DNA of 64,000 bases, taken from the NCBI RefSeq assembly GCF_022414535.1, contig NZ_JADWYM010000011.1, positions 1-64,000 on the forward strand, in the 5' to 3' direction. The first letter of the stretch is position 1. Every line of letters starts with the position of its first letter. Below the pieces are notes generated by a model. That model worked only from the letters and a program-made list of their open reading frames with translations. It had not been told where the DNA came from and searched no databases. The translations under genes and the position numbers were made by a program. Source of the DNA: Streptomyces sp. MUM 2J. Lineage in GTDB: Bacteria; Actinomycetota; Actinomycetes; Streptomycetales; Streptomycetaceae. Shown piece by piece: positions 1 through 64,000 of the stretch.

Positions 1-1
1 G

Positions 2-3000
2 GCGAAGGCCGCCCCGGCCCGTCCGGCGCAGCCCGCGCCGAAGCCGGCGGCGCAGCCCGCCACCGGGGCCCCCGCGGGCCCGGAGCTGGTGACCCTGCGC
101 GGCCCGTCCGCCGCGGTCGCGAAGAACATGGACGCCTCGCTGGAGATGCCGACCGCCACCTCGGTCCGCGCCGTCCCGGTGAAGCTGCTGTTCGACAACC
201 GCATCGTGATCAACAACCACCTCAAGCGCGCCCGCGGCGGGAAGATCTCCTTCACGCACATCATCGGGTACGCGATGGTGCAGGCGATCAAGGCGATGCC
301 GTCGATGAACTGGTCGTACCAGCTCAAGGACGGCAAGCCGACCCTGGTCAAGCCGGACCACGTCAACCTGGGCCTCGCCATCGACCTGGTGAAGCCCAAC
401 GGCGACCGGCAGCTGGTCGTGGCCGCCATCAAGAAGGCCGAGACGCTGAACTTCTTCGAGTTCTGGCAGGCCTACGAGGACATCGTCCGTCGCGCCCGCG
501 ACAACAAGCTGACGATGAACGACTTCTCCGGCGTGACGGTCTCCCTGACCAACCCCGGCGGTCTCGGCACCGTCCACTCGGTCCCGCGTCTGATGCCCGG
601 CCAGTCCGTGATCATGGGCGTCGGCTCCATGGACTACCCGGCGGAGTTCCAGGGCACCTCCCAGGACACCCTGAACCAGCTCGGCGTCTCCAAGGTCATG
701 ACGCTCACGTCGACCTACGACCACCGGGTGATCCAGGGCGCCGCCTCCGGCGAGTTCCTCCGCCAGGTCGCCAACCTGCTGCTCGGCCAGAACGGCTTCT
801 ACGACGACGTCTTCGAGGCGCTGCGCATCCCCTACGAGCCGGTCCGCTGGCTGAGGGACATCGACGCCTCGCACGACGACGACGTCACCAAGGCCGCGCG
901 CGTCTTCGAGCTGATCCACTCCTACCGGGTCCGCGGCCACGTCATGGCCGACACCGACCCGCTGGAGTACAAGCAGCGCAAGCACCCCGACCTGGACATC
1001 GTCGAGCACGGCCTCACCCTGTGGGACCTGGAGCGCGACTTCGCCGTGGGCGGCTTCGCCGGCAAGTCGATGATGAAGCTGCGCGACATCCTCGGCGTGC
1101 TGCGCGACTCGTACTGCCGCACCACCGGCATCGAGTTCATGCACATCCAGGACCCCAAGCAGCGCAAGTGGATCCAGGACCGCGTGGAGCGCGCGCACTC
1201 CAAGATGGAGCGCGAGGAGCAGCTGCGGATCCTGCGCCGCCTGAACGCCGCGGAGGCCTTCGAGACCTTCCTCCAGACGAAGTACGTCGGCCAGAAGCGC
1301 TTCTCGCTGGAGGGCGGCGAGTCCGTCATCCCGCTGCTCGACGCGGTCATCGACTCCGCCGCCGAGTCCCGCCTGGACGAGGTCGTCATCGGCATGGCCC
1401 ACCGGGGCCGCCTGAACGTCCTGGCGAACATCGTCGGCAAGTCGTACGCGCAGATCTTCCGCGAGTTCGAGGGCAACCTCGACCCGAAGTCGATGCACGG
1501 CTCCGGCGACGTGAAGTACCACCTGGGCGCCGAGGGCACCTTCACGGGCCTGGACGGCGAGCAGATCAAGGTCTCGCTGGTGGCCAACCCCTCGCACCTG
1601 GAGGCGGTCGACCCCGTCCTGGAGGGCGTGTCGAGGGCCAAGCAGGACATCATCAACAAGGGCGGTACGGACTTCACGGTCCTGCCGGTGGCGATCCACG
1701 GCGACGCGGCCTTCGCGGGCCAGGGCGTGGTGGCCGAGACCCTGAACATGTCCCAGCTGCGGGGCTACCGCACCGGCGGCACGGTCCACGTCGTCATCAA
1801 CAACCAGGTCGGCTTCACCGCCGCCCCCGAGTCCTCGCGTTCGTCCATGTACGCGACGGACGTGGCGCGCATGATCGAGGCGCCGATCTTCCACGTGAAC
1901 GGCGACGACCCGGAGGCCGTGGTCCGCGTCGCGCGTCTGGCCTTCGAGTTCCGCCAGGCGTTCAACAAGGATGTGGTGATCGACCTCATCTGCTACCGCC
2001 GCCGCGGTCACAACGAGTCGGACAACCCGGCCTTCACCCAGCCGCTGATGTACGACCTGATCGACAAGAAGCGCTCGGTGCGCAAGCTGTACACCGAGTC
2101 CCTGATCGGTCGTGGCGACATCACCCTGGAGGAGGCGGAGCAGGCTCTCCAGGACTACCAGGGCCAGCTGGAGAAGGTCTTCACCGAGGTCCGCGAGGCC
2201 ACCTCGCAGCCGGCCCCCGGCGGCGGCCACGCACCTCAGGACGGCTTCCCGGTCTCGGTGCCGACCGCGATCTCCACGGAGGTCGTCAAGCGCATCGCCG
2301 AGTCGCAGGTCACCGTCCCCGACAGCATCACCGTCCACCCGCGCCTGCTGCCGCAGCTCCAGCGCCGGACCTCGATGGTCGAGGACGGCACGATCGACTG
2401 GGGCATGGGCGAGACCCTCGCCGTCGGCTCACTGCTGCTGGAGGGCGTCCCGGTCCGCCTGGCCGGCCAGGACTCCCAGCGCGGCACCTTCGGCCAGCGC
2501 CACGCGGTCATCATCGACCGCAGCACCGGCGAGGAGTACACGCCGCTGCAGTACCTCTCCGACGACCAGGCGCGGCTCAACGTCTACAACTCCCTGCTCT
2601 CCGAGTACGCGGCGATGGGCTTCGAGTACGGCTACTCGCTGGCCCGCCCCGACGCGCTCGTGATGTGGGAGGCCCAGTTCGGCGACTTCGTCAACGGCGC
2701 CCAGACGGTCGTCGACGAGTTCATCTCCTCGGCGGAGCAGAAGTGGGGCCAGACCTCCGGCGTCACCCTGCTGCTGCCGCACGGCTACGAGGGCCAGGGC
2801 CCGGACCACTCCTCGGCCCGCCCGGAGCGCTTCCTGCAGCTGTGCGCGCAGAACAACATGACGGTCGCCATGCCGACCTCGCCGTCGAACTACTTCCACC
2901 TCCTGCGGTGGCAGGTGCACAACCCGCACCACAAGCCGCTGGTCGTCTTCACCCCGAAGTCGATGCTGCGCCTGAAGGCGGCGGCCTCGAAGGCGGAGGA

Positions 3001-3442
3001 GTTCACGACGGGCGAGTTCCGCCCGGTCATCGGCGACGCCTCGGTCGACCCGGCCACCGTCCGCAAGGTCGTCTTCTGCGCGGGCAAGGTCTACTACGAC
3101 CTGGCCGCCGAGCGTGACAAGCGCGGCGCGACGGACACCGCGATCATCCGCATCGAGCGCCTGTACCCGCTGCCGGGTGCCGAGCTCCAGGCGGAGATCA
3201 GCAAGTACCCGAACGCCGAGAAGTACCTGTGGGCCCAGGAGGAGCCGGCCAACCAGGGCGCCTGGCCGTTCATCGCCCTGAACCTGATCGACCACCTGGA
3301 CCTGGCGGTCGGCGCGGACATTCCGGCCGGCGAGCGTCTGCGCCGCATCTCGCGTCCGCACTCCTCGTCCCCGGCCGTGGGTTCCGCGAAGCGGCACCAG
3401 GCCGAGCAGGAGCAGCTGGTGCGGGAGGTGTTCGAGGCGTAA
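2..3442 (+). CDS. kgd: multifunctional 2-oxoglutarate dehydrogenase E1 / acyltransferase E2 (5' truncated by window edge)
   Basis: The frame is open from base 2, so the true start lies upstream; an Ala/Pro-rich linker precedes the first domain. Residues of about 35-270 form a 2-oxoacid dehydrogenase acyltransferase domain ending in the DHRVIQG active-site segment. The rest is a 2-oxoglutarate dehydrogenase E1 module with the thiamine-diphosphate-binding [13 protein letters not shown] and INNQVGFT stretches and a C-terminal transketolase-like part. This E2-E1 fusion is the actinobacterial Kgd/OdhA architecture, acting in the TCA cycle with E3 (Lpd) and lipoyl partners. About 1146 residues are visible; full proteins are near 1250, so roughly 100 are missing. 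A terminator hairpin follows at 3506-3541. Confidence 0.96.
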
Positions 3443-3505
3443 GCCTGCGAACGGCACCGAACAGGCCGGACGCGGGCGCCCGATCAGGCGCCGAGCGGGC
3501 TTTGT

Positions 3506-3541
3506 GGAAGGGTCCGGTCCCCGGTGGGGCCGGACCCTTCC
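3506..3541 (+). terminator. hairpin terminator after kgd
   Basis: Arms 3506-3522 and 3526-3541 pair almost perfectly, with one G-U wobble and a 3-nt loop, 64 bp after the kgd stop. There is no long T tract, as is usual for high-GC actinomycetes. Confidence 0.75.
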
Positions 3542-3592
3542 GCTGTCCGGCCACGGCCCCGGACGCCCACGGACCGCCGGCGTGTGCGACAG

Positions 3593-3646
3593 GCCCACCG
3601 CCGCGTGCCCTTCGCACCGCGGTGCGAAGGGCACGCGGCGGTGGGC
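3593..3646. repeat. 54-bp perfect palindrome
   Basis: Arm 3593-3619 is the exact reverse complement of 3620-3646 with no spacer (27 bp each). It lies in the 366-bp gap between kgd and the next small gene, after the more conventional terminator. It could be a second bidirectional terminator or transcript barrier. A stem this long and perfect is unusual. Nothing else recognisable lies between 3647 and 3795. Confidence 0.9.
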
Positions 3647-3808
3647 ACGGCTCCGGCCTCGACGCACGGCACACGCTCCACCGGCCCCCGCCCCCTGCTC
3701 CCGGCAGCACCCGGTCTGCCTCGACGCGGCCTCCACCGGCGGGAACCCGTCGGGGCGGCCACTCCGTAGGCTGTTTCCAGCACCCCGTACGAGCGCAGGA
3801 GAGCACCC

Positions 3809-3988
3809 GTGTACTTCACCGACCGAGGCATCGAAGAACTGGAGAAGCGGCGCGGCGAGGAAGAGATCACCTTCGAGTGGCTCGCCGAGCAGCTGCGCAC
3901 GTTCGTCGACCTGAACCCGGACTTCGAGGTACCGGTGGAGCGGCTGGCGACGTGGCTGGCGCGCCTGGACGACGAGGACGAGGACTAG
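3809..3988 (+). CDS. small acidic DUF6104-type protein
   Basis: A 59-residue protein starting at GTG with AGGAG at 3797-3801. It is strongly charged (TDRGIEELEKRRGEEE) and ends in an acidic tail (DDEDED). It matches the short protein commonly annotated as DUF6104 in Streptomyces, of unknown function. The predicted all-alpha sequence has no signal peptide or membrane segment. It stands alone between kgd and a convergent gene. The family call is from memory. Confidence 0.8.
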   Translation: MYFTDRGIEELEKRRGEEEITFEWLAEQLRTFVDLNPDFEVPVERLATWLARLDDEDED

Positions 3989-4103
3989 GCGCCACGGCGC
4001 CGGACGACCCCGGTGGGGCCGTCCGCGGTCCGCGCGATCGGTCACCAGACCGCCCGCGGCCCACACCGGGGCCCGCCCTCGGCCGGCGGCCCGTCCGCTG
4101 CCG

Positions 4104-4982
4104 TCAGGTCCGGTCCCGGGACACCTGAACCTGCCGGTCCGCGAGACGGTCCGCGTCGTACGCCAGGCTCAGCGCGCCGTGTCCCAGCAGCAGCGCCCCG
4201 GCCGTGACCCAGCCGCCGTCGCGGCGCCGCAGGCCCCACAGGATCAGCGGAAGGCCGACTGCGACCTGGGCGAGGGCCGACGCGCGGACGCCGGCCGCCC
4301 GGGGCCGGGAGGGCCGGGGGCCGAGCGGGCCCTCGTGGGCGGTGCCCGGAGCCGCACGCGCCGTCTCACGCAGGCCCCGGGGCTCGACGCGGCGGGCCCC
4401 GGGCCGGGCCCGGGCGACGTCGCGCAGGCGGTCGGCGGACTCGCCTGGATCGAGGCCGGGCGGCAGGCCCACCCCGGCGCGGGTGAGGATCGCGAGCAGG
4501 CCGCGCAGCCGGGCGCGCGCGTCGGTCCCGGGGGCGGGTACGGTCAGCCGTTCCAGACTCTGCACGTCCAGGACGGGGTCGAGGCCGAGACGGACCGCGA
4601 ACGTGCGCAGGGCCTCGTCCTCGCCGGCCGGTGTGCCGTCGGCCAGCCAGATGTAGCCGACGGGGCGGCGGAACCCCGAGGCGAGGGCGAAGCCCGCCCG
4701 GTCTGCGTCCCACCACAGGGCGAGGGCGGGCCAGGGCGCTCCGACGGCGAGCGCGGCGGCCCAGCCGGTGACGACGCGGTCGACGGGCTCCCCTCCGTGC
4801 CGCCAGGGACGGCCCTCGGGGACGAGGACCGTCCAGTCGCCGCCTGCCGGGGCGAGGACCAGGTGCTCGCGCAGGAGCCGGGCGACGGGGGCGACGAAGT
4901 CGGGCCGCGCCCGGCAGAGCAGCAGGGCGCCCGCTGCGGCGGACGCGTGCGCGGGATCCGCCGGGAAGTCTTCCGTCGGCAT
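4104..4982 (-). CDS. hypothetical protein with two C-terminal membrane segments
   Basis: A 292-residue protein I do not recognise. The N-terminal 130 residues look like a globular domain (WTVLVPEGRPW, TFAVRLGLDP). A charged Arg/Pro-rich linker follows at about 190-235, then two hydrophobic segments (AQVAVGLPLILWGL and WVTAGALLLGHGALSLAY). The ATG at 4982 is preferred over the in-frame GTG at 4988. No Shine-Dalgarno is visible before either, so the mRNA may be leaderless. The gene converges on the DUF6104-type gene and is divergent from the DUF4097 gene. Confidence 0.7.
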   Translation of the reverse strand: MPTEDFPADPAHASAAAGALLLCRARPDFVAPVARLLREHLVLAPAGGDWTVLVPEGRPWRHGGEPVDRVVTGWAAALAVGAPWPALALWWDADRAGFALASGFRRPVGYIWLADGTPAGEDEALRTFAVRLGLDPVLDVQSLERLTVPAPGTDARARLRGLLAILTRAGVGLPPGLDPGESADRLRDVARARPGARRVEPRGLRETARAAPGTAHEGPLGPRPSRPRAAGVRASALAQVAVGLPLILWGLRRRDGGWVTAGALLLGHGALSLAYDADRLADRQVQVSRDRT

Positions 4983-5051
4983 GGTCACACGCTAGACCGG
5001 CCCGCCGTCACGGACCGCTGCTGATCGCCACATCGAGTGACGCGAACGGTC

Positions 5052-5100
5052 TTGACTTCCCCCGGCCGCGATATATCGTGAATGAGGGAAGACGCGATAT
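5052..5100 (+). promoter_or_regulatory. promoter and PadR-type operator of the DUF4097-padR operon
   Basis: A TTGACT box at 5052-5057 is followed after 16 bp by TATCGT (5074-5079). Overlapping the -10 is the perfect 10-bp palindrome CGATATATCG (5069-5078), and a further GCGATAT lies at 5094-5100. ATAT/CGAT-rich inverted repeats are typical of PadR-family operators, and the second gene of this operon encodes a PadR regulator, so autoregulation is inferred. Confidence 0.55.
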
Positions 5101-5159
5101 GGCGTGTCGCATCGCCGCCGTCCGTGGAGGACAGCCGGCTGGTCGAGGAGGTCTGCACC

Positions 5160-6104
5160 ATGTCCGAATGGTCCGTCGCGGAGCCGAAGAAGCTCACCTT
5201 CGACGAGCCCGTCCGCGAGCTGCACGTGCGCATCGTCGGTGGACAGGTGAACGTCGTGGGCACCGACGAGGACTCCGCCCGCCTGGAGGTTTCCGAGTTG
5301 GAGGGCCACCCCTTGCTGGTGACCCAGCGGGACGGCGTCCTGACCGTGACCTACGAGGATCTGCCCTGGAAGGGCTTCCTGAAGTGGCTCGACCGCAGAA
5401 ACCGGCACCGTCTCGCGGTCGTGTCGCTGGCGGTCCCGGCGAGCACGCGCGTGGAGCTCGGCGTGGTGACCGCCACCGCGATGGTCTCCGGCATCGACGG
5501 GCACACGGAGGTGAAGGGCGTCTCCGGCGACACCACCCTGGTCGACATGGGCGGCCCGGTCCGCACCGACACCGTCTCGGGCAGCGTGGAGGCCCAGGCA
5601 CTCGGCGGTGACCTGCGCTTCAACTCGGTCTCCGGCGACCTGACCGTGGTGGACGGCGCCGGTTCCTCGGTGAAGGCGGACTCGGTGAGCGGCGCGATGA
5701 TCGTCGACCTGAACCCGACAGGCCGCCCCACCGACGTCACCCTGAGCAGTGTCTCCGGCGAGATCGCCATCCGGCTGCCCCACCCGGCGGACACGGAGGT
5801 GGAGGCGAACACCGCCAGCGGCTCGGTGTCCAGCGCCTTCGAGGACCTCCGGGTGGGCGGCCGGTGGGGCGCCAAGCGGATCACCGGCCGGCTCGGCGCG
5901 GGCAGCGGCCGGCTGAAGGCGACCACCGTCTCGGGGTCCATCGCCCTGCTGCGCCGGCCGCCGGCGGAGGACGAGCCCTGGGAGGCCGAGTCACTGGAAG
6001 GCGCCCCCGCAGCCGGTTCCCGCGCCGCCTCGGGGGACGCCTCCCCCGGCGAGGGAGAGTCCGCGCCGGCCGCCGACGGCACGACCGACAAGAAGGTGCT
6101 CTGA
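5160..6104 (+). CDS. DUF4097 family beta-strand repeat protein
   Basis: A 314-residue protein with start ATG and strong GAGGAGG at 5145-5151. After an N-terminal beta domain (FDEPVRELHVRIVGGQVNV) it consists of repeated short beta strands with recurring VSG, SVSG and TVSGS turns, the right-handed repeat pattern of DUF4097. The C-terminal 40 residues are acidic and low-complexity. There is no signal peptide. Only 1 nt separates it from the padR gene, so they form one operon. DUF4097 proteins commonly sit next to PadR or anti-sigma genes and are linked to envelope stress. The role here is not known. Confidence 0.85.
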   Translation: MSEWSVAEPKKLTFDEPVRELHVRIVGGQVNVVGTDEDSARLEVSELEGHPLLVTQRDGVLTVTYEDLPWKGFLKWLDRRNRHRLAVVSLAVPASTRVELGVVTATAMVSGIDGHTEVKGVSGDTTLVDMGGPVRTDTVSGSVEAQALGGDLRFNSVSGDLTVVDGAGSSVKADSVSGAMIVDLNPTGRPTDVTLSSVSGEIAIRLPHPADTEVEANTASGSVSSAFEDLRVGGRWGAKRITGRLGAGSGRLKATTVSGSIALLRRPPAEDEPWEAESLEGAPAAGSRAASGDASPGEGESAPAADGTTDKKVL

Positions 6105-6105
6105 G

Positions 6106-7176
6106 ATGCCCCCCGTCTTCGCCCATGGCCGCCTGCGCCTGTACCTGCTGAAGCTCCTGGACGAGGCGCCCCGTCACGGATACGAGGTGATCCGCCTCCT
6201 GGAGGAGCGGTTCCAGGGCCTGTACGCGCCGTCGGCGGGGACGGTCTACCCGCGCCTGGCCAAGCTGGAGACCGAGGGCCTGGTCACGCACACCACCGAG
6301 GGCGGCCGGAAGGTGTACTCGATCACGGACGCGGGACGTGCCGAGCTGGCCGACCGCAGCGGCGAACTGGCCGATCTGGAGCTGGAGATCCGGGAGTCGG
6401 TCGCCGAACTCGCCGCCGAGATCCGGGCGGACGTGCGCGGTGCGGCCGGCGACCTGCGGCGGGAGATGCGGGCGGCGGCCGGCGAGGCCCGCCGCCGCGG
6501 CTCCGGCGCGGCTCCCGTGGCACACGGAGAGAACGGGGAGAACGGCGAGTACGGGGAGAACGGGGACAAGGAGGCGTGGCGCGCCGCCAAGGAGGAGATG
6601 CGGCGCGTCAAGCAGGAGTGGAAGGAGCAGGCCCGGCGTGCGAAGGACGAGAGCCGTCGCGCCCGCGAGGAGGCCCAGCGGGCCCGCCGCCAGGCCAAGG
6701 AGGCACAGGATCGCGCAAGGGCCCAGGCGCAGGAGGAGCTACAGCGGATGGCACGGCTCGTCCAGGCCCAGGTCCAGGACCACTTCGGGCGGGGCGACTG
6801 GCCGAAGGGCGTGACCGAGGGGCTGACCGAACTGGCCAAGGAGTTCGGCGAGTTCGGCAAGAACTTCGGGAAGGACTTCGGCTTCGGCCGGCCCGGTCCC
6901 CAGCGGCCCACACCGACTCCGGGGCACCCCGGACTGCCGGAGTACTCGCAGACCCCGGAGGACTTCCCGGCCGAGTACGTGCCGTCCTGGGCCCACGAGT
7001 CCCCGAGCGGGGATCCGGTCCGCGACCTGGACCGGCTCCTCGACCGCTTCCGCGACGACATCCGCGACGCGGCCCGGGACCACGGCGTCACCGACGACCA
7101 GCTCCGTGACGTCCGCGGCCACCTGTCGACGGCCGCGGCGCACATCGGATCGATACTGCGCACCCCGCAGCACTGA
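6106..7176 (+). CDS. PadR family transcriptional regulator with long coiled-coil tail
   Basis: A 356-residue protein. Residues 1-90 are a PadR winged helix (LRLYLLKLLDEAPRHGYEV, SAGTVYPRLAKLETEGLV). A Gly/Asn/Glu-rich spacer of about 15 residues follows, then a strongly charged Arg/Glu/Ala coiled coil (about 155-225) and a Phe/Gly-rich segment (EFGEFGKNFGKDFGFG). Ordinary PadR proteins are 110-180 residues, so the C-terminal half is an unusual extension, though common in Streptomyces. It probably controls its own operon through the ATAT/CGAT sites at 5069-5100. Confidence 0.88.
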   Translation: MPPVFAHGRLRLYLLKLLDEAPRHGYEVIRLLEERFQGLYAPSAGTVYPRLAKLETEGLVTHTTEGGRKVYSITDAGRAELADRSGELADLELEIRESVAELAAEIRADVRGAAGDLRREMRAAAGEARRRGSGAAPVAHGENGENGEYGENGDKEAWRAAKEEMRRVKQEWKEQARRAKDESRRAREEAQRARRQAKEAQDRARAQAQEELQRMARLVQAQVQDHFGRGDWPKGVTEGLTELAKEFGEFGKNFGKDFGFGRPGPQRPTPTPGHPGLPEYSQTPEDFPAEYVPSWAHESPSGDPVRDLDRLLDRFRDDIRDAARDHGVTDDQLRDVRGHLSTAAAHIGSILRTPQH

Positions 7177-7217
7177 CCGCACCCTCGGCGGAGAGGGCCG
7201 GCCGCACCCTCCGGCGC

Positions 7218-7784
7218 TCAGCCGGCTTTCGCCTCTCCGCCGCCGTACAGCACCCGGCTCACCGACTCCCGGGTCACGCCGTGATCCGCGAGGACCTCGG
7301 CGGCGACACCGGGGACGACGGTGAGCGCCAGGAGCAGGTGCTCGTCCCCGATGCGCCGGTCGCGCCGGGCGAGCGCGATGCGCAGAGACTCCTCCAGGAC
7401 CGCCTTGGCCTCGCGGCGGAAGGTGGGCCGGCGCCCCGGTCGCCGTCGGGGCTCCCCCGGATCGTCGGACAGGGCCCCGGCCCCGTGCTCCTGCTCCACC
7501 CGGGCCACGATCTCCGACACGTCGATCCCCAGACCGGCGAGCGCATCGGCCTCCGCCTGGGACAGCCCGGCCCGCCGCCGGGCCTCCGCCAGCGCCCTCC
7601 GCATCGACTCCCGGCGCCGGGCGGCGCCGAGCGCGGCCAGCGCGAAGGAGGCGCGGCTTTCCTCGCGGTCCAGCAGGGCGAGCAGCAGATGCCCGGTGTC
7701 CAGGGATCGATCGCCACGTCCCTCCGCGTGCTCCACGGCCCCGCTGACCACAGCGCGGGCGTCCTTCGTGAACCGTTCAAACAT
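7218..7784 (-). CDS. Clp N-terminal (Clp_N repeat) domain protein
   Basis: A 188-residue protein starting MFERFTKDARAVV. It contains two copies of the ClpC/ClpA N-domain repeat (EHAEGRGDRSLDTGHLLLAL and ALARRDRRIGDEHLLLAL) but no AAA+ ATPase module. Stand-alone Clp_N proteins may act as adaptors or decoys for the ClpC protease. Its ATG overlaps the stop of the upstream HTH gene by 1 nt (TGATG), so the two are translationally coupled. A longer in-frame start upstream would run through the HTH gene and is rejected. Confidence 0.88.
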   Translation of the reverse strand: MFERFTKDARAVVSGAVEHAEGRGDRSLDTGHLLLALLDREESRASFALAALGAARRRESMRRALAEARRRAGLSQAEADALAGLGIDVSEIVARVEQEHGAGALSDDPGEPRRRPGRRPTFRREAKAVLEESLRIALARRDRRIGDEHLLLALTVVPGVAAEVLADHGVTRESVSRVLYGGGEAKAG

Positions 7785-7993
7785 CAGCGCCTCCCGTACT
7801 TCTTGTGCACGGCCTGCCTGCTCACCCCGAGTTCGGCGGCGATCTCCTGCCACGACCAACCCTGATTGCGCGCGCTGCGCACCTGCACCGCCTCCAGCTG
7901 CTCCAGCAGCCTGCGCAAGGCGGCCACGGCGCGCAGTCCGACCCGCGGATCGTGGTCACCCGCACGCTCGGCGAGTTCCGTTGCCTCGGTCAT
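7784..7993 (-). CDS. small helix-turn-helix regulator, partner of the Clp_N protein
   Basis: A 69-residue protein. The C-terminal half is a clear HTH (SWQEIAAELGVSRQAVHKKY) and the N-terminal half is predicted helical (LRRLLEQLEAVQVRSAR). The ATG at 7993 is chosen because the promoter -10 (8000-8005) places transcription start at this codon, implying a leaderless mRNA. It is coupled to the Clp_N gene and likely autoregulated through the inverted repeat at 8006-8030. Confidence 0.85.
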   Translation of the reverse strand: MTEATELAERAGDHDPRVGLRAVAALRRLLEQLEAVQVRSARNQGWSWQEIAAELGVSRQAVHKKYGRR

Positions 7994-7999
7994 GATGTC

Positions 8000-8040
8000 A
8001 ATGTAGGTTGACAGATGATATCTGTCAACCCTGGTTGACA
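8000..8040 (-). promoter_or_regulatory. leaderless promoter with overlapping operator for the HTH/Clp_N operon
   Basis: On the minus strand TTGACA (8023-8028), a 17-bp spacer and TACATT (8000-8005) form a near-consensus promoter whose predicted start coincides with the ATG at 7993. The spacer and -35 are covered by a perfect inverted repeat with 11-bp arms (8006-8016 and 8020-8030, 3-bp centre), and a third half-site GGTTGACA lies at 8033-8040. This is a likely autorepression site. Confidence 0.75.
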
Positions 8041-8107
8041 ATCAGGGCGCGCGAAAGGCGGGCCCGGCTCCCGGACCCGCCTCATGGACTCCGGCGCGGG
8101 GCGGCGC

Positions 8108-9073
8108 TCAGTCCCGGGTGAGCACGATCTTCCCGAACAGCTCCCCCGACGCCATTCGCTCGAAGCCCTCGCGGGCCCGGTCCAACGGCAGCGTCTCGTC
8201 GATGACGGGACGCACATCGGCGGCGGCGCAGAACGCGAGGAGGTCCTCCAGCTCGTCCTTGGTGCCCATGGTCGAGCCGACGACCTTCAGCTCCAGGAAG
8301 AAGATCCGGGTCAGCTCCGCGTGCGAGGGCCGGTCACCGCTGGTGGCGCCGGAGATGACGAGCGTTCCGCCGGGCCGCAGCGACTTCACCGAGTGCGACC
8401 AGGTGGCCGCGCCCACGGTCTCGATCACGGCATCGACACGCTGCGGCAGCCGCGCACCCGGCTCCACGGCCTCCAGGGCCCCCAGCTCCAGCGCCCTCTT
8501 GCGCTTGGCCTCGTCACGGCTCGTGGCGAACATCCGCAGCCCGGCCGCCTTGCCGAGCACGATCGCGGCGGTGGCGACACCGCCGCCCGCCCCCTGGACG
8601 AGAACGGAGTCGCCGGGCCGCACCCCGGCGTTCGTGAACAGCATCCGATACGCCGTCAGCCAGGCCGTCGGCAGGCACGCCGCCTCGGCGAAGGACAGCT
8701 CCTTCGGCTTGGGCAGGACGTTCCAGGCCGGCACGGCGACCTGCTCGGCAAAGGTCCCCTGGTAGCGCTCGGTGAGAATGGACCGCGGCTCCCTCGGACC
8801 GACACCGTGACCGCTCTGCCCGATCACGGAGTGCAGGACGACCTCGTTGCCGTCCTCGTCGACGCCGGCGGCGTCGCAACCGAGGATCATCGGCAGGCGG
8901 TCCTCCGGGAGTCCCACGCCCCGTAGGGACCAGAGGTCGTGGTGGTTGAGCGAAGCGGCCCTGACGTCGACGGTACTCCAGCCGGGCCGGGCCACGGGAG
9001 CCGGGCGTTCCCCCAACTCCAGGCCGTTCAGCGGCTGGTCACGGTCGATTCGGGCGGCGTAGACGGCGAACAT
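8108..9073 (-). CDS. zinc-binding alcohol dehydrogenase / quinone oxidoreductase family protein
   Basis: A 321-residue MDR-superfamily protein. The N-terminal GroES-like domain contains LNHHDLWSLRG and ILGCDAAGVDEDG. The Rossmann domain has VLVQGAGGGVATAAIVLGKAAG (glycine-rich NADPH loop) and ends GFERMASGELFGKIVL. The structural-zinc cysteine cluster is absent, pointing to the quinone-oxidoreductase-like subgroup rather than a zinc alcohol dehydrogenase. The start MFAVYAARIDRDQPL is chosen over a long GC-rich upstream extension. The substrate is unknown. It stands alone, upstream of the malic enzyme terminator. Confidence 0.88.
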   Translation of the reverse strand: MFAVYAARIDRDQPLNGLELGERPAPVARPGWSTVDVRAASLNHHDLWSLRGVGLPEDRLPMILGCDAAGVDEDGNEVVLHSVIGQSGHGVGPREPRSILTERYQGTFAEQVAVPAWNVLPKPKELSFAEAACLPTAWLTAYRMLFTNAGVRPGDSVLVQGAGGGVATAAIVLGKAAGLRMFATSRDEAKRKRALELGALEAVEPGARLPQRVDAVIETVGAATWSHSVKSLRPGGTLVISGATSGDRPSHAELTRIFFLELKVVGSTMGTKDELEDLLAFCAAADVRPVIDETLPLDRAREGFERMASGELFGKIVLTRD

Positions 9074-9452
9074 ACAGCCGACGATAGGGCGGCGCCGCCG
9101 GGGAAGGAACCAGGGGCCGTTGTGACACATGCCCTCTTGCGCGCCGGCACCAGCGGCCCCGCGGGCCGGAGCGGTTCGCCGGATCCCGTTCCGACGCGCC
9201 CGGCGATCGCACGGCCGGGGACGCCTGGGGACGGGCACCCCGGGCGCAACGGCACCCGCACGACGCGGTTGCCCGGCCCCACCCGCACCGCCCCGGCCGC
9301 GGAACCGCACGGCAACCGCCCGCCACCGCCACCGCCACCGGAGTGTGCGGCGGCCGGACGGCCGGGGCAGCACAACGGACCGGCAGCCGGGCGGCCCGCC
9401 GGTGGGGCGGCGGCGCGGTGGGCCCTCACCCGACCGGCAGAGCGGGTGGGCG
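9074..9452. other. gap with no recognisable gene
   Basis: About 380 bp of extremely GC-rich DNA between the oxidoreductase start and the malic enzyme terminator. It must hold the oxidoreductase promoter, but no clear -35/-10 or conserved short protein was found. Confidence 0.6.
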
Positions 9453-9486
9453 GAAAAACGGCCTCGCCCGGACGGGCGAGGCCGTT
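9453..9486 (-). terminator. Rho-independent terminator of the malic enzyme gene
   Basis: A 13-bp perfect stem (9457-9469 with 9474-9486, loop 4 nt) is followed on the minus strand by a T run (complement of 9454-9458). It lies 22 bp after the malic enzyme stop. Confidence 0.88.
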
Positions 9487-9507
9487 CGTCCCTTGCGGGG
9501 TGACGCG

Positions 9508-10731
9508 TCAGCGCCGGGCGACGCCCTCCGCCCGGGCCGCCGCCGCCACCGCCGCCGTGACGGCAGGGGCAACACGCTCGTCGAACGGCGAGGGGATGAC
9601 GTAGTCGGCTGCCAGGTCGTCACCGACCACCGACGCCAGCGCCTCCGCCGCCGCGATCTTCATGCCCTCGGTGATGCGGGAGGCGCGGACCTGCAGCGCG
9701 CCGGCGAAGATGCCGGGGAAGGCCAGCACGTTGTTGATCTGGTTGGGGAAGTCCGACCGGCCCGTGGCCACGACCGACGCGTACTTGTGCGCGACGTCGG
9801 GGTGGACCTCGGGGTTCGGGTTGGCCATGGCGAAGACGAACGCGCCCTCGGCCATGGAGGCCACCGCCTCCTCCGCGACCGTGCCGCCGGAGACACCGAT
9901 GAAGACGTCGGCGCCGGCCAGCGCGTCCTCCAGGGAACCGCTCAGCCCGGCCTTGTTGGTGAACCCGGCGACGTCCCGCTTGACCGCCGTCAGGTCTTCC
10001 CGGTCCGCCGAGACGACACCCTTGCGGTCGGCGACGGCCACGTCCCCGATACCCGCTTCGATCAGCATCTTCGCGATGGCCACACCGGCGGCGCCGGCCC
10101 CGGAGATGACCGCCCGCAGCTCCCCGATCTCCCGTCCGCTCAGCAGGGCGGCGTTCCGCAGTGCCGCCAGCGTCACGACGGCCGTGCCGTGCTGGTCGTC
10201 GTGGAAGACCGGGATGTCGAGCCGCTCCTGGAGCCGCCGCTCGATCTCGAAGCACCGCGGCGCCGAGATGTCCTCCAGGTTCACGCCGCCGAACGAGGGC
10301 GCCATCCGCACGACGGTCTCGACGATGTCGTCCACGTCGGTGCAGTCGAGGGCGATCGGCACGGCGTCGACGCCGCCGAACTGCTTGAAGAGGATCGCCT
10401 TCCCCTCCATCACGGGGAGGGAGGCCTCGGGCCCGATGTCGCCGAGCCCGAGCACGGCCGTTCCGTCCGTCACGACGGCGACGACCGAGGACTTCCAGGT
10501 GTAGTCGTGCACCAGCTCCGGCTGCTCCGCGATCGCGGTGCACACGCGCGCGACGCCGGGGGTGTACGCGAGGGACAGGTCGTCCTTGTCACGGATCGGC
10601 ACGGTGGCCTGCACGGCCATCTTGCCACCGCGGTGCAGCGCGAACGCAGGATCGAAGGAGTCGAGGGGCTCCGCACCGCCCTCGTGCTCCGTACTGCTTC
10701 CGCTGCGAGGATTGACGATCTCCGCTGCCAC
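9508..10731 (-). CDS. maeB: NAD(P)-dependent malic enzyme
   Basis: A 407-residue malic enzyme converting malate to pyruvate and CO2. Motifs in order: PLDSFDPAFALHRGGK, SLAYTPGVARVC, the catalytic Lys segment MEGKAILFKQFGG, the metal/malate segment NLEDISAPRCFEIE, FHDDQHGTA, and a Rossmann NAD(P) site VISGAGAAGVAIAKML. This is the short actinobacterial form related to S. coelicolor SCO5261, reported as NADP-dependent (recalled). The start is the GTG at 10731, with AAGGGG upstream. It likely replenishes pyruvate/NADPH, next to TCA-cycle kgd. Divergent from a glutamate-type ABC importer. Confidence 0.92.
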   Translation of the reverse strand: MAAEIVNPRSGSSTEHEGGAEPLDSFDPAFALHRGGKMAVQATVPIRDKDDLSLAYTPGVARVCTAIAEQPELVHDYTWKSSVVAVVTDGTAVLGLGDIGPEASLPVMEGKAILFKQFGGVDAVPIALDCTDVDDIVETVVRMAPSFGGVNLEDISAPRCFEIERRLQERLDIPVFHDDQHGTAVVTLAALRNAALLSGREIGELRAVISGAGAAGVAIAKMLIEAGIGDVAVADRKGVVSADREDLTAVKRDVAGFTNKAGLSGSLEDALAGADVFIGVSGGTVAEEAVASMAEGAFVFAMANPNPEVHPDVAHKYASVVATGRSDFPNQINNVLAFPGIFAGALQVRASRITEGMKIAAAEALASVVGDDLAADYVIPSPFDERVAPAVTAAVAAAARAEGVARR

Positions 10732-11293
10732 TTTGTTTTTACCCCTTAAGTATTCACGGTTTGAGGGTTTGGACCGCCCCTGGTGAGAGGCGGGCGGGCA
10801 CCGCATACGCCCCGATTTCGTGATGAGTACGGGCACATACGCGACGGGCGCGCCGCACACGCGCCCTGAGCCCCGGATGAGGGGTGTAAAGAACCTTCTT
10901 ACCCGACGGGAGGGGCCGTCGACGAGTCCATAACGTGAAGGTCACACGTCAGTGCCATGACGTGACATCACTCATGGCCGAATATCCGGACAAGGTCTGG
11001 ACAAAGCCACGACAGAGAGTCAAGCGGACACACGCCCCGCAGCGGAGGCGCCCAGATGCCGAGATGGACCGAAGATCTTTCGGCCAGATCGGCTAATCAC
11101 CGCAGAAGATGCGGCCGTGTTGTCCTGGAGTGATGCGGTTCGGGGGTCTCCCGTTATCCGATTTTGACATAGTGGGCCACCTGAATGTCGGAGTCTGAAT
11201 GGCAATATTCGTCATCACACGAGGTCGCGACACCCGAAGGTGTGTGTTCTCGTCGACCCATCGGCACTCCACCCATCCGCCGGAGGAACCACC
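10732..11293. promoter_or_regulatory. divergent control region, malic enzyme / amino-acid ABC importer
   Basis: This 562-bp gene-free region is relatively AT-rich for this genome. It includes the perfect inverted repeat ACGTCA-N6-TGACGT (10946-10963), an imperfect GTAAAGAA/CTTCTTAC repeat near 10888-10904, and TTTTGACAT near 11161. It must hold promoters for both flanking operons. GGAGGA at 11282-11287 is the ribosome site of the importer gene. No ORF inside looks real. Confidence 0.5.
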
Positions 11294-12253
11294 ATGACCG
11301 CAGGCACCACCCGTCGTACGACCGCCACCCGCTCCCGGCTGGCAGCGGTCGGCTCGATCGCGGTCGCAGGCGCACTGATTCTCACCGGCTGCGGTGACCA
11401 GACAGACAAGGGCAGCAGCAGCTCCGACACCGCCTCGTCGTCCGCGCCGCTCGCCGACAAGCTCCCCGCAGACATCCGCGCCGCCGGCGTGATCAAAGTG
11501 GGCTCCGACATCGCGTACCCGCCGGTCGAGTACATGGACAACGGCAAGGCCGTCGGCATCGACCCCGACCTCGCCGCGGCCCTGGGCAAGCAGCTGGGCG
11601 TGAAGTTCGACTTCCAGAACGGCAAGTTCGACCAGCTCATCGTCGGCCTGCAGTCCAAGCGGTTCAACGTCATCATGTCCGCCATGAGCGACACGAAGGA
11701 CCGTGAGAACGGTGTCGACTCCGACACCGGCAAGAAGGTCGGTGACGGCATCGACTTCGTCGACTACTTCACCGCCGGCACCTCGATCCTGGTCCAGAAG
11801 GGCAACCCGAAGGGCATCAAGTCGCTCGACGACCTGTGCGGCCAGGTCGTGGCCCTGCAGAAGGGCACCACCTCCGAGGGCATCGCCCAGGAGCAGAGCA
11901 AGAAGTGCACGAAGGACGGCAAGGCGGCCATCAAGCTGCAGACCTTCGACACCGACCCCGAGGCGCTGCTCCGCCTGAAGCAGGGCGCGTCCGTCGCCGA
12001 CCTGAACGACTTCCCGGTGGCCGCGTACAACGCGAAGACCTCGGGCGGCGGCAACGACTTCGAGGTCGTCGGCGACCAGATCGAGGCGGGCCCCTACGGC
12101 ATCGGCGTCAGCAAGGAGAACACCCAGCTCCGTGACGCGCTCCAGGCAGCGGTGAACGCCGTCATCAAGAACGGCGAGTACCAGAAGATCCTGGAGAAGT
12201 GGAACGTGACCGACGGTGCCGTCACCGAGGCCAAGATCAACGGCGGTTCCTGA
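11294..12253 (+). CDS. amino-acid ABC transporter substrate-binding lipoprotein (glutamate type)
   Basis: A 319-residue periplasmic-binding-protein type 3 (SBP_bac_3). The N-terminal Arg-rich leader, hydrophobic core and lipobox ILTGC (about residues 32-36) mark it as a membrane-anchored lipoprotein. The mature part has GVIKVGSDIAYPPVEYMDNGK and a Gly/Asp-rich ligand cleft. It is the first gene of a three-gene importer, separated from the permease by 33 bp. The polar amino-acid or glutamate family call is firm; the exact ligand is not visible. The ATG at 11294 with GGAGGA is preferred over an upstream in-frame start. Confidence 0.9.
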   Translation: MTAGTTRRTTATRSRLAAVGSIAVAGALILTGCGDQTDKGSSSSDTASSSAPLADKLPADIRAAGVIKVGSDIAYPPVEYMDNGKAVGIDPDLAAALGKQLGVKFDFQNGKFDQLIVGLQSKRFNVIMSAMSDTKDRENGVDSDTGKKVGDGIDFVDYFTAGTSILVQKGNPKGIKSLDDLCGQVVALQKGTTSEGIAQEQSKKCTKDGKAAIKLQTFDTDPEALLRLKQGASVADLNDFPVAAYNAKTSGGGNDFEVVGDQIEAGPYGIGVSKENTQLRDALQAAVNAVIKNGEYQKILEKWNVTDGAVTEAKINGGS

Positions 12254-12286
12254 CCCTGCCTGACGCAACACTGAAGGGCAGTCATT

Positions 12287-13216
12287 GTGACTGACACTGT
12301 CGACAAGGCTCCGGCGCCGGCGGTGCCGCCGGAGCAGATCAAGGCGATTCCCGTTCGCCACTACGGCCGCTGGGTGGCCGGCGCGGCGGTCGTGGCGATC
12401 CTGGTGCTGATCGGTACCGCCTTCGCCAACGCGAAGATCAACTACAGCATCATCCCGGACTACATCACCGACGGCACGATCGTGTCCGGCGCCTGGCACA
12501 CGCTGTACATCTCCGTGCTGGCCATGGTGCTCGGTCTGGCCCTGGGCGTGATCCTGGCGGTCATGCGGATGTCGTCCAACCCGGTCACCAGCACGGTGTC
12601 CTGGCTGTACATCTGGTTCTTCCGCGGCACTCCGGTCCTGGTCCAGCTCCTGCTCTGGTACAACATCTCGCTCGTGTTCCCCGTCCTCAACCTGGGGTTC
12701 TACAAGGACGAGATGAACCAGGTCATGACGCCGTTCCTGGCAGCGCTGCTCGGCCTGGGCCTGAACGAGGCCGCGTACATGGCGGAGATCGTGCGGGCCG
12801 GCATCCAGTCGGTGGACCTCGGGCAGACCGAGGCGTCGCACGCGCTGGGCATGACGCAGGGCCAGACGCTCCGCCGGGTGATCCTGCCGCAGGCGATGCG
12901 CGTGATCGTGCCGCCGACGGGCAACGAGTTCATCAACATGCTCAAGACCTCGTCGCTCGCCTACGCGGTGCAGTTCAACGAGATCATCAAGCGGGCCCAG
13001 GACATCTCCAGTACGTCTCTCGCAGTCGTCGAGATGTACTTCGTGGCGTCGATCTGGTACCTGATGCTCACCAGCGTCTTCAGTGTCGGCCAGTACTACC
13101 TGGAACGCCGTTACGCCCGCGGTTCGACGCGCAGTCTGCCCCCGACGCCCCTGCAACGACTGAGGAAGCATCTGGCCCTCTTCGTTTCGTTCCGACGTCC
13201 GGAGGCGACCCGATGA
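12287..13216 (+). CDS. amino-acid ABC transporter permease (His/Glu/Gln family)
   Basis: A 309-residue membrane protein with a GTG start and GAAGGG upstream. It has about five to six transmembrane segments and the EAA loop [22 protein letters not shown] characteristic of HisM/GltK-type permeases. Both termini are extended, and the C-terminus is basic. Many members of this family work as two different permeases, but only one is encoded here, so it probably forms a homodimer. Overlaps the ATPase gene by 4 bp. Confidence 0.92.
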
Positions 13217-14013
13217 CCGATCTCGTCAAGGACATGGTCAAGTCGGCCGGCGATCACCCCATGGTCAAGGCCGAGGGCGTGCACAAGTCCTTCGGGCTGG
13301 CGCACATCCTCAAGGGCATCGACCTGGAGGTGAACGCCCGCGAGGTGTTCTGCCTGATCGGCCCGTCCGGCTCCGGGAAGTCCACCTTCCTGCGCTGCAT
13401 CAACCACCTGGAGAAGATCAGCGCCGGCCGGCTGTACGTCGACGGCGACCTGGTCGGCTACCGGCAGAAGGGCGACAAGCTCTACGAGCTGAAGGAGAAG
13501 GAGGTGGCGGCGCAGAGACGGGACATCGGCATGGTGTTCCAGCGCTTCAACCTCTTCCCGCACATGACGGCTCTGGAGAACGTCATGGAGGCGCCGGTCC
13601 AGGTCAAGCACGAGTCGAAGGCGGTGGCCCGCGAGCGCGCCGAGCAACTGCTGGACCGGGTGGGGCTCGGGGACCGCAAGACCCACTACCCGGCCCAGCT
13701 CTCCGGCGGCCAGCAGCAGCGTGTCGCCATCGCCCGGGCACTGGCGATGGAGCCGAAGCTGATGCTCTTCGACGAGCCGACCTCGGCTCTCGACCCGGAG
13801 CTGGTCGGTGAGGTCCTCGACGTCATGCGAGATCTCGCCGAGTCCGGCATGACGATGATCGTCGTCACCCACGAGATGGGCTTCGCCCGCGAGGTCGGCG
13901 ACAGCCTGGTCTTCATGGACGACGGCGTGGTGGTCGAGGCGGGGAACCCGCGCGACGTCCTGACCAACCCGCAGCACCAGCGGACCCAGTCGTTCCTGTC
14001 GAAGGTCCTCTGA
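13213..14013 (+). CDS. amino-acid ABC transporter ATP-binding protein
   Basis: A 266-residue ABC ATPase of the GlnQ/GltL type. It has Walker [11 protein letters not shown]-loop [12 protein letters not shown], signature LSGGQQQR, Walker [15 protein letters not shown] and switch His in VVTHEMGF. It energises the permease encoded immediately upstream (ATGA overlap). A perfect-stem terminator follows at 14028-14063, ending the operon. Confidence 0.95.
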
Positions 14014-14027
14014 ACGGTCTCCCACGG

Positions 14028-14063
14028 CGGATCCGCCCCACCCGACCCGGTGGGGCGGATCCG
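14028..14063. terminator. hairpin terminator between the ABC operon and a methyltransferase gene
   Basis: A 15-bp perfect stem (14028-14042 with 14049-14063, 6-nt loop) lies 14 bp after the ATPase stop. The neighbour on the other side is convergent, so it may act in both directions. Confidence 0.85.
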
Positions 14064-14130
14064 TCGTCCGCGTTCTGCCCCAGGCCCCCGGGCCGGGCCG
14101 TTTCCGGCCTCCGCGTCCGGGTTCCGGCCG

Positions 14131-14919
14131 CTACTTCAGGGCGAGCAGCAGTGTGTCCGACGGTGCGGCCCACACCGGCCTGACCTCGCCGAAACCCTGC
14201 TGGCGCAGGACGCGCGCGTGCCAGGCCGCAGACGGCGTCTCGCCGTCGGCGTGCGCGCCGTAGATCATGAAACGGCGGGCGGTGGGCTCGGCGAGGGCGG
14301 GGTCGCAGGCGGCCGTCGACCACCACGCGGCCCAGTCCAGGGCACCGTCCTTCATCGCCCGGTCCATCCGGGTGCGGCGGTGCCTCTCCTCGGTCGCGTT
14401 GATCCGCGGAGTGGTGTCGTCGATCATGTGGTCGGCGTCGAGGAACACGCCGCCGTGGCGGACCAGCTCCGCGATCCGTCCGTACAGGGTCTCCAGCGGG
14501 CCCTTGCGCAGCCAGTGGAGTGCCGTGGCGGTGAGGACGGCGTCGTACGCGTCGTGCGGCAGCCGGGCCGGCCAGTCCGGGGCCGTCAGGTCGGCCTCGA
14601 CCAGGGTGACACGGTCGTCGCCGGCGAAGGTGCCGCGGGCGATGGCGAGCAGCGCCGGGTCGAGGTCGACGCCGGTGCTGACGGCGTCCGGGAAGCGGTC
14701 GAGCAGCCGGGCGGTGATGCTGCCGGTGCCGCAGGCGAGGTCGAGGACGCGTGGCGCGGAACCGACGAAGGCTTCCACCATGTCGAGCATGATGCGGAAG
14801 CGGTCCTCGCGGTCGGGCATGTACCACTCCTGCTGGCGGTCCCAGCTGCGCTGCCAGCCCGGCCAGTCGGTGGCTGCGGCGGCGTGGGGACCGGTGCCGG
14901 TGGTGTCGGTGTCCGTCAT
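14131..14919 (-). CDS. class I SAM-dependent methyltransferase
   Basis: A 262-residue protein with a Methyltransf_11/25 fold. Motif I is RVLDLACGTGSITARLLDRF (about 60-79). An acidic ribose-binding residue sits in STGVDLDPALL, and motif IV is in AYDAVLTATALHWL. The catalytic acceptor is unknown. Divergently transcribed from the CGNR regulator gene with a 99-bp shared upstream region carrying TAATAC/TTATTA imperfect repeats. Confidence 0.88.
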   Translation of the reverse strand: MTDTDTTGTGPHAAAATDWPGWQRSWDRQQEWYMPDREDRFRIMLDMVEAFVGSAPRVLDLACGTGSITARLLDRFPDAVSTGVDLDPALLAIARGTFAGDDRVTLVEADLTAPDWPARLPHDAYDAVLTATALHWLRKGPLETLYGRIAELVRHGGVFLDADHMIDDTTPRINATEERHRRTRMDRAMKDGALDWAAWWSTAACDPALAEPTARRFMIYGAHADGETPSAAWHARVLRQQGFGEVRPVWAAPSDTLLLALK

Positions 14920-15018
14920 CGAAGCCCTCCGTCATGGTGACACGTAATACCCTGTAAGCACGATCGGTTATTACCCGACCGCCCGTCCGACGATAGAACG
15001 CGCCCGTAAGGACTACAA

Positions 15019-15669
15019 GTGGAACTGGCCTATTACTCGGACTATGCCGTCCGGCTCGTGAACAGCGAGGAACCGGGCCGTGGCAAGGACTCCCTGACCT
15101 CGGTCGAGGCCGTTCGCGACCTGTTCGGCGTCAACCAGTCGGCGGCGCGGCGTGCCACCGACACCGACGTCACCCGGTTCCGCTCGGTACGGGCCCGGCT
15201 GCGCGCGGTGTTCCAGGCGGCCGACGAGGGGGACGAGACCCGCGCCGTCGACCTGCTCAACGCACTGCTGCTGGAGTTCCCGGTGAGCCCGCAGATCTCC
15301 GGGCACGACCACCGGGACGACGACGGCCGGCCCCTGTGGCACATGCACCTGGCCGACCACCCGTCCAACGCGACGGCCGGATACGCGGCCATCGCGGCGA
15401 TGGGCCTGGCCTTCCACCTCACCGAGTACGGCGTCGACCGCCTCGGCCTGTGCGAGGCCGCCCCGTGCCGCAACGCCTACCTGGACACCTCCACCAACCG
15501 CTCCCGCCGCTACTGCTCCGACCGGTGCGCCACCCGCGCCAACGTGGCGGCCTACCGCGCCCGCAAGCGCCTGGAGGCCGACCGGTCGGCGAGAACGGGC
15601 CTGGCCGCCGACAGCGCCCAGCGCAGCACCGCCAGCGGGGAGCGCCGAGCGGGCCGCGGCGGCCGGTAG
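15019..15669 (+). CDS. CGNR zinc-finger / ABATE-domain protein
   Basis: A 216-residue putative regulator beginning at GTG (MELAYYSDYAVRLVN). An N-terminal ABATE-type stress-sensing domain is followed at about 145-190 by a CGNR zinc finger: CEAAPCRNAYLDTS then RRYCSDRCATRANVAAYRAR, four cysteines plus a basic helix that probably contacts DNA. The last 118 bp overlap, on the opposite strand, the 3' end of sodX, so the basic C-terminal tail is read from DNA that also codes for SodX. Confidence 0.87.
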   Translation: MELAYYSDYAVRLVNSEEPGRGKDSLTSVEAVRDLFGVNQSAARRATDTDVTRFRSVRARLRAVFQAADEGDETRAVDLLNALLLEFPVSPQISGHDHRDDDGRPLWHMHLADHPSNATAGYAAIAAMGLAFHLTEYGVDRLGLCEAAPCRNAYLDTSTNRSRRYCSDRCATRANVAAYRARKRLEADRSARTGLAADSAQRSTASGERRAGRGGR

Positions 15670-15986
15670 CGGAAGCGCACCCGGCCGAGCACCAGCTCCT
15701 CGGGCACGGCGCCGTAGTCGGTGCTGTCGCCCCCGGCGTAGCCGTTGTCCCCGAGCACCCACCAGCCGCTCTCGCGCAGTTCGACGGCCCGCTTGACGAC
15801 CAGCAGGTCCTGCTGGAAGGGGTGCCGCAGGACGATCACGTCGCCGGGCCTGATCCGGGCCCCGTACTGCACCAGCAGCCGGTCCCCGTGATGCAGCGTG
15901 GGCACCATCGACGGGCCGGTCACCTCGGCCAGCCCGAAGGGCAGTACGGCCCTGCCCCGGTCGATCTCCTGCGACAGCTCCGGCAT
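15552..15986 (-). CDS. sodX: nickel superoxide dismutase maturation protease SodX
   Basis: A 144-residue S26/LexA-type serine peptidase. The start MPELSQEIDRGRAVLPFG is chosen by family convention. The catalytic Ser lies in EVTGPSMVPTL and the catalytic Lys in DLLVVKRAVEL, with GWWVLGDNGYAGGDSTDYG following. SodX removes the N-terminal leader of SodN so that His-1 of the mature enzyme can bind nickel. Divergent from sodN with 145 bp between starts. The 3' end overlaps the CGNR gene. Confidence 0.93.
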   Translation of the reverse strand: MPELSQEIDRGRAVLPFGLAEVTGPSMVPTLHHGDRLLVQYGARIRPGDVIVLRHPFQQDLLVVKRAVELRESGWWVLGDNGYAGGDSTDYGAVPEELVLGRVRFRYRPPRPARRSPLAVLRWALSAARPVLADRSASRRLRAR

Positions 15987-16029
15987 CCCCGGCACCTCCC
16001 CGGTCCGTTCCTCCACCAGTCTCAGTCTG

Positions 16030-16131
16030 ACCCTGGACTTTTGCCCTAAGCCCAAGGGGGCACTCGCGAAAACCCGTCCCCCAGGGAGTAATGTCCCACC
16101 TGAGAAGACGATCACGAGGAAGGAACGCTCC
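16030..16131 (+). promoter_or_regulatory. sodX-sodN intergenic control region, candidate Nur site
   Basis: The sodN ribosome site GAGGAAGGAA is at 16116-16125. Upstream, around 16041-16066, TTTTGCCC and GGGGGCA form an interrupted inverted repeat. In S. coelicolor the nickel-responsive Fur-family regulator Nur controls sodN (established), but this particular match is weak and only a candidate. Confidence 0.3.
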
Positions 16132-16527
16132 ATGCTTTCCCGCCTGTTTGCCCCCAAGGTCAAGGTCAGCGCGCACTGCGACCTGCCCTGCGGTGTGTAC
16201 GACCCGGCCCAGGCCCGCATCGAGGCGGAGTCGGTGAAGGCCGTCCAGGAGAAGATGGCCGCCAACGACGACCCGCACTTCCAGGCCCGTGCGACGGTCA
16301 TCAAGGAGCAGCGCGCCGAGCTGGCCAAGCACCACGTCTCCGTACTCTGGAGCGACTACTTCAAGGCCCCGCACTTCGAGAAGTACCCGCAGCTGCACCA
16401 GCTGGTCAACGACACCCTGAAGGCCCTGTCGGCCGCCAAGGGCTCCACGGACCCGAAGACGGGCGAGAAGGCGCTGGAGCTGATCGCCGAGATCGACAAG
16501 ATCTTCTGGGAGACCAAGAAGGCCTGA
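16132..16527 (+). CDS. sodN: nickel-containing superoxide dismutase
   Basis: A 131-residue Ni-SOD precursor. The 14-residue leader MLSRLFAPKVKVSA precedes the nickel hook HCDLPCGVY (His15, Cys16 and Cys20 of the precursor, corresponding to mature His1, Cys2, Cys6). The remainder is the four-helix bundle. It dismutates superoxide in the cytoplasm as a hexamer. Leader removal needs SodX, encoded divergently. All metal ligands are intact. The start is ATG with strong GAGGAAGGAA. Confidence 0.98.
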   Translation: MLSRLFAPKVKVSAHCDLPCGVYDPAQARIEAESVKAVQEKMAANDDPHFQARATVIKEQRAELAKHHVSVLWSDYFKAPHFEKYPQLHQLVNDTLKALSAAKGSTDPKTGEKALELIAEIDKIFWETKKA

Positions 16528-16580
16528 TCTTTGGCCGGGTCGCCTGACCTGCGGTTGCGCGGGTCGCGTCGCCTACCGGT

Positions 16581-16634
16581 CCGCACCCGGTCCGCAGGCC
16601 GCCGAGCACGGCGTCCATGACGGACCGGGTGCGG
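16581..16634 (+). terminator. sodN 3' UTR hairpin
   Basis: A 14-bp stem (16581-16594 with 16621-16634) encloses a 26-nt loop, with TCTTCCTC just after. It lies in the 323-bp gap between sodN and an AraC gene and probably ends the sodN transcript. In S. coelicolor the sodN 3' UTR is processed to the sRNA s-SodF that silences sodF. An equivalent RNA would map to 16528-16640. The rest of the gap to 16850 shows nothing certain. Confidence 0.55.
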
Positions 16635-16850
16635 TCTTCCTCGCCCGGCCTGAGGTGCGCGTAGATCCCCGGTGTGCATCACGGCGGACGCGTCGCCGGG
16701 GACGAGGCGGACCCGCCTGTCGCACGCGCCGACGGCGACGAGCGCGGTCCGGAGCGAGGCGGAACCCCGGCCGCGCGCGCCCGACCGCCGGAGCTGCCGG
16801 CTGCGCCGCTGCGCACACACGGCCGACACCGCACGTGCCATGCTGTGGGC

Positions 16851-17246
16851 ATGACGACGCGCGCGGACCTGGTGCGGCTGCGGCGGGCCCGCGACCGGAT
16901 GGACCGCGAGTACGCCGAACCGCTCGACATCGCGGCGCTCGCCCGGACCGCGCTGATGTCCCCGGGGCACTTCCAGCGCAGCTTCCGCGAGGCCTACGGC
17001 GAGACGCCCTACGGCTACCTGATGACCCGCCGCGTCGAACGCGCCAAGACCCTGCTGCGCCGCGGGGACCTCACGGTGACGGAGGTGTGCCTCGCCGTCG
17101 GCTGCACCTCGCTCGGCTCCTTCAGCTCCCGCTTCACCGAGCTGGTCGGGGAGACGCCGAGCGCGTACCGGGCCCGCTCGCACGAGGCGGGCGAGCCGAT
17201 CCCGCCCTGCGTGGCGCGCACCTTCACCCGCCCGCGCCGACGCTAG
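16851..17246 (+). CDS. AraC family HTH regulator (short form)
   Basis: A 131-residue protein that is essentially only the AraC DNA-binding domain: helix pair one YAEPLDIAALARTALMSPGH, linker, helix pair two LTVTEVCLAVGCTSLGSFSS followed by RFTELVGETPSAYR. There is no separate sensor domain. It is followed after 10 bp by a VOC-family gene, a pairing often seen in actinomycetes, so the VOC gene is probably its target or cofactor. The ATG at 16851 is preferred over a long Arg-rich upstream extension. Confidence 0.88.
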   Translation: MTTRADLVRLRRARDRMDREYAEPLDIAALARTALMSPGHFQRSFREAYGETPYGYLMTRRVERAKTLLRRGDLTVTEVCLAVGCTSLGSFSSRFTELVGETPSAYRARSHEAGEPIPPCVARTFTRPRRR

Positions 17247-17256
17247 GTTCACCGCC

Positions 17257-17673
17257 ATGGACGTGAAACTGAAACAGTGCTTCATCGCCGTCGACGACTT
17301 CGACAAGGCACTCGCCTTCTACGTGGACGTTCTCGGTCTGGAGATCCGCAACGACGTGTCGTTCGAGGACATGCGCTGGGTCACCGTGGGCTCGCCGCTC
17401 CAGCCGGACGTCGAGATCGTGCTGGAGCCACCGGCCGCCAACCCGGACTTCTCCCCCGCCGACCGCGAGGCGATGGCACGCCTGCTGGCCAAGGGCGTGC
17501 TGCGCGGGGTCAACTTCGCCACCACGGACTGCGACGCCCTCTACCAGCGCGTGCGGGAGGCCGGCGGGGACGTGCTCCAGGAGCCGACGGACCAGCCGTA
17601 CGGGGTGCGCGACTGCGCGTTCCGCGATCCGGCGGGGAACATGCTGAGGTTCGTCGAGGCCGGCGACCGGTGA
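17257..17673 (+). CDS. VOC family (glyoxalase/bleomycin-resistance fold) protein
   Basis: A 138-residue single vicinal-oxygen-chelate domain: KQCFIAVDDFDKALAFYVDVLGLEI, PDVEIVLEPP, then DPAGNMLRFVEAG containing the C-terminal Glu. In operon with the AraC regulator (10-bp gap). Family members include glyoxalases, dioxygenases and antibiotic-binding proteins. The substrate cannot be read from sequence. Confidence 0.88.
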   Translation: MDVKLKQCFIAVDDFDKALAFYVDVLGLEIRNDVSFEDMRWVTVGSPLQPDVEIVLEPPAANPDFSPADREAMARLLAKGVLRGVNFATTDCDALYQRVREAGGDVLQEPTDQPYGVRDCAFRDPAGNMLRFVEAGDR

Positions 17674-17731
17674 GCCTGGCGCCCCTTCCCGGCACGGCAC
17701 GGGCGGTGACCCGGCACGTACGATCGCGCGT

Positions 17732-18478
17732 ATGACCTCGCGTGTGGCGTGGACGTACGCCTTCATCGACCGCCCGGCCGGGCACGTCGACGCCGCCTGC
17801 GCCTTCTGGACGGCCGTGACGGGCACCCGGCTCTCCGAACGCCGCGGGGAGCGGGGGGAGTTCGCGACCCTGCTCGCCGACCGCGTGGACGCCTGTGTGA
17901 AGGCGCAGGGGGTCGACGGGGGTGAGGGCGGTGCCCATCTCGACCTCTGCGTGGAGGACGCGCCCGCCTTCGCCGCGGCGGCACTGCGGCTGGGAGCGAC
18001 CCGCGTGACCGACCACGGGGAGTGGGCCGTACTGCGGTCGCCGGGCGGGCAGTTGTTCTGCGCGGTGCCGTGGCAGGGGGAGTCGGTCCGGCCGCCCGTG
18101 GTGGACGGCGTCCGGCTGGACCAGGTGTGCCTCGATGTCCCGCCGTCGGTGTACGACTCCGAAGTCGCCTTCTGGACGGACCTGTTGCCGCAGTGGGAGT
18201 CGCGTGGCGGCTCACTGCCCGGGTTCCACGTCGTCGCACCCCCGCCCGGCCTGCCGGTCCGCATCCTCCTCCAGCGTCTCGGCGGGGAGCGGCCGCTGTC
18301 CGCCCACCTCGACCTCGCCTGCGCCGACACCGAGGCGGCACGCGCCCGGCACGAGCGTCTCGGCGCGTCCCTCGTCGCCCGGGGCGCCCACTGGACGGTG
18401 ATGCGCGACCCGGTGGGCGGCGTGTACTGCCTGACGGAACGGGACCCTGCGACGGGCGGGCTGCCGCACCTCTCCTGA
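17732..18478 (+). CDS. two-domain VOC family protein
   Basis: A 248-residue protein with two tandem VOC domains: residues about 1-115 (VAWTYAFIDRPAGHVDAACAF, LRSPGGQLFCAVPW) and about 125-245 (VRLDQVCLDVPPSVYDSEVAFW, MRDPVGGVYCLTER). Duplicate VOC proteins fold as intramolecular pairs with one or two metal sites. The function is unknown. It starts 58 bp after the previous VOC gene and may be co-transcribed. Confidence 0.85.
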   Translation: MTSRVAWTYAFIDRPAGHVDAACAFWTAVTGTRLSERRGERGEFATLLADRVDACVKAQGVDGGEGGAHLDLCVEDAPAFAAAALRLGATRVTDHGEWAVLRSPGGQLFCAVPWQGESVRPPVVDGVRLDQVCLDVPPSVYDSEVAFWTDLLPQWESRGGSLPGFHVVAPPPGLPVRILLQRLGGERPLSAHLDLACADTEAARARHERLGASLVARGAHWTVMRDPVGGVYCLTERDPATGGLPHLS

Positions 18479-18491
18479 CCTCGGGCGCCGG

Positions 18492-18821
18492 TCAGGTCCA
18501 GGGCTCGACGTCCACCACCGCCTCCACCGGGATCGGCCCGTACACGTGCGGGAACTCCTCCCCGCCGGGCTCCGGTGCCTCGTACCGCACCGGCGCGGCC
18601 AGCCGTTCGGGGTCGACGACCAGGACCACCAGGTCCTCGACGTGTCCCGGGGAGCCGTAGACGAAGGCGGCCACGGCGGGGAGCTGGGCACGCGTCGAAC
18701 AGTGGACGAATCCCTCCTCGGCGAGGGTGCGGCCACGGGTCGACATGGTGTAGGCGCCGCGCGCGCGGGCCTCGTCCCACAGGGAGCGTTCGGTGAGGTG
18801 GAGGATGTGCCGCTGGGTCAT
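18492..18821 (-). CDS. DUF952 family protein
   Basis: A 109-residue protein with the DUF952 signatures RHILHLTERSLWDEARARGAY, EGFVHCSTRAQLPAVA and EFPHVYGPIPVEAVVDV. DUF952 proteins resemble a glutathione-S-transferase-associated or ADP-ribosyltransferase-like fold, with no firmly assigned activity. Monocistronic and convergent with the VOC gene. Confidence 0.87.
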   Translation of the reverse strand: MTQRHILHLTERSLWDEARARGAYTMSTRGRTLAEEGFVHCSTRAQLPAVAAFVYGSPGHVEDLVVLVVDPERLAAPVRYEAPEPGGEEFPHVYGPIPVEAVVDVEPWT

Positions 18822-18968
18822 GGGGCGACGCTACCGGCAGCCGCGGGGCGCGCCCACCGGGCCGCCGCACCCGGAGCCGCCGCCGGCTGAGCAGCAAGCG
18901 CAGGAGACCGCTCCGGCACCGGTCGACGGGGAGAGGACCGGCACGCGGGACGTCGGGACTGCGGGCGG

Positions 18969-19301
18969 TCAGGGCGGTTCGGTCCCGATGCCCTTGCCGG
19001 GTGGCCGTTCCGCCGGGTCCGGCGGGCCCGTGTCCAGGACGTCGGGCTTCAGCCCCGCCGGAGCCTCCGCCGCTGTACGTGTCGCCGCCGCTGTGCGTGC
19101 CGGTGCGCGCGGCGTGGGCTGGACGACGGCTGCCTCGCGGGGGCGCTCCTCGGTGGCGGGGTCGACGTACGCCTCGCAGCCAGGGTTCCGGCAGGGTTCG
19201 CGGACCCACACCGGCACCCACGCACCCAGTGTCTTGTGACGCCTGACCACCATGCCGACGTGCTGTCCGCAGTAGGGACAGACGGGTTCCTCGCTGTCCA
19301 T
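18969..19301 (-). CDS. small zinc-ribbon protein
   Basis: A 110-residue protein of unknown function. The N-terminus has a treble-clef or ribbon arrangement CPYCGQHVG ... CRNPGCEAYV, four cysteines suited to one zinc ion. From about residue 58 the chain is a low-complexity Ala/Pro/Arg/Thr tail, probably disordered. Homology to a named family was not recognised. Confidence 0.65.
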   Translation of the reverse strand: MDSEEPVCPYCGQHVGMVVRRHKTLGAWVPVWVREPCRNPGCEAYVDPATEERPREAAVVQPTPRAPARTAAATRTAAEAPAGLKPDVLDTGPPDPAERPPGKGIGTEPP

Positions 19302-19475
19302 GTCCTCAGCGTAGAGCGCGCCCGGCCGCGGCGCCCCCGGGCGCTCGCGTGCACGAGTTCGGCCCCGGCGGTGATGCGTACCGCGCCCCGGTGGACCGGG
19401 GGCGGTGCCGGGCGAGGCCCTCGGCCGTGGCCCGGCGGTGCTGCGGCGGGGGACGCTCGGCGTCTCCCGCCGGGC

Positions 19476-20072
19476 TCAGCTGCCGGGCTCGCGCCACATC
19501 GGCCACATGCGCGGGCCGTCGGGGAGGTCCAGGACACGTTCGGTGAGGGTCCTGAAGCCCAGGCGCTCGTACAGGGCACGGCTGCGGGCGCTGCTCGCCT
19601 CCAGGTAGGCGGGGACCCGGTCGCGGTCGCAGCGTTCGAGCACACGCGCCATGAGCGCGGTCCCCAGCCCCTCGCCCTGCCGGCCGGGGGCCACCCCGAT
19701 CATCCACAGGTACTCGTGGGCCCGGTCCGCGGGATGGATGCCGGTGGTCAGCCGGCCGATCAGTTCCACGCGCTCGTTCGCCGGGTCGACCGCGGCGCGC
19801 AGCCGGGCGGGGCCGTCGTCGTCCGCGGCGTGCGCGCCCGCGGGGACGGGCATCCACAGGGCGCAGGCGGCCTCGTCTGCGGTGAGATCGATCCGGCCCT
19901 CGGCAAGCACGATGTCGGTGAACACGGCCATCATCCGCGGGTGGGTGGCGCGCCGGTACTCGGTGCCGGGGAACACCCACCCGCTCACCGGATCGTCCTG
20001 GAAGGCGTCGTCCAGCAGCCGGACGACACGTTCCCGATCGCCCGGTCCCGCTCTGCGGATCGTCACGCCCAT
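19476..20072 (-). CDS. GNAT family N-acetyltransferase
   Basis: A 198-residue protein with start MGVTIRRAGPGDRERVVRLL. The acetyl-CoA-binding segment is VAPGRQGEGLGTALMARVLE (motif A), followed by PAYLEASSARSRALYERLGF (motif B). The acceptor is unknown. It lies downstream of the encapsulin/prenyltransferase pair on the same strand, but a hairpin at 20188-20226 and a 274-bp gap suggest separate transcription. Confidence 0.87.
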   Translation of the reverse strand: MGVTIRRAGPGDRERVVRLLDDAFQDDPVSGWVFPGTEYRRATHPRMMAVFTDIVLAEGRIDLTADEAACALWMPVPAGAHAADDDGPARLRAAVDPANERVELIGRLTTGIHPADRAHEYLWMIGVAPGRQGEGLGTALMARVLERCDRDRVPAYLEASSARSRALYERLGFRTLTERVLDLPDGPRMWPMWREPGS

Positions 20073-20187
20073 GTCGGCCCCTTCGCCTCAACCTGCTGTG
20101 CCTGTAGGGGTGTTGAGCCTATCGGCGGTCGATCGCGGTCCGGGGTCCGGGGTGCGGGAGGGTCCCCGGGGAGACCGGTTCGGGTGG

Positions 20188-20226
20188 GGCGGGGCCCGCA
20201 CGCCGTGGGGAGGTGCGGGACCCGCC
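20188..20226 (-). terminator. candidate terminator after the polyprenyl synthase gene
   Basis: Arms 20188-20201 and 20213-20226 pair at 13 of 14 positions with an 11-nt loop. It lies 120 bp beyond the prenyl synthase stop and before the GNAT start. Confidence 0.5.
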
Positions 20227-20346
20227 CCGGCCGGTGCCACCGGGGGGCCGCACGGGGTCAGGAGCCGCGCGGTCCCGGTGACACCGGGGTCGGGGTGGGT
20301 ACTGCCGTGGTCCGCTCCGAGGCCCGGCGGTCCCGGCGCGTGGCCG

Positions 20347-21489
20347 TCAGCCGGTACGCCGGGTGACGAACTCGGCCAGGGCGAGCAGGCCCTCCGCCGA
20401 CTCGGGCTCCGGGAGGGCGCGGGACAGTGCCTGCAGGGCGCGGGCCATCCGATCGGCGGCCTCGGCCTGCGCCCAGTCCCGCCCGCCGGCCCGCTCCACC
20501 GCGAGCGCCGTGCCCTCCAGGTCCTCTTCGTCGCCGGGTCTCTCGTACAGCGCGGCCAGTGCCTCCGCCGCGGGGGTGCCGGAGGTGAGGGCCGCGACCA
20601 CCGGCAGGGACTTCTTGCGGGCGGCGAGGTCCGCGCCGGCCGGCTTGCCCGTGCGCCGCGGGTCGCCCCAGATCCCGATGACGTCGTCGATGAGCTGGAA
20701 GGCGAGCCCGGCCTCGCGTCCGAACGCGTCCAGCGCGTCGACGTCCGGCGCGCAGGCCCCCGCGTAGAGGGCGCCGATGGCGCAGGCGCACCCGAGCAAG
20801 GCACCCGTCTTGGCCTCGGCCATGTCGAGCACCTCGCCGAGGCCGACCTCGGTGGGCCCACGCCCTTCCAGGGCGGTGTCCGCGTGCTGCCCGGCGCACA
20901 GTTCCACGACGCAGTCCGCGAGCCGGGCCGCGGCGGCGGAGGAGGCCGGATGCGGGTCCTGGGCGAACAGTCCGAGCGCGAGCGCCTGCAGGGCGTCGCC
21001 CGCCAGGATCGCGTCGGCGTCGCCGAAGACGGTCCAGGCGGTGGCCCGGTGCCGCCGGGTGGCGTCGCGGTCCATCACGTCGTCGTGCAGCAGTGTGAAG
21101 TTGTGGACGAGTTCGACCGCCACCGCGGCCCGCAGGGCACCGTCCCTGGCCGCGGGGCCGCCGAGCGCGGCGGCCGCGGCGAGGACGAGCGCGGGACGCA
21201 GGGCCTTGCCGGCCCCGCCGGTGGCCGGGCTGCCGTCGGCGTGCTGCCAGCCGAAGTGGTAGAGCGCGACGCGGCGCATGGGTCCCGGCAGGCTGTCGAG
21301 GGCCACGCGCAGTTCCGGATCGACCGATGCGCGCGTGCGCCGCAGGATCTCCTCCGCCTCGTGCCCGTCCACCGCGTCGGCGGGATGTCCGTCGCCCGTG
21401 CTCGCGAGGTGTGCCGGCCTCGCCTGTGGGCCGATGCGGCGGAGCGCTCTGCGCTGTGTGTCGACCGGTCGGATCAGGGAATCGGCCAT
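20347..21489 (-). CDS. family 2 encapsulin cargo: polyprenyl diphosphate synthase
   Basis: A 380-residue trans-isoprenyl diphosphate synthase. The first Asp-rich motif is HDDVMD (LVHNFTLLHDDVMDRD), with KALRPALVL before it. The second motif region is AFQLIDDVIGIWGDP (DD-V-I-G rather than a full DDxxD). The first about 50 residues (MADSLIRPVDTQRRALRRIG...) are flexible and precede the fold, as expected of encapsulin cargo-loading domains. It condenses IPP with allylic diphosphates; the product length is not predictable here. It directly follows the encapsulin shell gene (118-bp gap, same strand). Confidence 0.9.
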   Translation of the reverse strand: MADSLIRPVDTQRRALRRIGPQARPAHLASTGDGHPADAVDGHEAEEILRRTRASVDPELRVALDSLPGPMRRVALYHFGWQHADGSPATGGAGKALRPALVLAAAAALGGPAARDGALRAAVAVELVHNFTLLHDDVMDRDATRRHRATAWTVFGDADAILAGDALQALALGLFAQDPHPASSAAAARLADCVVELCAGQHADTALEGRGPTEVGLGEVLDMAEAKTGALLGCACAIGALYAGACAPDVDALDAFGREAGLAFQLIDDVIGIWGDPRRTGKPAGADLAARKKSLPVVAALTSGTPAAEALAALYERPGDEEDLEGTALAVERAGGRDWAQAEAADRMARALQALSRALPEPESAEGLLALAEFVTRRTG

Positions 21490-21607
21490 CGGTGCTCCCT
21501 CCGAGAGCCGGCGGACGAGGGGGCGGGGGCTCCGTGCTCTCGTGGACGCCCGCGGTACGCCCGCCCCGGAGGGAGGGCGCACGGCGTCGCCGCGGCGGCG
21601 GGCAGGA

Positions 21608-23014
21608 TCATCGCCAGCGGCCGATCTCGACGTTCTCCAGGACACCGAGGGCGTCCGGGACCAGGACCGCGGCGGAGTAGTAGGCCGTGACGAGGTACTT
21701 GATGACGGCCTGTTCGTTGATGCCCATGAACCGGACCGACAGGCTCGGCTCGATCTCGTCGGGGATGCCGGCCTGGCGGAGGCCTACGACGCCCTGGTCC
21801 TCCTCGCCGAGACGCATCGCGATGATCGAGCTGGTGCGTTCGGGCGTGACGGGGATCTTGTTGCACGGGTAGATCGGCACGCCCCGCCAGGTGGGGATGC
21901 GGTTGCCACCGATGTCGATGGTCTCGGGCACCAGACCGCGCTTGTTGAGTTCGCGGCCGAAAGCGGAGATCGCGCGCGGATGGGCGAGGAACATCTTGGT
22001 GCCGCGCCGGCGGCTGAGCAGTTCGTCCATGTCGTCGGGGCCGGGCACCCCGTCGTGCGGCTGGAGCCGCTGGTCGTACTCGCAGTTGTGCAGCAGGCCG
22101 AACTCGCGGTTGTTGACCAGCTCGTGCTCCTGGCGTTCCTTCAGCGCCTCGACCGTGAGCCGCAGCTGCTGCTCGGTCTGGTTCATCGGCTGGTTGTACA
22201 GATCGGCCACGCGTGAGTGGATGCGCAGTACGGTCTGGGCGATGCTCAGTTCGTACTCGCGGGGCCGGGCCTCGTAGTCGACGAAGGTGTGCGGGATGTC
22301 GGGCTCGCCACTGTGGCCGGCGGCCAGGGCGACCTCCTTCTCGCCGTACTTGTTGGTCTGCTGCTGCGGGACGGAGCGCTGCTGCTGGAGGTGGGCGCGC
22401 AGGGAGTCGGCGCGCTCGGCGACCTGGCGGACGTCCTGGCGGGAGAGGACCAGCACCGTGCAGGCGGTGTCCGCGCGGGCCGTGTACTCCCAGATGGCGT
22501 CCTCGGAGAGCAGCGCGGCGTCGCCGAAGTAGGCGCCGTCGGCGAGCACGCCGAGTACCTGGTCGTCGCCGTAGGGGCCGGTGCCGACCTTCTCGACCCG
22601 GCCGTGGGCGAGCAGGTAGACCTCGTCGGCCCGGCTGCCGAAGGAGGCGATGACCTCGCCCGCGGCGATCTCCCTCTGCCGGCAGCGCTGGCCGAGTTCC
22701 GCCAGCACCTCGTCGTCCTCGTACGCCCTCAGCGCCGGCAGTTCGCCGAGCTCCGCGGGGATGACCTCGACGCGGTCACCGGTCTTCACGAACGTGATGC
22801 GCCCGTCGCCGACCGCATACGTCAGGCGCCGGTTCACGCGATACGTGCCGCCCTGGACGTTCACCCACGGAAGTGTCCGCAGCAGCCAGCGGGAGCTGAT
22901 CTCCTGCATCTGGGGTGCGGACTTGGTGGTGGTGGCCAGGTTCCGCGCAGCCGCCGTGCCGAGACTCTGCTGCGGCTTGCCCTGCTCCGTGCGGACCTCT
23001 TCGCCTACCGACAT
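21608..23014 (-). CDS. family 2B encapsulin shell protein with cyclic-nucleotide-binding-like insert
   Basis: A 468-residue HK97-fold shell protein of the SrpI / major membrane protein I group. Residues 1-90 contain the N-arm and [22 protein letters not shown]. Residues about 91-210 form a CRP/cNMP-binding-like domain inserted in the E-loop ([40 protein letters not shown]). The remaining P/A domains carry [20 protein letters not shown] and [20 protein letters not shown]. The insert defines subfamily 2B. It probably self-assembles into a cytosolic compartment packaging the downstream polyprenyl synthase. Divergent from an amidase gene. Confidence 0.93.
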
Positions 23015-23319
23015 AAGGAACTGCCCTCCCGGTCATGCAACGGCGCCGAACTGCGCCGGGCATCGATCTCGCGACCAGCCTTTCATCACGCAACGTGCCG
23101 GTGCTATTACACGAAAGAGCGGGATTGGATCTCCGTCGACTGGGCAAAAAGAAGGATCCTGTCCAGCACCTCCGCCCCACGGGTCCCTCCGTCCCCTGTC
23201 CGGAACTGCTCGCACACCGTACGAACGATGTGTGCCTTGTCCGGCGGTTTCGGTACAAGCGCCGGTATGCGGCGGCTGCGACCGGCAGCCGCGGAACAGC
23301 AGCACGAAGGAGGCGGCAC
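23015..23319. promoter_or_regulatory. encapsulin / amidase divergent upstream region
   Basis: A 305-bp gene-free region between two divergent starts. It is less GC-rich than its surroundings near 23095-23160. The amidase ribosome site GAAGGAGG is at 23306-23313. No convincing -35/-10 pair could be fixed. Confidence 0.4.
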
Positions 23320-23922
23320 ATGGCCTCTCCCCTGTCCGCGCACACGATCCTGGAGGCCCTGAGGGACGAGGGCCTGCATGTCGTCGAGGTCGGCGACTGG
23401 CGTCGCCACAACCGCAACCACAAGGGCCCGTGGGGTCCCGTCCACGGCGTGATGATCCATCACACGGTGTCCCGGGGCGCCGCCCGGACCGTCGAGCTGT
23501 GCCGCACGGGCTACGCCGGGCTGCCCGGCCCGCTGTGCCACGGCGTCATCACCAAGGACGGCTCCGTCCATCTCGTCGGCCACGGCCGGGCGAACCACGC
23601 CGGACTCGGTGACGACGACGTCCTGCGCGCCGTGATCGCGGAGAGGGCCCTCCCGCACGACAACGAGGCCTGCGTCGACGGCAACCGTCATTTCTACGGC
23701 TTCGAGTGCGAGAACCTCGGCGACGGCACGGACCCCTGGCCGCCGGAGCAGCTGACGGCCGTCGAGAAGGCCGCTGCGGCGGTCTGCCGGCGGCACGGCT
23801 GGACGGAGCGGTCGGTGATCGGACACCTGGAGTGGCAGCCGGGGAAGGTGGACCCACGGGGCTTCACGATGGCCTCCCTGCGGGAGCGGATCCGGGACCG
23901 CGTCGACTTGACCCGGTCCTGA
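23320..23922 (+). CDS. N-acetylmuramoyl-L-alanine amidase (PGRP/amidase_2 fold)
   Basis: A 200-residue zinc amidase domain: GVMIHHTVS supplies the first zinc His, FYGFECENLGDG the substrate segment and SVIGHLEWQPGKVDP the second His and catalytic region. No signal peptide is visible, so it may be cytoplasmic or phage-derived in origin. ATG follows GAAGGAGG by 6 nt. The last residues (DLTRS) and the TGA stop are encoded by the right-end hairpin of a decayed IS element (23912-23931), so the natural C-terminus was probably altered. Confidence 0.88.
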   Translation: MASPLSAHTILEALRDEGLHVVEVGDWRRHNRNHKGPWGPVHGVMIHHTVSRGAARTVELCRTGYAGLPGPLCHGVITKDGSVHLVGHGRANHAGLGDDDVLRAVIAERALPHDNEACVDGNRHFYGFECENLGDGTDPWPPEQLTAVEKAAAAVCRRHGWTERSVIGHLEWQPGKVDPRGFTMASLRERIRDRVDLTRS

Positions 23923-23931
23923 AGGACCGGG
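23912..23931. mobile_element. right-end hairpin of a decayed IS200/IS605 (IS1341-like) element
   Basis: An 8-bp perfect stem (23912-23919 with 23924-23931) has a TGAA loop. On the tnpB (minus) strand it lies 55 nt beyond the tnpB stop and is followed by TCAAG. That is the arrangement expected of a subterminal right-end hairpin. No left end is recognisable. Confidence 0.6.
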
Positions 23932-23985
23932 CTTGGAGGTAGTGCCCAGCTGACTGCTGGGTGGACTCCTCCGTCCAGACTCCCC

Positions 23986-24366
23986 TTACGGGGTGGCAGG
24001 GACGCGTGACTCACGCCCCGCATTCCACACCACGGCGCCACGTTGGGCGATGTTGTGGGAAACGTTCCGGTCCGCGTGAGCAACGACCCCGCAGTTCCGG
24101 CAGATGAAGAGGGCCTGGTCGACCCGGTTCTTCCTGTCGACGTGCCCGCACTCGCAGCAGGTCTGCGAGGTGTGGGCGGGGTCGACGTGGACCACGGGCA
24201 CGCCTGCGCGGCGTGCCTTGTACGCGATGGACTCTCCGGGCTGGGCGAAGGCCCAGGAGCGGAGGGTGACCCGTTGGGGCCTGCGGAGCCGTACCCTCTG
24301 CCGGATGCCGCCCAGGTCTTCCAGGGCAGTTCCGGCCGAGGTGCGTTCAGCCTCGCTGAAGTGAGC
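23986..24366 (-). pseudogene. tnpB: tnpB (IS200/IS605-type RNA-guided nuclease) C-terminal remnant
   Basis: About 126 codons are open on the minus strand and end at TAA (23986-23988). Readable in order: SEAERTSAGTALEDLGG (RuvC-II Glu), RVTLRSWAFAQPGESIAYKA, VPVVHVDPAHTSQTCCECGH and FICRNCGVVAHADRN (zinc ribbon CxxC...CxxC plus RuvC-III Asp). The N-terminal two-thirds, including RuvC-I, is gone; the frame stops resembling TnpB at about 24366, where the PLP-enzyme gene begins. No tnpA is nearby. It cannot encode an active nuclease. Confidence 0.88.
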
Positions 24367-24368
24367 GG

Positions 24369-25289
24369 ATGGCCGACGACGGTGACAATGGTGCGGTGAC
24401 CGGTCCGGACGTCCTTCAGCCCCGCCTGCCCTCCCCCGTCCAGGAGGTGCGGGACGACCGCTTCGGGCGGCAGGGCGTCGGCCTGGTCCTCAAACGCGAC
24501 GACCTGATCCACCCGCAGCTGACCGGCAACAAGTGGCGCAAGCTGGCCCCCAACCTCGACGCGGCGGCCGGCCGCCCGATCGTCACCTTCGGGGGCGCCT
24601 ACTCCAACCATCTGCGCGCCACCGCTGCCGCGGGCCGCCTCCTCGGCGTGCCCACGGCCGGCGTGGTCCGCGGCGATGAGCTGGCCGACCGCCCCCTCAA
24701 CCCCTCCCTGGCCCGGTGCGCGGCCGACGGCATGCGGTTGCACTTCGTCGACCGGGCGACGTACCGCCGCAAGGCCGAGCCGGAGACGCTGCGGCGGATC
24801 CTGCGCGCGGTGGGCACGCCCGGCGCCCACGTCGTCCCCGAGGGGGGCAGCAACGCGCACGCCGTCCGCGGCTGCGCGCAGCTCGGCGCCGAACTCCGCA
24901 CGGCCGCGGACGTCGCCGCCGTGGCCTGCGGCACCGGCGGCACGCTCGCCGGGCTGGCCGCCGGCCTCGACCCCGCGCAGCGCGCGCTCGGCGTCCCCGT
25001 CCTGCGGGGCGGATTCCTGACGGAGGAGATACGGCGGCTGCAGGCGCAGGCGTACGGTGGGCCGCGCGGCGACTGGTCCCTCGCCGACCGCTTCCATTTC
25101 GGGGGGTACGCCCGCGTACCGGCAGAGCTGGAGGCCTTCGCCGTGGACTTCGAGCAGCGCCACGGCCTGCCCGTGGAACGTCTCTATGTCGCCAAGTTGC
25201 TGTACGGACTCGTCGTCCTCGCGGCCGAGGGCGCCTTCCCGCGCGGGACGACCGTCGCCGCCGTGGTCACCGGGCGCCCGCTCGTCTGA
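24369..25289 (+). CDS. 1-aminocyclopropane-1-carboxylate deaminase / D-cysteine desulfhydrase family PLP enzyme
   Basis: A 306-residue fold-type II PLP protein. The Schiff-base Lys is in LTGNKWRKL and the conserved FGGAYSNHLRATAAAG binds substrate. ACGTGGTLAGLAAGL is the phosphate loop. It is shorter than canonical ACC deaminase (about 340), closer to the D-cysteine desulfhydrase-like branch, so the substrate is uncertain. The ATG at 24369 abuts the tnpB remnant; a GTG at 24396 (MTGPDVLQPRL) is an alternative that would exclude possible IS-derived codons. Confidence 0.82.
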   Translation: MADDGDNGAVTGPDVLQPRLPSPVQEVRDDRFGRQGVGLVLKRDDLIHPQLTGNKWRKLAPNLDAAAGRPIVTFGGAYSNHLRATAAAGRLLGVPTAGVVRGDELADRPLNPSLARCAADGMRLHFVDRATYRRKAEPETLRRILRAVGTPGAHVVPEGGSNAHAVRGCAQLGAELRTAADVAAVACGTGGTLAGLAAGLDPAQRALGVPVLRGGFLTEEIRRLQAQAYGGPRGDWSLADRFHFGGYARVPAELEAFAVDFEQRHGLPVERLYVAKLLYGLVVLAAEGAFPRGTTVAAVVTGRPLV

Positions 25290-25376
25290 GCCCGCCGCCC
25301 CTGTGCGGTGCGTGGCCTCGCGGCCGGTCCGGGCCGCTCCGGTCCATTCGTCCCCCGGCCAGGCCGTTCCCCCTGT

Positions 25377-26975
25377 TCAGGCCGCCTCCCGGAAGGCTGC
25401 GGCCTCCTCCAGGTCCAGCCGCCGCAGCAGGGTGCGCAGCATCTCGTCGTCGATGTGGCGGCCGTCCCTGAGCTTCACGAAGACCTCGCGTTCGGCGCTG
25501 ATCATCTCGCGGGAGAGTCTGCGGTAGGTGTCGTCGACGGTCTCCCCGGTGACCGGGTTGACCTGGCCGAGCCGCTCCCAGACGGCGTTGCGGCGGCGTT
25601 CGAGGACGGTGCGCAGGCGGTCGGCGAGCGGCGGGGGGAGGGCGTTGCGCTCGTCGCCGAGGAGCGCCTCGAGGCGCTCCTCGGCGACCCGGGACGCCTG
25701 GGCCTGGGCGTTGGCCTCGGCGAGGGTTTCGGCCCGGACGTCCCGGCCGGGGAACTTCAGCAGCCTGATCAGCGGCGGCAGCGTCAGGCCCTGCACGACC
25801 AGCGTGCCGATCACGGTGGTGAAGGTGAGGAAGAGGATCAGGTCGCGCTGCGGGAAGGGCTCCTCGCCGTGGTGCACGGTGAGCGGGATGGAGAAGGCGA
25901 TGGCGAGGGAGACCACGCCGCGCATCCCGGCCCAGGCGATGACGACGGGTCCGCGCCAGGTGGGGTTCTCCTCGCGCGTCCTGATCCGCGCCGAGAGCAT
26001 CCGCGGCAGGAAGGTCGCCGGGTACACCCACAGGAAGCGGGCCGCGACGACGACGAGGAAGACGGCGACCGCGTACCGGACGGCATCGATCCCCTCGTAC
26101 TCGCCCAGGCCCCGCAGCACCACGGGCAGCTGGAGGCCGATCAGCGCGAAGACCGCCGACTCCAGGACGAAGGCGACCATCTTCCACACGGCCTCCTCCT
26201 GGAGGCGGGTGGCGAAGTCGACCTCCCAGGCGCGATGCCCGAGGTAGAGCGCGACGACTACCACGGCGAGCACACCGGAGGCGTGGAACTGCTCGGCGGC
26301 GGCATAGGCGACGAACGGGATGAGCAGGGAGAGCGTGTTCTGCAGGAGCGGCTCCGTCAGACGGGTGCGCAGCCAGTGGAGCGGCGCCATCAGCACCAGG
26401 CCCACGGCGACGCCGCCGACCGCCGCGACCAGGAACTCCCGGATCCCGCCGCCCCATGAGGCGCCCTCGCCGACGGCCGCGGCGACGGCGACCTTGTAGG
26501 CGGTGATCGCGGTGGCGTCGTTGAGGAGGGACTCGCCCTGGAGGATCGTGGTGATCCGCGAGGGCAGTCCGACCCGGCGGGCCACCGCCGACGCCGCCAC
26601 CGCGTCCGGTGGCGCCACCACGGCTCCCAGCACCAGCGCCGCGGTCAGTGGAAGGCCGGGCACGATCACGTAGGCCGCCCATCCGACGACCACGGTCGCG
26701 AACAGCACGTATCCCACGGAGAGCAGCGCCACCGGGCGCTTCTGCGCCCTCAGGTCCAGGTAGGAGCTGTCGGTGGCCGACGTGTACAGCAGCGGGGGCA
26801 GCAGCAGCGGCAGGACGACGTCCGGTTCGAGGGTGTAGTCGGGGACTCCGGGCACGTACGACACCGCGAGGCCGGCCGCGACCAGCAGCAGCGGGGCCGG
26901 CACCGGGCTGCGCCGGCCCGCCGCGGCGATCGCGGCGCTGCCCGCCACCAGCAGGAGCAGCGGCATCACGTCCAT
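25377..26975 (-). CDS. Na+/H+ antiporter (CPA1 family)
   Basis: A 532-residue membrane protein with about 12 transmembrane helices in residues 1-400. It has the CPA1 motif GESLLNDATAITAYK (ion-binding Asn-Asp) and VVIAWAGMRGVVSLAIAFSIP. A long cytoplasmic C-terminal domain (about 410-532) is helical and charged. It exports Na+ for H+ or serves pH homeostasis. Divergent, with a 61-bp gap, from a UBP zinc-finger gene, a partner often found beside or fused to this type of antiporter. Confidence 0.92.
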   Translation of the reverse strand: MDVMPLLLLVAGSAAIAAAGRRSPVPAPLLLVAAGLAVSYVPGVPDYTLEPDVVLPLLLPPLLYTSATDSSYLDLRAQKRPVALLSVGYVLFATVVVGWAAYVIVPGLPLTAALVLGAVVAPPDAVAASAVARRVGLPSRITTILQGESLLNDATAITAYKVAVAAAVGEGASWGGGIREFLVAAVGGVAVGLVLMAPLHWLRTRLTEPLLQNTLSLLIPFVAYAAAEQFHASGVLAVVVVALYLGHRAWEVDFATRLQEEAVWKMVAFVLESAVFALIGLQLPVVLRGLGEYEGIDAVRYAVAVFLVVVAARFLWVYPATFLPRMLSARIRTREENPTWRGPVVIAWAGMRGVVSLAIAFSIPLTVHHGEEPFPQRDLILFLTFTTVIGTLVVQGLTLPPLIRLLKFPGRDVRAETLAEANAQAQASRVAEERLEALLGDERNALPPPLADRLRTVLERRRNAVWERLGQVNPVTGETVDDTYRRLSREMISAEREVFVKLRDGRHIDDEMLRTLLRRLDLEEAAAFREAA

Positions 26976-27036
26976 CGGCCTCGCCCACCCTCTTTTTCCG
27001 CGCGGTCACCCGCACAGCCGTCGTAATCTGGCAATC

Positions 27037-27297
27037 ATGAAACAGTGCACGCACGCGGGCGCGCTGCCGCTCCCGGAACCGGCCCCGCTGAGCGAGACGT
27101 GTCCGGACTGCCTGCGGGACGGCACCCACCCGGTGCAACTGCGGCTGTGCCTGACGTGCGGGCACGTGGGCTGTTGCGACTCGTCGCCGGGGCGGCACGC
27201 AACCAGCCACCACACCGGGTCCGGTCATCCCGTGATGCGGACCTTCGAGCCGGGTGAGGACTGGCGGTGGTGCTTCGTGGACCATGTCCTGGTGTGA
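27037..27297 (+). CDS. UBP-type zinc-finger protein
   Basis: An 86-residue stand-alone ZnF-UBP domain. Ligands are visible in CTHAG, CPDCLRDG, LCLTCGHVGCCDSS, RHATSHHTGSGHP and ending FEPGEDWRWCFVDHVLV. In eukaryotes this fold binds ubiquitin C-termini; in bacteria its partner is unknown. Divergent from the Na+/H+ antiporter, suggesting a shared role in regulating the transporter. That link is inferred from context only. Confidence 0.9.
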   Translation: MKQCTHAGALPLPEPAPLSETCPDCLRDGTHPVQLRLCLTCGHVGCCDSSPGRHATSHHTGSGHPVMRTFEPGEDWRWCFVDHVLV

Positions 27298-27412
27298 GTC
27301 CGGCGGGTACGGTTCGGACGTCTGACGTCTGGGTACGTCAACCCGGCGCGCGCTCTTCCCAATTGGGCCCGCTCACCCTCTAGCCACGGAGCGTATCCGG
27401 AGCTTTACTATG

Positions 27413-27472
27413 AGTGACGGCAAGGGGTTGGGGTCCCGGGGACAGGATTGTTCAGAGCGCGATAGCGTCACC
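27413..27472 (+). promoter_or_regulatory. candidate BldD-type half-sites upstream of the sigH operon
   Basis: AGTGAC at 27413-27418 and GTCACC at 27467-27472 are inverted half-sites in the 249-bp upstream region. In S. coelicolor sigH transcription is under BldD control (recalled). The wide spacing makes this only a candidate. Confidence 0.3.
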
Positions 27473-27546
27473 GCTGAACCACACGTCGCGTTACCCCGGG
27501 GGGCGACCCCCGGCCCCGAACAGCTTGTACCACCTTGGAGGTGAGG

Positions 27547-27960
27547 GTGTCCCAGATCGACGGCGAGCCCGTGACCCAGGACTTCGTGGAAGTCCGGCTG
27601 CCGGCTGCGGGTGCCTACCTGTCGGTGCTGCGGACGGCCACGGCCGGTCTCGCGGCCCGTTTGGACTTCACACTCGACGAGATCGAGGACCTGCGCATCG
27701 CGGTGGACGAGGCCTGCGCGATCCTGCTTCAGCAGGCCGTGCCCGGATCGGTGCTCTCCTGTGTCTTCCGTCTCGTCGACGACTCGCTGGAGGTGACCGT
27801 GTCGGCGCCGACCACCGACGGCCACGCCCCCTCCCGTGACACCTTCGCCTGGACGGTGCTGTCTGCACTGGCGGGCAAGGTCTCCTCCGCCGTGGACGAC
27901 GACAAAACCGTTTCGATCAGCCTCTACAAACAGCGCGGCGCGGGACCCGGGCCGGCGTGA
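27547..27960 (+). CDS. rshA: anti-sigma factor, RsbW-like ATP-binding (PrsH/UshX type)
   Basis: A 137-residue GHKL-type anti-sigma factor: DFVEVRLPAAGAYLSVLRTA, IEDLRIAVDEACAILLQQA (N-box region) and KTVSISLYKQRG. The GTG at 27547 has GGAGG at 27537-27541. The stop overlaps the sigH start (GTGA at 27957-27960), typical of an anti-sigma/sigma pair made in balance. It sequesters SigH until released by osmotic or developmental signals through anti-anti-sigma factors encoded elsewhere. Confidence 0.92.
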   Translation: MSQIDGEPVTQDFVEVRLPAAGAYLSVLRTATAGLAARLDFTLDEIEDLRIAVDEACAILLQQAVPGSVLSCVFRLVDDSLEVTVSAPTTDGHAPSRDTFAWTVLSALAGKVSSAVDDDKTVSISLYKQRGAGPGPA

Positions 27961-29072
27961 GGGACGGGGACGGGCCGGTGCGGGACGAAGAAGGCACACG
28001 CGAACTGCCGGCCGGGAACGCCCTGGGTGCCCAGGGCGCGTCCCGGCGCGCGGCGGACGGCATCGACGGCATCCCGGAACAGGCCCGGCAGCACCCGGTG
28101 GACGATCCCGCTGATGTGGTCGTCCCCGAGGGCGGGCGGCGGGATCGCGACGATGCCGCGCAGAGCACGCCTCTGAACGAGCGGATCGGGGTCACCCCTG
28201 TCCGAGCACAGGCGAGAGCTCGGGGAAGGGCAACGGGCGGGACGATGAGCGAGCACCAGCGACACGCCGGGGACGACGCGCCGGGCGGGCAGGGCGCCCC
28301 GGGCGTGCGGCACGATCCGCACGACCGCAGCGGGGCCCGCGCGCTGTTCGTCGAACTGCGCGCGCTGAAGGCTGGCAGCCCAGAGTACGCCGAGCTGCGC
28401 AACCGGCTCGTCCGCATGCACCTGCCGCTCGTCGAGCACCTCGCGCGCCGCTTCCGCAACCGCGGCGAGCCGCTCGACGACCTCACGCAGGTCGCCACCA
28501 TCGGCCTGATCAAGTCGGTGGACCGGTTCGACCCGGATCGCGGCGTGGAGTTCTCGACGTACGCGACCCCGACGGTCGTCGGCGAGATCAAGCGGCACTT
28601 CCGCGACAAGGGCTGGGCGGTGCGGGTGCCGCGCCGGCTCCAGGAGCTGCGGCTCGCGCTGACGACGGCGACGGCCGAGCTGTCGCAGCTGCACGGCCGC
28701 TCCCCCACGGTGCACGAACTCGCCGAGAAGCTCGCGATCTCGGAGGAGGAGGTCCTGGAGGGCCTGGAGTCCGCCAACGCGTACTCCACGCTGTCCCTGG
28801 ACGTGCCCGACACCGACGACGAGTCCCCGGCGGTCGCCGACACCCTCGGTGCGGAGGACGAGGCACTGGAGGGCGTGGAGTACCGGGAGTCGCTCAAGCC
28901 GCTGCTGGAGGACCTCCCACCGCGCGAGAAGCGGATCCTGCTGCTTCGCTTCTTCGGCAACATGACCCAGTCGCAGATCGCACAGGAGGTCGGCATCTCC
29001 CAGATGCACGTCTCGCGGCTGCTCGCGCGGACGCTGGCGCAGCTGCGGGAGAAGCTCCTCGTCGAGGAGTGA
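27957..29072 (+). CDS. sigH: SigB-family RNA polymerase sigma factor SigH
   Basis: A 371-residue protein. A 110-residue low-complexity N-terminal extension precedes a standard sigma-70 group 3 core: region 2 NRLVRMHLPLVEHLARRFRN ... QVATIGLIKSVDRFDPDRGVEFSTYA, region 3, and region 4 LPPREKRILLLRFFGNMTQS, SQIAQEVGISQMHVSRLLAR. An internal ATG at 28245 (MSEHQRHAGDD) would give a 275-residue form. S. coelicolor SigH is known as multiple isoforms, consistent with this layout. It directs osmotic-stress and septation genes. Confidence 0.94.
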   Translation: MRDGDGPVRDEEGTRELPAGNALGAQGASRRAADGIDGIPEQARQHPVDDPADVVVPEGGRRDRDDAAQSTPLNERIGVTPVRAQARARGRATGGTMSEHQRHAGDDAPGGQGAPGVRHDPHDRSGARALFVELRALKAGSPEYAELRNRLVRMHLPLVEHLARRFRNRGEPLDDLTQVATIGLIKSVDRFDPDRGVEFSTYATPTVVGEIKRHFRDKGWAVRVPRRLQELRLALTTATAELSQLHGRSPTVHELAEKLAISEEEVLEGLESANAYSTLSLDVPDTDDESPAVADTLGAEDEALEGVEYRESLKPLLEDLPPREKRILLLRFFGNMTQSQIAQEVGISQMHVSRLLARTLAQLREKLLVEE

Positions 29073-29078
29073 GCGGGA

Positions 29079-29519
29079 TCACTCCCCCGCGCGGCCGGGC
29101 CCCCGGATCCCGAGGGCCCGCGTGGTCTCCGCGTTGATCAACAGGACCAGCGAGGTGACGGCGGCGGCGGCGAGCACGATCCCGACGGGAATCCCGCTGC
29201 CGTCGGAGGTGAGCAGGCTGTAGGCCACCGGCAGCGCCATGATCTGGGTGATGACGGCGGGGCCGCGGCTCCAGCTGCGGCGGGCGAGCAGCCCGCGCGC
29301 GGCCAGCAGCGGCAGCAGGGCCAGCACGATCAGGGTGATGCCCCCGGTGACGGCCTGCTGCCGGTCGTCCGGGGCTCCCGTGACGGCGAGGACGAGCATC
29401 CAGATCCCGCCGGCGACCAGCGAGAGCCCCTCCAGGGCGGCGAGCGCCGCGGCGTACGTCAGGCGCCGCGGGCGGGGGCCGGCGGTCTCCGGGGTGGTGG
29501 GGGTCTGCTCACTGCTCAC
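29079..29519 (-). CDS. hypothetical four-helix integral membrane protein
   Basis: A 146-residue protein with four predicted transmembrane segments: AALAALEGLSLVAGGIWMLV, AVTGGITLIVLALLPLLAA, GPAVITQIMALPVAYSLL and IPVGIVLAAAAVTSLVLLI. The N-terminal 20 residues are Thr/Pro-rich and cytosolic. The GTG at 29519 was chosen as the last start before the first helix. The gene is convergent with sigH (6-bp gap between stops). Function unknown; conserved in Streptomyces at this position as far as I recall. Confidence 0.75.
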   Translation of the reverse strand: MSSEQTPTTPETAGPRPRRLTYAAALAALEGLSLVAGGIWMLVLAVTGAPDDRQQAVTGGITLIVLALLPLLAARGLLARRSWSRGPAVITQIMALPVAYSLLTSDGSGIPVGIVLAAAAVTSLVLLINAETTRALGIRGPGRAGE

Positions 29520-29645
29520 CCCAGAAGGGTAGCCCTCGCGGTACCGGCCCCCGGGCTCCGGTTCCCGCACCCGGTCCAGGTCGTGCGCTGTCGGATCCCC
29601 ACCTGGCGCTGGGCCCGGTACCGCCCAGTAGGTACCCTGCCAGTC

Positions 29646-30614
29646 ATGCGTGCACTTCTCGTGGTCAATCCGGCGGCTACCACTACGAGTGCGCGGACGC
29701 GTGACGTGCTCATCCATGCGCTCGCCAGCGAGATGAAGCTGGAGGCGGTCACCACCGAGTACCGCGGCCACGCGCGCGATCTTGGCCGGCAGGCGGCGCT
29801 GAGCGACGACATCGACCTGGTGGTGGCGCTCGGTGGCGACGGCACGGTCAACGAGGTGGTCAACGGCCTGCTGCACGACGGCCCCGACCCGGAGCGGCTG
29901 CCCGGCCTCGCCGTGGTCCCCGGTGGTTCCACCAACGTCTTCGCCCGAGCCCTGGGCCTGCCCAACGACGCCGTGGAGGCAACCGGCGCGCTGCTGGACG
30001 CGTTGCGCGAGGGCAGTGAGCGCACCGTCGGCCTGGGGCGCGCCTGCGGCACACCCGGCACCCCCGACGAGGCCGCGCCGGCCCGCTGGTTCACCTTCAA
30101 CGCCGGACTCGGCTTCGACGCGGGCGTGGTCGGCCGGGTCGAGCAGCAGCGCGAGCGCGGCAGGAGATCGACGCACGCGCTGTACGTCCGCCAGGTGATG
30201 CGACAGCTGCTGGGCGAACCGAACCGCCGACGCGGGGCGATCACGCTGGAGCGGGCGGGCGAGGAACCGGTCACGGACCTCGTTCTCTCCATAGTCTCGA
30301 ACACCTCGCCCTGGACGTTCCTGGGCAATCGCCCGATCTATGCGTCACCTAAGGCCTCGTTCGATACAGGGCTCGACGTATTCGGTCTCAGCCGCCTGTC
30401 GACCGCCGCGGTTGCCCGGTATGGCACCCAGTTGCTCACTTCGTCCCCGGAGCGCGGACCGCACGGCAGGCATGCACTCTCCCTGCACGATCTGGACCGC
30501 TTCACCTTGCATTCGAAGGCTCCGCTGCCCCTCCAGATGGACGGTGACCACCTGGGGCTGCGTAGCAGCGTGACGTTCACAGGCGTACGCCGTGCACTGC
30601 GTGTGATTGTGTGA
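29646..30614 (+). CDS. diacylglycerol kinase family lipid kinase
   Basis: A 322-residue DAGK_cat protein starting MRALLVVNPAATTT. The nucleotide-binding segment is DLVVALGGDGTVNEVVNGLL, followed by AVVPGGSTNVFARALG. The C-terminal half ends LPLQMDGDHLG, the usual DAGK/YegS closing element. It probably phosphorylates diacylglycerol or a related lipid at the inner membrane face. The ATG at 29646 is preferred over an upstream in-frame ATG, which lacks homology. Confidence 0.9.
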   Translation: MRALLVVNPAATTTSARTRDVLIHALASEMKLEAVTTEYRGHARDLGRQAALSDDIDLVVALGGDGTVNEVVNGLLHDGPDPERLPGLAVVPGGSTNVFARALGLPNDAVEATGALLDALREGSERTVGLGRACGTPGTPDEAAPARWFTFNAGLGFDAGVVGRVEQQRERGRRSTHALYVRQVMRQLLGEPNRRRGAITLERAGEEPVTDLVLSIVSNTSPWTFLGNRPIYASPKASFDTGLDVFGLSRLSTAAVARYGTQLLTSSPERGPHGRHALSLHDLDRFTLHSKAPLPLQMDGDHLGLRSSVTFTGVRRALRVIV

Positions 30615-30933
30615 GCGGAAGGGCCGAAAGTCCTTTCACTCGAACGTTTAGGCCAGGATCCACCCCATGGAAGTACGGCTGTGACCTAGTCGACACCGAA
30701 GAATCAAAAAAAACTTTTCGGAAGGGGTTGTATCCGCCGCTGAGGTTTGCGAGTCTCTACGTGGCGATCGGGACGGCCCGCAAGACCGGCCTCCCACTGA
30801 TCACCAGAACCCCTCTTCAAACCAAGGACCACGCCGGGCAACCCGGCGGTCGGCCCTTCCCTTGTTGAGGGATTCGTGAAAGCGTTCACATTCACAAGCA
30901 ACTTGCACGTAATACCAAGGAGAGGTAGCAGCC
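30615..30933. promoter_or_regulatory. wblE upstream region
   Basis: A 319-bp region, notably AT-rich around 30700-30730. A small hairpin (stem GCCGGG/CCCGGC) lies around 30834-30848 and AAGGAG at 30919-30924 is the wblE ribosome site. An 85-codon frame at 30611-30868 has no family features and is not accepted. A long leader transcript is plausible. Confidence 0.45.
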
Positions 30934-31191
30934 ATGGACTGGCGTCACAACGCCGTTTGCCGCGAGGAAGACCCCGAGCTCTTCTTCCCCATCGGCAACA
31001 CCGGTCCTGCGCTGCTGCAGATCGAGGAAGCCAAGGCCGTCTGCCGTCGCTGCCCGGTGATCGAGCAGTGCCTGCAGTGGGCGCTCGAGTCCGGTCAGGA
31101 CTCCGGCGTCTGGGGGGGGCTCAGCGAGGACGAGCGCCGCGCCATGAAGCGCCGCGCCGCCCGCAACCGGGCCCGTCAGGCCTCCGCCTGA
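30934..31191 (+). CDS. wblE: WhiB-family iron-sulfur regulator WblE
   Basis: An 85-residue WhiB-like protein. The four cluster ligands Cys9, Cys37, Cys40 and Cys46 (CRRCPVIEQC) are present, followed by the beta-turn GVWGG and a basic C-terminal helix RRAMKRRAARNRARQ. It should bind a [4Fe-4S] cluster and contact SigA-type sigma region 4. WblE/WhiB1-type proteins are near-essential in actinobacteria. ATG with AAGGAG 10 nt upstream. Terminator at 31339-31370. Confidence 0.95.
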   Translation: MDWRHNAVCREEDPELFFPIGNTGPALLQIEEAKAVCRRCPVIEQCLQWALESGQDSGVWGGLSEDERRAMKRRAARNRARQASA

Positions 31192-31338
31192 CGCAGCCAC
31201 CCCTGCTGACAGCCTGAGCTTGGCGGCGCGTGTGCCGGACGGCATGAGTCCGTGGACGGCATACGCATCTCCCGCCCCCGAGCCGCAGCGCGCAGTATCC
31301 CCGATGCGCTTGAAGTAGCAGAGCAGCAGTCGAGCATC

Positions 31339-31370
31339 AGCCTCGGACCCCCGATGGTCCGGGGCTTTTT
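31339..31370 (+). terminator. Rho-independent terminator after wblE
   Basis: An 11-bp stem with one G-U pair (31339-31349 and 31356-31366, loop 6 nt) is followed by five Ts. It lies about 150 bp after the wblE stop, giving wblE a long 3' UTR. The rest of the 400-bp gap to 31591 shows nothing further. Confidence 0.8.
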
Positions 31371-31591
31371 GCTGCGCCCCGGCCCCCGTCGCGCGCTCCA
31401 CCCACGCACCCGCCGTCCGGCACCCCGCGCCCGGCTGCTCAGGGGCCACCGCCGCCACTGACTCTGTGTGACGTCTCCCTCAACAGCCCTGTGGCATAGG
31501 CCACTTGGGTCCCGCCGGCCTCGCGGACCGCGGGGGTTGCGGGACGTCTGCCGCGAGGCGGTGAGGGGCGTGCGGGGGCGTGTCGGGGTCG

Positions 31592-33058
31592 CTACTTGTG
31601 AGCGCGCACCGGGATGTCCAGGACCACCTGCGTCCCCCGCTCGGGTGCCGGGACCATGTCGAAGCTGCCACCCAGCTCGCCCTCCACCAGGGTCCGCACG
31701 ATCTGCAGGCCGAGGTTGCCCGAGCGGTGCGGGTCGAAACCCTCGGGCAGGCCGGCACCGTCGTCCTGGACGGTGACGAGGAGGCGCGCCTCCTTCGTCG
31801 TGCCACCGCGCACGGCCGAGACCTCGACCGTGCCGGTGTCGCCCTCGCGGAAGCCGTGCTCCAGCGCGTTCTGGAGGACCTCGGTGAGGACCATGGACAG
31901 CGGAGTGGCGACCTCGGCGTCGAGGATGCCGAAGCGGCCGGTGCGGCGGCCGGTCACCTTGCCCGGGGAGATCTCGGCGACCATCGCGAGGACGCGGTCG
32001 GCGATCTCGTCGAACTCCACGCGCTCGTCCAGGTTCTGCGACAGCGTCTCGTGCACGATCGCGATCGACCCGACCCGGCGCACAGCCTCCTCCAGAGCCG
32101 CCCGGCCGCGCTCGGACTCGATGCGGCGGGCCTGGAGCCGCAGCAGCGCGGCGACCGTCTGGAGGTTGTTCTTCACCCGGTGGTGGATCTCCCGGATGGT
32201 CGCGTCCTTGGTGATCAACTCGCGCTCGCGGCGGCGCAGTTCGGTCACGTCGCGGAGCAGCACCAGGGATCCGATGCGGGTGCCCTTGGGTTTGAGCGGG
32301 ATCGCCCGGAACTGGATCACGCCGTCGTGGGCCTCGATCTCGAACTCGCGCGGCGCCCAGCCGCTCGCGACCTTGGCGAGGGCCTCGTCCACCGGCCCCC
32401 GGGACGGGGCGAGCTCGGCGGTGGTCTGCCCCAGGCGGTGGCCGACCAGGTCGGCGGCAAGGCCGAGCCGGTGGTAGGCGGACAGGGCGTTCGGGGAGGC
32501 GTACTGGACGATGCCGTCGGCGTCCAGGCGGATCAGGCCGTCCCCGACGCGTGGCGAGGCGTCCATGTCGACCTGCTGGTCGGGGAAGGGGAAGGAACCG
32601 GCCGCGATCATCTGAGCGAGGTCGGAGGCGCTCTGGAGGTAGGTCAGCTCCAGGCGGCTCGGGGTGCGCACGGTGAGCAGGTTGGTGTTGCGGGCGATGA
32701 CACCGAGGACGCGCCCCTCACGCCGCACCGGGATCGACTCCACCCGTACGGGGACCTCCTCGCGCCACTCCGGGTCCCCCTCGCGCACGATCCGCCCCTC
32801 GTCGAGGGCGGCGTCCAGCAGGGGCCGGCGACCGCGCGGGACGAGGTGACCGACCATGTCGTCCTGGTAGGAGGTCGGGCCGGTGTTCGGCCGCATCTGC
32901 GCCACGGAGACGTAGCGCGTGCCGTCGCTGGTGGGCACCCACAGGACCAGGTCGGCGAAGGAGAGGTCGGAGAGCAGCTGCCACTCCGAGACCAGCAGGT
33001 GCAGCCACTCGAGGTCGGAGGCGTCGAGGGCGGTGTGCTGGCGGACCAGTTCGTTCAT
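31592..33058 (-). CDS. pdtaS: PdtaS-type sensor histidine kinase
   Basis: A 488-residue soluble kinase. An N-terminal GAF-like domain (VSEWQLLSDLSFADLVLWVP) is followed by a PAS domain (about 175-285, DGLIRLDADGIVQYASPNAL). The HisKA_2 dimerisation segment is TIREIHHRVKNNLQTVAALL, with the phosphate-accepting His in EIHHRV. The HATPase domain has EVLQNALEHGF and VQDDGAGLPEGF. It matches mycobacterial PdtaS, which phosphorylates an ANTAR-type RNA-binding regulator (PdtaR). No regulator is encoded alongside. ATG at 33058 preferred over GTG at 33067. Confidence 0.9.
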   Translation of the reverse strand: MNELVRQHTALDASDLEWLHLLVSEWQLLSDLSFADLVLWVPTSDGTRYVSVAQMRPNTGPTSYQDDMVGHLVPRGRRPLLDAALDEGRIVREGDPEWREEVPVRVESIPVRREGRVLGVIARNTNLLTVRTPSRLELTYLQSASDLAQMIAAGSFPFPDQQVDMDASPRVGDGLIRLDADGIVQYASPNALSAYHRLGLAADLVGHRLGQTTAELAPSRGPVDEALAKVASGWAPREFEIEAHDGVIQFRAIPLKPKGTRIGSLVLLRDVTELRRRERELITKDATIREIHHRVKNNLQTVAALLRLQARRIESERGRAALEEAVRRVGSIAIVHETLSQNLDERVEFDEIADRVLAMVAEISPGKVTGRRTGRFGILDAEVATPLSMVLTEVLQNALEHGFREGDTGTVEVSAVRGGTTKEARLLVTVQDDGAGLPEGFDPHRSGNLGLQIVRTLVEGELGGSFDMVPAPERGTQVVLDIPVRAHK

Positions 33059-33126
33059 GGAGGGCACGTCTGTGAGCGTACCGGCACGTGTGTACGGGCC
33101 CGAAGAACACCCGCGGGCCGCGGCGC

Positions 33127-33312
33127 CTGGGAGGGACCCTCAACCCTCCCGGCACCGCAGCCCGGAGCAATATCGGCCGTGGGGTGTGCGGTCCCGGTCG
33201 GCCGAAGGATGAGGAGCCGGGGCAGTCAGGGCAGAGAGCTCCGGTTCCTCGGTCCGCCTTCCTGTGCGGGGAAGACGGAGGCTCGTGTCTGCGCTCCCTT
33301 GCGCGTTTCTAC
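33127..33312 (+). ncRNA. structured small RNA candidate (scr5239-like)
   Basis: Five consecutive hairpins can be drawn on the plus strand: 33129-33135/33144-33150, 33173-33179/33199-33205, 33211-33220/33241-33250 (10 bp, one wobble), 33254-33262/33270-33278, and GCGC 33291-33294/33301-33304 followed by GTTTCT. The region lies upstream of the pdtaS-like gene, divergent from it. S. coelicolor encodes the conserved 159-nt sRNA scr5239, which acts on dagA and metE, at this locus (recalled). The 5' end is uncertain. Confidence 0.6.
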
Positions 33313-33320
33313 TTCAGCAT

Positions 33321-33336
33321 TGTGGACTAGACCACT
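33321..33336. promoter_or_regulatory. DasR operator (dre) candidate, distal to nagB
   Basis: It matches the dre consensus ACTGGTCTAGACCACT at 13 of 16 positions. It lies 359 bp upstream of nagB and directly after the sRNA candidate, so it could serve either. Confidence 0.65.
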
Positions 33337-33630
33337 CTGCGTGTCCATGCGTCGGAGACCGCTTGTTGGCGGCGTCCGGCCACTGTCCCCCCGCAGCCTA
33401 GCCGCACCGGGTCAGGTACGGGGCCAGATGGGCATGGCGATTTCCGCGACCGCTTCCAGTTCCTCCCTGTTCGCGCCGTCGCACGCCGGTCAGGACGAGC
33501 GACGACGGCCGCGGGCGGCGGACTCCTCCCAGACTTGCACACCGAACGCGCCGCTCCGCCCGCCACAGGCACACGGGCGGGGCGGTCCGGCGCGCCCGGC
33601 CCCATGGGCCGGGACGGCCGATTCTGTTAG

Positions 33631-33646
33631 ATTGGTCTAAACCACA
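33631..33646. promoter_or_regulatory. DasR operator (dre) of nagB
   Basis: ATTGGTCTAAACCACA matches the dre consensus at 13 of 16 positions and lies 49 bp before the nagB start. DasR control of nagB is established in S. coelicolor. Confidence 0.85.
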
Positions 33647-33694
33647 TAGTCCTACCGGGCCCTCCCCGCCCCTTTCTCAGAACGGCAGGCCAGC

Positions 33695-34480
33695 GTGGAA
33701 GTTGTCATCGTTCCGGACGCCGCATCGGGTGGCGAGCTCATCGCCGAGGCCATGGCGCGTCTGCTGCGGCGCACACCGGACGCGCTGATCGGCGTCGCCA
33801 CCGGCTCCACCCCGCTGCCCGTCTACCGGGCGCTGGCGGCCAGGGTGCGTACCGGTGCCGTGGACCCCGCGCACGCGCGGATAGCGCAGCTCGACGAGTA
33901 CGTGGGACTGCCCGCCGACCATCCCGAGTCCTACCGCTCGGTGCTGCGCCGTGAGGTGCTCGAACCGCTCGGGATACCGATGGACAACTTCATCGGTCCC
34001 GACGGCACCGCGGCGGACGTGCAGGCGGCGTGCGAGGCGTACGACCGGGCACTGGCCGGGGCCGGCGGGGTCGATCTCCAGTTGCTGGGGATCGGCACCG
34101 ACGGGCACATCGGGTTCAACGAGCCGTGCTCCTCGCTCGCCTCGCGCACCCGGATCAAGACGCTGACCGAGCAGACCCGCGTCGACAACGCACGCTTCTT
34201 CGACGGCTCCATCGAGCAGGTGCCGCACCACGTCATCACGCAGGGCATCGGCACCATCCTGGAGGCCCGGCACCTGGTACTGCTGGCCACCGGGGAGGGC
34301 AAGGCGGACGCGGTCGCGGCAACCGTCGAGGGACCGGTCGCGGCGGTGTGCCCGGCCTCCGCCCTGCAGCTGCACCCGCACGCCACGGTCGTCGTCGACG
34401 AGGCCGCCGCCTCCAAGCTGAAGCTCGCGGACTACTTCCGCCACACCTACGCCGACAAGCCGGAGTGGCAGGGGATCTGA
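33695..34480 (+). CDS. nagB: glucosamine-6-phosphate deaminase
   Basis: A 261-residue enzyme converting glucosamine-6-phosphate to fructose-6-phosphate and ammonia. Motifs: VATGSTPLPVYRAL (phosphate loop), AQLDEYVGL (catalytic Asp), LLGIGTDGHIGFNEP (catalytic Asp/His/Glu) and ARFFDGSIEQVPHHVITQG. It starts at GTG. Preceded by a dre site, so repressed by DasR until amino-sugar phosphates accumulate. It links chitin/GlcNAc uptake by DasABC to central metabolism. Confidence 0.97.
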   Translation: MEVVIVPDAASGGELIAEAMARLLRRTPDALIGVATGSTPLPVYRALAARVRTGAVDPAHARIAQLDEYVGLPADHPESYRSVLRREVLEPLGIPMDNFIGPDGTAADVQAACEAYDRALAGAGGVDLQLLGIGTDGHIGFNEPCSSLASRTRIKTLTEQTRVDNARFFDGSIEQVPHHVITQGIGTILEARHLVLLATGEGKADAVAATVEGPVAAVCPASALQLHPHATVVVDEAAASKLKLADYFRHTYADKPEWQGI

Positions 34481-34494
34481 TCCGCCGCGGACGC

Positions 34495-34533
34495 CGAAGG
34501 CGCCGGGCTCCTCGTGGGAGCCCGGCGCCTTCG
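34495..34533. terminator. bidirectional terminator between nagB and the GH3 gene
   Basis: A 17-bp perfect stem (34495-34511 with 34517-34533, 5-nt loop) between two convergent stops, 14 and 25 bp away. Confidence 0.92.
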
Positions 34534-34558
34534 CTCACGTGCGGACGCGGCGGGGAGA

Positions 34559-36079
34559 CTACTCCCCCGCACCGCCCGCGATGATCTCCGCCGCAGCCCG
34601 GCCGCAGACGCGGGCCGCGCCGTGGGTGGCGATGTGCAGGGCGCCTCGGCGCGGGGCCTGCGGGATGCCCATCTCGACGACGACCGTGTCGGGACGGGCC
34701 GCGAGCAGGGAGTCGAGGGCCGTGGTCATCCACGGGTGGCGGTGCTCGTCGCGCACGACCGCCACGATCCGGCGGTCGCGGGCCGCGACCAGGGCGGCGT
34801 GGCCCGCGTCCTCGCCGGCGAAGCTGCCGGTCTCGGTGCCGGGCAGCAGCCGGGCCAGCTCGGCGGCCACACCCCACGGCGTCTCGTCACCGACGGCGAT
34901 GTTGGCCACCGGCGTGAGGGCGGCGACGTAGGGCGCCTCGGTGAGCGGGGCGAAGCCGTCGGCACCGGTGACCTCCAGGGCGCGCCGGGCCGCGGCCAGA
35001 CCGACGTCGGGCCGCCCGGCGCGCGCCTGCGCGGCCGTGGATCCGGTTCCGTCGGCCGTGCGCGGCCCCCGGGCCGTCCACCGCGCCAGGGAACGGACCC
35101 GTTCCGCGGCGTCCGCCAGGCGTTCCTCGGACAGCTCGCCGGAGCGCACGGCGGCCACGAGGGCGTCGCGCAGGCGCCGCACCGTCTCGTCGTCGGCGAG
35201 GCCGCCGCCCACGCAGATCGCGTCGGCGCCGGACGCGATGGCCAGGACGCTGCCGCGTTCGATGCCGTAGGTCGCGGAGACGGCCTGCATCTCCATGCCG
35301 TCGGTGACGATCAGGCCGTCGTAGCCGAGTTCGCCGCGCAGCAGGTCGGTGAGGATGCGGCGGGACAACGTTGCCGGGCGCCCGGCGTCCAGGGCCGGGA
35401 CCAGGATGTGCGCGCTCATCACCGCGCGGCTGCCGGCTGCGATCGCGGCGCGGAAGGGGGCCAGGTCCCGCGCGGCCAGGACGTCGGCGGGCACGTCGAT
35501 GCGCGGCAGGGCGTGGTGCGAGTCGACGGCCGTGTCGCCGTGGCCTGGGAAGTGCTTGGTGCAGGCGGCGACGCCCGCGGCCTGGAGGCCCTGCACGTAG
35601 GCGGCGGTGTGGCGGGCGACGAGGTCGGTGTCGGCGCCGAAGGAGCGGACACCGATCACCGGGTTGTCGGGGTTGGAGTTCACGTCCGCCGACGGGGCCC
35701 AGTTGAGGTTCACCCCGCAGGCGGCGAGGCGGCGGCCCAGCTCGTGGGCGACCTCCCGCGTGAGCTCGACGTCGTCCACCGCGCCGAGGGCGTGGTTGCC
35801 GGGGAAGGAGGAACCGGTGCGCACCTCCAGGCGGGTGACGTCACCGCCCTCCTCGTCGATGGCGACCAGGACGTCGTCGCGTTCGGCGCGCAGTTGCGCG
35901 GTCAGTGCGGCCAACTGCCCCCTCGAGGCGATGTTGCGGCCGAACAGCCCGACCGAGGCCAGGCCCTCGCCCAGGCGGCGCAGCAGCCAGTCCGGGGCGG
36001 TGGTACCGGTGAACCCGGGCTGGAGGACCGTCAGGGCGTCACGTGTCAGCGTGTCGGTTCCGCTGGCGATTGTCGTCAT
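34559..36079 (-). CDS. glycoside hydrolase family 3, NagZ-type beta-N-acetylhexosaminidase
   Basis: A 506-residue GH3 protein. Catalytic features: the acid/base loop ACTKHFPGHGDTAVDSHHALP with the Asp-His dyad characteristic of NagZ enzymes, and the nucleophile Asp in YDGLIVTDGMEMQAV. A C-terminal alpha/beta domain (about 350-506) follows. No signal peptide, so it acts in the cytoplasm, presumably hydrolysing imported chitobiose or muropeptide sugars to GlcNAc. It is the last gene of the das transport operon (9 bp after dasC). Confidence 0.92.
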   Translation of the reverse strand: MTTIASGTDTLTRDALTVLQPGFTGTTAPDWLLRRLGEGLASVGLFGRNIASRGQLAALTAQLRAERDDVLVAIDEEGGDVTRLEVRTGSSFPGNHALGAVDDVELTREVAHELGRRLAACGVNLNWAPSADVNSNPDNPVIGVRSFGADTDLVARHTAAYVQGLQAAGVAACTKHFPGHGDTAVDSHHALPRIDVPADVLAARDLAPFRAAIAAGSRAVMSAHILVPALDAGRPATLSRRILTDLLRGELGYDGLIVTDGMEMQAVSATYGIERGSVLAIASGADAICVGGGLADDETVRRLRDALVAAVRSGELSEERLADAAERVRSLARWTARGPRTADGTGSTAAQARAGRPDVGLAAARRALEVTGADGFAPLTEAPYVAALTPVANIAVGDETPWGVAAELARLLPGTETGSFAGEDAGHAALVAARDRRIVAVVRDEHRHPWMTTALDSLLAARPDTVVVEMGIPQAPRRGALHIATHGAARVCGRAAAEIIAGGAGE

Positions 36080-36088
36080 CGGGGGGTG

Positions 36089-36931
36089 TCATCCCTTCAC
36101 GGCGCCGGCGGTCAGACCCGCGGCCATCTTGCGCTGGACGAAGAGGAACAGGACGACGATCGGCACGGCCATCATGGTGGCGCCGGCCATCATCGGGGCG
36201 TACTCGGTGCCGTGCTTGGTGGTGAAGTTTCCGAGCCAGACGGTCGCGGTCTGGTTCTTCTGGCTGAGCAGCATCAGGGCGTAGAGGTACTCGTTCCAGG
36301 CCTGGATGAAGCCGTAGACCGAGGTGGCGACCATGCCGGGGGCCAGGAGCGGGAAGACGACCCGGATGAAGGCGCCGGTGCGGGAGCAGCCGTCGACCAT
36401 CGCCGCCTCCTCCAGCTCCTTGGGAATGTTGACGATGAAGCCGCGCAGCGTCCACACCGTGAACGGCAGGATGAAGGTCAGGTAGGTGATGATCAGGCCG
36501 CTGAGCCGGTCGTACTGACCGAGGTCGTTCAGGAGCAGGAAGATGGGGATGATCATGGCGACCAGCGGCACCATCTGGACCGCGAGGATCCCCACGATGA
36601 CGATCTTCCGGCCCCGGAAGGCGAACCGGGAGATGGCGAGCGCGGCCAGCGTGCCCACCACGATGCCGATCAGGACCACGGTCAGCGACACGATCAGGCT
36701 GCGGCCGACGGGGCCCCAGAAGTCGGCGACGTGCAGGGCCCGGCTGAAGTTGGACAGGGTGATGCCGGTCGGCAGCAGGCTCGGGTCCGGGTCGATGGCG
36801 TCCTTGGCCGGCTTGAAGGCCGTGTTCAGCATCCAGTAGAGCGGGAAGCCCGCGATGAGGAAGACCAGCAGGCCGACGAGGTTCCAGCCGAGCCGCGGCC
36901 TGCGGCGGTCCGTGGTGGCGGCGGTACTCAT
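36089..36931 (-). CDS. dasC: chitobiose ABC transporter permease DasC
   Basis: A 280-residue MalG-type permease with six transmembrane helices and the EAA loop NIPKELEEAAMVDGCSRTGAF. Forms the inner-membrane channel with DasB. Start ATG overlaps the dasB stop by 4 bp. The transporter uses the shared ATPase MsiK encoded elsewhere; no ATPase gene is present here. Confidence 0.95.
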   Translation of the reverse strand: MSTAATTDRRRPRLGWNLVGLLVFLIAGFPLYWMLNTAFKPAKDAIDPDPSLLPTGITLSNFSRALHVADFWGPVGRSLIVSLTVVLIGIVVGTLAALAISRFAFRGRKIVIVGILAVQMVPLVAMIIPIFLLLNDLGQYDRLSGLIITYLTFILPFTVWTLRGFIVNIPKELEEAAMVDGCSRTGAFIRVVFPLLAPGMVATSVYGFIQAWNEYLYALMLLSQKNQTATVWLGNFTTKHGTEYAPMMAGATMMAVPIVVLFLFVQRKMAAGLTAGAVKG

Positions 36932-37911
36932 TCGACCTCTCCGATCTTCAGCATCTGGCGCATGTAGACGGCGACCACGCCGAGCAGGAGCACCACGGTG
37001 AGCAGGGCGATCGCCGAACCCTGCGCGTAGTCGTTGACCACGAAGGCACGGTCGTAGGAGTAGGTGTTGAGGACCTGGAACTCGGCCTCGGGGTGGCCGT
37101 TGCGCATGACGAAGACCTGCGGGAAGACACCCATGTCCCAGATGACCGACAGGGTGGTGAGCATCACGATGATCGGCTTGAGGATCGGCAGGGTGACGAA
37201 CCGGAAGACGCCCCAGGCCCCGGCGCCGTCCAGCCGGGCGGCCTCCTCCAGCTCCCTGGGGACCTGGGTGAGTCCGGCGCTGAGCGTGATGACCACGAAC
37301 GGCACCGCGCCCCAGACCACCAGCAGCATGATCACGGCCAAACCCTGCGGCCCGCTGGCGAACCAGTTGTGGCCGATCATGTCGACCCCGGGCACCTTGC
37401 TGAGCAGGGCGTTGAAGACGCCGTAGTCGGTGTCGAAGAGCCACTTGAACACGGTCGTGGCGACGATGACGGGCATGCCCCAGCTGGCCACCAGGACGAT
37501 GTTGATGAGCGTCTTCAGCCAGCCGGAGACCCGCTGGAGCAGCAGTGCGAGAAGCATGCCGATCACCATGGTGAGGACGACGGCGCCGCCCGCGAAGATG
37601 ATCGTGCGCACGACGACGGCCCAGAACTCGCTGTCGCCCAGCACCTTGGCGAAGTTGTCCAGGCCCACCGACTCGGCCGGCTGGAAGCCCCACAGCTGGG
37701 ACTGCCCGAACTTCTGGAAGGAGAGCGTCACCAGACGCAGCAGCGGATAGCCCATGACCAGGACGAGGACGAGCAGGCAGGGCGCGAGCAGCAGCCACGG
37801 CGTCGCGGCGCCGCCGGAGGTGCGTCTGCCCCCGGGGCTCGCCGGCGCGGGCGGTGGTGCCTGCCGCGGCGGCGGCACCTTGGCAGGGGTGGTGGTGTCT
37901 GCGGCACTCAT
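36928..37911 (-). CDS. dasB: chitobiose ABC transporter permease DasB
   Basis: A 327-residue MalF-type permease. A 45-residue cytosolic Pro/Thr/Gly-rich N-terminus precedes six transmembrane helices. The EAA loop is QVPRELEEAARLDGAGAWGVF. It pairs with DasC. A strong hairpin (37949-37978) separates it from dasA, so dasBC expression is probably lower than that of dasA. Confidence 0.95.
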   Translation of the reverse strand: MSAADTTTPAKVPPPRQAPPPAPASPGGRRTSGGAATPWLLLAPCLLVLVLVMGYPLLRLVTLSFQKFGQSQLWGFQPAESVGLDNFAKVLGDSEFWAVVVRTIIFAGGAVVLTMVIGMLLALLLQRVSGWLKTLINIVLVASWGMPVIVATTVFKWLFDTDYGVFNALLSKVPGVDMIGHNWFASGPQGLAVIMLLVVWGAVPFVVITLSAGLTQVPRELEEAARLDGAGAWGVFRFVTLPILKPIIVMLTTLSVIWDMGVFPQVFVMRNGHPEAEFQVLNTYSYDRAFVVNDYAQGSAIALLTVVLLLGVVAVYMRQMLKIGEVE

Positions 37912-37948
37912 CGCGCGCTCCTCAGCGGTCCCTCACGGTCGTACGGAC

Positions 37949-37978
37949 GGCGGGGCTCCCCGTGCCGGGAGCCCCGCC
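37949..37978 (-). terminator. attenuating hairpin between dasA and dasB
   Basis: A 12-bp perfect GC stem (37949-37960 with 37967-37978, 6-nt loop) lies 6 bp after the dasA stop with no T run. It probably stabilises dasA mRNA or limits read-through into dasBC. Confidence 0.75.
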
Positions 37979-37984
37979 CGAAGG

Positions 37985-39268
37985 TCACTTGTTGTTGATG
38001 ACCTTGTCGATCGCGGCGTCCGCCTCCTTGGCGGCGTCCTCGACCGACTTCTTGCCGGTGCCGATGTTCTGCAGCATGGTCTGCAGGATCTGGGCCTTCT
38101 CGACCTGGCCCCAGCCGGGGGCCATCGGGACGAACCAGTTGGACTCGGCCGCGGTGGCCGGGACGGCCGTCTTCGGGTCGTTCTTGAGGGTCGCGAGATC
38201 GGTCTTGTTGTTCGGCAGGTTGCCCTTGGCCATCAGGCCCTTCTGGCCGGCCGGACCGGTGAACGCGTTGATCCACTCGGCGGCGACCGCCTGCGCGTCG
38301 GACTTCACCGGGACGGCGAGGTCGGAGCCGCCCAGGAAGACGGGCAGGTTGCTGCCGGACGGGCCGGGCATGACGAAGTTCTCGAGGTTGCCCTTGAGCT
38401 TGCCGGTCTTGTCGTTCTCCGGCATCTCGCTGGTGGCGCCCTCCCAGGCGGCACCGAAGATCATGCCGGACTTGCCCTGGCCGTAGACGATGTAGCGGTC
38501 GGACTCGTCCTTGGTCTTGTCGCCGTGCATGTACTTGTCGACGACGTTCTTGAACTCGGTCAGGCCCTTGACCGACTCGGGTGAGGAGAGGTCGGCCTTC
38601 CACTGCCCGCCCTCGTCCTTGGCGATGGAGCCGCCGGCGTCGTAGACGAAGGACATGGCCGCGTACCAGTCACGGGTGGGCTGGTACCAGGCGCTGAACT
38701 TGTCGCCTTCCTTCTTCTGCACCTTGTCCAGAGCGGCGGTCAGCTCCGCGTAGGTCTTCGGCGGGGCCGTCACTCCGGCGGAGGCGAAGACGTCCTTGCG
38801 CCAGTTGCCGACGCGGCCACCGGCGTAGTACGGAACGCCGTAGGTCTTGCCCTCGTAGGTCACCGAGGCCTTGAGGCCGTCCAGCCAGGCCGAGGAGTTG
38901 TCGAACTTCGCCTGGTCGAGCGGGGCGAAGGCACCCTTGACCATGTAGGCGAGCATCTCGGTGTTGCCCATCTCGACCACGTCGGGGGCCTTGTCCGTGG
39001 CCAGGACGGCGTCCAGCTTGGCGTTCTTGTCCTGCCAGCCGTAGTACTCGTGGTTGATCCTGATGCCGGGGTGCTTCTTCGCCACCGCGTCGTCGGCGGC
39101 CTTCACCAGCTCCGGCCAGTTGTTCTGCGCGTCGACGGTGAGCCAGACGGTCAGTTCCTTGACGTCGGTGCCCTTGTCCGAGCTGCTCTTGCTGTCGCTG
39201 TCCCCGCACGCCGCGATGGAGACCATCATGCCCGCGATACCGATCGCGGCTATCAGCTTGCGCTTCAC
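37985..39268 (-). CDS. dasA: chitobiose-binding lipoprotein DasA
   Basis: A 427-residue SBP_bac_1 protein. A basic leader, hydrophobic stretch and lipobox SIAAC (Cys about 20) make it a membrane-anchored lipoprotein. The mature part includes WLTVDAQNNWPELV and YGVPYYAGGRVGNWRKD. It binds N,N'-diacetylchitobiose for DasBC. The GTG at 39268 has GAGGAGGGTG just upstream. Divergent from dasR, with several dre sites between them. Confidence 0.95.
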   Translation of the reverse strand: MKRKLIAAIGIAGMMVSIAACGDSDSKSSSDKGTDVKELTVWLTVDAQNNWPELVKAADDAVAKKHPGIRINHEYYGWQDKNAKLDAVLATDKAPDVVEMGNTEMLAYMVKGAFAPLDQAKFDNSSAWLDGLKASVTYEGKTYGVPYYAGGRVGNWRKDVFASAGVTAPPKTYAELTAALDKVQKKEGDKFSAWYQPTRDWYAAMSFVYDAGGSIAKDEGGQWKADLSSPESVKGLTEFKNVVDKYMHGDKTKDESDRYIVYGQGKSGMIFGAAWEGATSEMPENDKTGKLKGNLENFVMPGPSGSNLPVFLGGSDLAVPVKSDAQAVAAEWINAFTGPAGQKGLMAKGNLPNNKTDLATLKNDPKTAVPATAAESNWFVPMAPGWGQVEKAQILQTMLQNIGTGKKSVEDAAKEADAAIDKVINNK

Positions 39269-39348
39269 GCCACCCTCCTCAGGGATGCCCATAAACCCCC
39301 CAGGCTCCCCGCGGTGAACGCTGTGGTGCGTGGGGCCGGGACTGGACC

Positions 39349-39389
39349 AATGGTGTAGACCAGTAGGCTGGAGCTTGGCCCAGACCAAT
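39349..39389. promoter_or_regulatory. DasR operators upstream of dasA
   Basis: A strong dre (39349-39364, 14 of 16 matches) and a weaker one (39374-39389, 11 of 16) lie 81-121 bp before the dasA start. Confidence 0.8.
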
Positions 39390-39498
39390 AGGCCTGTCAA
39401 GGGAGTTCAAGGAACCCCACGCCGTCCGTTATGGGACCGCGATATGCAGGGACTTTTCTTTTTTCGGCGGCCAGAACGGACGCCACCGCGGGGAATGC

Positions 39499-40443
<945 letters not shown>

Positions 40444-40609
40444 GCACCCTCAGCAAAGGGGCAGGGAAAGGGAGTTGCGGAACGGCGAGAATCACTCACC
40501 GGCCGGGTTTTCCGGGCAGAAGTACGGACGGGGTCTTCCGCAGGGCTTTATCCGTCACCTACATTGCCTGCGCTTGCACAGGTGATCAGTGAGGGGACGG
40601 AGTCGCGTG

Positions 40610-40876
40610 ATGTCACAAGCCCCAGAAGTGTCCGGAGGGCAGGTGGTGACGCCGGCGCGCGTCGTCATCGCCCTCTGTCTGATCGCGCCCTTCGTGGCGA
40701 TGCTGTGGGTCGGTTCGTACGCCAGGACGGATCCCGCGTTCATCGGGATCCCCTTCTTCTACTGGTACCAGATGCTGTGGGTGCTCATCGCCACCGGACT
40801 CACGGTGGTCGCACACCGGCTGTGGCGCCGTGATCAGCGCGCCCGCGCCTCGCGGAAGGGCGGTGCGTCCGAGTGA
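40610..40876 (+). CDS. DUF3311 small membrane subunit
   Basis: An 88-residue protein with two transmembrane helices (ARVVIALCLIAPFVAMLWV and FFYWYQMLWVLIATGLTVVA) and a basic C-terminus. DUF3311 genes are nearly always paired with SSS symporters, and here the GTG of the symporter overlaps its stop (GTGA). It is probably an accessory subunit of the transporter. Confidence 0.9.
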   Translation: MSQAPEVSGGQVVTPARVVIALCLIAPFVAMLWVGSYARTDPAFIGIPFFYWYQMLWVLIATGLTVVAHRLWRRDQRARASRKGGASE

Positions 40877-42483
40877 AGGACGGCGTGAACGGCGTCGCGC
40901 TCGGCGTCTTCATCTTCTTCTTCCTGCTCGTGTCCGTCATGGGGTTCCTGGCCGCCCGCTGGCGCAGGGCCGAGGACCAGCACAGCCTCCATGAATGGGG
41001 CCTGGGCGGACGGTCGTTCGGCACCTGGGTGACCTGGTTCCTGCTCGGCGGCGACCTGTACACGGCGTACACGTTCGTCGCCGTACCGGCGGCCATCTAC
41101 GCCGCGGGCGCGGCCGGCTTCTTCGCGGTGCCGTACACGATCCTGGTCTACCCGCTGATCTTCACGTTCCTGCCACGGCTGTGGTCGGTCTCGCACCGGC
41201 ACGGCTACGTGACCACCTCCGACTTCGTCCGCGGCCGGTTCGGCTCCAAGGGGCTGTCGCTGGCGGTGGCGCTGACCGGCATCCTCGCGACCATGCCGTA
41301 CATCGCGCTCCAGCTGGTCGGCATCCAGGCGGTGCTGGACGTGATGGGCGTCGGCGGCGGCGAGAGCAGCAGCTGGTTCGTGAAGGACCTGCCGCTGCTG
41401 ATCGCCTTCGGTGTACTGGCCGCGTACACCTACTCGTCGGGTCTGCGCGCCCCGGCGCTCATCGCCTTCGTCAAGGACGCCCTGATCTACATCGTCATCG
41501 CGGTGGCGATCATCTACATCCCGATCAAGCTGGGCGGCTTCGACGACATCTTCGCCAAGGCGGGTGACAAGTTCACCGCGGCGGGCAAGGGCGGTCTGCT
41601 TCCAGCGCCCGCCGGCCACTGGGGGTACGCCACGCTCGCGCTGGGCTCCGCCCTGGCCCTGTTCATGTATCCGCACTCGGTGACGGCGACCCTGTCCTCG
41701 CGCAGCCGCGAGGTGATCCGCCGCAACACCACGATCCTGCCGCTGTACTCGCTGATGCTGGGCCTGCTGGCGCTGCTGGGCTTCATGGCGATCGCGGACG
41801 GCATCACCGTCGCCAACGGCCAGCTGGCGATCCCGCAGCTCTTCGAGAACATGTTCCCGTCCTGGTTCGCCGGCGTGGCCTTCGCGGCCATCGGCATCGG
41901 TGCGCTCGTCCCTGCGGCCATCATGTCGATCGCCGCGGCGAACCTCTTCACCCGCAACGTCTACAAGGACTTCATCAAGCCCGACGCCACGCCCGCCCAG
42001 GAGACCCGGGTCTCCAAGGTCGTGTCGCTACTGGTGAAGGTGGGCGCGCTGGTCTTCGTCCTGACCATGGACAAGACGGTCGCCATCAACTTCCAGCTGC
42101 TGGGCGGAATCTGGATCCTGCAGACCTTCCCGGCCATGGTCGGCGGCCTGTTCACCCGGTGGTTCCACCGCTGGGCGCTGCTGGCCGGCTGGGCGGTCGG
42201 CATGGTGTACGGCACGGTCGCCGCCTACGGGGTGGCCTCGCCGACGAAGCAGCACTTCGGCGGTTCGTCGAAGGAGATCCCGGGCATCGGGGAGATCGGC
42301 TACATCGGCCTGACGGCGTTCGTGCTGAACGCGGCCGTCACCGTGGTCCTGACCTTCGTCCTGAAGGCCCTGAAGGCCCCCGAGGGCGTCGACGAGACCC
42401 GGCCGGACGACTACACGGCGGACGCGGGCGACCCGGGAGTCCAGGTGGAGCTCCCGCCGGCCACCGCGGAGAGTGCCCACTGA
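40873..42483 (+). CDS. mctP: SSS-family sodium:solute symporter, MctP-like monocarboxylate permease
   Basis: A 536-residue protein with about 13 transmembrane helices (LeuT fold): GLGGRSFGTWVTWFLLGGDLYTAYTF, MFPSWFAGVAFAAIGIGALVPAAIMS. Ends in an acidic tail. Closest in form to MctP permeases that take up lactate, pyruvate and other monocarboxylates with Na+ or H+. Coupled to the DUF3311 gene. Confidence 0.9.
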   Translation: MKDGVNGVALGVFIFFFLLVSVMGFLAARWRRAEDQHSLHEWGLGGRSFGTWVTWFLLGGDLYTAYTFVAVPAAIYAAGAAGFFAVPYTILVYPLIFTFLPRLWSVSHRHGYVTTSDFVRGRFGSKGLSLAVALTGILATMPYIALQLVGIQAVLDVMGVGGGESSSWFVKDLPLLIAFGVLAAYTYSSGLRAPALIAFVKDALIYIVIAVAIIYIPIKLGGFDDIFAKAGDKFTAAGKGGLLPAPAGHWGYATLALGSALALFMYPHSVTATLSSRSREVIRRNTTILPLYSLMLGLLALLGFMAIADGITVANGQLAIPQLFENMFPSWFAGVAFAAIGIGALVPAAIMSIAAANLFTRNVYKDFIKPDATPAQETRVSKVVSLLVKVGALVFVLTMDKTVAINFQLLGGIWILQTFPAMVGGLFTRWFHRWALLAGWAVGMVYGTVAAYGVASPTKQHFGGSSKEIPGIGEIGYIGLTAFVLNAAVTVVLTFVLKALKAPEGVDETRPDDYTADAGDPGVQVELPPATAESAH

Positions 42484-42609
42484 ACCGGCCCCACCACGCG
42501 CGGGGAACCTCGCGAAACCGGTACACCGCGCACGCCACGCAGGAGCGAACGCAACGGGCCGCCGGACAGCACGATGACCGGCGGCCCGCCGTCGTCCACA
42601 CTCGTCGGC

Positions 42610-43116
42610 ATGGACATCGTGATCCGGGCCGCAGAACCCACCGAACACGCCGCACTCGGCGACATCACCGCCCAGGCCTACCTCGGCGACGGACTCCTCG
42701 ACTTCGGCGCGAGCGACGCCTATCTCGGCGAACTGCGCGACGTCGGCAAACGCGCCGCGGCCGCCGAGGTCCTGGTCGCCGTCCAGGGCGACCGGCTGCT
42801 CGGCGGCGTCACCTTCGTCCCCGACGGCGGCCCCATGGCCGACATCGCCCGGCCCGGCGAGGCCGAGATCAGGATGCTGGCCGTCGCCCACGCCGGCCGC
42901 GGCCGGGGGGCGGGGGAGGCCCTGGTGCGGGCCTGCATCGACCGGGCCCGCGCCACCGGGCGGCGCTCGGGGATCGTCCTGTCGACCCAGCCCGCCATGC
43001 GCACCGCCCACCGCATCTACGAACGTCTGGGTTTCGTCCGCACACCGGACCGGGACTGGAACCCCCTCCCGGAGATCCCCGACCTGACCCTGCTCACGTA
43101 CGAGTTGACACTCTGA
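42610..43116 (+). CDS. GNAT family N-acetyltransferase
   Basis: A 168-residue protein starting MDIVIRAAEPTEHAALG. Acetyl-CoA motif A: MLAVAHAGRGRGAGEALVRA. Motif B: STQPAMRTAHRIYERLGF. Substrate unknown. Sits alone between the symporter and the riboswitch of nrdAB. An in-frame ATG 12 codons upstream is an alternative start. Confidence 0.87.
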   Translation: MDIVIRAAEPTEHAALGDITAQAYLGDGLLDFGASDAYLGELRDVGKRAAAAEVLVAVQGDRLLGGVTFVPDGGPMADIARPGEAEIRMLAVAHAGRGRGAGEALVRACIDRARATGRRSGIVLSTQPAMRTAHRIYERLGFVRTPDRDWNPLPEIPDLTLLTYELTL

Positions 43117-43180
43117 GACGGGGACAACACAACATCTGGGGGTGACGCCACAGCCCGGCACAAGATGTATGCTCATGCTC

Positions 43181-43282
43181 GCTGTCGCCGCAGGGGAATC
43201 CGGTGCGAATCCGGAACTGTCCCGCAACGGTGTACCCGTGCGCGTCCGCGCACGGGAGTCAGTCCGAGGACCTGCCGACAGC
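43181..43282 (+). promoter_or_regulatory. cobalamin (adenosyl-B12) riboswitch of nrdAB
   Basis: The P1 stem GCTGTCG (43181-43187) pairs with CGACAGC (43276-43282). Inside are CAGGGGAATCCGGTGCGAAT, AACTGTCCCGCAACGGT and the B12-box GTCAGTCCGAGGACCTGCC, all class I cobalamin-aptamer hallmarks. A GC hairpin near 43286-43304 and the nrdA ribosome site form the expression platform. B12 should turn off this oxygen-dependent RNR when the B12-dependent class II enzyme can operate, as in S. coelicolor. Confidence 0.95.
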
Positions 43283-43414
43283 GCACCCGGCCGTCCGGCC
43301 GGTGTGCTCCGACGTCCGGGCCTCGTGGAATGGGCCGGTGGACGCGACGCCGTGTGCGCTCGTGCTGCCCCCGCCCTCACCGAGGCCCCGTGCCGAGCGA
43401 GGGAGAGCCCCCAC

Positions 43415-45790
43415 GTGACGATCGCGCCAGCCGAACCCGCTTCAGCGGACCCGGTGCCCGAGGAGACCGACGGCCCCGGAACCACCCTGCTGCGGACCCT
43501 GACCGAGCTCACCGCCGACCTCCCCGACACCGACCCCGGCAAGGTGGCCGCCGCAGCCCTGCGCGGCCGGTCCGTGCGGGCCACCGGGCAGGCAGCCGTC
43601 GCGGAGCTGCGCGACCTCGCCACGGAGGCCGCCGCCGGCCTGATCTCCGAGGACCCCGCCTACTCCCGGCTCGCCGCCCGGCTGCTGGCCCTCACCATCC
43701 GCGACGAGGCCGCCTCGCAGGGCGTGACGACCTTCACCGAGTCGATCGCGACCGGCCACCGCGAGGGCCTCATCGCCGACCGGACCGCGGAGTTCGCACG
43801 GCTGCACGCCGAGCGGCTGGACGCCCTCGCCGACGGGGACGCCGACGACCGCTTCGGCTACTTCGGCCTGCGCACCCTGCACTCCCGGTACCTGCTCCGG
43901 CACCCCCTGACCCGCAAGGTCGTCGAGACCCCCCAGCACTTCCTGCTGCGCGTCGCCGCCGGCCTGGCCGAGGACGACTCCCCTCGCTCCGCCGACGAGG
44001 TCGCGGCGCTCTACGGGCTCATGAGCCGCCTCGACTACCTGCCCTCCTCCCCCACACTGTTCAACTCCGGCACGCGGCACCCCCAGATGTCGTCCTGCTA
44101 CCTGCTGGACTCCCCGCTGGACGAGCTGGACTCCCTCTACGACCGCTACCACCAGGTGGCGCGGCTGTCGAAGCACGCCGGCGGCATCGGGCTGTCGTAC
44201 TCCCGCATCCGCTCCCGCGGATCGCTGATCCGCGGCACGAACGGGCACTCCAACGGCATCGTGCCGTTCCTCAAGACCCTCGACGCCTCGGTGGCCGCCG
44301 TGAACCAGGGCGGCCGGCGCAAGGGTGCCGCGGCGGTCTACCTGGAGACCTGGCACTCGGACATCGAGGAGTTCCTGGAGCTGCGGGACAACACCGGCGA
44401 GGACGCCCGCCGTACGCACAACCTGAACCTGGCGCACTGGATCCCGGACGAGTTCATGCGCCGGGTCGAGGCCGACCGGCCGTGGTCGCTGTTCTCGCCG
44501 GCGGACGTGCCCGAGCTGGTCGACCTGTGGGGCGGGGAGTTCGACGCGGCCTACCGCGCGGCGGAGGCGAAGGGCCTGGCGCGGAAGACCCTGCCCGCCC
44601 GCGAGCTCTACGGGCGGATGATGCGCACCCTCGCGCAGACCGGCAACGGCTGGATGACCTTCAAGGACGCCGCCAACCGCACCGCCAACCAGACCGCCGA
44701 GCCCGGCCACGTCGTCCACTCCTCCAACCTCTGCACCGAGATCCTGGAGGTCACGGACGACGGCGAGACCGCGGTCTGCAACCTGGGCTCGGTGAACCTC
44801 GGCGCCTTCGTGACCGGCACCGGCATCGACTGGGAGCGGCTGGACGCGACGGTCCGCACCGCCGTGACCTTCCTCGACCGGGTCGTGGACATCAACTTCT
44901 ACCCGACCGAGCAGGCGGGCCGCTCCAACGCCCGGTGGCGCCCGGTGGGCCTGGGGGCGATGGGTCTGCAGGACGTGTTCTTCAAGCTGCGTCTGCCCTT
45001 CGACTCCCCCGAGGCCAAGGCCCTGTCCACCCGGATCGCCGAGCGGATCATGCTCGCCGCCTACGAGGCCTCCGCCGACCTCGCCGAGCGCAACGGGCCA
45101 CTGCCGGCCTGGGAGAAGACCCGTACGGCCCGTGGCGTGCTCCACCCCGACCACTACGGCGTCGAGCCGGCCTGGCCGGAGCGCTGGGCGGCACTGCGCG
45201 AGCGGATCGCCGCCGTCGGCCTGCGCAACGCGCTGCTGCTGGCGATCGCACCGACCGCGACGATCGCCTCGATCGCGGGGGTCTACGAGTGCATCGAGCC
45301 GCAGGTGTCCAACCTGTTCAAGCGCGAGACGCTGTCCGGTGAGTTCCTCCAGGTCAACTCCTACCTGGTGGAGGATCTCAAGCGCCTGGGCGTGTGGGAC
45401 GCGCGCACCCGGGAGGCACTGCGGGACGCGAACGGCTCGGTGCAGGACTTCGTCTGGATCCCCGAGGACGTGCGGAACCTGTACCGCACGGCGTGGGAGA
45501 TCCCGCAGCGCGGCCTGATCGACATGGCGGCGGCCCGCACGCCGTTCCTGGACCAGGCCCAGTCCCTGAACCTGTTCCTGGAGACGCCGACCATCGGCAA
45601 GCTCTCCTCGATGTACGCCTACGCCTGGAAGTCCGGGCTGAAGACGACGTACTACCTGCGCTCGCGTCCCGCGACGCGCATCGCCCGCGCCGCCCGGGCG
45701 CAGGCCACCGTGCCCGTACAGCAGGCCGTTCCCGAAGAGGCCGTCGCCTGCTCCCTGGAAAACCCCGAGTCCTGTGAGGCCTGCCAGTGA
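43415..45790 (+). CDS. nrdA: class I ribonucleoside-diphosphate reductase, alpha subunit
   Basis: A 791-residue alpha subunit making deoxynucleotides. Starts at GTG with GAGGGAGAG. After an N-terminal helical part, the catalytic barrel has HPQMSSCYLLDSPLDELDSL, SSNLCTEILEV, NLGSVNLG and EYKERETLS-like NLFKRETLSGEF. The C-terminal thioredoxin-reducible cysteines are CSLENPESCEACQ. Overlaps nrdB by 4 bp (GTGA). Controlled by the upstream B12 riboswitch. Confidence 0.96.
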   Translation: MTIAPAEPASADPVPEETDGPGTTLLRTLTELTADLPDTDPGKVAAAALRGRSVRATGQAAVAELRDLATEAAAGLISEDPAYSRLAARLLALTIRDEAASQGVTTFTESIATGHREGLIADRTAEFARLHAERLDALADGDADDRFGYFGLRTLHSRYLLRHPLTRKVVETPQHFLLRVAAGLAEDDSPRSADEVAALYGLMSRLDYLPSSPTLFNSGTRHPQMSSCYLLDSPLDELDSLYDRYHQVARLSKHAGGIGLSYSRIRSRGSLIRGTNGHSNGIVPFLKTLDASVAAVNQGGRRKGAAAVYLETWHSDIEEFLELRDNTGEDARRTHNLNLAHWIPDEFMRRVEADRPWSLFSPADVPELVDLWGGEFDAAYRAAEAKGLARKTLPARELYGRMMRTLAQTGNGWMTFKDAANRTANQTAEPGHVVHSSNLCTEILEVTDDGETAVCNLGSVNLGAFVTGTGIDWERLDATVRTAVTFLDRVVDINFYPTEQAGRSNARWRPVGLGAMGLQDVFFKLRLPFDSPEAKALSTRIAERIMLAAYEASADLAERNGPLPAWEKTRTARGVLHPDHYGVEPAWPERWAALRERIAAVGLRNALLLAIAPTATIASIAGVYECIEPQVSNLFKRETLSGEFLQVNSYLVEDLKRLGVWDARTREALRDANGSVQDFVWIPEDVRNLYRTAWEIPQRGLIDMAAARTPFLDQAQSLNLFLETPTIGKLSSMYAYAWKSGLKTTYYLRSRPATRIARAARAQATVPVQQAVPEEAVACSLENPESCEACQ

Positions 45791-46803
45791 CGAGCTCCCG
45801 AACCCAGCACCTGCTCGACCCCGGTTTCGAGCTGACGCTGCGCCCGATGCGCTACCCGGACTTCTACGAGCGCTACCGGGACGCCATCAAGAACACCTGG
45901 ACCGTCGAGGAGGTCGACCTCCACTCGGACGTCGCCGACCTGGCCAGGCTGAGCCCCGGGGAGCAGCACCTCATCGGGCGTCTGGTGGCGTTCTTCGCGA
46001 CGGGCGACTCGATCGTCGCGAACAACCTGGTGCTGACGCTGTACAAGCACATCAACTCCCCGGAGGCGCGCCTGTACCTGTCGCGCCAGCTGTTCGAGGA
46101 GGCCGTGCACGTCCAGTTCTACCTGACGCTGCTGGACACCTACCTCCCCGACCCCGAGGAGCGCGCCGCGGCCTTCGCGGCGATCGAGAACATCCCGTCG
46201 ATCCGCGAGAAGGCGCAGTTCTGCTTCCGCTGGATGGACTCGGTGGAGAAGATCGACCGGCTGGAGACCCGGGCCGACCGCCGCCGCTTCCTGCTGAACC
46301 TGATCTGCTTCGCCGCGTGCATCGAGGGCCTGTTCTTCTACGGTGCCTTCGCCTACGTCTACTGGTTCCGCAGCCGGGGCCTGCTGCACGGTCTGGCCAC
46401 CGGCACCAACTGGGTGTTCCGTGACGAGACGATGCACATGTCGTTCGCGTTCGAGGTCGTGGACACCGTCCGCAAGGAGGAGCCGGAGCTCTTCGACGAC
46501 GGGCTTCGGCAGCAGGTCGCCGACATGCTGGAGGAGGCGGTCGAGGCCGAGCTCCAGTTCGCGCGCGACCTGTGCGGCGACGGGCTGCCGGGCATGAACA
46601 CCGCGTCGATGCGGCAGTACCTGGAGTGCGTCGCCGACCAGCGTCTGACGCGGCTCGGTTTCGCGCCGGTGTACGGCTCGGAGAACCCGTTCGCCTTCAT
46701 GGAGCTGCAGGGTGTTCAGGAGCTGACCAACTTCTTCGAGCGGCGTCCGTCGGCGTACCAGGTGGCGGTGGAGGGCACGGTCGACCTCGACGAGGACTTC
46801 TGA
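45787..46803 (+). CDS. nrdB: class I ribonucleoside-diphosphate reductase, beta subunit
   Basis: A 338-residue ferritin-like radical-generating subunit. Iron or manganese ligands are in QLFEEAVHVQFY and VFRDETMHMSFA, with helices LICFAACIEGLFFYGAF and the C-terminal DLDEDF tail that docks to NrdA. Coupled to nrdA. A strong terminator lies 44 bp downstream. The S. coelicolor operon continues with the AraC-like nrdS, which is missing here. Confidence 0.96.
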   Translation: MTSSRTQHLLDPGFELTLRPMRYPDFYERYRDAIKNTWTVEEVDLHSDVADLARLSPGEQHLIGRLVAFFATGDSIVANNLVLTLYKHINSPEARLYLSRQLFEEAVHVQFYLTLLDTYLPDPEERAAAFAAIENIPSIREKAQFCFRWMDSVEKIDRLETRADRRRFLLNLICFAACIEGLFFYGAFAYVYWFRSRGLLHGLATGTNWVFRDETMHMSFAFEVVDTVRKEEPELFDDGLRQQVADMLEEAVEAELQFARDLCGDGLPGMNTASMRQYLECVADQRLTRLGFAPVYGSENPFAFMELQGVQELTNFFERRPSAYQVAVEGTVDLDEDF

Positions 46804-46846
46804 GCCCTGGGCGCGCGCCGCGCGGCCCCGTGGAATCGCGGATCGT

Positions 46847-46880
46847 TCCGGCGCTCGTGGACCCTCCCACGAGCGCCGGA
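46847..46880. terminator. terminator between nrdB and the CYP170 gene
   Basis: A 14-bp perfect stem (46847-46860 with 46867-46880, 6-nt loop) between convergent genes, probably bidirectional. Confidence 0.9.
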
Positions 46881-46930
46881 GCCGTGAGCAGAACGCGTTC
46901 CGGAGAGCGGGCCGCCTGAAGCCGCTCACG

Positions 46931-48307
46931 TCACCGCGGCACCGCCTTCACCAGGAGGTTGTGCGGACGGAGTGTGATCCCGACCCGGATGGTGTCGTCC
47001 GACCCGGTCACCTGCTCGAAGCGGTACGCCGTCGCCAGCGCCGCCGTGATCAGGCTGAGCTGGGCCATCGAGAAGTGGTCGCTGGGACACTTGCGATTGC
47101 CCACGCCGAAGGGGTGCATGGCGTGTTTCGGGACGTCCTTGGCACGCTCCGGAAGCCACCGGTCCGGGTCGAACTCCAGGTTGTCGGCGTACGACCTGGG
47201 GTCGCGCTGGATCGCGAAGGGGCTGTACACGATGTCGGCCCCGGCCGGAATGCGATAGCCGCCGAGTTCCGTGTCGGCGACCGCCCGCCGCGTCAGAATC
47301 CAAACGGCCGGGCGCAGGCGCATCGTCTCGACCACGACATTGTTGGTGTGCCTGAGCTTGCGGACGTCCTCGAATGCGACCGGACGACCGCCGGTGACGG
47401 ATTCGACTTCCGCACGCACCCTGTCCGCGTGTTCAGGGTGCTCGGCAAGTGCCTGAAGCAACCACATGATCGTGGAGGCGACGGTTTCGCTGCCCGGGGT
47501 GAGTATCGCGACGACCTGGTCGTGGATCTCCTGTTCGCCGATGGGGTCGCCGTTCTCGTCCTTTGCTTCCAGCAGCGCCGTCAGCAAATCGTCCGGCTTT
47601 TGACCAGATGCCCGTCGCTCGGCGACGATCTCGTCGACGAGGAGATGCAAATCGGCCAGCGCCCGATTGAATTCACGGTTGGCCGGGAGGGGCAGGTTGT
47701 ACAGCGGACCGAGCGGTACCACCATCCGGCGGTACATGCCGCGGAAAACGGTGGCGAGGGCGTTGCACAGCCGCTCGGCGCGCTCGTCCATGTACTCGCC
47801 GCGCAGCAGACAGCGCGCCGCGATGCGCACGGCGACACGGAACGACTCCGAGGTGCAGTCGATGGTCCCGCCGGCGCCCCAGCGCTCGGTGAGCGCGTGC
47901 GCCTCCTCCTCCATGATCGGCCCGTAGGCCGGAATGGCGTCCAGCCGGAAGGCCGGCTGGATGGTCCGCCGCTGGCGCCGATGCTGCGGCCCGTTGGCCG
48001 TGGCCACGCCCTTCTTGCCGAGCAGGCCCTCCAGCGACTCCCACAGCGGCCCGGCGATATGGTACTCGGGGCTGAGCGCGAGTGCGCCGGTCAGTTCCGG
48101 GGTGGTGACCGCGTAGACGGTCTTCGGGCCCAGCTTCAGGCGGACGACGTCCCCGTGGTCGCGCAGCTGGGACATGAAGGCCAGCGGGTCGCGCAGCAAC
48201 TGCCAGCCGTGGCCGAGGGGTGGGACGCCTCCGCCCGCGAGGGGCGGTTCGCGCAGCTCGGGCCCCGGCGGCCCGGTCGTCCCGGGCTTCACCTGTTCGA
48301 CGGTCAT
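46931..48307 (-). CDS. cyp170A1: cytochrome P450 CYP170A1-type albaflavenone monooxygenase
   Basis: A 458-residue P450. Heme-binding loop [11 protein letters not shown] (Cys ligand). ExxR is ETMRLRP. The I-helix [13 protein letters not shown] replaces the usual AGxxT. It oxidises epi-isozizaene through albaflavenols to albaflavenone. Residues 250-254 read DENGD where S. coelicolor CYP170A1 has DDNGD, a motif proposed for its second, terpene-synthase activity (recalled). The start ATG overlaps the synthase stop by 4 bp. Confidence 0.95.
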
Positions 48308-49401
48308 TTCCCACCTGCCGCTTCGTTGTTGACGTACGGGGGCGTGGACCGGTCGTCCCAGCTGTCGACCATGTAGCGGCCGGACTCGTGGTGGAACCAG
48401 TAGACGGAACTGAACCAGTTCCGCATGTTCGCGACGCAGGCGTGCACGGCGGCGCTCAGCGCCTTTCCGCGGACGGTGCCGTCGGCAAGGCCGTCGGCGA
48501 AACGCAGTGCGCCCCGTTCGGCCTCCATGAATTCTGATATGCATGTCTCGACACGCCGCCTGACTTCATCGACGGCCTGTTCCAGTGTCAGCCCCTCGTG
48601 CGTGATGAGACTGATTCCGAGATTGTGCACCTCGTCGCCCGCTATTTCTTTCGGGAGCGAACACAGGTCGTTGTACCAGGCGGCGAATTCCTGGCTCAGC
48701 AGGGCTGCCCGCCGAAAGGCCGGGTTTTTCCGTACGCGCTCCGGGAGCTCGCAGCCCACGCTCGGTTCCAGCAGATCGGTCCAGATTCGGTGCGCGAAGG
48801 TGAGCCGGCGCAGTTCCAGGTATTCCTCGACCGTGGGGACGATGCCCCCGACGCGGTTGCGGAACTCCCGGTCGTACGCGTCGATCACTGCGTGGAAGTG
48901 CCGGGCGAACCGGGCGTTCCAGGTACCGGGCAGGAACGCGTACAGCCGCCCCACGCTGTCCGCCAGCCCCGCGACCAGCGGGTCGTCGTGGTTCCGATGG
49001 GCCCGGGGGGAGTCGAGAGCCGTGTGCAGCATGCGGCGGAGCTCGTCCCAGGCGTCGGCACGGTGATGGACGATGTACCGGTCGTGGCGGTCGTCCCAGA
49101 CGAAGAACCACGCACTGTAGTCGGCGATGGCCTGGAGGACGTCGTCGGAGGCGCCGATGTAGTAGCCCGCCATGAGGTCCGTGTAGCACAAGCCGTCGGC
49201 ATATTCCTCGACCTTGTCCGCCGGCATGAGCCGTTTTTGCAGCAGCCAGGTCCGGGTCTTCTCCTGAAGCCTCGGCCAATACGGGTGGAGTTGCCGGGGA
49301 AACGCCGCCTCGATCACCGGAAGCGCCAGTGAGGGCGGCACGGCCACCCGGGCCGGTGCCGCCGTGGCGCCGTATGTGGTGCTGTATGGGAAAGCGTGCA
49401 C
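48304..49401 (-). CDS. cyc1: epi-isozizaene synthase (sesquiterpene cyclase)
   Basis: A 365-residue class I terpene synthase. The Asp-rich motif DDRHD is at 103-107 and the NSE triad in NDLCSLPKE (Asn244, Ser248, Glu252). Aromatic residues WFFVWDD line the pocket. Converts farnesyl diphosphate to (+)-epi-isozizaene, oxidised by the coupled P450. C-terminal effector [12 protein letters not shown] is intact. Confidence 0.96.
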
Positions 49402-49723
49402 GAACTACCCCTCTCAGCCGCCCGTGGACACACGCCCTCCCGCTGTACCGGGCGTGCGCCGTTGCGTATCCCCGCACTTCCCATTCAGCACCACAACTGA
49501 CCGATCTGGGAACGGATTTGCTTCATTCACTACCCCCGGGCGCCGAGAATCACCCTTTATGTGACTGGTTGTGGATCATCATGGGTGCCTACGGAATCGA
49601 ACGCGTGACGAACAGGCGAACGGCCCGCAGCACGGCCCCTGTTCGGCCGAGGGGACCCCGGAGGCAGGTGAACAGGCTTGGTGCGGGCGGGCCTTGACGA
49701 GGCACGGTGGCCCCGGTGGTTCG
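49402..49723. promoter_or_regulatory. upstream region of the albaflavenone operon
   Basis: A 322-bp gene-free interval between the epi-isozizaene synthase start and the peptide deformylase stop. It is comparatively AT-rich at 49490-49580 and must hold the operon promoter. No clear hexamers, repeats or terminator could be assigned. Confidence 0.4.
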
Positions 49724-50374
49724 TCAGTCGTTGGCGACCACGGGGTAGCGAGGTTCGTTCTCGGCCATCTGCCGCAGCGCGTCCTTTCGTTCACGCTTGG
49801 AGAGCCGGTCGATGTAGAGGTAGCCGTACAGGTGATCGGTCTCGTGCTGCAAACACCGCGCGAAGTAGCCGGTACCGCGGACCTTGATCGGGTTGCCGCG
49901 CTCGTCCTGCCCGGTCACCTCCGCGTAGTCGGGGCGCGCCAGCGGCATGTACGCGGTCGGCACGGACAGGCATCCCTCGTTGCTGTCGTCCAGGCGGCGC
50001 CTGTCCGCGGGCAGTTCGACGAGCTTCGGGTTGCAGACCACGCCGACGTGGCGGACGCCGTTGTCGTCCGGGCAGTCGTAGACGAAGACCTTCAGGTCCA
50101 CGCCGATCTGGTTGGCGGCCAGTCCCACACCCTCGGCGGTGTGCTGCGAGGCGAACATGTCGTCGACCAGCTTCAGCAGTTCGCCGTCGAACTCGGTGAC
50201 GTCCTTGCACTCCTTGTGCAGCACCGGGTTCCCCACCACCGTGATCGGCCGCGAAGTGCCGCGCTCGCGGTAGGCCTGCTCACGCTGCTCGCCGTCCTCC
50301 GTGTCGATGACGAAGCCCTCGTCGTCCACGGGGAGCACGCCCGCGTGCTGCTGATCGGTGTCCTGCTGCGCCAT
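49724..50374 (-). CDS. def: peptide deformylase
   Basis: A 216-residue metalloenzyme removing the formyl group from nascent Met. Motif 1 [10 protein letters not shown], motif 2 EGCLSVP (metal Cys), motif 3 [11 protein letters not shown] (HExxH). About 45 residues of extra N-terminal sequence ([18 protein letters not shown]) precede the fold, as in several Streptomyces paralogues. It lies 76 bp downstream of the TPR gene on the same strand. Confidence 0.95.
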
Positions 50375-50450
50375 GACCGACGTACGCCTTCCTGCAAGCC
50401 TGGAAATTTTCTGCGAGTACAGCCTAAAGGGGCGCCGCACCGGCGGACGC

Positions 50451-51431
50451 TCAGCAGACCTCTTCGAGGTCGCGCCAGTCCCGTGACTCCGGGTTGTCGG
50501 CGACCCACCCGTCCAGCAGCCCCCGCACCAGCGACGCCGGGGCGGCGATGCCGCACTCCCGCTCCGGCACCCACAGCTGCCCGTCGGTCCGGTGCCCGAG
50601 CGGACCGGGGTGCCCCGGCTCACTGTGGTCGTGCGGGTCGAGGTGGACGCCGTCGCCCTCGTCCGCCGGCATCCGGGACTCCGAGCACGTCCGGCACAGC
50701 AGGCGTACCGACGACGACCAGTCCTCCGCCGCGAACCCGGCGTCCGCGGCCAGCTGTTCCAGCGCGTCCCGGTCGGCCTCGGTGGCCGCCTCGATGAGCA
50801 CCACCCAGGTCGGCACCGGGGAGGGGGCCCACAGCTCGATCTCGTCGAAGACCGGGTACGCGTGCCCGGAGGAGGTGGTGCGTTCCCCGTGCGGCACACC
50901 GTCGTGCAGGACGACCTCGCCCCAGCGCCGCCCGGACGACGGCAGCGGAATGGACAGCACCTCAAGGCGCGCGGGGTCGAGTCGCCGCCCCCACACCACC
51001 TCGGCCTCGCCCTCGGGCGACAACCGCACGGCCGCGCTGCCCAGGTCCATGCCGACGGGCTCCCCGGACGCCGCGGCCCCTCCCGGAACGTGCAGGCCGT
51101 ACGCCTGCCAGGCCCGGCGCGCCAGCGGCCAGTCCTGCAGCGCCGTCGCGGCGATACCGACGTTCCACCAGTCGGGCGCCCCGGTCCCCCGGTCGAGCAG
51201 CGCCACGGCACGCAGACCCGCCGTGCGCGCCTGCTCCCAGTCGTGCCGGAACTTGTGGAGCAGGGCGAGGTTGAACCACGACTCCGACAGCCAGGGCTCC
51301 AGGTCCGCGGCGCGGGTCAGCAGCGCTCCCGCGTCCTCGTAGCGGCCGTCGCCGATCAGCGTGAACGCGCGGTCGGTGGCCTGCCGCCAGGAGGCGGAGG
51401 GCCGGTGCCGTCCCTTGCCGAAGATCCTCAC
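50451..51431 (-). CDS. TPR-containing protein with DUF1963-like globular region
   Basis: A 326-residue cytosolic protein. Residues about 15-120 form three TPR-like helix pairs ([40 protein letters not shown]). The rest is an uncharacterised alpha/beta region with paired cysteines LLCRTCSES. Function unknown. Upstream of, and probably co-transcribed with, the deformylase gene. Start GTG at 51431 ([14 protein letters not shown]) is inferred; the ribosome site is weak. The domain call for the second half is tentative. Confidence 0.7.
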
Positions 51432-51553
51432 GATTCCCGCCTGCCAGTTCCGGTTCCGGAAAGTGGGCTGGCCTGTGCCCCCGGACACGCTCTCCCTCGC
51501 TTCTCCCTCGCATCCAACCACGTACGGCTGGAAGGGCGCTCATTACCCATGGG

Positions 51554-52819
51554 TTACCCAGCCGCGGGCAGCGTCAGACGGCCCCGGGCCAGGACCCGGG
51601 CCAGGGCCTCCACCACCTCGGGCGCGTAGTCACCCGCCGTGCCGAGCCGCAGTTCCTCCAGTGCCGCCGGCGCCCCGCAGGGTCCGGCTTCCCGCGCCCT
51701 CTCCTCGTACGCGTTCACCGCCCGGACGATCCGCGCCTCCACCGGCTGCTCAGCGTAGGGCTCCGCCTGCCGCTCCACCACCGTGGCGACCCGGGGATCG
51801 ACCCCGGTCCGCCGGACGACGGCCCCACCGAGCAGGGCGATCCGCCGCTGTTCGGCCGGCGGCAGACCGGCGGTGGCCCCGGCCGGCACCGGATCGACGA
51901 GGCTCAGCTGGCCGATGTCGTGCATGAGGGCGGCGTACTCCAGCACGGTCAGCTCCGGCTCCCGCAGCCCCAGGTCCCGCCCGACCGCCTGACAGAGCGC
52001 GGCGACGCGGCGGGCGTGCCCGGCGGGGGTGTACCCGGCGATCTCGGTCGCCCGGGCGAGGGAGGCGATGGTCTGCCGGTAGGTCGCTCGCACGGCCGCG
52101 TACCGGCGGAAGGACACCTGGGTGAGCAGCAGCGGCAGACAGAACACCGGCAGCGCCCACAGCCCGGCCACGGCCACCGCGAGCGCCATCACCGCGCCGG
52201 TCGCGCAGACGGCCGGGCCGATGCCGGCCAGCGCCCACAGCTCGTCCCGCAGCAGCGGACCGAACGGCCACCCGGTGCGGGCGCGGGCGAGGGCCGCCGC
52301 CAGTACGGCGTCACACAGCGCGGTGAGCGCCATCAGCATCAGCAGGAGCAGGGCGTAGGCGGGGCCGACCAGGGCGTCGAGCAGGCCCCGGTCGTACAGG
52401 GGCTGGAAGCACACGGCGGCGAACGCCGCGGTGAGCACCCGGCGGACCAGGTGGTCCAGCGTGGGGCTCGTGCCGCACGCGATGTGCGGCACGCTGCCCA
52501 GTGCGGACGCCGCGGACACGACCGTGACGACCTGCGCGACCCCGTGGTGCGTCGGCTGCCCGGCGTGCCCACCCAGCAGCGCGTACGCGAGCGCCCCGGC
52601 GGCTCCGAGCGGCGCGGTCTCCCGCAGCCTCGGCCCGCGCCACCGGGTCAGCTCCCCGACCGCCACGAGCAGGCCGAACGCCAGGGCGACGGACGGCTCG
52701 GCCGTCCCGCTGCGCAGGGTGCCGGCCAGGCAGCCGGTGACGAGCAGCCCCGCCGAGGCCCTGACCAGGACGAACAGCGACGACGGCCGGAGGGAGACGC
52801 CCCCGCGCCGGGGGCTCAC
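51554..52819 (-). CDS. integral membrane HD-domain protein (second of a pair)
   Basis: A 421-residue protein with about six to seven transmembrane helices in residues 1-240 and a cytosolic HD domain (about 255-420): GHARRVAALCQAVGRDLGL and EYAALMHDIGQLSLVDP. The HHExxDGxGYP signature of c-di-GMP phosphodiesterases is missing, so it is probably a degenerate HD or one with another substrate. Start GTG overlaps the stop of the companion HD-GYP gene by 4 bp. Confidence 0.85.
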   Translation of the reverse strand: MSPRRGGVSLRPSSLFVLVRASAGLLVTGCLAGTLRSGTAEPSVALAFGLLVAVGELTRWRGPRLRETAPLGAAGALAYALLGGHAGQPTHHGVAQVVTVVSAASALGSVPHIACGTSPTLDHLVRRVLTAAFAAVCFQPLYDRGLLDALVGPAYALLLLMLMALTALCDAVLAAALARARTGWPFGPLLRDELWALAGIGPAVCATGAVMALAVAVAGLWALPVFCLPLLLTQVSFRRYAAVRATYRQTIASLARATEIAGYTPAGHARRVAALCQAVGRDLGLREPELTVLEYAALMHDIGQLSLVDPVPAGATAGLPPAEQRRIALLGGAVVRRTGVDPRVATVVERQAEPYAEQPVEARIVRAVNAYEERAREAGPCGAPAALEELRLGTAGDYAPEVVEALARVLARGRLTLPAAG

Positions 52820-54189
52820 CGAGGCCCTCCCGGGCCGCCGGGCGCCGCATCGGGGCCTGCGGGACCGGTGAACGGGCCGGCGGGCCTGGTGTGCGCAGGT
52901 GTGGAGCCGGCCGCGGGGGCGCGGGGACGGGGCGGGCGGGGCTCGTCGGACGTGACGGCGGGGTGCCAGCCGTACCGGCCGAGGGCGCGGACCAGGGCGT
53001 CCACCATCCGTGGGTCGAACTGCGCGCCCGCACACCGTCTCAGTTCCTCCAGCGCGGCGGCCACCGGCCGGGCCCGCCGGTAGGACCGGGTGGAGGTCAT
53101 CGCGTCGAAGGCGTCGGCGACGGCGACCACCCGGGCGGGTTCCGGGATCCGCGGTCCGGCCAGGCCGTGGGGATATCCCTTGCCGTCGAGGCGCTCGTGG
53201 TGGTGCAGGATCGCCGAGCGGGCCTCGCCGAGGAAGGAGATGCCGCGCACGATCTCGTGCCCGTACTCCGGGTGCAGTTCGATCACGCGTCGTTCCTCGG
53301 GCGTCAGCGGACCGTCCTTGCGCAGCAGCCGCGTGGGGACGCCGAGCTTGCCCACGTCGTGCAGGATGCCGGCGAAGCGCAGTACCTCCACGCGCCGGTC
53401 GTCCATGCCGAGTTCCCGCGCGATCATCACGGACGCCTGGCCGACACGCTCGCTGTGCCCGCGGGTGTAGCCGTCCTTGAGGTCGACCGCCTGCACCAGC
53501 GCCCGGATCGTCTCCTGATGGGCGGTGCGTTCCCGGTGGGCCTGGGCGAACACCCACCCCGACACGTACATCGGCAGCAGGACCAGCAGCGCGGCGACGG
53601 GTCCGTGCGGGCTGCTCCACAGCACGGCCATCATCAGCCCCGCCAGCCCGTGCACGGCGACCGGTGCGGGGAAGCGCGGGAACACCCTGCGCCAGGTCCG
53701 CCACGGGGGCGCGTGTTCCGCGAGGGCCAGGACGCCCGCGTCGAGCGTGGCGAGGACGAGGCAGAACGCCAGCACGGCGGCCCCGGCCGGGGCGAGCACC
53801 GCGGGGAAGTCCGCCGCCGCGACGGCGGCCCGCCCGCCGAGCAGCCCGTGCAGCCGGGCGGCGGCCCACACGGCGACGGCGAGCTGCGCGGCCCGCCACA
53901 CGCGCCGCAGCGGCGTGGTCCGCCCGGTGCCGCAGGACAGCAGTGCCCCCGGCACCGCGACGAGGGCCGCCGCGGGCGGGGGCAACAGGAAGGCGCCGGC
54001 GAGGAGCACGGGGTAGAACGTTCCGGCGAGGTGCCGCCGCGCCGTGTGCTCGCCTGCGGCGTACAGCACCGCCAGCAGCGCCACCGCCCCTTTGGAGACC
54101 GGTGCGGACGGCAGCGGCAGGAGGAGCGCACACGCGCCGGCGGCGACGCAGGCGACATACGCGTGCACCCGCGGTGGAACCGTCTCCAC
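52816..54189 (-). CDS. integral membrane HD-GYP phosphohydrolase
   Basis: A 457-residue protein: six to seven transmembrane helices (1-215), then an HD-GYP domain (about 225-400) with GYTRGHSERVGQASV, AGILHDVGKLGVP and HHHERLDGKGYPHGL. HD-GYP proteins hydrolyse c-di-GMP or related nucleotides. A Pro/Ala-rich tail of about 50 residues follows. GTG start. Coupled to the second HD gene, suggesting hetero-oligomers. Lies downstream of rsrA. Confidence 0.88.
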   Translation of the reverse strand: METVPPRVHAYVACVAAGACALLLPLPSAPVSKGAVALLAVLYAAGEHTARRHLAGTFYPVLLAGAFLLPPPAAALVAVPGALLSCGTGRTTPLRRVWRAAQLAVAVWAAARLHGLLGGRAAVAAADFPAVLAPAGAAVLAFCLVLATLDAGVLALAEHAPPWRTWRRVFPRFPAPVAVHGLAGLMMAVLWSSPHGPVAALLVLLPMYVSGWVFAQAHRERTAHQETIRALVQAVDLKDGYTRGHSERVGQASVMIARELGMDDRRVEVLRFAGILHDVGKLGVPTRLLRKDGPLTPEERRVIELHPEYGHEIVRGISFLGEARSAILHHHERLDGKGYPHGLAGPRIPEPARVVAVADAFDAMTSTRSYRRARPVAAALEELRRCAGAQFDPRMVDALVRALGRYGWHPAVTSDEPRPPRPRAPAAGSTPAHTRPAGPFTGPAGPDAAPGGPGGPR

Positions 54190-54315
54190 GCGCCCTCTCC
54201 CCCCTGACCGCGGCGTACCGGAATCGGGAGCCTAGGGCGGCGAGGGGGAGGTCCGCGGGTGGATGACCCACGGATTAGCACGTTCGGGTGACGGCGGTCC
54301 GTCCGCGGGGGACGG

Positions 54316-54636
54316 TCAGGACTCCTGCGGCGCGGCCGGTGCCGTCCCGCCGGCCGTCAGGTCGTGATCGGGGACCGCCTGTCCCGAGCGGATCAGGTCG
54401 ATCCGGCCCATGACCTTGGCCCGCAGGTCGGTGGGCACGTCGTCATGGCCGCAGCACCGCTTGACCAGCTTCTTCACGGCCTGTTCCAGGCCGTACTTCT
54501 CCAGGCACGGCGAACACTCCCTGAAGTGCTGCTGGAACTTGTCGCGATCGACGTCCGGCATCTCACTGTCGAGGAACTCGTACAGATGGTCGAGTACCTC
54601 ACTGCAGTCCGTCTCGTGCGGCTCTCCGCAGCTCAT
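54316..54636 (-). CDS. rsrA: redox-sensing zinc anti-sigma factor RsrA
   Basis: A 106-residue ZAS-family anti-sigma factor. Cysteines 3, 11, 41, 44, 61 and 62 and His37 (HFRECSPC) match the S. coelicolor protein. Under reducing conditions zinc-bound RsrA sequesters SigR; disulfide formation releases it. Start overlaps the sigR stop by 4 bp, so both are made together. Confidence 0.97.
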
Positions 54637-55322
54637 GAGCCCGAGCCTTTCGCTTCGTTCGACTCCCCGGCGCCGGCCGGGACGAGCCCGCGCTCGCGCG
54701 CGTAGTCCTCCAGCATGCCGCGCAGTTGCCGGCGGCCCCGGTGCAGCCGGGACATCACCGTACCGATGGGTGTCCCCATGATGTCGGCGATCTCCTTGTA
54801 CGCAAAGCCCTCCACGTCCGCGAGATAGACGGCGATGCGGAACTCCTCGGGGATCGCCTGGAGCGCTTCCTTGACGTCCGAGTCGGGCAGGTGGTCCAGC
54901 GCCTGCGACTCGGCGGAGCGCAGCCCTGTCGACATGTGCGACTCAGCCCGGGCCAGCTGCCAGTCCTCGATCTCCTCGGCCGCGCTGCGCTGCGGTTCGC
55001 GCTGCTTCTTGCGGTACGAGTTGATGAAGGTGTTGGTCAGGATCCGGTACAGCCAGGCCTTGAGGTTGGTTCCCTCGCGGAACTGGTGGAAGGACGCGTA
55101 CGCCTTGGCGTACGTCTCCTGCACCAGGTCCTCGGCGTCGGCCGGGTTGCGCGTCATGCGCAGCGCCGCCGAGTACATCTGGTCCAGGAACTCCAGCGCG
55201 TCCCGCTCGAAGCGGGCGCTGCGCTCCGCCGTCGTCTCCGCTTCCGCGTCCGTGCCCGGGCCCTCGGGCAGCTCCGCCTGTCCGTTGTCGGTCCCTGCGT
55301 CGGTACCGGTGACCGGACCCAC
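54633..55322 (-). CDS. sigR: ECF sigma factor SigR (thiol-oxidative stress)
   Basis: A 229-residue ECF sigma factor from the GTG at 55322. Region 2: [40 protein letters not shown]. Region 4: [37 protein letters not shown]. The frame stays open upstream to an ATG at 55499 ([13 protein letters not shown]) and another at 55520, matching the longer, unstable SigR-prime isoform of S. coelicolor. Activates thioredoxin, mycothiol and protein-quality genes. Its own promoter is at 55559-55584. Confidence 0.96.
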
Positions 55323-55558
55323 CTCCTCAAGTGTCGTCGTGAGACCGAAACCGGTCCCAGGACCGGCCCCACTCGAATCGGAGGATAGACGACGATCCGG
55401 TCCGCCCGCCGCTCGAACAGAAGCGGTCGTCGCCGCGTGCAGCACCGTCCAGTCCAGGTCGGACCGGCTGCTGCGGCTCGGGCAGTAGATCGAACCCATG
55501 CGGCGGACTTCCTCTCCCACGGCGTCGGCGCTGGTGCACCAGCGCTTCTGTCCGCCAC

Positions 55559-55584
55559 AACAGTGGACGCGTGCCCGGCATTCC
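55559..55584 (-). promoter_or_regulatory. SigR-dependent promoter of sigR
   Basis: On the minus strand GGAAT (55580-55584), exactly 18 bp, then GTT (55559-55561): the SigR consensus GGAAT-N18-GTT. It lies inside the 31-bp space to the upstream hydrolase gene and produces transcripts that include the upstream start for the long SigR form. Confidence 0.85.
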
Positions 55585-55590
55585 CGGCCC

Positions 55591-56229
55591 TCAGGCGAGT
55601 GAGCCGGCCCACTTCACCACGGCGTCGGTGAGCGCCTCCAGGGCCTGCTCCTGGGTGATCTCCGCGCGCCGGGGCACCGCGAAGCCGTGGTCCGCCTGGG
55701 GCACCTCGACGAGCTCGTACCCGCCCTCCGGGAACTCCTCCGGCCGACCGAAGGGGTCTCGCCCGCCCTGGACGACGAGCGTCGGCACCCCGGCGCCGAG
55801 CAGTTCCCCGGCCCGCGACCTCTCCGGCCGGCCGGGTGGATGCAGCGGGAAGCCCAGGGCGAGCACGGCCTGCGCGCCCAGTTCGGCGGCGGTCCGGCAG
55901 GCGACCCGGGCCCCGGCGCTCCGCCCACCGGCGATCACGGGCCTGCCGAGGGCGGTGAGTGCGGGCCAGACGCCCCGCCAGCCGGTGTCCAGGGTCTTCG
56001 GCGCGGGGGCCACCTTCCTGCCGGCCACCCGCCAGGGCTGCTCGACCAGGGCGACGCCCACCCCGTGCTCCGGGAGCACCCGGGCAAGGGCCTGCAGGTC
56101 GCGGGCCTCGATGCCGCCGCCCGCCCCGTGGCCCACGGCGAGGGTCAGGCGCGGTCGCCCCGCCGGGTGCCAGGTGATGCGGGCCGGGCCGACGGCCGTC
56201 TCGACAGTCTCGATGCGCTGGGTGTTCAC
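55591..56229 (-). CDS. alpha/beta hydrolase (dienelactone hydrolase-like, KANL3/Tex30 group)
   Basis: A 212-residue alpha/beta hydrolase. The nucleophile elbow is GGRSAGAR (Ser), the acid in [10 protein letters not shown] and the His in QADHGFAVP. The oxyanion loop is GHGAGGG. Substrate unknown. One nucleotide downstream of the yedK gene, hence co-transcribed. Possible continued transcription into sigR. Confidence 0.87.
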
Positions 56230-56230
56230 G

Positions 56231-57064
56231 TCAGAAGAGTGTGCCCTCTTCCGGCGCCTCCAGCTCCTTCAGCAGCTCCGGGCCGTTGTTGCGGACGTTG
56301 CTCACCGCCGTGGAGACGGGGTAGGCACGCATCAGGCCGGGCGGCGGGGGCGCGAGCAGCGCGCGCAGGTCGTCGGGGTCGGTGCGGTTCGGGTCGAGCC
56401 ACGCGTCCCAGCGGTCCGGGGTGAGCATCAGCGGCATCCGGGGGTGGATGTCGGCCAGTGAGCGCGGCCCCTCGGCGGGGGCCACCGCCAGCGGCGTCCG
56501 CTCCGCCTCCGTGGTGATCACCGAGCAGGTCACCCACCAGGCCCGCGGATGGTCGTCGGGCAGCGTCCGGTCCCGCCAGAACTCGTACACGCCGGCCATC
56601 GCGAACACCGACCCGTCGGCGGGCAGCACGAAGTACGGCTGCTTGCGGGGCCGCTTCCGCTTCCCCTCGACCTCCAGATCGCGCTCCTGCGTGCCGGTGA
56701 CCCACTCGTAGTAGCCGTCGGCGGGCAGGATGCAGCGCCGGGTGGCGAAGGCCCGGCGGTAGGCCGGCTTCTCGTGGACCGTCTCCGCCCGGGCGTTGAT
56801 CATCCGCGCCGCGCCCTCGGGCGACTTCGCCCACGCGGGCACGAGCCCCCAGCGCAGACTCCGCAGCTGCCGAACCGGCCGGGGGTCGTCAGCGTCCTTC
56901 AAAGGACGGTCCAGGACGGCGTACACCTCCTTGGTCGGAGCCACGTTGTAGTCGGGCGCCAGCGTCTCCCGCGGCTCCGTCCCCCCGGGGAGGACCCCCG
57001 TCTCGATCTCGAAGACACCTGCGAGATCCTCGGGCCTACGACTCGATGCATACCGTCCGCACAT
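56231..57064 (-). CDS. yedK: SOS response-associated peptidase (YedK/HMCES)
   Basis: A 277-residue SRAP protein. MCGRYASS places the catalytic Cys2 right after the initiator Met. Other conserved segments: APDYNVAPTKEV, RWGLVPAWAK, MINARAETVHEKPAYR, RCILPADGYYEW and RMPLML. It forms a covalent thiazolidine link with abasic sites in single-stranded DNA and protects them. Head of an operon with the alpha/beta hydrolase. Divergent from the M50 gene (49 bp apart). Confidence 0.95.
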   Translation of the reverse strand: MCGRYASSRRPEDLAGVFEIETGVLPGGTEPRETLAPDYNVAPTKEVYAVLDRPLKDADDPRPVRQLRSLRWGLVPAWAKSPEGAARMINARAETVHEKPAYRRAFATRRCILPADGYYEWVTGTQERDLEVEGKRKRPRKQPYFVLPADGSVFAMAGVYEFWRDRTLPDDHPRAWWVTCSVITTEAERTPLAVAPAEGPRSLADIHPRMPLMLTPDRWDAWLDPNRTDPDDLRALLAPPPPGLMRAYPVSTAVSNVRNNGPELLKELEAPEEGTLF

Positions 57065-57113
57065 ACGTGCCACCCTGCCAGACTCCGCACAGCCGAAGGA
57101 GCCACTCGCCGAC

Positions 57114-57836
57114 ATGGACAGCACCGCCGCCCTCGCGCTGCCCGACCTCTGGGACCGGCTCACCGGCACGCAGCAGGACCCGGACCTGTGGGTGGTCCTG
57201 GCCACCGGGGTCGTGGCCCTGGCCGCGGTGGTCCCACGACCCCTGTGGCGTGTCGCGCGCAACGCCATCACCATCGCCCACGAGGGCGGCCACGGTCTGG
57301 TGGCACTGCTCACCGGCCGGCAGCTGACCGGGATACGGCTGCACTCGGACACCAGCGGCCTGACCGTCAGCCGCGGCAAGCCGTACGGCCTCGGCATGAT
57401 CCTCACGGCGGCGGCGGGCTACACCGCTCCGCCGCTGCTCGGACTGGGCGGCGCCGCGCTGCTGTCCGCGGGCCGCATCACGCTGCTGCTGTGGGTGGCG
57501 ACGGCTCTGCTGGTCGCGATGCTGGTGATGGTCCGCAACGCGTACGGCGCGCTGACGGTGTTCCTGACGGGCGGCACGTTCCTGCTGGTGTCGTGGCTGA
57601 CCGGCCCGCAGGTGCAGGCGGCGTTCGCGTACGCGGTGGTGTGGTTCCTGCTGCTGGGCGGCGTGCGCCCCGCCTTCGAACTCCAGGCCAAGCGGGTGCG
57701 GGGCGAGGCCGGCGACTCGGACGCGGACCAGCTGGCGCGGCTGACGAGCGCGCCGGCCGGTCTGTGGCTGTTCCTGTTCCACGCGGTGTCGCTGTGCTCG
57801 CTGATGGGCGGGGGCCGGTGGCTGCTGGACATATGA
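57114..57836 (+). CDS. M50-family membrane metalloprotease-like protein
   Basis: A 240-residue membrane protein with about six transmembrane helices. HEGGH (ITIAHEGGHGLVALLTG) is the HExxH zinc site. The second Asp-containing motif LDG/NPDG is not evident; LLGGVRPAFELQ lies at the corresponding place. Substrates unknown. Might be a B-family site-2 protease relative (peptidase M50B-like). Confidence 0.85.
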   Translation: MDSTAALALPDLWDRLTGTQQDPDLWVVLATGVVALAAVVPRPLWRVARNAITIAHEGGHGLVALLTGRQLTGIRLHSDTSGLTVSRGKPYGLGMILTAAAGYTAPPLLGLGGAALLSAGRITLLLWVATALLVAMLVMVRNAYGALTVFLTGGTFLLVSWLTGPQVQAAFAYAVVWFLLLGGVRPAFELQAKRVRGEAGDSDADQLARLTSAPAGLWLFLFHAVSLCSLMGGGRWLLDI

Positions 57837-57894
57837 CGTCCACCCGCGGTGCCGCGGGCGAACGACCTCCTCGGCCTGCTTATAAAGTGGGCCC

Positions 57895-59211
57895 ATGGTC
57901 CCGAACCCCGCACACACCGCCCTCTGGCCCGCCCCGCACGCGAGCGGAGCCGTCGACGCGACGGTCCACGTGCCCGGTTCCAAGTCGGTCACCAACCGGG
58001 CTCTCGTCCTCGCCGCCCTGGCCTCCGAACCGGGCTGGCTGCGCCGCCCCCTGCGCTCGCGCGACACGCTGCTGATGGCGGACGCGCTGCGGGCGATGGG
58101 CGTGGAGATCGAGGAGGGGATCGGCCCGGACGGCACCGGCGAGGCCTGGCGGGTGCTTCCCACCGGCCTGCGTGGGCCGGCCTCGGTCGACGTCGGCAAC
58201 GCCGGCACGGTGATGCGCTTCCTGCCCCCGGTCGCCACGCTGGCCGACGGCCCCGTCCGCTTCGACGGCGACCCGCGCTCGCACGAGCGACCCCTGAACG
58301 GCGTGATCGACTCACTGCGCGCCCTCGGCGCACGGATCGACGACGACGGCCGGGGCGCCCTTCCCCTGACGGTGCACGGCGGGGGCGCCCTCGACGGCGG
58401 CACGGTGGAGATCGACGCCTCCTCGTCGTCCCAGTTCGTCAGCGCGCTGCTGCTGTCCGCCCCGCGTTTCAACCAGGGCGTGGAGGTCCGCCACATCGGC
58501 ACCGCCCTGCCGTCGATGCCGCACATCCGCATGACCGTGGACATGCTGCGCGCGGTCGGCGCCCAGGTGGACACCCCCGAGTCGGGCGGCGAGCCGAACG
58601 TCTGGCGGGTCACGTCGGGTGCGCTGCTCGGCCGCGACCTGACCATCGAGCCCGACCTGTCCAACGCCCAGCCGTTCCTCGCGGCGGCCCTGGTGACCGG
58701 CGGCCGGGTCGTCGTCCCGGACTGGCCGGCCCGCACGACTCAGCCGGGTGACCGACTGCGGGAGATCTTCACCGAAATGGGTGGTTCCTGCGAACTGACC
58801 GAGTACGGCCTGGTGTTCACCGGCTCGGGTGGGATCCACGGCATCGACGTGGACCTGGGCGAGGTCGGCGAGCTGACGCCGGGCATCGCCGCGGTCGCGG
58901 CCCTCGCCGACTCCCCGTCGACCCTGCGGGGCGTGGCCCATCTGCGGCTGCACGAAACGGACCGGCTGGCCGCGCTCACCAAGGAGATCAACGAACTCGG
59001 CGGCGACGTCACCGAGACGGCCGACGGTCTGCACATCCGTCCGCGGGCCCTGCACGGCGGCATCTTCCACACCTACGAGGACCACCGCATGGCGACGGCC
59101 GGTGCGATCATCGGCCTGGCGGTCGAGGACGTACAGATCGAGAACGTGGCCACGACGGCCAAGACGCTGCCGGACTTCCCCGAGCTGTGGACCGGGATGC
59201 TCGGGGCGTAG
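57895..59211 (+). CDS. aroA: 5-enolpyruvylshikimate-3-phosphate synthase
   Basis: A 438-residue shikimate-pathway enzyme joining shikimate-3-P and [59 protein letters not shown] and [17 protein letters not shown] are all present. It runs into rsgA with a 17-bp gap. ATG at 57895. No deviation in catalytic residues was seen. Confidence 0.97.
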
Positions 59212-59228
59212 GGACGCAGGGACACGTC

Positions 59229-60239
59229 ATGCGCCGCTACGGCAAGCACACCGACGAGGACGACATCCGCACCCGTCCGGGCCGCCGGGGCACCCGGCCC
59301 CGCTCCAGCATCCGGCCCAAGCACGAGGACGCCGCCGAGGGCATGGTCCTCACCGTCGACCGGGGACGGCTGACCTGCCTCGTCGAGGACCGCACGGTCG
59401 TGGCGATGAAGGCCCGCGAGCTGGGTCGCAAGGCGGCGGTGGTCGGCGACCGAGTGGCGCTCGTCGGCGACCTGTCCGGCAGGAAGGACACCCTCGCGCG
59501 GATCGTGCGCATCGAGCAGCGCGAGTCCGTGCTGCGCCGCACGGCCGACGACGACGACCCCTACGAGCGGGTGGTCGTGGCCAACGCCGACCAGCTCGCC
59601 GTCGTCACGGCGCTCGCCGACCCCGAGCCCCGGCCCCGGCTGATCGACCGCTGCCTGGTGGCGGCCTACGACGGCGGCCTGGAGCCACTGCTGGTGATGA
59701 CGAAGTCGGACCTGGCCCCGCCGGACAAGCTGCTGGAGCTGTACGGCACGCTGGACATCCCCTACGTCGTGACCAGCCGCGAGGAGCTGGAGGACGGCGC
59801 TGCGGCGGACCGGGTCCGCGCCCAGCTGGAGGGCAGGGTCACGGCGTTCGTGGGCCACTCGGGCGTGGGCAAGACGACGCTGGTGAACGCGCTGGTGCCG
59901 GAGGAGCGGCGGCGCCTCACCGGCCGCGTCAACGCGGTGACGGGCCGCGGCCGTCACACGACGACCTCCGCACTGGCGCTTCCGCTGGCGGGCCCGGGCG
60001 GCTGGGTGATCGACACCCCCGGCGTCCGCTCCTTCGGTCTGGCCCACATCGATCCGTCGCGCGTGATCCACGCCTTCCCCGACCTCGAAGCCGGCACCGA
60101 GGGCTGCCCGCGCGCGTGCAGCCACGACGAACCGGACTGCGCGCTGGACGCGTGGGTGGCCGAGGGCCACGCGGACCCCGCTCGCCTGTACTCCCTGCGC
60201 CGGCTGCTGGCGACGCGGGAGCGGAAGGAAGGCGACTGA
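59229..60239 (+). CDS. rsgA: ribosome small subunit-dependent GTPase RsgA
   Basis: A 336-residue circularly permuted GTPase for 30S maturation. An OB domain is followed by the permuted order G4 TKSD, G1 GHSGVGKTTLVNAL, G3 DTPGVRSFG, then a zinc site CPRACSHDEPDC. The start MRRYGKHTDEDD is chosen over an in-frame start inside aroA. Operon with aroA. Confidence 0.95.
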   Translation: MRRYGKHTDEDDIRTRPGRRGTRPRSSIRPKHEDAAEGMVLTVDRGRLTCLVEDRTVVAMKARELGRKAAVVGDRVALVGDLSGRKDTLARIVRIEQRESVLRRTADDDDPYERVVVANADQLAVVTALADPEPRPRLIDRCLVAAYDGGLEPLLVMTKSDLAPPDKLLELYGTLDIPYVVTSREELEDGAAADRVRAQLEGRVTAFVGHSGVGKTTLVNALVPEERRRLTGRVNAVTGRGRHTTTSALALPLAGPGGWVIDTPGVRSFGLAHIDPSRVIHAFPDLEAGTEGCPRACSHDEPDCALDAWVAEGHADPARLYSLRRLLATRERKEGD

Positions 60240-60256
60240 CCTCCGCGTTGTTTGGG

Positions 60257-60371
60257 GGAGGGCGGGCCAGGCAAGTGCATAATCGCACCGAGCCGCCCTC
60301 CGAGGCTTCACCGGAGCCCCACCGGGTGCCGGCCGAGCGGTCGCGAGACGTGTGACGTACGGGAGGACAAG
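60257..60371 (+). promoter_or_regulatory. structured leader of the SMR exporter gene, possible guanidine-sensing element
   Basis: A 9-bp stem (60257-60265 with 60293-60301) encloses GTGC/GCAC. Further downstream CGAG (60344-60347), CGTAC (60356-60360) and AGGACAAG (60364-60371) reproduce short conserved blocks of the guanidine-III aptamer, though spacing and the P1 stem do not fit well. GGAGG also serves as ribosome site. Confidence 0.35.
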
Positions 60372-60374
60372 CAC

Positions 60375-60698
60375 ATGGCGTGGCTGCTGGTCATCGTCGC
60401 CGGCCTGCTGGAGACGGGCTTCGCCGTGTGCCTGAAGCTGTCCCACGGCTTCACCCGGCTGTGGCCCACCGTCGCCTTCGCCTGCTTCGCCCTCGGCAGC
60501 TTCGGCCTGCTCACCCTGTCCCTGCGCAAGCTCGACGTCGGCCCGGCCTACGCGGTGTGGACCGGCATCGGCGCGGCGGGCACCGCGATCTACGGCATGA
60601 TCTTCCTCGGCGACCTGGTCTCCACCCTGAAGCTCGTCTCCATCGGCCTGGTGATCGTGGGAGTCATCGGCCTGCAGCTCTCGGGCTCGGCCCACTGA
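60375..60698 (+). CDS. gdx: SMR family transporter, Gdx/SugE guanidinium-exporter subtype
   Basis: A 107-residue, four-helix protein. Essential Glu13 in AGLLETGFAVCLKLSHGF. YAVWTGIGAAGTAIYGMIFLGD matches the Gdx/SugE subgroup rather than EmrE. Works as an antiparallel dimer exchanging guanidinium for protons. The ATG follows GGAGG. Guanidinium export is inferred from subgroup; multidrug activity is the alternative. Confidence 0.88.
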   Translation: MAWLLVIVAGLLETGFAVCLKLSHGFTRLWPTVAFACFALGSFGLLTLSLRKLDVGPAYAVWTGIGAAGTAIYGMIFLGDLVSTLKLVSIGLVIVGVIGLQLSGSAH

Positions 60699-60841
60699 CG
60701 GGTGACGGGCACCTGCCGGGACCCGACGCACTCCCCCGGGTGACGCGACGCCGCCGGGGCGGCGCGTGGGCGAGATGACACGGCGGAGCCGGGGCGACGC
60801 GACGACCGGCGCCGGAACGCGGTGCGAGGGCGCGGCGCGGG

Positions 60842-61447
60842 TCAGAGGGCCTGGCGGTGCAGCACGCTGCGCACGAGGTCGGCGACGCCACCGTCGCCCG
60901 GCGGTGCGGACACGCAGGACAGCGCCAGGCGGACGACGAGTTCGCAGGACCGGGTCAGCTCTCCTCCGTCGCCGCGTGCGGCAACGGATCCGGCGAGGAC
61001 CGCCACGGCCCGGTCGCGCACCAGCGCCACGAGGTCGCCGGGCGACGGAAGCGGGCCGTCCGCGCGCCGTTGCGCCGGTACGGCCGAGGAGGACGGCACG
61101 CCGGAGAGCGTCGGCGACGGAAGACGGTCGCTCCAGCAGCCGGTCAGCATGGCGCGCACCAACGCGTTCTCCCCGGCGGCCGAGGCCGTCCACTCGGCGG
61201 TGGCGGTCAGCCGTTCCCGAGCGTCTCCGGGCGCGGCCAGGGCCCGCTCGATCCCCGCGAGATAGCCGTCGGCCTCTCTGCGGACGAGCGCTCTGGCCAG
61301 GCCCTCCTTGCTGCCGAACTCGTTGTACAGCGTCTGCCGGGAGACCCCGGCGGTGGCGGCCACGTCCACCATCCGCACAGCGGGCCACGGCCGACGGGCC
61401 AGTGCCGTGAATGCGGCATCCAGCAGGGATTCCCGCGCTGCAGGCAT
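60842..61447 (-). CDS. TetR/AcrR family transcriptional regulator
   Basis: A 201-residue repressor. HTH: RMVDVAATAGVSRQTLYNEFG at about 27-47. The C-terminal ligand-binding part is unassigned. Two adjacent ATGs exist; 61447 gives the better spacing to AGGGAGG. It converges on the SMR gene and is divergent from hisN; its target is not obvious. Confidence 0.9.
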   Translation of the reverse strand: MPAARESLLDAAFTALARRPWPAVRMVDVAATAGVSRQTLYNEFGSKEGLARALVRREADGYLAGIERALAAPGDARERLTATAEWTASAAGENALVRAMLTGCWSDRLPSPTLSGVPSSSAVPAQRRADGPLPSPGDLVALVRDRAVAVLAGSVAARGDGGELTRSCELVVRLALSCVSAPPGDGGVADLVRSVLHRQAL

Positions 61448-61696
61448 CATCGCCTCCCTGGGGCGAGCGACTCTGCCCAGATTTGACGCGCACACCTGCA
61501 CTGTCAAGGGGTTCGCGAGGTCACTCGGGGGCGCGTCACGCCGCTCGTGCATCCGCCACCGGGGCCGCGGCCGCGCCGGATGCCCGGTGGACCGGCCGGG
61601 CACAGGGCCGGGCGCCGGGAGCGGAACGGGTGCCTGCCGTGTCCACACCGCGACCGCTGTGGCCCTCCACCGACGGGGCCCGATACGGTGCCTCAC

Positions 61697-62497
61697 ATGC
61701 CCGACTACCTCGACGACCTCCGTTTCGCCCATGTCCTCGCCGACGCGGCCGACGCCACCACCATGGACCGTTTCAAGGCTCTCGACCTCAAGGTCGAGAC
61801 GAAGCCGGACATGACCCCGGTCAGCGAGGCGGACAGGGCCGCGGAGGAACTCATCCGCGGCCACCTCCAGCGCGCCCGCCCACGCGACGCGGTCATCGGC
61901 GAGGAGTACGGGGTCGAGGGCACCGGTCCCCGCCGCTGGGTCGTCGACCCCATCGACGGCACGAAGAACTACGTGCGCGGCGTCCCCGTCTGGGCCACTC
62001 TCATCGCCCTGACGGAGGCGGGGGAAGGCGGCTACCAGCCCGTCGTCGGCGTCGTCTCCGCGCCCGCCCTCGGGCGCCGCTGGTGGGCGGCGAAGGGCCA
62101 CGGCGCCTTTGCCGGCCGCAGCCTGTCCTCGGCCACCCGGCTGCACGTCTCCCGGGTCGGGAAGCTGGCCGACGCCTCCTTCGCGTACTCCTCCCTCTCC
62201 GGCTGGGAGGAGCAGGGCCGCCTGGAGGGCTTCCTGGGGCTCACCCGCCAGGTGTGGCGGACGCGCGCCTACGGCGACTTCTGGCCGTACATGATGGTGG
62301 CCGAGGGGTCGGTCGATCTCTGCGCGGAGCCGGAGCTGTCCCTGTGGGACATGGCCGCGAACGCGATCATCGTCACCGAGGCCGGCGGCACGTTCACGGG
62401 TCTCGACGGCCGTCCCGGACCCCACAGCGGCAACGCCGCGGCCTCCAACGGGCTGCTCCACGACGAACTGCTCGACCACGTGAACGGGCGCCGCTGA
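61697..62497 (+). CDS. hisN: histidinol-phosphate phosphatase, inositol-monophosphatase type
   Basis: A 266-residue IMPase-fold enzyme. Metal ligands are in GEEYGVEG (Glu), WVVDPIDGTKNYVRG (Asp, Asp) and ELSLWDMAANAIIVTEAGG (Asp). The S. coelicolor orthologue at this locus supplies the histidinol-phosphate phosphatase step of histidine synthesis (recalled). ATG at 61697 preferred over upstream in-frame starts. Confidence 0.93.
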   Translation: MPDYLDDLRFAHVLADAADATTMDRFKALDLKVETKPDMTPVSEADRAAEELIRGHLQRARPRDAVIGEEYGVEGTGPRRWVVDPIDGTKNYVRGVPVWATLIALTEAGEGGYQPVVGVVSAPALGRRWWAAKGHGAFAGRSLSSATRLHVSRVGKLADASFAYSSLSGWEEQGRLEGFLGLTRQVWRTRAYGDFWPYMMVAEGSVDLCAEPELSLWDMAANAIIVTEAGGTFTGLDGRPGPHSGNAAASNGLLHDELLDHVNGRR

Positions 62498-62587
62498 GAA
62501 TCCCGAGGTGAGCACGCGCGCCCCCACGAGGCCGCACGCGCCCCCTTGTTGACCCGGGCTTTACCTGCAACTCTGAGAGTCCCCCCA

Positions 62588-62611
62588 TTTGTGAATTTGT
62601 GAATCCGTGAA
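62588..62611. repeat. three tandem 8-bp repeats before the CBS gene
   Basis: TTTGTGAA, TTTGTGAA and TCCGTGAA follow one another without spacing, 37 bp upstream of the CBS gene start and just ahead of its ribosome site. Candidate operator. Confidence 0.6.
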
Positions 62612-62648
62612 CTAGCGTTCCGGATCACCGAGGAGGTGGCTCCATCCC

Positions 62649-63041
62649 ATGCTCGTCCGCGACGCCATGAGCACGGTGGTCCTCACCATCGGCCCCGCAC
62701 ACACCCTCCGCCAGGCAGCCGCCCTGATGTCCGCCCGCCACGTCGGCGCGGCCGTGATCCACGACCCCGACGCCGGCGGCATCGGGATCCTCACCGAACG
62801 CGACATCCTCGACTGCGTGGGACTGGGCCAGAACCCGGACGCCGAACGCGTCCACGCGCACACCACGACCGATGTCGTGTTCGCCGCACCGACATGGACC
62901 CTGGAGGAGGCGGCCCGCGCCATGGCGCACGGCGGCTTCCGCCATCTGATCGTCCTCGACCGCGGCGAGCCGGTGGGCATCGTCTCGGTCCGCGACATCA
63001 TCCGCTGCTGGGCGCCGGCACGGCAGCACGTGCCGGCATAG
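62649..63041 (+). CDS. CBS-domain pair protein
   Basis: A 130-residue protein made of two CBS domains: VRDAMSTVVLTIGPAHTLRQ ... GIGILTERDIL and DVVFAAPTWTLEEAARAMAH ... PVGIVSVRDII. Such stand-alone pairs bind adenosine nucleotides as energy sensors. The target is unknown. It begins after GAGGAGG with rather long spacing. Terminator at 63163-63188. Confidence 0.9.
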   Translation: MLVRDAMSTVVLTIGPAHTLRQAAALMSARHVGAAVIHDPDAGGIGILTERDILDCVGLGQNPDAERVHAHTTTDVVFAAPTWTLEEAARAMAHGGFRHLIVLDRGEPVGIVSVRDIIRCWAPARQHVPA

Positions 63042-63162
63042 CCTCCCTCACGAAGGCCACCGCACCCCGCCGCCGCACACCGGCGGTCACCGTGAAAGAA
63101 GGTGCCGGGGGCGCCGACCCCCCGGGCATGCCCCCGCCCCGGGAAGCGTTCGTGGCTGAAAC

Positions 63163-63188
63163 GGGCCGGCTCCTCCAGCAGCCGGCCC
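63163..63188 (+). terminator. hairpin terminator after the CBS gene
   Basis: A 9-bp perfect GC stem (63163-63171 with 63180-63188, 8-nt loop), 122 bp after the stop. Confidence 0.7.
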
Positions 63189-63261
63189 CGGACGGGCACC
63201 GGGTCCCGCGCCTTCCCACCACCCCCGCCTCTCGACCGAAGCCACCCTCGTTCCATATTTG

Positions 63262-63279
63262 ATTCAGTCCAAGTTGAAT
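63262..63279. promoter_or_regulatory. candidate Fur-family operator upstream of catR
   Basis: ATTCA (63262-63266) and TGAAT (63275-63279) form an inverted repeat in an AT-rich stretch about 95 bp upstream of the Fur-family gene. Consistent with autoregulation; not a proven CatR box. The rest of this 330-bp gap holds the CBS terminator only. Confidence 0.35.
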
Positions 63280-63371
63280 GCAGATCTATTTCCGGGTCAC
63301 GGCTAACTCCATGCAAGGTCGAAAGTCACACCCATTCAGAACCTGGTCCACTTGCTGTTAGGCTGGTCTCC

Positions 63372-63788
63372 ATGAGTGACCTTCTGGAACGGCTGCGTGG
63401 ACGCGGATGGCGGATGACCGCGCAGCGGCGTGTTGTGGCCGAGGTCCTCGACGGCGAGCACGTCCACCTGACAGCCGACGAGGTGCACGCCAGAGCTGTC
63501 GCCAAGCTCCCCGAGATCTCCCGGGCGACCGTCTACAACACCCTGGGCGAACTGGTCTCCCTCGGCGAAGTGCTGGAAGTCGCCACGGACAAGCGCGCCA
63601 AGCGGTACGACCCCAATGCGCACCGGCCGCACCACCACCTGGTCTGCGCCCGGTGCGGTGCGATCCGCGACGTCCATCCCACGGGCAACCCGCTCGCCGA
63701 CCTGCCCGACTCGGAGCGGTTCGGCTTCACGGTCTCCGACGTCGAGGTCACATACCGCGGCGTCTGCCCGAACTGCGCGGCAGCGTAG
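63372..63788 (+). CDS. catR: Fur-family metalloregulator, CatR/PerR-like
   Basis: A 138-residue Fur protein. Winged helix: MTAQRRVVAEVLDGEHVHLT, ISRATVYNTLGELVSLGEV. Metal ligands HRPHHHLVCARCGAIRD. A second CxxC (CPNC) is near the C-terminus. In S. coelicolor the orthologue at this position is CatR, the peroxide-responsive repressor of catA (recalled). The gene is not adjacent to a catalase here. Confidence 0.88.
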   Translation: MSDLLERLRGRGWRMTAQRRVVAEVLDGEHVHLTADEVHARAVAKLPEISRATVYNTLGELVSLGEVLEVATDKRAKRYDPNAHRPHHHLVCARCGAIRDVHPTGNPLADLPDSERFGFTVSDVEVTYRGVCPNCAAA

Positions 63789-63932
63789 GGAGACCTGCTC
63801 TCCGATCCCGCCCCGGCGCCCGACGGCGACCGGGGCCTTCCCCTACCCGACAGGGCTTCCCACAGGGGCCGAGCCGAGAAGCCGGGCCCACGGGCACCTC
63901 CGATCCTGCCGGCGCCTTCGGGCAGAACACAC

Positions 63933-63966
63933 CGAGGGCCGGAAACCTTTCGGCTTCCGGCCCTCG
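63933..63966 (-). terminator. terminator hairpin of the edge tRNA gene
   Basis: A 12-bp perfect stem (63933-63944 with 63955-63966, 10-nt loop), immediately 3' of the minus-strand tRNA; may also end catR. Confidence 0.75.
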
Positions 63967-63974
63967 GCCTTCAG

Positions 63975-64000
63975 TAGCGGGGACAGGATTTGAACCTGCG
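63975..64000 (-). tRNA. tRNA, 3' part only (probably tRNA-Met)
   Basis: The minus strand shows the T-arm GCAGG-TTCAAAT-CCTGT, acceptor CCCCGCT and discriminator A, with no encoded CCA. The anticodon is beyond the window edge. Similar 3' halves belong to Streptomyces Met tRNAs from memory, so the identity is tentative. Confidence 0.8.

Follow-up and report, generated by a model that had tools for sequence, protein, structure and literature searches.

The window, by which we mean the whole stretch of 64,000 nucleotides that was analysed, carries on its minus strand a gene for a Family 2B encapsulin shell protein, followed by a gene for a polyprenyl (trans-isoprenyl diphosphate) synthase, here called PT (Table 1). 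The shell protein is made up of an N-arm, an E-loop with an inserted CRP-like domain (approximately residues 110-205) and an HK97-type capsid domain (residues 216-466), the last of which is matched over its length by the Pfam SrpI-like family PF19307 (E 1.2e-136, 454 bits, cut-off 22.8). The full protein scores 769.4 bits (cut-off 400) with NCBIfam NF041163 (encap_f2b), labelled 'family 2B encapsulin nanocompartment shell protein', and is 98% identical to the shell of S. actuosus. Its best match among solved structures is PDB 9bhu (E 1.4e-201, residues 8-467), followed by 9bix and 9bje. The cNMP-type domain separates the N-arm/E-loop part from the capsid domain and is collinear with the solved 2B shells, and the initial annotation of a Family 2B shell with a CRP-like insertion is borne out by all three profiles (NF041163, PF19307 and PF00027). 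A profile search of the genome gave a single PF19307 match and no second shell gene. Thus, the shell is single-component.

Table 1. Features of the shell-PT locus, in window coordinates.
Feature	Position	Strand	Basis
Family 2B encapsulin shell protein, 468 aa	21608..23014	-	Pfam PF19307 and PF00027, NCBIfam NF041163, PDB 9bhu
CRP-like (cNMP-binding fold) insertion, shell residues 114-201	22412..22675	-	Pfam PF00027 (cNMP_binding), E 2.4e-18
Intercistronic stretch with G+C-rich inverted repeat after the shell stop codon	21490..21607	-	Sequence, alignment of 69
Polyprenyl (trans-isoprenyl diphosphate) synthase, putative cargo, 380 aa	20347..21489	-	PF00348, NF041169, AlphaFold2
Predicted disordered N-terminal tail, PT residues 1-37	21379..21489	-	pLDDT <50

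In the CRP cassette, the cyclic phosphate is held by an arginine. Trp175 of the window's shell aligns with this phosphate-binding Arg of E. coli CRP, and the residue expected of cyclic-nucleotide-binding proteins is therefore absent. Trp occupies the same position in 121/122 aligned shells (120/122 distinct), comprising 81/81 close shells and 40/41 others; L124 has His. For a related Family 2B shell, a passage in Dutcher et al. (2025, PMC12407261) states, citing a bioRxiv report, that the insertion domain was shown to bind no cyclic nucleotide. Because of that statement and the Trp at the Arg position, cyclic nucleotides are unlikely to be the ligand of this domain, and the initial annotation was right to leave its ligand open.

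The PT gene likely starts at the ATG at 21489, which is preceded by GGAGGGAGC, with GGAGGGAG upstream, and has a strong ribosome site. The longest frame, opening with GTG at 21645, had been taken initially; that codon lies inside the shell gene, and it was rejected in favour of the ATG with its ribosome site. Of the 80 named loci, 55 have an in-frame ATG 80-150 nt past the shell gene together with a 4-mer resembling a ribosome site. This simple ATG-plus-site pattern fails in the other 25, including the PT-less locus L017, and some of these seem to use a GTG start overlapping the shell stop codon. The protein matches Pfam PF00348 (E 3.5e-54) and scores 477.8 bits (cut-off 450) with NCBIfam NF041169, named 'family 2 encapsulin nanocompartment cargo protein polyprenyl transferase'. 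This model begins at PT residue 45, so the N-terminal tail plays no part in the match. Both genes of the pair originally proposed, a Family 2B shell with a polyprenyl synthase neighbour, are accordingly present and named by NCBIfam above the cut-offs. The genome has four PF00348 genes: the encapsulin-linked PT and one each on C65, C12 and C6. The C65 gene adjoins two SQS_PSY genes and the C12 gene lies near one; by their layout, we take these to be hopanoid-type and carotenoid-type clusters, respectively.

Both Asp-rich motifs of trans-isoprenyl diphosphate synthases are found in PT, as DDVMD (residues 136-140) and DDVIG (268-272). The motifs were scored in 97 PT genes (95 distinct), from which the fragments L016 and L051 had been removed in advance: all have Asp at positions one and five of the first motif and Phe at -5, and 96/97 keep the DD of the second motif. 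The second motif lacks its last Asp and reads DDxxG, with Gly in 96/97 relatives and one gap; Gly is also present in the hopanoid-type paralogue, L083. Among such enzymes, C15-C20 products go with an aromatic residue at -5 where the first motif has no insertion. The closest solved fold is 3nf2, a S. coelicolor polyprenyl synthetase (TM 0.83 by query length, 0.93 by target length), and GGPP synthases rank second and third; among NCBIfam models, too, the runner-up is a GGPP synthase, IdsB (NF045549), at 343.7 bits, below its cut-off of 475. On the strength of the -5 rule and these similarities, the product is predicted to be short (C15-C20), most likely GGPP. As a solved orthologue of PT, 3nf2 was ruled out: it is 44% identical to the window's PT, and its aligned sequence nearly matches L083, which sits in the genome's own hopanoid-type cluster without an adjoining encapsulin.

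The pairing of the two genes is strongly conserved. In 79 of the 80 best named loci, remnants included, the shell gene is followed by a same-strand PT match no more than 1 kb away, which argues that the pairing is not due to chance. The exception is L017, from a metagenome bin, in which the shell gene is followed by a GNAT gene. Within the 79, the PT of L016 is a decayed remnant beside a kept shell gene, those of L030 and L051 are cut off by a contig end, and the reading frame seems broken in those of L013 and L061. The PLP-dependent enzyme and Na/H exchanger genes of the window have homologues in 65/65 full-length named loci, upstream by median offset; thus, the locus occupies a stable chromosomal place. 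In a class-level search, an SrpI-like gene was found in 116/394 genomes. From this search, 39 further shell loci were chosen, not at random and in some cases since a PT had already been seen there; a PT adjoins the shell gene in 20 (two of which duplicate L039 and L047), seven have a terpene-cyclase match without PT, and neither passed the threshold in the remaining 12. By its methyltransferase neighbour, at least one of these 12, L132, resembles a locus of the 2-MIB-synthase type.

The shells of L017 and L016, without a PT and with a decayed one, would fit a shell that has a developmental role of its own, like the paralogue EshA, with PT as a later and dispensable partner. From gene order, SCO5249 (eshB) of S. 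coelicolor is presumably the orthologue of the window's shell gene. PMC3878966 is reported to describe SCO5249 and SCO7699 (eshA) as cNMP-type paralogues that are both up-regulated in development, which would also fit such a role; SCO5249 further appears in a transcriptome table comparing mycelial stages (PMC3610822) and among possible direct targets of AtrA repression (PMC13170358). However, the PT gene is kept in 78/80 relatives, four of them with a contig end or apparent frame break, and the two losses may be recent events or artefacts of assembly. We therefore regard a dispensable PT as quite improbable. Positions 3360-3702 of L017 and 9400-10500 of L016 offer natural examples in which to ask if a shell can function by itself.

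The initial annotation described a long flexible N-terminus on PT as the expected cargo tag. The flexibility is upheld by prediction: in an AlphaFold2 model built from an alignment of 40 (mean pLDDT 88.6), residues 1-37 fall below 50, and confidence is mostly high afterwards. The rest of the description fares less well, as the length is not conserved and a similar tail occurs on the shell-less L083. Tail length was counted up to the first invariant helix residue in 40 PT genes, of which one is the window's and 39 come from the 97 distinct relatives, with starts picked by a simple ribosome-site score that may be wrong in single cases, as in L021, where PT could start a few codons further up. 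It ranges from 8 to 68 aa with a median of 36, and is at most 25 residues in 13/40 genes and at most 18 in 10/12 more distant partners. A far longer tail is seen in L041, where the conserved VDP of the first helix comes approximately 200 residues in. In L083, which has no encapsulin nearby, approximately 41 residues precede the equivalent helix. Thus, the tail alone is no evidence of loading.

Short peptides recur at the N-termini of 78 close PT genes, which include the window's and had their starts chosen; the rows are related, and the following counts are not independent events. M-[AGT]-[EDG]-[FSYL]-[MLTVIS]-[TASM]-[EDKRAQG] is found within the first 40 residues in 52/78, mostly at the very N-terminus and followed by a variable linker, and a common form in this Streptomyces group is M-[AGT]-E-[FS]-x-T-E. 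MTE[ASTI] stands at the start of 9/78, and an ERRxxIGTQ-like stretch is present in 14/78. The window's PT (MADSLIRPV...) matches none of the three forms.

No terpene cyclase is present in the shell-PT operon, in agreement with the initial statement that none accompanies the pair. That statement does not extend to the window, in which the genes at 48304-49401(-) and 46931-48544(-) score above the NCBIfam cut-offs for epi-isozizaene synthase (708.4 bits, cut-off 675) and albaflavenone monooxygenase (855.5 bits, cut-off 700), respectively. These two genes lie approximately 25 kb from the shell-PT pair, and nothing in the present analysis ties them to the shell. In the Family 2B loci, LGT[SA][AG]AR occurs outside shell genes in twelve stretches, eleven of them distinct: L095 (the same genome place as L142), L100, L123, L132, L134, L137, L142 (two), L146, L147, L159 and L161. 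It lies just beyond a terpene-cyclase match in L123, L134, L137, L142, L146 and L147, and closely resembles the shell's own N-arm segment SLGTAAAR, suggesting that this tag may mimic the N-arm.

A six-frame search of the 80 PT-type loci for the terpene-cyclase-type tag gave no match outside the shell. Together with a tail that is neither conserved nor peculiar to shell-linked PTs, this would suit a PT that is made with the shell and works outside it, either on the exterior, on the CRP-like domains or merely as a co-transcribed enzyme. The tightness of the gene pairing, seen in nearly all named loci and in more distant genera, speaks against PT working outside, as does the statement in PMC12407261 that related encapsulins enclose terpene cyclases. 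An external PT thus appears unlikely. If PT is instead enclosed, it is a tentative and rather doubtful possibility that the PTs of Family 2B shells are loaded by a short start peptide or a folded surface rather than by a long disordered tail. Such a route would differ from that of the terpene-cyclase partners, whose LGTSAAR tag would copy the shell's own N-arm LGT[SA]AAR, and a single kind of shell would in that case admit each of two cargo classes in its own way.

Family 2B operons of the PT type are already known. Andreas and Giessen (2021, PMC8346489) give 900 of them, 888 in Actinobacteria, and the features listed there, namely a shell with a cNMP-type insertion, a PT in the operon, an actinobacterial host and an unannotated disordered PT N-terminus, recur in the window, the last by prediction. 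The differences are minor: that paper places 50-100 disordered residues on PT, whereas 37 are predicted here and the pre-helix stretch of the more distant partners is far shorter. The paper also states that the tails yielded no conserved targeting motif. Because the class was published in 2021 and both proteins have NCBIfam models, the window's locus is an ordinary member of a named class. A search of the open-licence PMC literature found no title on an encapsulin-enclosed prenyl synthase.

Solved Family 2B shells include 9bhu/9bhv/9bi0, 9bix and 9bje, and the window's shell aligns with them over nearly its full length. We take 9bhu to be a 2-MIB-synthase shell, with a cargo type different from PT. 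Entries 9bix and 9bje are presumably the two S. lydicus shells of PMC12407261, from a putative xylulose kinase system. That system has two shells, whereas the window's genome has one shell gene.

Taken together, the NCBIfam names, the conserved pairing, the alignment to 9bhu, 9bix and 9bje, the catalytic motifs and the operon class published in 2021 make it probable that the window holds a single-shell-gene Family 2B encapsulin operon of the PT type, whose shell encloses a PT that makes a short prenyl diphosphate. Against loading stand the PT-less L017, the decayed PT of L016, and the tail, which is variable and matched by that of a shell-less paralogue. By analogy with a studied relative, approximately 60 shell proteins would assemble into a T=1 capsid 28 nm across, on whose exterior the CRP-like domains would sit. 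This shell would enclose the adjoining synthase, probably as dimers, and the enclosed PT would use IPP to extend DMAPP, GPP or FPP, yielding a short chain. The outer domains may have a gating role or sense some ligand other than cyclic nucleotides. It is a reasonable inference that the shell isolates an isoprenoid chain-elongation step. The comparison narrows two points, the stretch that is a candidate for the loading signal and the ligands that the outer domain is unlikely to bind, and the conserved Streptomyces locus is a tractable one in which to study what purpose the enclosure of an isoprenoid chain-elongation enzyme would serve.

Between the two genes, the window has an imperfect inverted repeat, GTGTnCCCGCCC-4 nt-GGGCGGGTACAC, at 21541-21605 (-), which is conserved in many of L002-L081. 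The exact half-site occurs in 47/161 loci, nearly always in the intercistronic stretch, with L031 and L036 having it elsewhere. Intercistronic stretches of the window and 68 of the 80 loci were aligned (69 in all); 12 loci whose stretch is absent, changed or runs into the PT start were excluded in advance (L003, L004, L006, L007, L017, L022, L026, L037, L046, L067, L074 and L081). RNAalifold predicted no structure from the 69 aligned stretches. With an 11-pair structure imposed, 86.6% of cells are paired, compared with 45-61% when the structure is slid and 85.3% with shuffled letters (2/500 shuffles reach the observed value). Cells changed on both sides number 12 against a shuffled mean of 4.7 (2/500), and pairs with a change on both sides number five against 3.6, a value matched by 131/500 shuffles. 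The covariation is thus weak and mixed, and the repeat is conserved as sequence. A conserved RNA hairpin between the genes was therefore not accepted; the repeat may act as RNA or as DNA. The repeat could limit PT expression relative to that of the shell.

Upstream of the shell gene, approximately 70 bases at 23075-23145 (-) are highly conserved in relatives, and far more so than the rest of the 330 bases aligned from 80 upstream regions. This stretch probably holds the promoter and regulator sites of the shell gene.
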